Below are positions 1 to 10,183 of a stretch of 10,183 bases of DNA, piece by piece (within the stretch, counting starts at the first letter, position 1; every line of letters begins with the position of its first letter). Position numbers and translations under genes: made by a program. The notes beneath the pieces are model-generated. The model searched no databases. It saw only the letters and a program-made list of their open reading frames with translations, and was not told the DNA's origin. The DNA lies in assembly GCA_900553055.1 (NCBI GenBank), contig USBV01000045.1, positions 1 to 10,183 on the forward strand, in the 5' to 3' direction. The DNA is from an uncultured Phascolarctobacterium sp. GTDB lineage: Bacteria; Bacillota; Negativicutes; Acidaminococcales; Acidaminococcaceae.

Positions 1-235
1 CGGGATCCTTGCAACAGAAGGGGAGCTTGCCAGCTGCCAGGTGCCCATCGGTGTGCACGCCGATGTGGAGGGCAACAAGATTAAGATTGAAGCAATCATT
101 GCTGCTTTAGATGGCAGCACTGTTTTGAGAGATACTATCGAGGGTGCAGCTACAGATGCTGTAGCCTTGGGACAAGAGCTGGGCAAGAAGATGCTCGCTA
201 ATGGTGGTCAGGAAATCTTGGCCGCAATTCTTTAA
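1..235 (+). CDS. hemC: Porphobilinogen deaminase (hydroxymethylbilane synthase), C-terminal part
   Basis: This is the 3' end of a gene that begins outside the window; about 77 residues are visible, read from base 2. HemC is cytoplasmic and polymerises four porphobilinogen molecules into hydroxymethylbilane. The sequence SCQVPIGVHADV contains the Cys (codon 35-37) that in this family carries the dipyrromethane cofactor. The rest, with DGSTVLRDTIEGAATDA and an ending on GQEILAAIL, matches the third domain of the family and its usual C-terminus. The residues just before the Cys are Ala-Ser rather than the common Gly-Gly, a mild variation. The stop codon at 233-235 overlaps the ribosome binding site of the next gene, so the two are co-transcribed and probably translationally coupled. 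The product feeds directly into the HemD half of the following fusion. Confidence 0.93.
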   Translation, partial: GILATEGELASCQVPIGVHADVEGNKIKIEAIIAALDGSTVLRDTIEGAATDAVALGQELGKKMLANGGQEILAAIL

Positions 236-248
236 GGAGAGTGACACA

Positions 249-1766
249 ATGACTAAACAGGGTAAAGTATATTTAATCGGTGCAGGCCCCGGCGACCCGG
301 GACTTTTGGGCCTCAAGGCTAAGGAATGCTTGGAAACTGCGGATGCAGTTGTGTATGACCGCTTGGCCGACCCTCGCATTTTGGCCTTTGCTCGCAAGGA
401 TGCAGAAATGGTTTACGTAGGCAAGGCCAGCGCCAACCACACTATGCGCCAACCGGATATCAACAAGCTGCTGGTTAAATTGGCTCAAGAGGGAAAAACC
501 GTAGCTCGTCTTAAGGGCGGCGACCCCTTCGTTTTTGGCCGCGGTGGCGAGGAAGCTATCGAGCTTTTAGAAGCAGGCCAACCCTTTGAATTTGTACCCG
601 GCGTAACTAGCGCTATCGCTGTTGCCGAATATGCCGGTATTCCCGTTACCCATCGCCATGTGGCTACCTCCTTTGCTGTTATCACCGGCCATGAGGACCC
701 TACCAAGGGAGCTTCTACCATCAACTGGAAGGGATTGGCTACTGCTGTTGACACTCTGGTGTTCCTGATGGGCGTGGAAAATATTGAAAAGATTTCCAGC
801 CAACTCATTGCTAACGGCCGCAGTGCTGATTGCCCCGCTGCTGTTATTCGCTGGGGTACTCATCCTGAGCAACGCACCTTGGTTACCACCTTGGGCAAGG
901 CTGCTGCGGATGTAAAGGCCAATAATCTGAAGCCCCCTGCAATTTTCCTCGTAGGCGAGGTTGTAAAGCTGCGTGAGCAGCTGCAATGGTTCGATAACAA
1001 GCCCCTCTTTGGTCAAACCATTATCGTGACCAGAGCGCGTGCCCAAGCTAGCGATTTGACTAAGAAGTTGGAAGCGTTGGGCGCTAAGGTTATCGAAGTT
1101 CCTGCAATTAAAATCGTGCCCGCTGCCGATTATGGCCCTCTGGACAAGGGTATTGCCGAGCTGTCCAGCTATAAATGGCTGGTATTTACTAGCGCTAACG
1201 GCGTAGAATATTTCTTCGAGCGCTTGAACCTTGCAGGCAAGGACGCACGTGCTTTGGCTGGCGTACAACTGGCTGCCATCGGCAGTGCTACTGCCGATGC
1301 CTTGAAGGAGCACGGCCTCACTGCCGACCTCATCCCCTCTGCCTACAAGGCTGAGGAATTGGCTGAGGCTTTGGCCGACAAAATCACTGCTGGCGACAAG
1401 ATTCTCATCGCTCGTGCCAAGGTCGCTCGCGAGGTGCTGCCTGAGTCCCTGCGCAAAATCGGCGCCGAGGTGAATGTGGTGACCGCCTATGAAACTGTAG
1501 CTGATTGCGAGAACAAGGACGAGCTGCTGGCTGCCCTCGAGGAAGGCAGCGCGAGCGTAGTGACCTTCACCAGCTCCTCCACTGTGACCAATCTGCTCAA
1601 GGTGCTGGGCGATAAGGCAGAGCTGCTGAGCAAGGTAGCACTTGCTGCTATCGGTCCCATAACCAGCGAAACCCTGCAAAAGCATGGCTTTGCTCCGACA
1701 ATCGAAGCTGAAAAATACACCATTGATGGCTTAGTAAAAGCTATTAGAGAGTATTACAATAAATAA
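249..1766 (+). CDS. cobA-hemD: Fused uroporphyrinogen-III C-methyltransferase / uroporphyrinogen-III synthase
   Basis: A 505-residue two-domain cytoplasmic enzyme. Residues about 5-245 are a SAM-dependent SUMT domain that methylates uroporphyrinogen III at C2 and C7 to give precorrin-2. Its landmarks are GAGPGDPG (11-18), VYDRL (35-39), [16 protein letters not shown] (87-102), PGVTSA (117-122) and GIPVTHR (130-136). Residues about 254-505 are uroporphyrinogen-III synthase, which closes hydroxymethylbilane with inversion of ring D; landmarks are [13 protein letters not shown] (255-267), [13 protein letters not shown] (310-322), [11 protein letters not shown] (342-352), [12 protein letters not shown] (438-449) and AAIGP (466-470). 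The start at 249 has AAGGAGA at 234-240 directly upstream. An in-frame extension to 201 would lie inside hemC and has no ribosome site. Fusion of CobA with HemD is known in anaerobic Bacillota. It links the last common step to the siroheme/cobalamin branch. Confidence 0.95.
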
Positions 1767-1780
1767 AAGGAGTCCTAAAC

Positions 1781-2761
1781 ATGTCCGTTGATTTTCCTAT
1801 CTATCGTCCTCGCAGAACCCGCGCTACTGAAAATCTGCGCGCTATGATTCGCGAAACTGAAGTATCTGTCAAAGATTTGATTTATCCTATTTTTGTAGTG
1901 CCTGGTACTAACGTAAAGCATGAAATCGAGTCCCTGCCCGGCAACTATCATTGGTCCATTGACCGCCTTGGCGAGTGCATGGACGAGGTTGCTAGCCTCG
2001 GCATTCCTGCCGTGCTGCTTTTCGGCGTGCCCTCCTATAAGGACGCAGTGGGTAGCAGCGCTTGGGATATGAACGAGCCCGTACAGCTGGCCTGCAAATT
2101 TATCAAAGCTAACTATCCTGAAATCGTTATCATCACCGATGTGTGCATGTGCGAATATACCGAGCATGGTCACTGCGGCGTGCTGCAAAATGGCTGCACC
2201 GTAAATAACGACGAAACCCTGCCGCTGTTGGCGAAGGTTGCCGTTTCCCATTGCCAAGCTGGTGCTGATATGATTGCTCCTTCTAACATGATGGACGGCT
2301 ATGTTAAAGCAATTCGTGAAGCTCTGGATGAAAATGGCTTCAACTATATTCCCATCATGGCTTATTCTGCTAAATTTGCTTCCGCATATTATGGCCCCTT
2401 CCGTGCTGCTGCAGATAGCGCTCCCTCCGCCGGTGACCGCAAGGGCTACCAAATGGACCCCGCTAACAGCGATGAAGCACTGCGTGAGGTAGCATTGGAT
2501 ATTGAAGAGGGTGCTGATATTGTCATGGTTAAGCCTGCGCTGGCCTTCTTGGACGTAGTACAACGTGTACACGAAACCTTTAATCGCCCGCTGTGTGTTT
2601 ATAACGTAAGTGGTGAATATGCCATGGTGAAGGCCGCTGCTGAAAAGGGTTGGATTGACGAAAAGCGCATTGTTATGGAAACCATGCTGGGCTTTAAGCG
2701 CGCCGGTGCGAAGATGATTATTACTTACCACGCATTGGATGTTGCTAAATGGTTAAAATAA
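1781..2761 (+). CDS. hemB: Delta-aminolevulinic acid dehydratase (porphobilinogen synthase)
   Basis: A 326-residue cytoplasmic enzyme that condenses two 5-aminolevulinate molecules to porphobilinogen, the substrate of HemC; the length is typical. The N-terminus has the family sequence [18 protein letters not shown]. The metal site is the three-Cys type: Cys122, Cys124 and Cys132 in [14 protein letters not shown], which predicts a zinc-dependent enzyme rather than the Asp-rich Mg form. The two active-site lysines are Lys198 in [14 protein letters not shown] and Lys251 (the Schiff-base lysine) in [10 protein letters not shown]. The substrate-loop sequence [12 protein letters not shown] is at 218-229. 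AAAAGGAGT at 1765-1773 sets the start, and the gap to the preceding stop is only 14 bp, so it belongs to the same operon. A palindromic element begins directly after its stop codon. Confidence 0.97.
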
Positions 2762-2860
2762 GACAGGCGATAAGGCATCATCTGCTTCGTCACGGCTCCT
2801 AGGAGTATTATTTATACGCCGTTGTCGCCGTTCCTCGCATCTAATACCTTCTCGCCAGTC
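2762..2860. repeat. MITE-like palindromic element between hemB and hemL
   Basis: The 123-bp gap between hemB and hemL is not random sequence. Its first 20 bases (2762-2781) and bases 2841-2860 form an imperfect inverted repeat with 15 of 20 positions complementary (core GGCGAtAAGG against CCTTcTCGCC). Inside are further nested pairings: TGC/GCA (2783-2785 with 2837-2839), ACGGC at 2792-2796 with GCCGT at 2818-2822 or 2827-2831, a perfect palindrome CTCCTAGGAG (2796-2805), and GTAT/ATAC around 2805-2817. There is no T-run, so it does not look like a terminator, and hemL probably remains in the operon. The element starts immediately after the hemB stop and ends before the hemL ribosome site, as expected for a small non-autonomous repeat tolerated in an operon gap. 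No target duplication was identified; that it is a dispersed family is inference. Confidence 0.55.
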
Positions 2861-2884
2861 TTGAGTTAAGAAAGGACTAGAGTT

Positions 2885-4192
2885 ATGAATCATGATAAAT
2901 CCACTGCCGCTTTTGAGGAAGCACGCAAGTACATTCCTGGTGGCGTTAACAGCCCTGTGCGCTCCTTCCGTAGCGTGGGTGGCGTGCCGCCCTTCATTGT
3001 CGGTGGCAAGGGCAGCAAAATCTATGATATTGATGGCAATGAATACATCGACTATGTTTTGAGCTATGGCCCGCTGCTGATGGGCCATGTTCCCGATTGC
3101 GTAACCGAAGCTATCAAGGCTGCAGCCGAAAAGGGCACCTCCTATGGTGCGCCTACCTTGGCTGAAACTGAGCTGGCTAAATTAGTGTGCCGCCTGGTTC
3201 CTTCCATGGACCAGGTGCGTATGGTTAACAGCGGCACTGAAGCTACCATGAGTGCTTTGCGCCTGGCTCGCGCTTACACCGGTCGTGACTGCATCGTGAA
3301 GTTCGTAGGCTGTTATCATGGCCACCATGACAGTCTGCTGGTAAAGGCTGGCAGTGGTGCTACCACCTTTGGCGTGCCTGATAGCCCGGGTGTGCCCAAG
3401 GCAGTTGCTTCCACCACCATCACTGTGCCCTTCAACGATTTGCCCGCACTGGAAAAGGTTTTTGCTGAACGTGGCGAAGAAATCGCCGCTGTTATCATGG
3501 AGCCCACTCCTGGCAATATGGGCCTTGTGCTGCCCAAGAAAGGCTATTTAGAGGGTATTCGCGCGCTGACAAGAAAATACGGTGCATTGGTTATCTGTGA
3601 TGAGGTTATGAGCGGCTTCCGCAGTGCGCAAGGTGGCAGCCAATCCCTCTATGATGTGGACCCTGATATCACCTGCTTGGGCAAGGTTATCGGTGGCGGT
3701 CTGCCGGTGGCAGCTTATGGCGGCAAGCTTGAGATTATGCAAAAGGTTTCTCCTGCCGGCCCCATGTACCAAGCTGGCACCTTGAGCGGCAATCCCTTGG
3801 CCATGGCTGCAGGCATCGCAGCGCTGACCTATATGGAAGAAAACAAGGTTTGCGAAAAGCTGGAAAGCATGACCGCTATTCTAGTTGGTGGCTTGGAGCG
3901 TGCTGCAGCGAAGGCAGGCGTACCCGTGCAGGTGCATCGCCTCGGCAGCATGTTTACCGTTTTCTTTAACGACAAGCCTGTTACCGATTTTGACAGTGCT
4001 GCTGCCAGCGATTTGGAAGCCTTCAAAATCTACTTCCACTCTATGCTGGAGCAGGGCATTTACCTGCCGCCCAGCCAGTTCGAAACTAACTTCTTATCCT
4101 TGGCCCATAGCCCCGAGGATATCCAAAAGACCATTGATGCCGCCGCTGTTGCCTTTGCTAAGGTTGCGGAAGCACGTGGATATAAAGCGTAA
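2885..4192 (+). CDS. hemL: Glutamate-1-semialdehyde 2,1-aminomutase
   Basis: A 435-residue PLP enzyme of the class-III aminotransferase fold. It converts glutamate-1-semialdehyde (made by HemA from glutamyl-tRNA) to 5-aminolevulinate, the substrate of HemB. Landmarks in order: [17 protein letters not shown] (17-33), [17 protein letters not shown] (113-129), GCYHGHHDS (142-150), the PLP-contacting Asp239 in [10 protein letters not shown] (237-246), the PLP-forming Lys267 in [17 protein letters not shown], and [13 protein letters not shown] (298-310). The length is that of the family. AAAGGA at 2871-2876 places the start. Its presence shows the organism uses the C5 (glutamyl-tRNA) route rather than an ALA synthase. 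It is the last gene of the operon; a strong terminator follows 10 bp after the stop. Confidence 0.97.
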
Positions 4193-4202
4193 AATTGTTA
4201 CT

Positions 4203-4241
4203 AAAACTACCCTGTTCACTAAAGGAGCAGGGTAGTTTTTT
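4203..4241 (+). terminator. Rho-independent terminator of the hem operon
   Basis: A perfect 12-bp stem pairs 4203-4214 (AAAACTACCCTG) with 4228-4239 (CAGGGTAGTTTT) around a 13-nt loop. The stem can extend by three further pairs (one G-T), leaving a 7-nt loop. A run of six T follows (4236-4241). It lies just after the hemL stop and separates the operon from the DnaA-box cluster. Confidence 0.92.
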
Positions 4242-4270
4242 GTGCTTTTTCACACAGCAACGCACTAGGT

Positions 4271-4382
4271 TGTGGATAAATAGGCCATTTTATACACAAA
4301 AACACCTACTTATCCACAGTTCCATGGGAAAGTTATCCACAGTGTGCATAAGTAGGTGTATAAGTGAGGCTTTTGTGTATAA
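4271..4382. promoter_or_regulatory. Cluster of seven DnaA boxes (candidate DnaA titration/reactivation site or secondary origin)
   Basis: The consensus DnaA box is TTATNCACA. Exact matches are TTATCCACA at 4310-4318 (+), 4333-4341 (+) and 4271-4279 (-); TTATACACA at 4290-4298 (+) and 4374-4382 (-); and TTATGCACA at 4343-4351 (-). A seventh, TTATACACC at 4355-4363 (-), has one mismatch. That is seven sites in 112 bp, far above chance. The cluster lies in a convergent intergenic gap between two terminators, so neither flanking gene should transcribe through it. No dnaA, dnaN, repA or partition gene is in the window, so the main oriC is not supported. A datA/DARS-like or Bacillus-style DnaA-box cluster, or a cryptic origin, is the inference. 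The box matches themselves are seen directly. Confidence 0.82.
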
Positions 4383-4384
4383 AA
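4288..4384. repeat. Interrupted inverted repeat framing the DnaA boxes
   Basis: The left arm is a continuous 26 bp (4288-4313), made of TTTTATACACAAAA followed by ACACCTACTTAT. Its reverse complement is present on the right in two perfect blocks, ATAAGTAGGTGT (4348-4359) and TTTTGTGTATAAAA (4371-4384), separated by 11 extra bases (4360-4370). The extra bases again begin with ATAAGT, as if part of the arm had been duplicated. The seventh, imperfect DnaA box spans that junction. The central 34 bp hold the box at 4333-4341 and parts of two neighbouring boxes. Confidence 0.8.
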
Positions 4385-4413
4385 AATCCCCGCCCAATTA
4401 AGAGCGGGGATTT
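4381..4413 (-). terminator. Rho-independent terminator of the rubrerythrin gene
   Basis: A perfect 10-bp stem pairs 4384-4393 (AAATCCCCGC) with 4404-4413 (GCGGGGATTT) around a 10-nt loop. On the minus strand it is followed by a T-run formed by the A's at 4381-4386. It lies 18 bp past the rubrerythrin stop. Its T-run overlaps the outermost DnaA box by two bases. Confidence 0.9.
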
Positions 4414-4431
4414 AGTTAAGCCAAGCTTAAA

Positions 4432-4977
4432 TTATTTGCCGAAATATCTCTTCAGCAGGCCAGCAAAAGCTTTGCCATGGCGAGCTTCATCGCGGCCCAT
4501 TTCATGAACGGTGTCATGGATAGCGTCCAGACCCAGAGCCTTAGCGCGTTTAGCCAGATCGTTCTTGCCAGCGGTTGCGCCGTTTTCAGCTTCTACACGC
4601 ATAGCCAGGTTCTTTTCGGTGGAGTCGGTAACAACTTCTCCCAGCAGCTCTGCAAATTTAGCAGCATGCTCTGCTTCTTCATAAGCAGCTTTTTCCCAGT
4701 ACAGGCCGATTTCCGGATAGCCTTCGCGATGAGCAACGCGAGCCATAGCCAGATACATACCAACTTCGGAGCATTCGCCATTGAAGTTAGCGCGCAGGTC
4801 AGCTTTAATATCTTCAGGAACGTCAGAAGCAACGCCTACAACGTGCTCGCAAGCCCAGGTCATTTCACCCTTCATTTCGGTGAATTTGCTAGCGGGAGCC
4901 TTGCATTGGGGGCAAGCAGCCGGAGCAGCTTCGCCTTCATAAACATAACCACAAACTTGACAAACGAATTTTTTCAT
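4432..4977 (-). CDS. Reverse rubrerythrin (N-terminal rubredoxin domain plus diiron ferritin-like domain)
   Basis: A 181-residue cytoplasmic oxidative-stress protein; in anaerobes this family reduces hydrogen peroxide (and in some cases oxygen) with electrons from NAD(P)H via a reductase. The N-terminal 35 residues form a rubredoxin-like Fe(Cys)4 site, with Cys6 and Cys9 in [10 protein letters not shown] and Cys22 and Cys25 in [11 protein letters not shown]. Residues about 55-181 are the ferritin-like diiron bundle, with likely ligands in GECSEVGMY (67-75), EEAEHAAKF (101-109), RVEAENGAT (127-135) and [12 protein letters not shown] (160-171). The rubredoxin part at the N-terminus, rather than the C-terminus, is the 'reverse' order known from clostridia. 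The ATG at 4977 follows GGAGGG with a 7-nt gap; an upstream in-frame TTG lacks a ribosome site. It is monocistronic with its own promoter and terminator. Confidence 0.93.
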
Positions 4978-5056
4978 TATGATTCCCTCCAAATTATATA
5001 ATTTTTATTAATAAGCATCTTCGGTGCCTTAATACAAGCACTACCTTGACACTCAC

Positions 5057-5085
5057 ATCATAGCATATCCTACTAAAATTGTCAA
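5057..5085 (-). promoter_or_regulatory. Sigma-A type promoter of the rubrerythrin gene
   Basis: On the minus strand, a perfect -35 TTGACA (5085-5080), a 17-bp spacer and -10 TATGAT (5062-5057, one mismatch to TATAAT) lie about 80 bp before the rubrerythrin ATG. This near-consensus promoter predicts strong expression. The flanking AT-rich sequence (AATTATTATTGACAATT) could overlap a PerR/Fur-type operator, but no convincing consensus box is seen. Confidence 0.85.
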
Positions 5086-5270
5086 TAATAATTCTTTATT
5101 GCTGAACTTTCTTGAAAAGAGACTGTCGTTTGAACTTGCAGTATTTCCCTTGGAGAAGGTCTCGGTACGAAATGCAGCACTTCAAAACTCTTTCCACAAT
5201 AATTGTAGCATACTGCGAGGATTATGCAAGGAAAAACGAGCAGCTATTTATGACTTTTTTGTTAAACCTC

Positions 5271-5299
5271 TTGTAAATTTGGACAGAAAAGAGGATAAT
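5271..5299 (+). promoter_or_regulatory. Candidate promoter of the MurJ-like gene
   Basis: TTGTAA (5271-5276), a 17-bp spacer and GATAAT (5294-5299) fit a sigma-A promoter and end about 38 bp before the ATG at 5338. An overlapping alternative is TTGGAC (5279-5284) with TATACT (5300-5305), but its spacer is only 15 bp. Confidence 0.5.
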
Positions 5300-5337
5300 T
5301 ATACTGTACAACTATTTTCATAATTAAGGCGGATTGT

Positions 5338-6957
5338 ATGAGCGCAGAGCAAAAGAATTCTAATACTAATAATAGCAAATTTTTGAAGGGCACGATGATT
5401 TTGACGATCTCCAGTATTATTGTTAAGGTCATCGGTTCCCTAAACTGGATTATTCTTTCCCGCGTGCTGGGCGGCGAGGGCATTGGCCTGTACCAGATGG
5501 GCTTTCCTATTTATTTGATGGCGATTACTGTGTCCTCAGCCGGTGTGCCCGTGGCTATCTCCATCATTACCTCGGAAAAGCTGGCCAATAAGGATTATCG
5601 CGGTGCCAAGCGCGTGTTTAATGTGTCCTTGCGCTTGCTTTTGATTTCGGGCCTGATATTTTCCTCGGCACTTTTCTTTGGCGCGGACTTTTTAATCAAT
5701 CAACACATTATTCGTGACTCCAGAGCCTACTATTCCATTATTGCCTTGGCACCGGCGGTGTTCTTTGTCACCTTTCTAGCCAGCTTCCGCGGCTATTTAC
5801 AGGGTTGGCAGATTATGACGCCCACGGCTACGAGTGAGGTTGTGGAGCAGCTGGTGCGTGTTATCACCATGCTGGTGTTTGCAGATTTGTTCATGCCCTA
5901 TGGCTTGGCTTACGCAGCCGGTGGTGCTAGTATGGGTGCTGGCGCAGGTGCCTTCTGTGCCCTTTTGGTGCTCATGTGGTTCTATCGTCGCCTCAAGCGT
6001 CGCCTGCATGCGGAAATTGAGGCTCAGGATGACAGCATTCCCACGGAAAGCGCGGGACATATCATTAAGCGTTTGCTGAAGCTGGCCTTGCCGGTTTCCT
6101 TAACGAGCTTGATGCTGCCCATCGGTGCCAACCTTGACCTTTTGATTGTGCCCCAGCGCCTGGAGGCTGCTGGCTTTGATGTGCGCCATGCTACGGAGCT
6201 TTTTGGTTATCTAACGGGCATGGCAGTACCCTTGGTAAACCTGGCTACAATTTTTACGGCAGCTATGACTATTAGCCTGGTGCCTTCCATCTCCGAATCC
6301 AGAGCCTTGGAGCGCTTTGATGCCATTCGCGATAAAATTCGTCTGGCTTTTCGCGTAGCGATGATTATTACCTTTCCCTGCTTTATGGGTCTGTTTTTCT
6401 TGGCCGAAAAGGTGGCAGCACTGATTTATAACGCTCCGGGAGCAGCAGGTGCTATCCAAACCATGAGCGTGGGCATCCTCTTTTTAGGGATGCACCAAAT
6501 CAGCACCGGTATTTTGCAGGGCTTGGGCAAAACGGCTATACCCGTTATCAATATGATTTTGGCCTGCATTGTGAAGGTCGTTATGAGCTGGTGGCTCACG
6601 GCTATTCCCTTCTTAGGCATTAAGGGTGCATCCATGGCGACAGTGGCCGATTTTGCTGTGGCTGCGATTATCAATATGGGCTTCATCTATAAATATACTG
6701 GCTTTACCTTCTCTTTGGGCAGCTTGCTAAAACCGTTATTAGCTTCGGGTGTGATGGGCGCAGTTATTTATGCTGTGCTAAGCCTTACCGAGCAGCTGGG
6801 CATGTGGTGCGTGCTTTTTGCCATGGTGGCAGCTGTTCCCGCCTATGCTTTGGCCTTGATTGCCTTTGGCGGCCTGAACAAAGAGGATTTGGATAATGTG
6901 CCCTTTATTGGCAGAAGAATTCTCGCTGTGGGCCAACGCTTCGGCTTTTTTAAATAA
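5338..6957 (+). CDS. MurJ/SpoVB-family (MOP superfamily) lipid-linked oligosaccharide flippase
   Basis: A 539-residue polytopic inner-membrane protein of the MVF/SpoVB/YtgP branch of the MOP exporters, whose members flip lipid II (YtgP/MurJ) or act in spore cortex formation (SpoVB). The hydrophobic profile fits about 14 membrane helices, with no signal peptide needed. Diagnostic stretches are FLKGTMILTISSIIVKVIGS (15-34), LGGEGIGLYQMGFPIYLMA (44-62), SSAGVPVAIS (66-75), and RGYLQGWQIMTPTATSEVVE (151-170), which closely follows the family pattern RGYxQGxxxMxPTAxSxxxEQxxRV. The length matches YtgP (about 540) and SpoVB (about 520). The start at 5338 has AAGGCGG five bases upstream. It is monocistronic between its own promoter and a bidirectional terminator. 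Sequence alone does not separate a housekeeping MurJ from SpoVB or a polysaccharide flippase, so no symbol is given. Confidence 0.88.
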   Translation: MSAEQKNSNTNNSKFLKGTMILTISSIIVKVIGSLNWIILSRVLGGEGIGLYQMGFPIYLMAITVSSAGVPVAISIITSEKLANKDYRGAKRVFNVSLRLLLISGLIFSSALFFGADFLINQHIIRDSRAYYSIIALAPAVFFVTFLASFRGYLQGWQIMTPTATSEVVEQLVRVITMLVFADLFMPYGLAYAAGGASMGAGAGAFCALLVLMWFYRRLKRRLHAEIEAQDDSIPTESAGHIIKRLLKLALPVSLTSLMLPIGANLDLLIVPQRLEAAGFDVRHATELFGYLTGMAVPLVNLATIFTAAMTISLVPSISESRALERFDAIRDKIRLAFRVAMIITFPCFMGLFFLAEKVAALIYNAPGAAGAIQTMSVGILFLGMHQISTGILQGLGKTAIPVINMILACIVKVVMSWWLTAIPFLGIKGASMATVADFAVAAIINMGFIYKYTGFTFSLGSLLKPLLASGVMGAVIYAVLSLTEQLGMWCVLFAMVAAVPAYALALIAFGGLNKEDLDNVPFIGRRILAVGQRFGFFK

Positions 6958-6986
6958 TATTATAGTGAACTAGCTTTTTTGCAAAT

Positions 6987-7033
6987 AAAAAACTCATGGA
7001 ACACCGCTAGTGGCAGTGAACCATGAGTTTTTT
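6987..7033. terminator. Bidirectional terminator between the MurJ-like and Spy-like genes
   Basis: A perfect 13-bp inverted repeat pairs 6987-6999 (AAAAAACTCATGG) with 7021-7033 (CCATGAGTTTTTT). The 21-nt loop can itself pair (CACCGC with GCAGTG, one mismatch), making a long rod. T-runs are available on both strands, so it can stop the flippase transcript (+) and the convergent Spy-like transcript (-). The segment after it (7034-7105) is purine-rich and holds nothing else recognisable. Confidence 0.9.
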
Positions 7034-7105
7034 GTTTAGGGGAAAGAAGAGGGGAAAGGAAGTTGTTGTTGCTGTTTTATGTCTTATGATTGTATAGAGG
7101 GAGCT

Positions 7106-7626
7106 TTACTTAGCAGGTGCCACCGGGCAGTTAGGAACAGGGCAGTCGGGACGATCACCTTTGAAGTGCTTGCCATCCTTGTGGAATTTGAAATGTTCGC
7201 TTTCTTTATGATCCTTGAAATGCTTGCCGTCCTTCATTTTCAGGGGGCGGTTAGCTTTAATAGCGTGGCGTTGCTCGGGAGTCATGTTTTGCAGCTTTTC
7301 ACGGCGAGCTTGGCGTTGAGCCATATCCTCCTTAATGAAGGCTTCAACCTCTGCTCTTTGCTCCGGTGTGAGCTTGTCCATAGCTTCCTTGGCGCGCTTG
7401 TCATGACGCTCTTGGCGTTCCTTTTGCATTTTTGCAAAAGCTTCTTGGCGTTGTTCGGGAGTCATCTTTTCCCATTCTGCGCGGCGTTTTTCCATTTCGG
7501 CACGCTTTTCTGGGCTCAGCTTTTTGAAATCCTTGTGATGCTTGCCCATGCGCGGACCTTGGCAGTCAGCGGGAGCAGGGCAGTCATTACAGTACCGGCG
7601 ATCAAAATCTTTTTCATGTTCAACAT
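7106..7626 (-). CDS. Spy/CpxP-like secreted His-rich protein, apparently frameshifted after the signal peptide
   Basis: Inferred to be a periplasmic stress or metal-responsive chaperone-like protein. The ATG at 7626 follows TAAGGAGT (7642-7635) at a good distance and opens a textbook signal peptide: MLNMKKILIAG, then the hydrophobic TVMTALLPLTA. Read straight on, this frame stops at 7518-7516 after 36 codons. The mature protein continues in another frame from about 7561: GPRMGKHHKDFKKLSPEKR and onward to the stop at 7106-7108. One extra base near 7561 (for example GCC-CAA in place of GCCAA) would join both into a 173-residue protein. The mature part is Lys/Glu/Arg/Gln-rich and helical. It has four [LM][ST]PE[QK]R motifs at restored residues about 37, 55, 86 and 115, the LTxxQ signature of Spy, CpxP and ZraP. 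Its His/Lys tail repeats DGKHFK and ends in DCPVPNCPV. A GTG at 7636 opens the mature frame without interruption, but that start lies inside the ribosome site and would give no signal peptide. Confidence 0.75.
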
Positions 7627-7636
7627 CTTTAATCAC

Positions 7637-7881
7637 TCCTTATTTTGCATTTATCCTTATTATCTAGCTTTAGAACGGTTTGTTTTCTCTTAGGAGCTTG
7701 CTCCCTTGGTTTGTCTTTATTGTACAGGTCAATTATGTTTATTTTATGTTTTTTTGACGCCTTTTTTGTGTTTTTTGCAAAAAAATTACTGTAATTCCTG
7801 TCATAATTTCAACACAATTAGCTGATATGCTATAATATAACCAGTAATAGATTTTCCCAGTAAGAGCGAGGTGAAGCTATA
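7637..7881. promoter_or_regulatory. Divergent control region between the Spy-like gene and the two-component operon
   Basis: AT-rich divergent spacer of 245 bp with several short symmetrical sites: GGAGCTTGCTCC (7693-7704), TTTTTTGCAAAAAA (7771-7784), and AATTACTGTAATT (7784-7796), a 13-bp dyad. CCAGTAA is directly repeated at 7841-7847 and 7857-7863, with the related inverse TTACTG at 7787-7792. These are plausible binding sites for the neighbouring response regulator (autoregulation and control of the Spy-like gene). No well-scoring minus-strand promoter is visible; TACAAT (7724-7719) could be a -10 element but lacks a good -35. Confidence 0.4.
7807..7836 (+). promoter_or_regulatory. Extended -10 promoter of the two-component operon
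   Basis: A perfect -10 TATAAT (7831-7836) is preceded by TGC (7828-7830), an extended -10 motif. The -35 region is poor (TTTCAA at 7807-7812 with 18 bp, or TTCAAC with 17 bp), as expected for a promoter that relies on the extended -10 or on an activator. It lies 45 bp before the ATG at 7882. Confidence 0.65.
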
Positions 7882-8574
7882 ATGAAGAAAATTTTAATCG
7901 CCGATGATAATAAGCAAATTACGACCATTCTTTCCAGCTACGCTAAAAAGGAGGGCCTGGAGCCAGTTATTGCGCTGGATGGTGCTGCAGCCTTGGAGCA
8001 ATTCCAGCAGCAGGAAGATGAAATCGTGATGGTGCTCCTTGATGTGATGATGCCCAAGCTGGATGGCTTTGAGGTTTGTCGCCGTCTGCGCCAGCAGTCC
8101 ATGGTGCCCATCATTATGATTACAGCGCGGGGTGAGGACTATGACAAGATTATGGGACTAGATATCGGTGCCGATGATTACGTTATCAAACCCTTTTCGG
8201 CGAGTGAGGTTATGGCCAGAGTGCGGGCGGTGCTGCGTCGCATCCAGCCCCAGGAGCCAGCTAGCAAAAACAGCTTGGGCGTGGCTAATCTATTTATCAA
8301 TTTAGATAAGTATCAGGTGCAGATTGGTGGGGAAGAGGTTCCTCTGACCAAAAAGGAAATCGAGCTTTTGTGGACTTTAGCGAAAAATAGCACCAAGGTG
8401 TTTAGTCGCGACAATCTTTTGGATAGCATTTGGGGCATTGATTATTTTGGCGACAGTCGCACTGTTGATTCGCATATCAAGCGCTTGCGTGCGAAGCTCG
8501 ACAAATATGAGCACGAAAAATGGGATATCAAAACTATTTGGGGCGTGGGCTATCGCTTTGAGGTGAAGTCATGA
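7882..8574 (+). CDS. OmpR/PhoB-family response regulator
   Basis: A 230-residue cytoplasmic transcription factor. The receiver domain (1-120) has the acidic pair Asp8-Asp9, the phospho-acceptor Asp54 in VLLDVMMPKLDG, Thr81 in MITARGE and Lys103 in VIKPFS. The winged-helix domain (about 132-228) shows VPLTKKEIELL (153-163), SRDNLLDSIWG (175-185), the recognition-helix region RTVDSHIKRLRAKLD (193-207) and the C-terminal hairpin TIWGVGYRFE (218-227), all typical of the OmpR class. The ribosome site GAGGTGA (7868-7874) supports the ATG at 7882. It overlaps the kinase gene by 4 bp (ATGA), so the two are translationally coupled partners. Its likely targets include its own promoter and the divergent Spy-like gene; this is inferred from position. 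A specific subfamily such as CpxR or CzcR cannot be fixed. Confidence 0.94.
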   Translation: MKKILIADDNKQITTILSSYAKKEGLEPVIALDGAAALEQFQQQEDEIVMVLLDVMMPKLDGFEVCRRLRQQSMVPIIMITARGEDYDKIMGLDIGADDYVIKPFSASEVMARVRAVLRRIQPQEPASKNSLGVANLFINLDKYQVQIGGEEVPLTKKEIELLWTLAKNSTKVFSRDNLLDSIWGIDYFGDSRTVDSHIKRLRAKLDKYEHEKWDIKTIWGVGYRFEVKS

Positions 8575-10124
8575 GCTGGCCCTTTAAAAATAAAATTGCT
8601 TTGAAGCTCATGCTTTGCTTCACTGCCGTATTGGTGATTTTTGGCCTTATTATTGGGGGCGTGTTCTACCAATTTTTCAAGGAGCACATTGTGGAGAGTA
8701 AGCAGCGCAGCATGCGTGTGCAAGCGCAGCGGATTGCTACTTCCATCAGCTCCAATTTGCCGCTTTTAGAGCAGCATCATGGGGACGGCATAGCTAAAAG
8801 TAATTTTATCAATTTTATTGACAATTTAAATCAGGAAATAGTTTGGGTAGTGGATAGCCAGCGTAATCTGAATGTGAATAAGGAGCGCATGGCGCGGCGC
8901 ATGCAGTGGCGTCAAAAGCATAATGATAAACATAATCATCCCTTTCCAGAACCGCCCCGGGACCCCAAGGAAGCTTTTGCTAAGCTGCCGCGCCATATTA
9001 AGGAGCGTGTAGAAAATTGCTTTGCAGAGGGTGAAAGCTTTACTATAGAAGAGTACAATGTTTGGCTTAATGATATTATGCTGACCGTGGGCGAGCCTGT
9101 TTATGATACTCAAGGCAAGGTCAAGGCCGTGGTACTTCTGCATTCGCCTCGCCAAGGCTTGAACAAGGCAGTGTGGGAGGGTCTGCAGATTTTGCTGATA
9201 AGCCTAGGAGCCGCGCTCGCACTAGTGATAGTTTTGAGCTTGGTGCTTAGCTGGCGCTTTACTCGTACCTTAAATATTATGCGTGATAATGCCGAGCAGC
9301 TAGCAGATAGGCATTACGAGGTGCGCAATAATGTTACCCAAAAGGACGAGGTGGGCGAGCTGGCACGCACGCTGGACGTGCTGGCGGAGCGCTTGCAGCT
9401 GGCTGATGAGGAAAGCCAAAAGCTGGAGAAGCTGCGCCGTGAGTTTATTGCTAATATCTCCCATGAGCTGCGCACGCCGGTGACGGTGATTCGCGGCAGC
9501 TTGGAGGCCTTGCGGGATGGCGTGGTCACCGAGCCCGCGGATGTGGCCGAATTCCACGAGCAGATGTATAATGAAAGTCTCTTTTTGCAGCGTTTAATCA
9601 ACGATTTGCTGGATTTGTCGCGCTTGCAGAATACGGACTTTCCCATTGAAAAGGAGCCCTTGGATTTGTGTGCCGTGGTGCAGGATGCCGTGCGTGGCTC
9701 CCGCCGCTTGGGCCTAGAAAAGGAGATTACGATTACAGCGAAGCTGGACAAGGAGCCGTATTTGCTGAATGGTGATTATGGGCGCTTGCGGCAAATGCTG
9801 ATGATATTTTTGCATAACAGCATTAAGTTTTCGTCGGAAAAGAGCAGCATCGAGGTGGAGCTGGCTGGAAACAAGCTTAAGCTAAGCGACCATGGCTGTG
9901 GCATGAAGGCGGAGGATGTGCCCCATGCCTTTGATAGATTTTATAAGGCTCGCAATGAGCAGAATAAGAGTGGCAGTGGCTTAGGACTGGCGATTGCCAA
10001 GCAAATAGCGTTGCGCCATGGCATGGAGCTGAGTCTGGAGAGTGAATTGGGCAAGGGCACCACGATTACGGTGCAGCTGCCTCCGGAGATTGCAAGAGAG
10101 GACGAACATGATGAGCAAGCTTAA
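8571..10124 (+). CDS. Membrane sensor histidine kinase with His-rich extracytoplasmic domain
   Basis: A 517-residue inner-membrane kinase, partner of the preceding regulator. The first membrane helix is about 10-34. An extracytoplasmic sensor domain of about 165 residues follows (35-203), then a second helix (about 204-229), a HAMP linker (about 230-282), the dimerisation/phospho-acceptor domain with His298 in FIANISHELRTPV (292-304), and a catalytic ATPase domain. The ATPase domain has the N-box LHNSIKFS (414-421, Asn416), G1 in SDHGCGMK (439-446), the F-box DRFYKA (455-460) and G2 GSGLGLAIAKQ (468-478). All catalytic residues are present. The sensor contains a charged, His-rich, proline-rich stretch (MQWRQKHNDKHNHPFPEPP, 111-129) that could bind metal or a protein partner. 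Taken with the divergent Spy/CpxP-like gene, an envelope or metal-stress sensor is the best inference; the true signal is unknown. Confidence 0.94.
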   Translation: MSWPFKNKIALKLMLCFTAVLVIFGLIIGGVFYQFFKEHIVESKQRSMRVQAQRIATSISSNLPLLEQHHGDGIAKSNFINFIDNLNQEIVWVVDSQRNLNVNKERMARRMQWRQKHNDKHNHPFPEPPRDPKEAFAKLPRHIKERVENCFAEGESFTIEEYNVWLNDIMLTVGEPVYDTQGKVKAVVLLHSPRQGLNKAVWEGLQILLISLGAALALVIVLSLVLSWRFTRTLNIMRDNAEQLADRHYEVRNNVTQKDEVGELARTLDVLAERLQLADEESQKLEKLRREFIANISHELRTPVTVIRGSLEALRDGVVTEPADVAEFHEQMYNESLFLQRLINDLLDLSRLQNTDFPIEKEPLDLCAVVQDAVRGSRRLGLEKEITITAKLDKEPYLLNGDYGRLRQMLMIFLHNSIKFSSEKSSIEVELAGNKLKLSDHGCGMKAEDVPHAFDRFYKARNEQNKSGSGLGLAIAKQIALRHGMELSLESELGKGTTITVQLPPEIAREDEHDEQA

Positions 10125-10183
10125 GTATGGCTGTGAGGGCTTAGTGGCGGTTATCAGCGGCGGCACATCCGGCATCGGCTTGG
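10108..10183 (+). CDS. Short-chain dehydrogenase/reductase, N-terminal fragment
   Basis: Only the first 25 codons lie in the window. They read MMSKLKYGCEGLVAVISGG and then TSGIGL, the start of a Rossmann fold with the TGxxxGIG-type dinucleotide-binding loop (here SGGTSGIG). This is typical of NAD(P)-dependent short-chain dehydrogenases. The gene overlaps the last 17 bases of the kinase gene in another frame. GAGAGGA at 10096-10102 is the ribosome site; ATG at 10108 or the next codon at 10111 could be the start. Substrate and further domains cannot be seen. The overlap suggests co-transcription with the two-component genes, although the functional link is unclear. Confidence 0.72.
   Translation, partial: MMSKLKYGCEGLVAVISGGTSGIGL

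What the first reader, a model, noticed from the sequence alone, without database searches (positions are those of the whole stretch)
4271..4382. Dense DnaA-box cluster far from any replication gene
Six exact TTATNCACA sites plus one near match occur in 112 bp of a convergent intergenic gap between hemL and rubrerythrin. A single exact 9-mer of this type is expected only rarely by chance, so the density implies selection for DnaA binding. No dnaA, dnaN or plasmid rep gene is nearby. Established parallels are E. coli datA and DARS sites and the DnaA-box clusters of Bacillus subtilis that control initiation or gene expression. Which of these roles applies here is inference.
Basis: partly seen in the sequence, partly recalled or inferred. 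Interest (0 to 1): 0.8.

Follow-up and report, generated by a model that had tools for sequence, protein, structure and literature searches.

The report
Conserved DnaA-box cluster beside hemL
A gut bacterium carries, beside a heme-synthesis gene, a short non-coding stretch packed with likely binding sites for the protein that starts chromosome copying, and the layout of those sites is kept in sister species while the letters between them change.

Summary
In detail: six exact TTATNCACA sites and one near match lie in 4271-4382; none of 1000 shuffles had more than two in 112 bp. The window is Phascolarctobacterium (Negativicutes). The boxes lie between two terminators. In two sister species (82-90% DNA identity) the same gap keeps six boxes, five exact, at identical spacing: 47 of 48 fixed box positions are invariant, against 20 of 39 spacer positions. 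Two more distant species keep the core triad after hemL beside a different neighbour; another keeps three boxes, same spacing, in an unrelated gap. It is not oriC: in three relatives GC skew switches beside dnaA, 65 kb from the cluster in one. Best reading: a DnaA-binding control site that takes up DnaA soon after initiation, like B. subtilis DnaA-box clusters. DARS geometry was tested: same topology, wrong spacing (1 bp between facing boxes, not 5). A second cluster, in the uxaE-rarD gap of relatives, does have DARS core spacing; that pattern is in 30 of 59 family genomes (24 after removing six mis-spaced), a 4-bp control in 4 of 59. DnaA binding and function are inferred.

The parts
4203..4239 (+). 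intrinsic terminator of hemL (15-bp stem, T-rich tail), left border of the element
4271..4279 (-). DnaA box F, TTATCCACA, exact; exact in G048 and G001
4290..4298 (+). DnaA box E, TTATACACA, exact; exact (N base varies) in G048 and G001
4310..4318 (+). DnaA box D, TTATCCACA, exact; exact in G048 and G001; same distance from C in G002
4333..4341 (+). DnaA box C, TTATCCACA, exact; faces box B with 1 bp between; core triad
4343..4351 (-). DnaA box B, TTATGCACA, exact; core triad
4355..4363 (-). DnaA box A, TTATACACC, 1 mismatch (1 in G048, 2 in G001); tandem with B at 3 bp; core triad
4374..4382 (-). sixth exact DnaA box, TTATACACA; not seen in G048 or G001; overlaps the T tract of the rubrerythrin terminator
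4333..4363 (-). core triad A-3bp-B-1bp-C; in 4 of 59 family genomes at 2 mismatches or fewer, all four after hemL
4288..4384. perfect 14-bp dyad (4288-4301 / 4371-4384) with boxes inside; the right arm is not seen in G048 or G001
4384..4413 (-). rubrerythrin terminator-like hairpin (10 of 10 pairs, 10-nt loop), right border
   Evidence: not listed by the scan, whose loop limit is 8
2885..4192 (+). hemL, glutamate-1-semialdehyde aminomutase
   Evidence: TIGR00713 above cut-off
4432..4992 (-). rubrerythrin-family gene, convergent with hemL
   Evidence: PF02915 and PF21349 above cut-off

Best explanation
The cluster is a chromosomal DnaA-binding control site, not an origin and not a promoter element. 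DnaA would bind the tandem pair A-B (3 bp apart) and the facing box C (1 bp from B), with boxes D, E and F adding protomers at fixed intervals, to form one defined DnaA complex in a pocket between two terminators. In the one relative where it can be measured the site lies about 65 kb from oriC, so it would be duplicated soon after initiation, take DnaA out of the free pool and help to prevent early re-initiation, as proposed for DnaA-box clusters of B. subtilis. Shown: the boxes, their conservation and spacing, the flanking terminators, the origin elsewhere in relatives. Inferred: that DnaA binds, that titration is the effect, and that the window's own copy is origin-proximal.
For: Density far above chance. 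Box spacing 10/23/20/19 (starts of B-C-D-E-F) is identical in window, G048 and G001, with 47 of 48 fixed box positions invariant against 20 of 39 spacer positions, Fisher p 1.4e-7, between species at 82-90% nucleotide identity in the matched blocks. Core triad at 2 mismatches or fewer in 4 of 59 family genomes (G001, G048, G003, G059), all four downstream of hemL; reversed control 0 of 59. In G003 and G059 the next gene is tRNA-Lys; in G002 boxes B, C, D keep spacing 10/23 in a gap between a type I asparaginase and a substrate-binding-protein-like gene: neighbours change, the site persists. Two terminators flank it. In G001, G002 and G003 the skew switches beside dnaA; TACTACTAC stands in the dnaA-dnaN spacers of G048, G001 and G003 and not in the window gap. 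G003 distance 64.9 kb. In G001 and G048 it is the largest group of exact boxes within 200 bp among the 100 sites listed, of 131 and 116. DnaA residues for box recognition (E. coli Arg399 and 434-436) are conserved (roles from PMC5742627 passage). B. subtilis: deleting six clusters outside oriC gave early initiation (passages of PMC5295017 and PMC13220808).
Against: No binding data. Origin proximity is measured in G003 only; no genome is held for the window, and in G001, G002, G048 and G059 dnaA is on another contig. The B. [quoted passage not shown] In G002 a local skew change (+ to -) lies about 1 kb from the relocated element, unexplained. Only 7 of 59 family genomes have the 1-bp facing pair by the pattern used, one of them (G004) in the uxaE-rarD gap, so the site is not needed family-wide. 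In L004-L009 the hemL gap has no exact box. Genome completeness was not told, so absences are weak.
Confidence: 0.55

Rival explanations
1. Nucleotide-state site: like E. coli DARS or datA, the cluster makes DnaA exchange ADP for ATP, or hydrolyse ATP, rather than merely holding it.
For: Triad topology (two tandem boxes 3 bp apart, the third facing them) is that of the DARS core. The E. coli residues Asp269, Arg281, Arg285, Leu290 and Arg334, named for DARS or datA in PMC5742627 passages, are conserved. A second cluster in relatives has exact DARS spacing, so the genus may use such sites.
Against: Facing gap 1 bp here, 5 bp in DARS1 and DARS2. Essential datA boxes share one direction (PMC5742627 passage); here both directions occur. 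IHF and Fis were not searched for. The residues named may be conserved in DnaA proteins at large (recalled).
Confidence: 0.2
2. DnaA-controlled transcription of a neighbouring gene or a small RNA.
For: DnaA is a transcription factor elsewhere (PMC4447404 abstract start). One weak promoter-like match, 9 of 12, lies on the minus strand at 4316-4287.
Against: Both flanking genes end here, each with a terminator between it and the boxes. Neighbours differ in G003, G059 and G002. No Rfam family at gathering score. Promoter-like matches in 4150-5100: 3 found, shuffles 1.5 +/- 1.3.
Confidence: 0.1
3. A replication origin, main or auxiliary.
For: Box density; AT 62% in the gap between the terminators against 51% for the window.
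Against: Skew does not change sign at the cluster in G001 or G003 and changes beside dnaA in G001, G002 and G003. The TACTACTAC repeat of three dnaA-dnaN spacers is absent from the window gap. The window's own genome is not held.
Confidence: 0.03
4. Chance or repeat-derived accumulation without function, or a site for another protein.
For: The boxes are partly arranged as inverted repeats.
Against: Chance excluded by shuffles; box letters constrained while spacers drift; exact TTATNCACA sites also stand at the dnaA-dnaN spacers of G001, G048 and G003.
Confidence: 0.07

Closest known systems
B. subtilis DnaA-box clusters outside oriC (Okumura et al. 2012; original not held, seen through passages of PMC5295017 and PMC13220808)
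   Same: Several DnaA boxes in a Bacillota chromosome outside oriC; origin-proximal in the one relative measured.
   Different: Other lineage and locus; fixed six-box geometry kept between species; effect on initiation untested. I did not compare the B. subtilis sequences themselves.
E. coli DARS1 / DARS2 core
   Same: Three-box topology: tandem pair with 3 bp between, third box facing them.
   Different: 1 bp instead of 5 bp between the facing boxes; extra boxes D, E, F; exact DARS spacing stands instead in the uxaE-rarD cluster of relatives.
E. coli datA
   Same: Non-coding multi-box DnaA site outside oriC.
   Different: Mixed box directions here; box intervals differ; IHF site not searched for.
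E. coli double DnaA boxes (PMC11317965)
   Same: Tandem boxes A-B 3 bp apart; E. coli DnaA prefers pairs 2 or 3 bp apart (passages).
   Different: Here joined to a facing box and three more, in a terminator-flanked convergent gap.

Membership tests
DnaA-box cluster outside oriC (B. subtilis kind) | several consensus DnaA boxes clustered outside oriC | tested here: met
   skew switch elsewhere in three relatives
DnaA-box cluster outside oriC (B. subtilis kind) | near the origin | tested here: inconclusive
   65 kb in G003; not measurable for the window or for G001, G002, G048, G059
DnaA-box cluster outside oriC (B. subtilis kind) | removal (with other clusters) gives early initiation | not testable with these tools
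   needs a mutant
DARS | three boxes, box I facing II and III | tested here: met
   A, B, C; definition from PMC5742627 passage; DARS measured from MG1655
DARS | core start-to-start spacing I-II 14, II-III 12 | tested here: not met
   10 and 12 here against 14 and 12 in DARS1 and DARS2
DARS | promotes ADP release from DnaA | not testable with these tools
   needs purified DnaA
datA | essential boxes in one direction | tested here: not met
   three plus and three minus exact boxes; datA feature from PMC5742627 passage
datA | IHF site between boxes | not tested
   no IHF search made
oriC | GC-skew sign change from - to + at the site | tested here: not met
   absent at the cluster in G001 and G003; beside dnaA in G001, G002, G003; the window's own genome is not held
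oriC | TACTAC (DnaA-trio-like) repeat beside boxes | tested here: not met
   absent in 4193-4431, present in three dnaA-dnaN spacers; that such repeats are DnaA-trios is recalled

The most novel reading that the evidence does not exclude
Acidaminococcaceae run a DARS/datA-like cycle of DnaA activation through dedicated non-coding chromosomal sites: an activating site with exact DARS geometry (uxaE-rarD gap in Phascolarctobacterium-like genomes, after gyrA or in another gap in other family genomes) and an opposing site, the hemL cluster, with its own compressed geometry. DnaA nucleotide-state control by DNA sites would then exist in Bacillota, arisen independently or ancient.
Probability: 0.18. 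Interest if true: 0.78.

Novelty: new variant of a known kind. Interest (0 to 1): 0.5.

Why it matters
DnaA-titrating and DnaA-reactivating sites are worked out in E. coli and, for titration, proposed in B. subtilis. The passages seen here place the DARS2 core in gamma-proteobacteria and say that B. subtilis regulators act on DnaA oligomerisation, not on its nucleotide (PMC4245941, PMC5295017). Fixed-geometry DnaA-box sites in Negativicutes, one kind with exact DARS spacing, make it directly testable, with short defined fragments, whether initiator control by chromosomal sites is wider than thought. Searches for Phascolarctobacterium with DnaA, Negativicutes with DnaA box, and DARS1 with Bacillota gave 10, 2 and 1 papers; no title or abstract start in those listings describes such sites (listings only, open-licence library only).

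Tried and rejected
oriC: rejected by skew in relatives and by the missing TACTAC repeat. DARS membership of the hemL cluster: spacing not met. Plasmid context: the hemL-rubrerythrin stretch had no match in near mode among 72,556 plasmid records. RNA element: no Rfam match at gathering score; the strong single-strand DNA fold of 4265-4420 (z -7.9) comes from facing boxes and the rubrerythrin terminator. PMC8682772: the term search returned nothing. Okumura 2012: not held.

Spacing control for the DARS pattern: the same triad with a 4-bp facing gap gave 4 of 59 genomes, at 2-3 mismatches, against 30 of 59 for 5 bp at up to 3 mismatches. Results against the DARS reading: six of the 30 genomes (G010, G011, G018, G019, G056, G057) match only at 3 mismatches, and their matched strings show a 3-bp facing gap (five identical strings, one variant); I looked at the genes of one of them only (L165, noc-like and parA-like by eye). 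One of three G036 matches lies just past dnaA. A 5-bp facing pair with one imperfect box also stands in the dnaA-dnaN spacer of G001, G048 and G003. Exact triads with 2- or 3-bp gaps occur elsewhere in other family genomes (listing cut). G004 is probably a mixed bin (two full-score dnaA matches). In G004 another cluster (9 exact boxes in 345 bp) holds more boxes than the hemL clusters. An earlier count said more than the calls bear out: only L143 and L144 (gyrA) and L165 were examined for gene context, not every genome named there.

Full report
Observation. The window has 7 exact sites; 1000 dinucleotide shuffles averaged 0.34, and none had more than 2 in any 112 bp. The gap is convergent. hemL ends at 4192 with an intrinsic terminator at 4203-4239; the rubrerythrin-family gene ends at 4432 with a terminator-like hairpin at 4384-4413 (the scan lists only the first, its loop limit being 8). 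The boxes therefore sit in a pocket that neither flanking transcript should cross (inference).

Organism. HemL of the window is 97% identical to that of a Phascolarctobacterium genome (L001, here G001) and 98.9% to G048. Nucleotide identity to both is only 82-90% in the matched blocks, so these are sister species and not copies of one strain. No genome is held for the window itself. Completeness of the other genomes was not told, so absences below are weak.

Conservation. In G001 and G048 the same gap holds boxes A to F at identical positions. Over 93 aligned bases, 47 of 48 fixed box positions are invariant in all three, 4 of 6 of the free N positions, and 20 of 39 spacer positions (Fisher p 1.4e-7). 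Boxes B-F are exact in all three; A has 1, 1 and 2 mismatches in window, G048 and G001; the window's sixth exact box (4374) is not seen in the other two. G003 and G059 (HemL 89% identical) keep the triad A-3bp-B-1bp-C after hemL, with a tRNA-Lys next. In G002 the hemL gap has no exact box, but B-C-D with spacing 10/23 stands between a type I asparaginase and a substrate-binding-protein-like gene. G036 has a related pair at the end of a CNNM/CorC-like gene, all family scores below cut-off. Across 59 family genomes the 1-bp facing pair, by the pattern used, is in 7 (reversed control 0); one of these, in G004, lies in the uxaE-rarD gap. The full triad is in 4 at 2 mismatches or fewer, all after hemL, and in 3 more (G030, G036, G055) at 3 mismatches; reversed control 0 of 59. 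L004-L009 have no exact box in this gap. The site is thus selected, but in a subclade.

Not the origin. In G001, G002 and G003 cumulative GC skew has its minimum beside dnaA (15,499, 23,880 and 15,387 of their contigs; dnaA matches from 16,604, 25,191 and 16,447; in G001 and G003 the minimum falls inside dnaN), while the contigs carrying the hemL cluster in G001 and G003 show no sign change there. The dnaA-dnaN spacers of G001, G048 and G003 hold boxes and, by eye, an AT-rich stretch, and the TACTACTAC repeat. The window gap has no such repeat. In G003 the cluster is 64.9 kb from those spacer boxes, 3.4% of about 1.9 Mb. G001's cluster contig holds blocks whose counterparts in G003 lie at about 70-105 and 170-178 kb along the origin contig (frames of 200 residues or more, identity over 60%), which suggests, but does not show, origin proximity there too. 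One result stays unexplained: in G002 a local skew change from + to - lies about 1 kb from the relocated element.

Mechanism. A and B are tandem with 3 bp between them; E. coli DnaA prefers pairs 2 or 3 bp apart in ChIP-seq (PMC11317965, passages). C faces B across 1 bp. D and E repeat the direction of C; F is opposite. DnaA of G001, G003 and G048 keeps E. coli Arg399 and 434-436 and the protomer-contact residues Asp269, Arg281, Arg285, Leu290 and Arg334 (numbers shifted by one because my E. coli fragment lacked its first residue; roles from PMC5742627 passages). The simplest reading is a defined DnaA complex that removes DnaA from the free pool when the region is duplicated. In B. subtilis removing six DnaA-box clusters gave early initiation, but the effect was strong only for all six, one cluster at various locations partly relieved it, and one review holds that the clusters have no significant role (passages). 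In E. coli boxes are enriched near oriC and titration is argued from single-molecule tracking (PMC12371093, abstract and one section). Binding and titration here are inferred.

Relation to DARS. From MG1655 I measured the DARS core as facing boxes with starts 14 apart, then 12: DARS1 at 2108, 2122, 2134 of L121; DARS2 at 2466 and 2478 of L120 from the scan, with the degenerate box I read by eye at 2452. That DARS1 lies between bioD and uvrB, and datA between glyY and queG, is recalled; DARS2 upstream of mutH is in PMC11317965. The hemL triad is 10 and 12: the topology, not the spacing. Listing boxes led to a second cluster in G048 and G004, between rarD and a uxaE homologue (PF16257; rarD TIGR00688), with exactly 14 and 12. 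A census with up to 3 of 24 mismatches found that spacing at 35 places in 30 of 59 family genomes, reversed control 0 of 59. Of the 30 loci fetched, 14 lie in the uxaE-rarD gap. Six genomes have matched strings whose facing gap is really 3 bp, leaving 24 of 59. The same triad with a 4-bp gap was in 4 of 59. At 2 mismatches or fewer, class-wide, it is in 27 of 380 genomes, 19 of them in this family, reversed control 1 of 380. In the 14 gap loci, counting triads with at most 1 mismatch per box, the 3/5-bp triad occurs 12 times and a second one (2 bp, then 3 bp), not selected by the search, 13 times; 11 dnaA loci gave a single triad, of other spacing. This is spacing evidence only; facing pairs with 5 bp also occur in the origin spacer with one imperfect box.

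Verdict. A real, selected, ectopic DnaA-box cluster with a geometry of its own: a new variant of a known kind. The bolder reading, a DARS-like cycle in Bacillota, is not excluded and is cheap to test.

Noticed in passing
G048:C131 3861-4008 (L126, L164); G004:C81 (L081, L158); G001:C18 (L162) and 11 more loci: Second DnaA-box cluster between rarD and a uxaE homologue with exact E. coli DARS core spacing, plus a second recurrent triad (2 bp, 3 bp).
   Followed up: partly
L143, L144 (G020, G021); L145, L148, L150: Other family genomes have DARS-spaced or near-DARS triads downstream of gyrA (L143 by Pfam, L144 by eye), or beside a phosphoribosyltransferase-like gene (by eye).
   Followed up: partly
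L165 (G010): DnaA-box triad with a 3-bp facing gap between noc-like and parA-like genes (names by eye); five more genomes have the same or nearly the same string.
   Followed up: no
G002:C2 168-180 kb (L115, L116): Local GC-skew change from + to - about 1 kb from the relocated cluster; cause unknown.
   Followed up: no
G048:C3 1914-3242: dnaA match with an internal TAA in this genome bin; assembly error or real break not decided.
   Followed up: no
window 5338-6957: SpoVB-like flippase gene, under the NCBIfam cut-off (343 of 372 bits), in a genus not known to sporulate (recalled).
   Followed up: no
genomes G001-G004 and G048: TTATNCACA exceeds its reversed control genome-wide: G001 131 against 28, G002 107 against 25, G003 104 against 51, G004 103 against 69, G048 116 against 30.
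   Followed up: no
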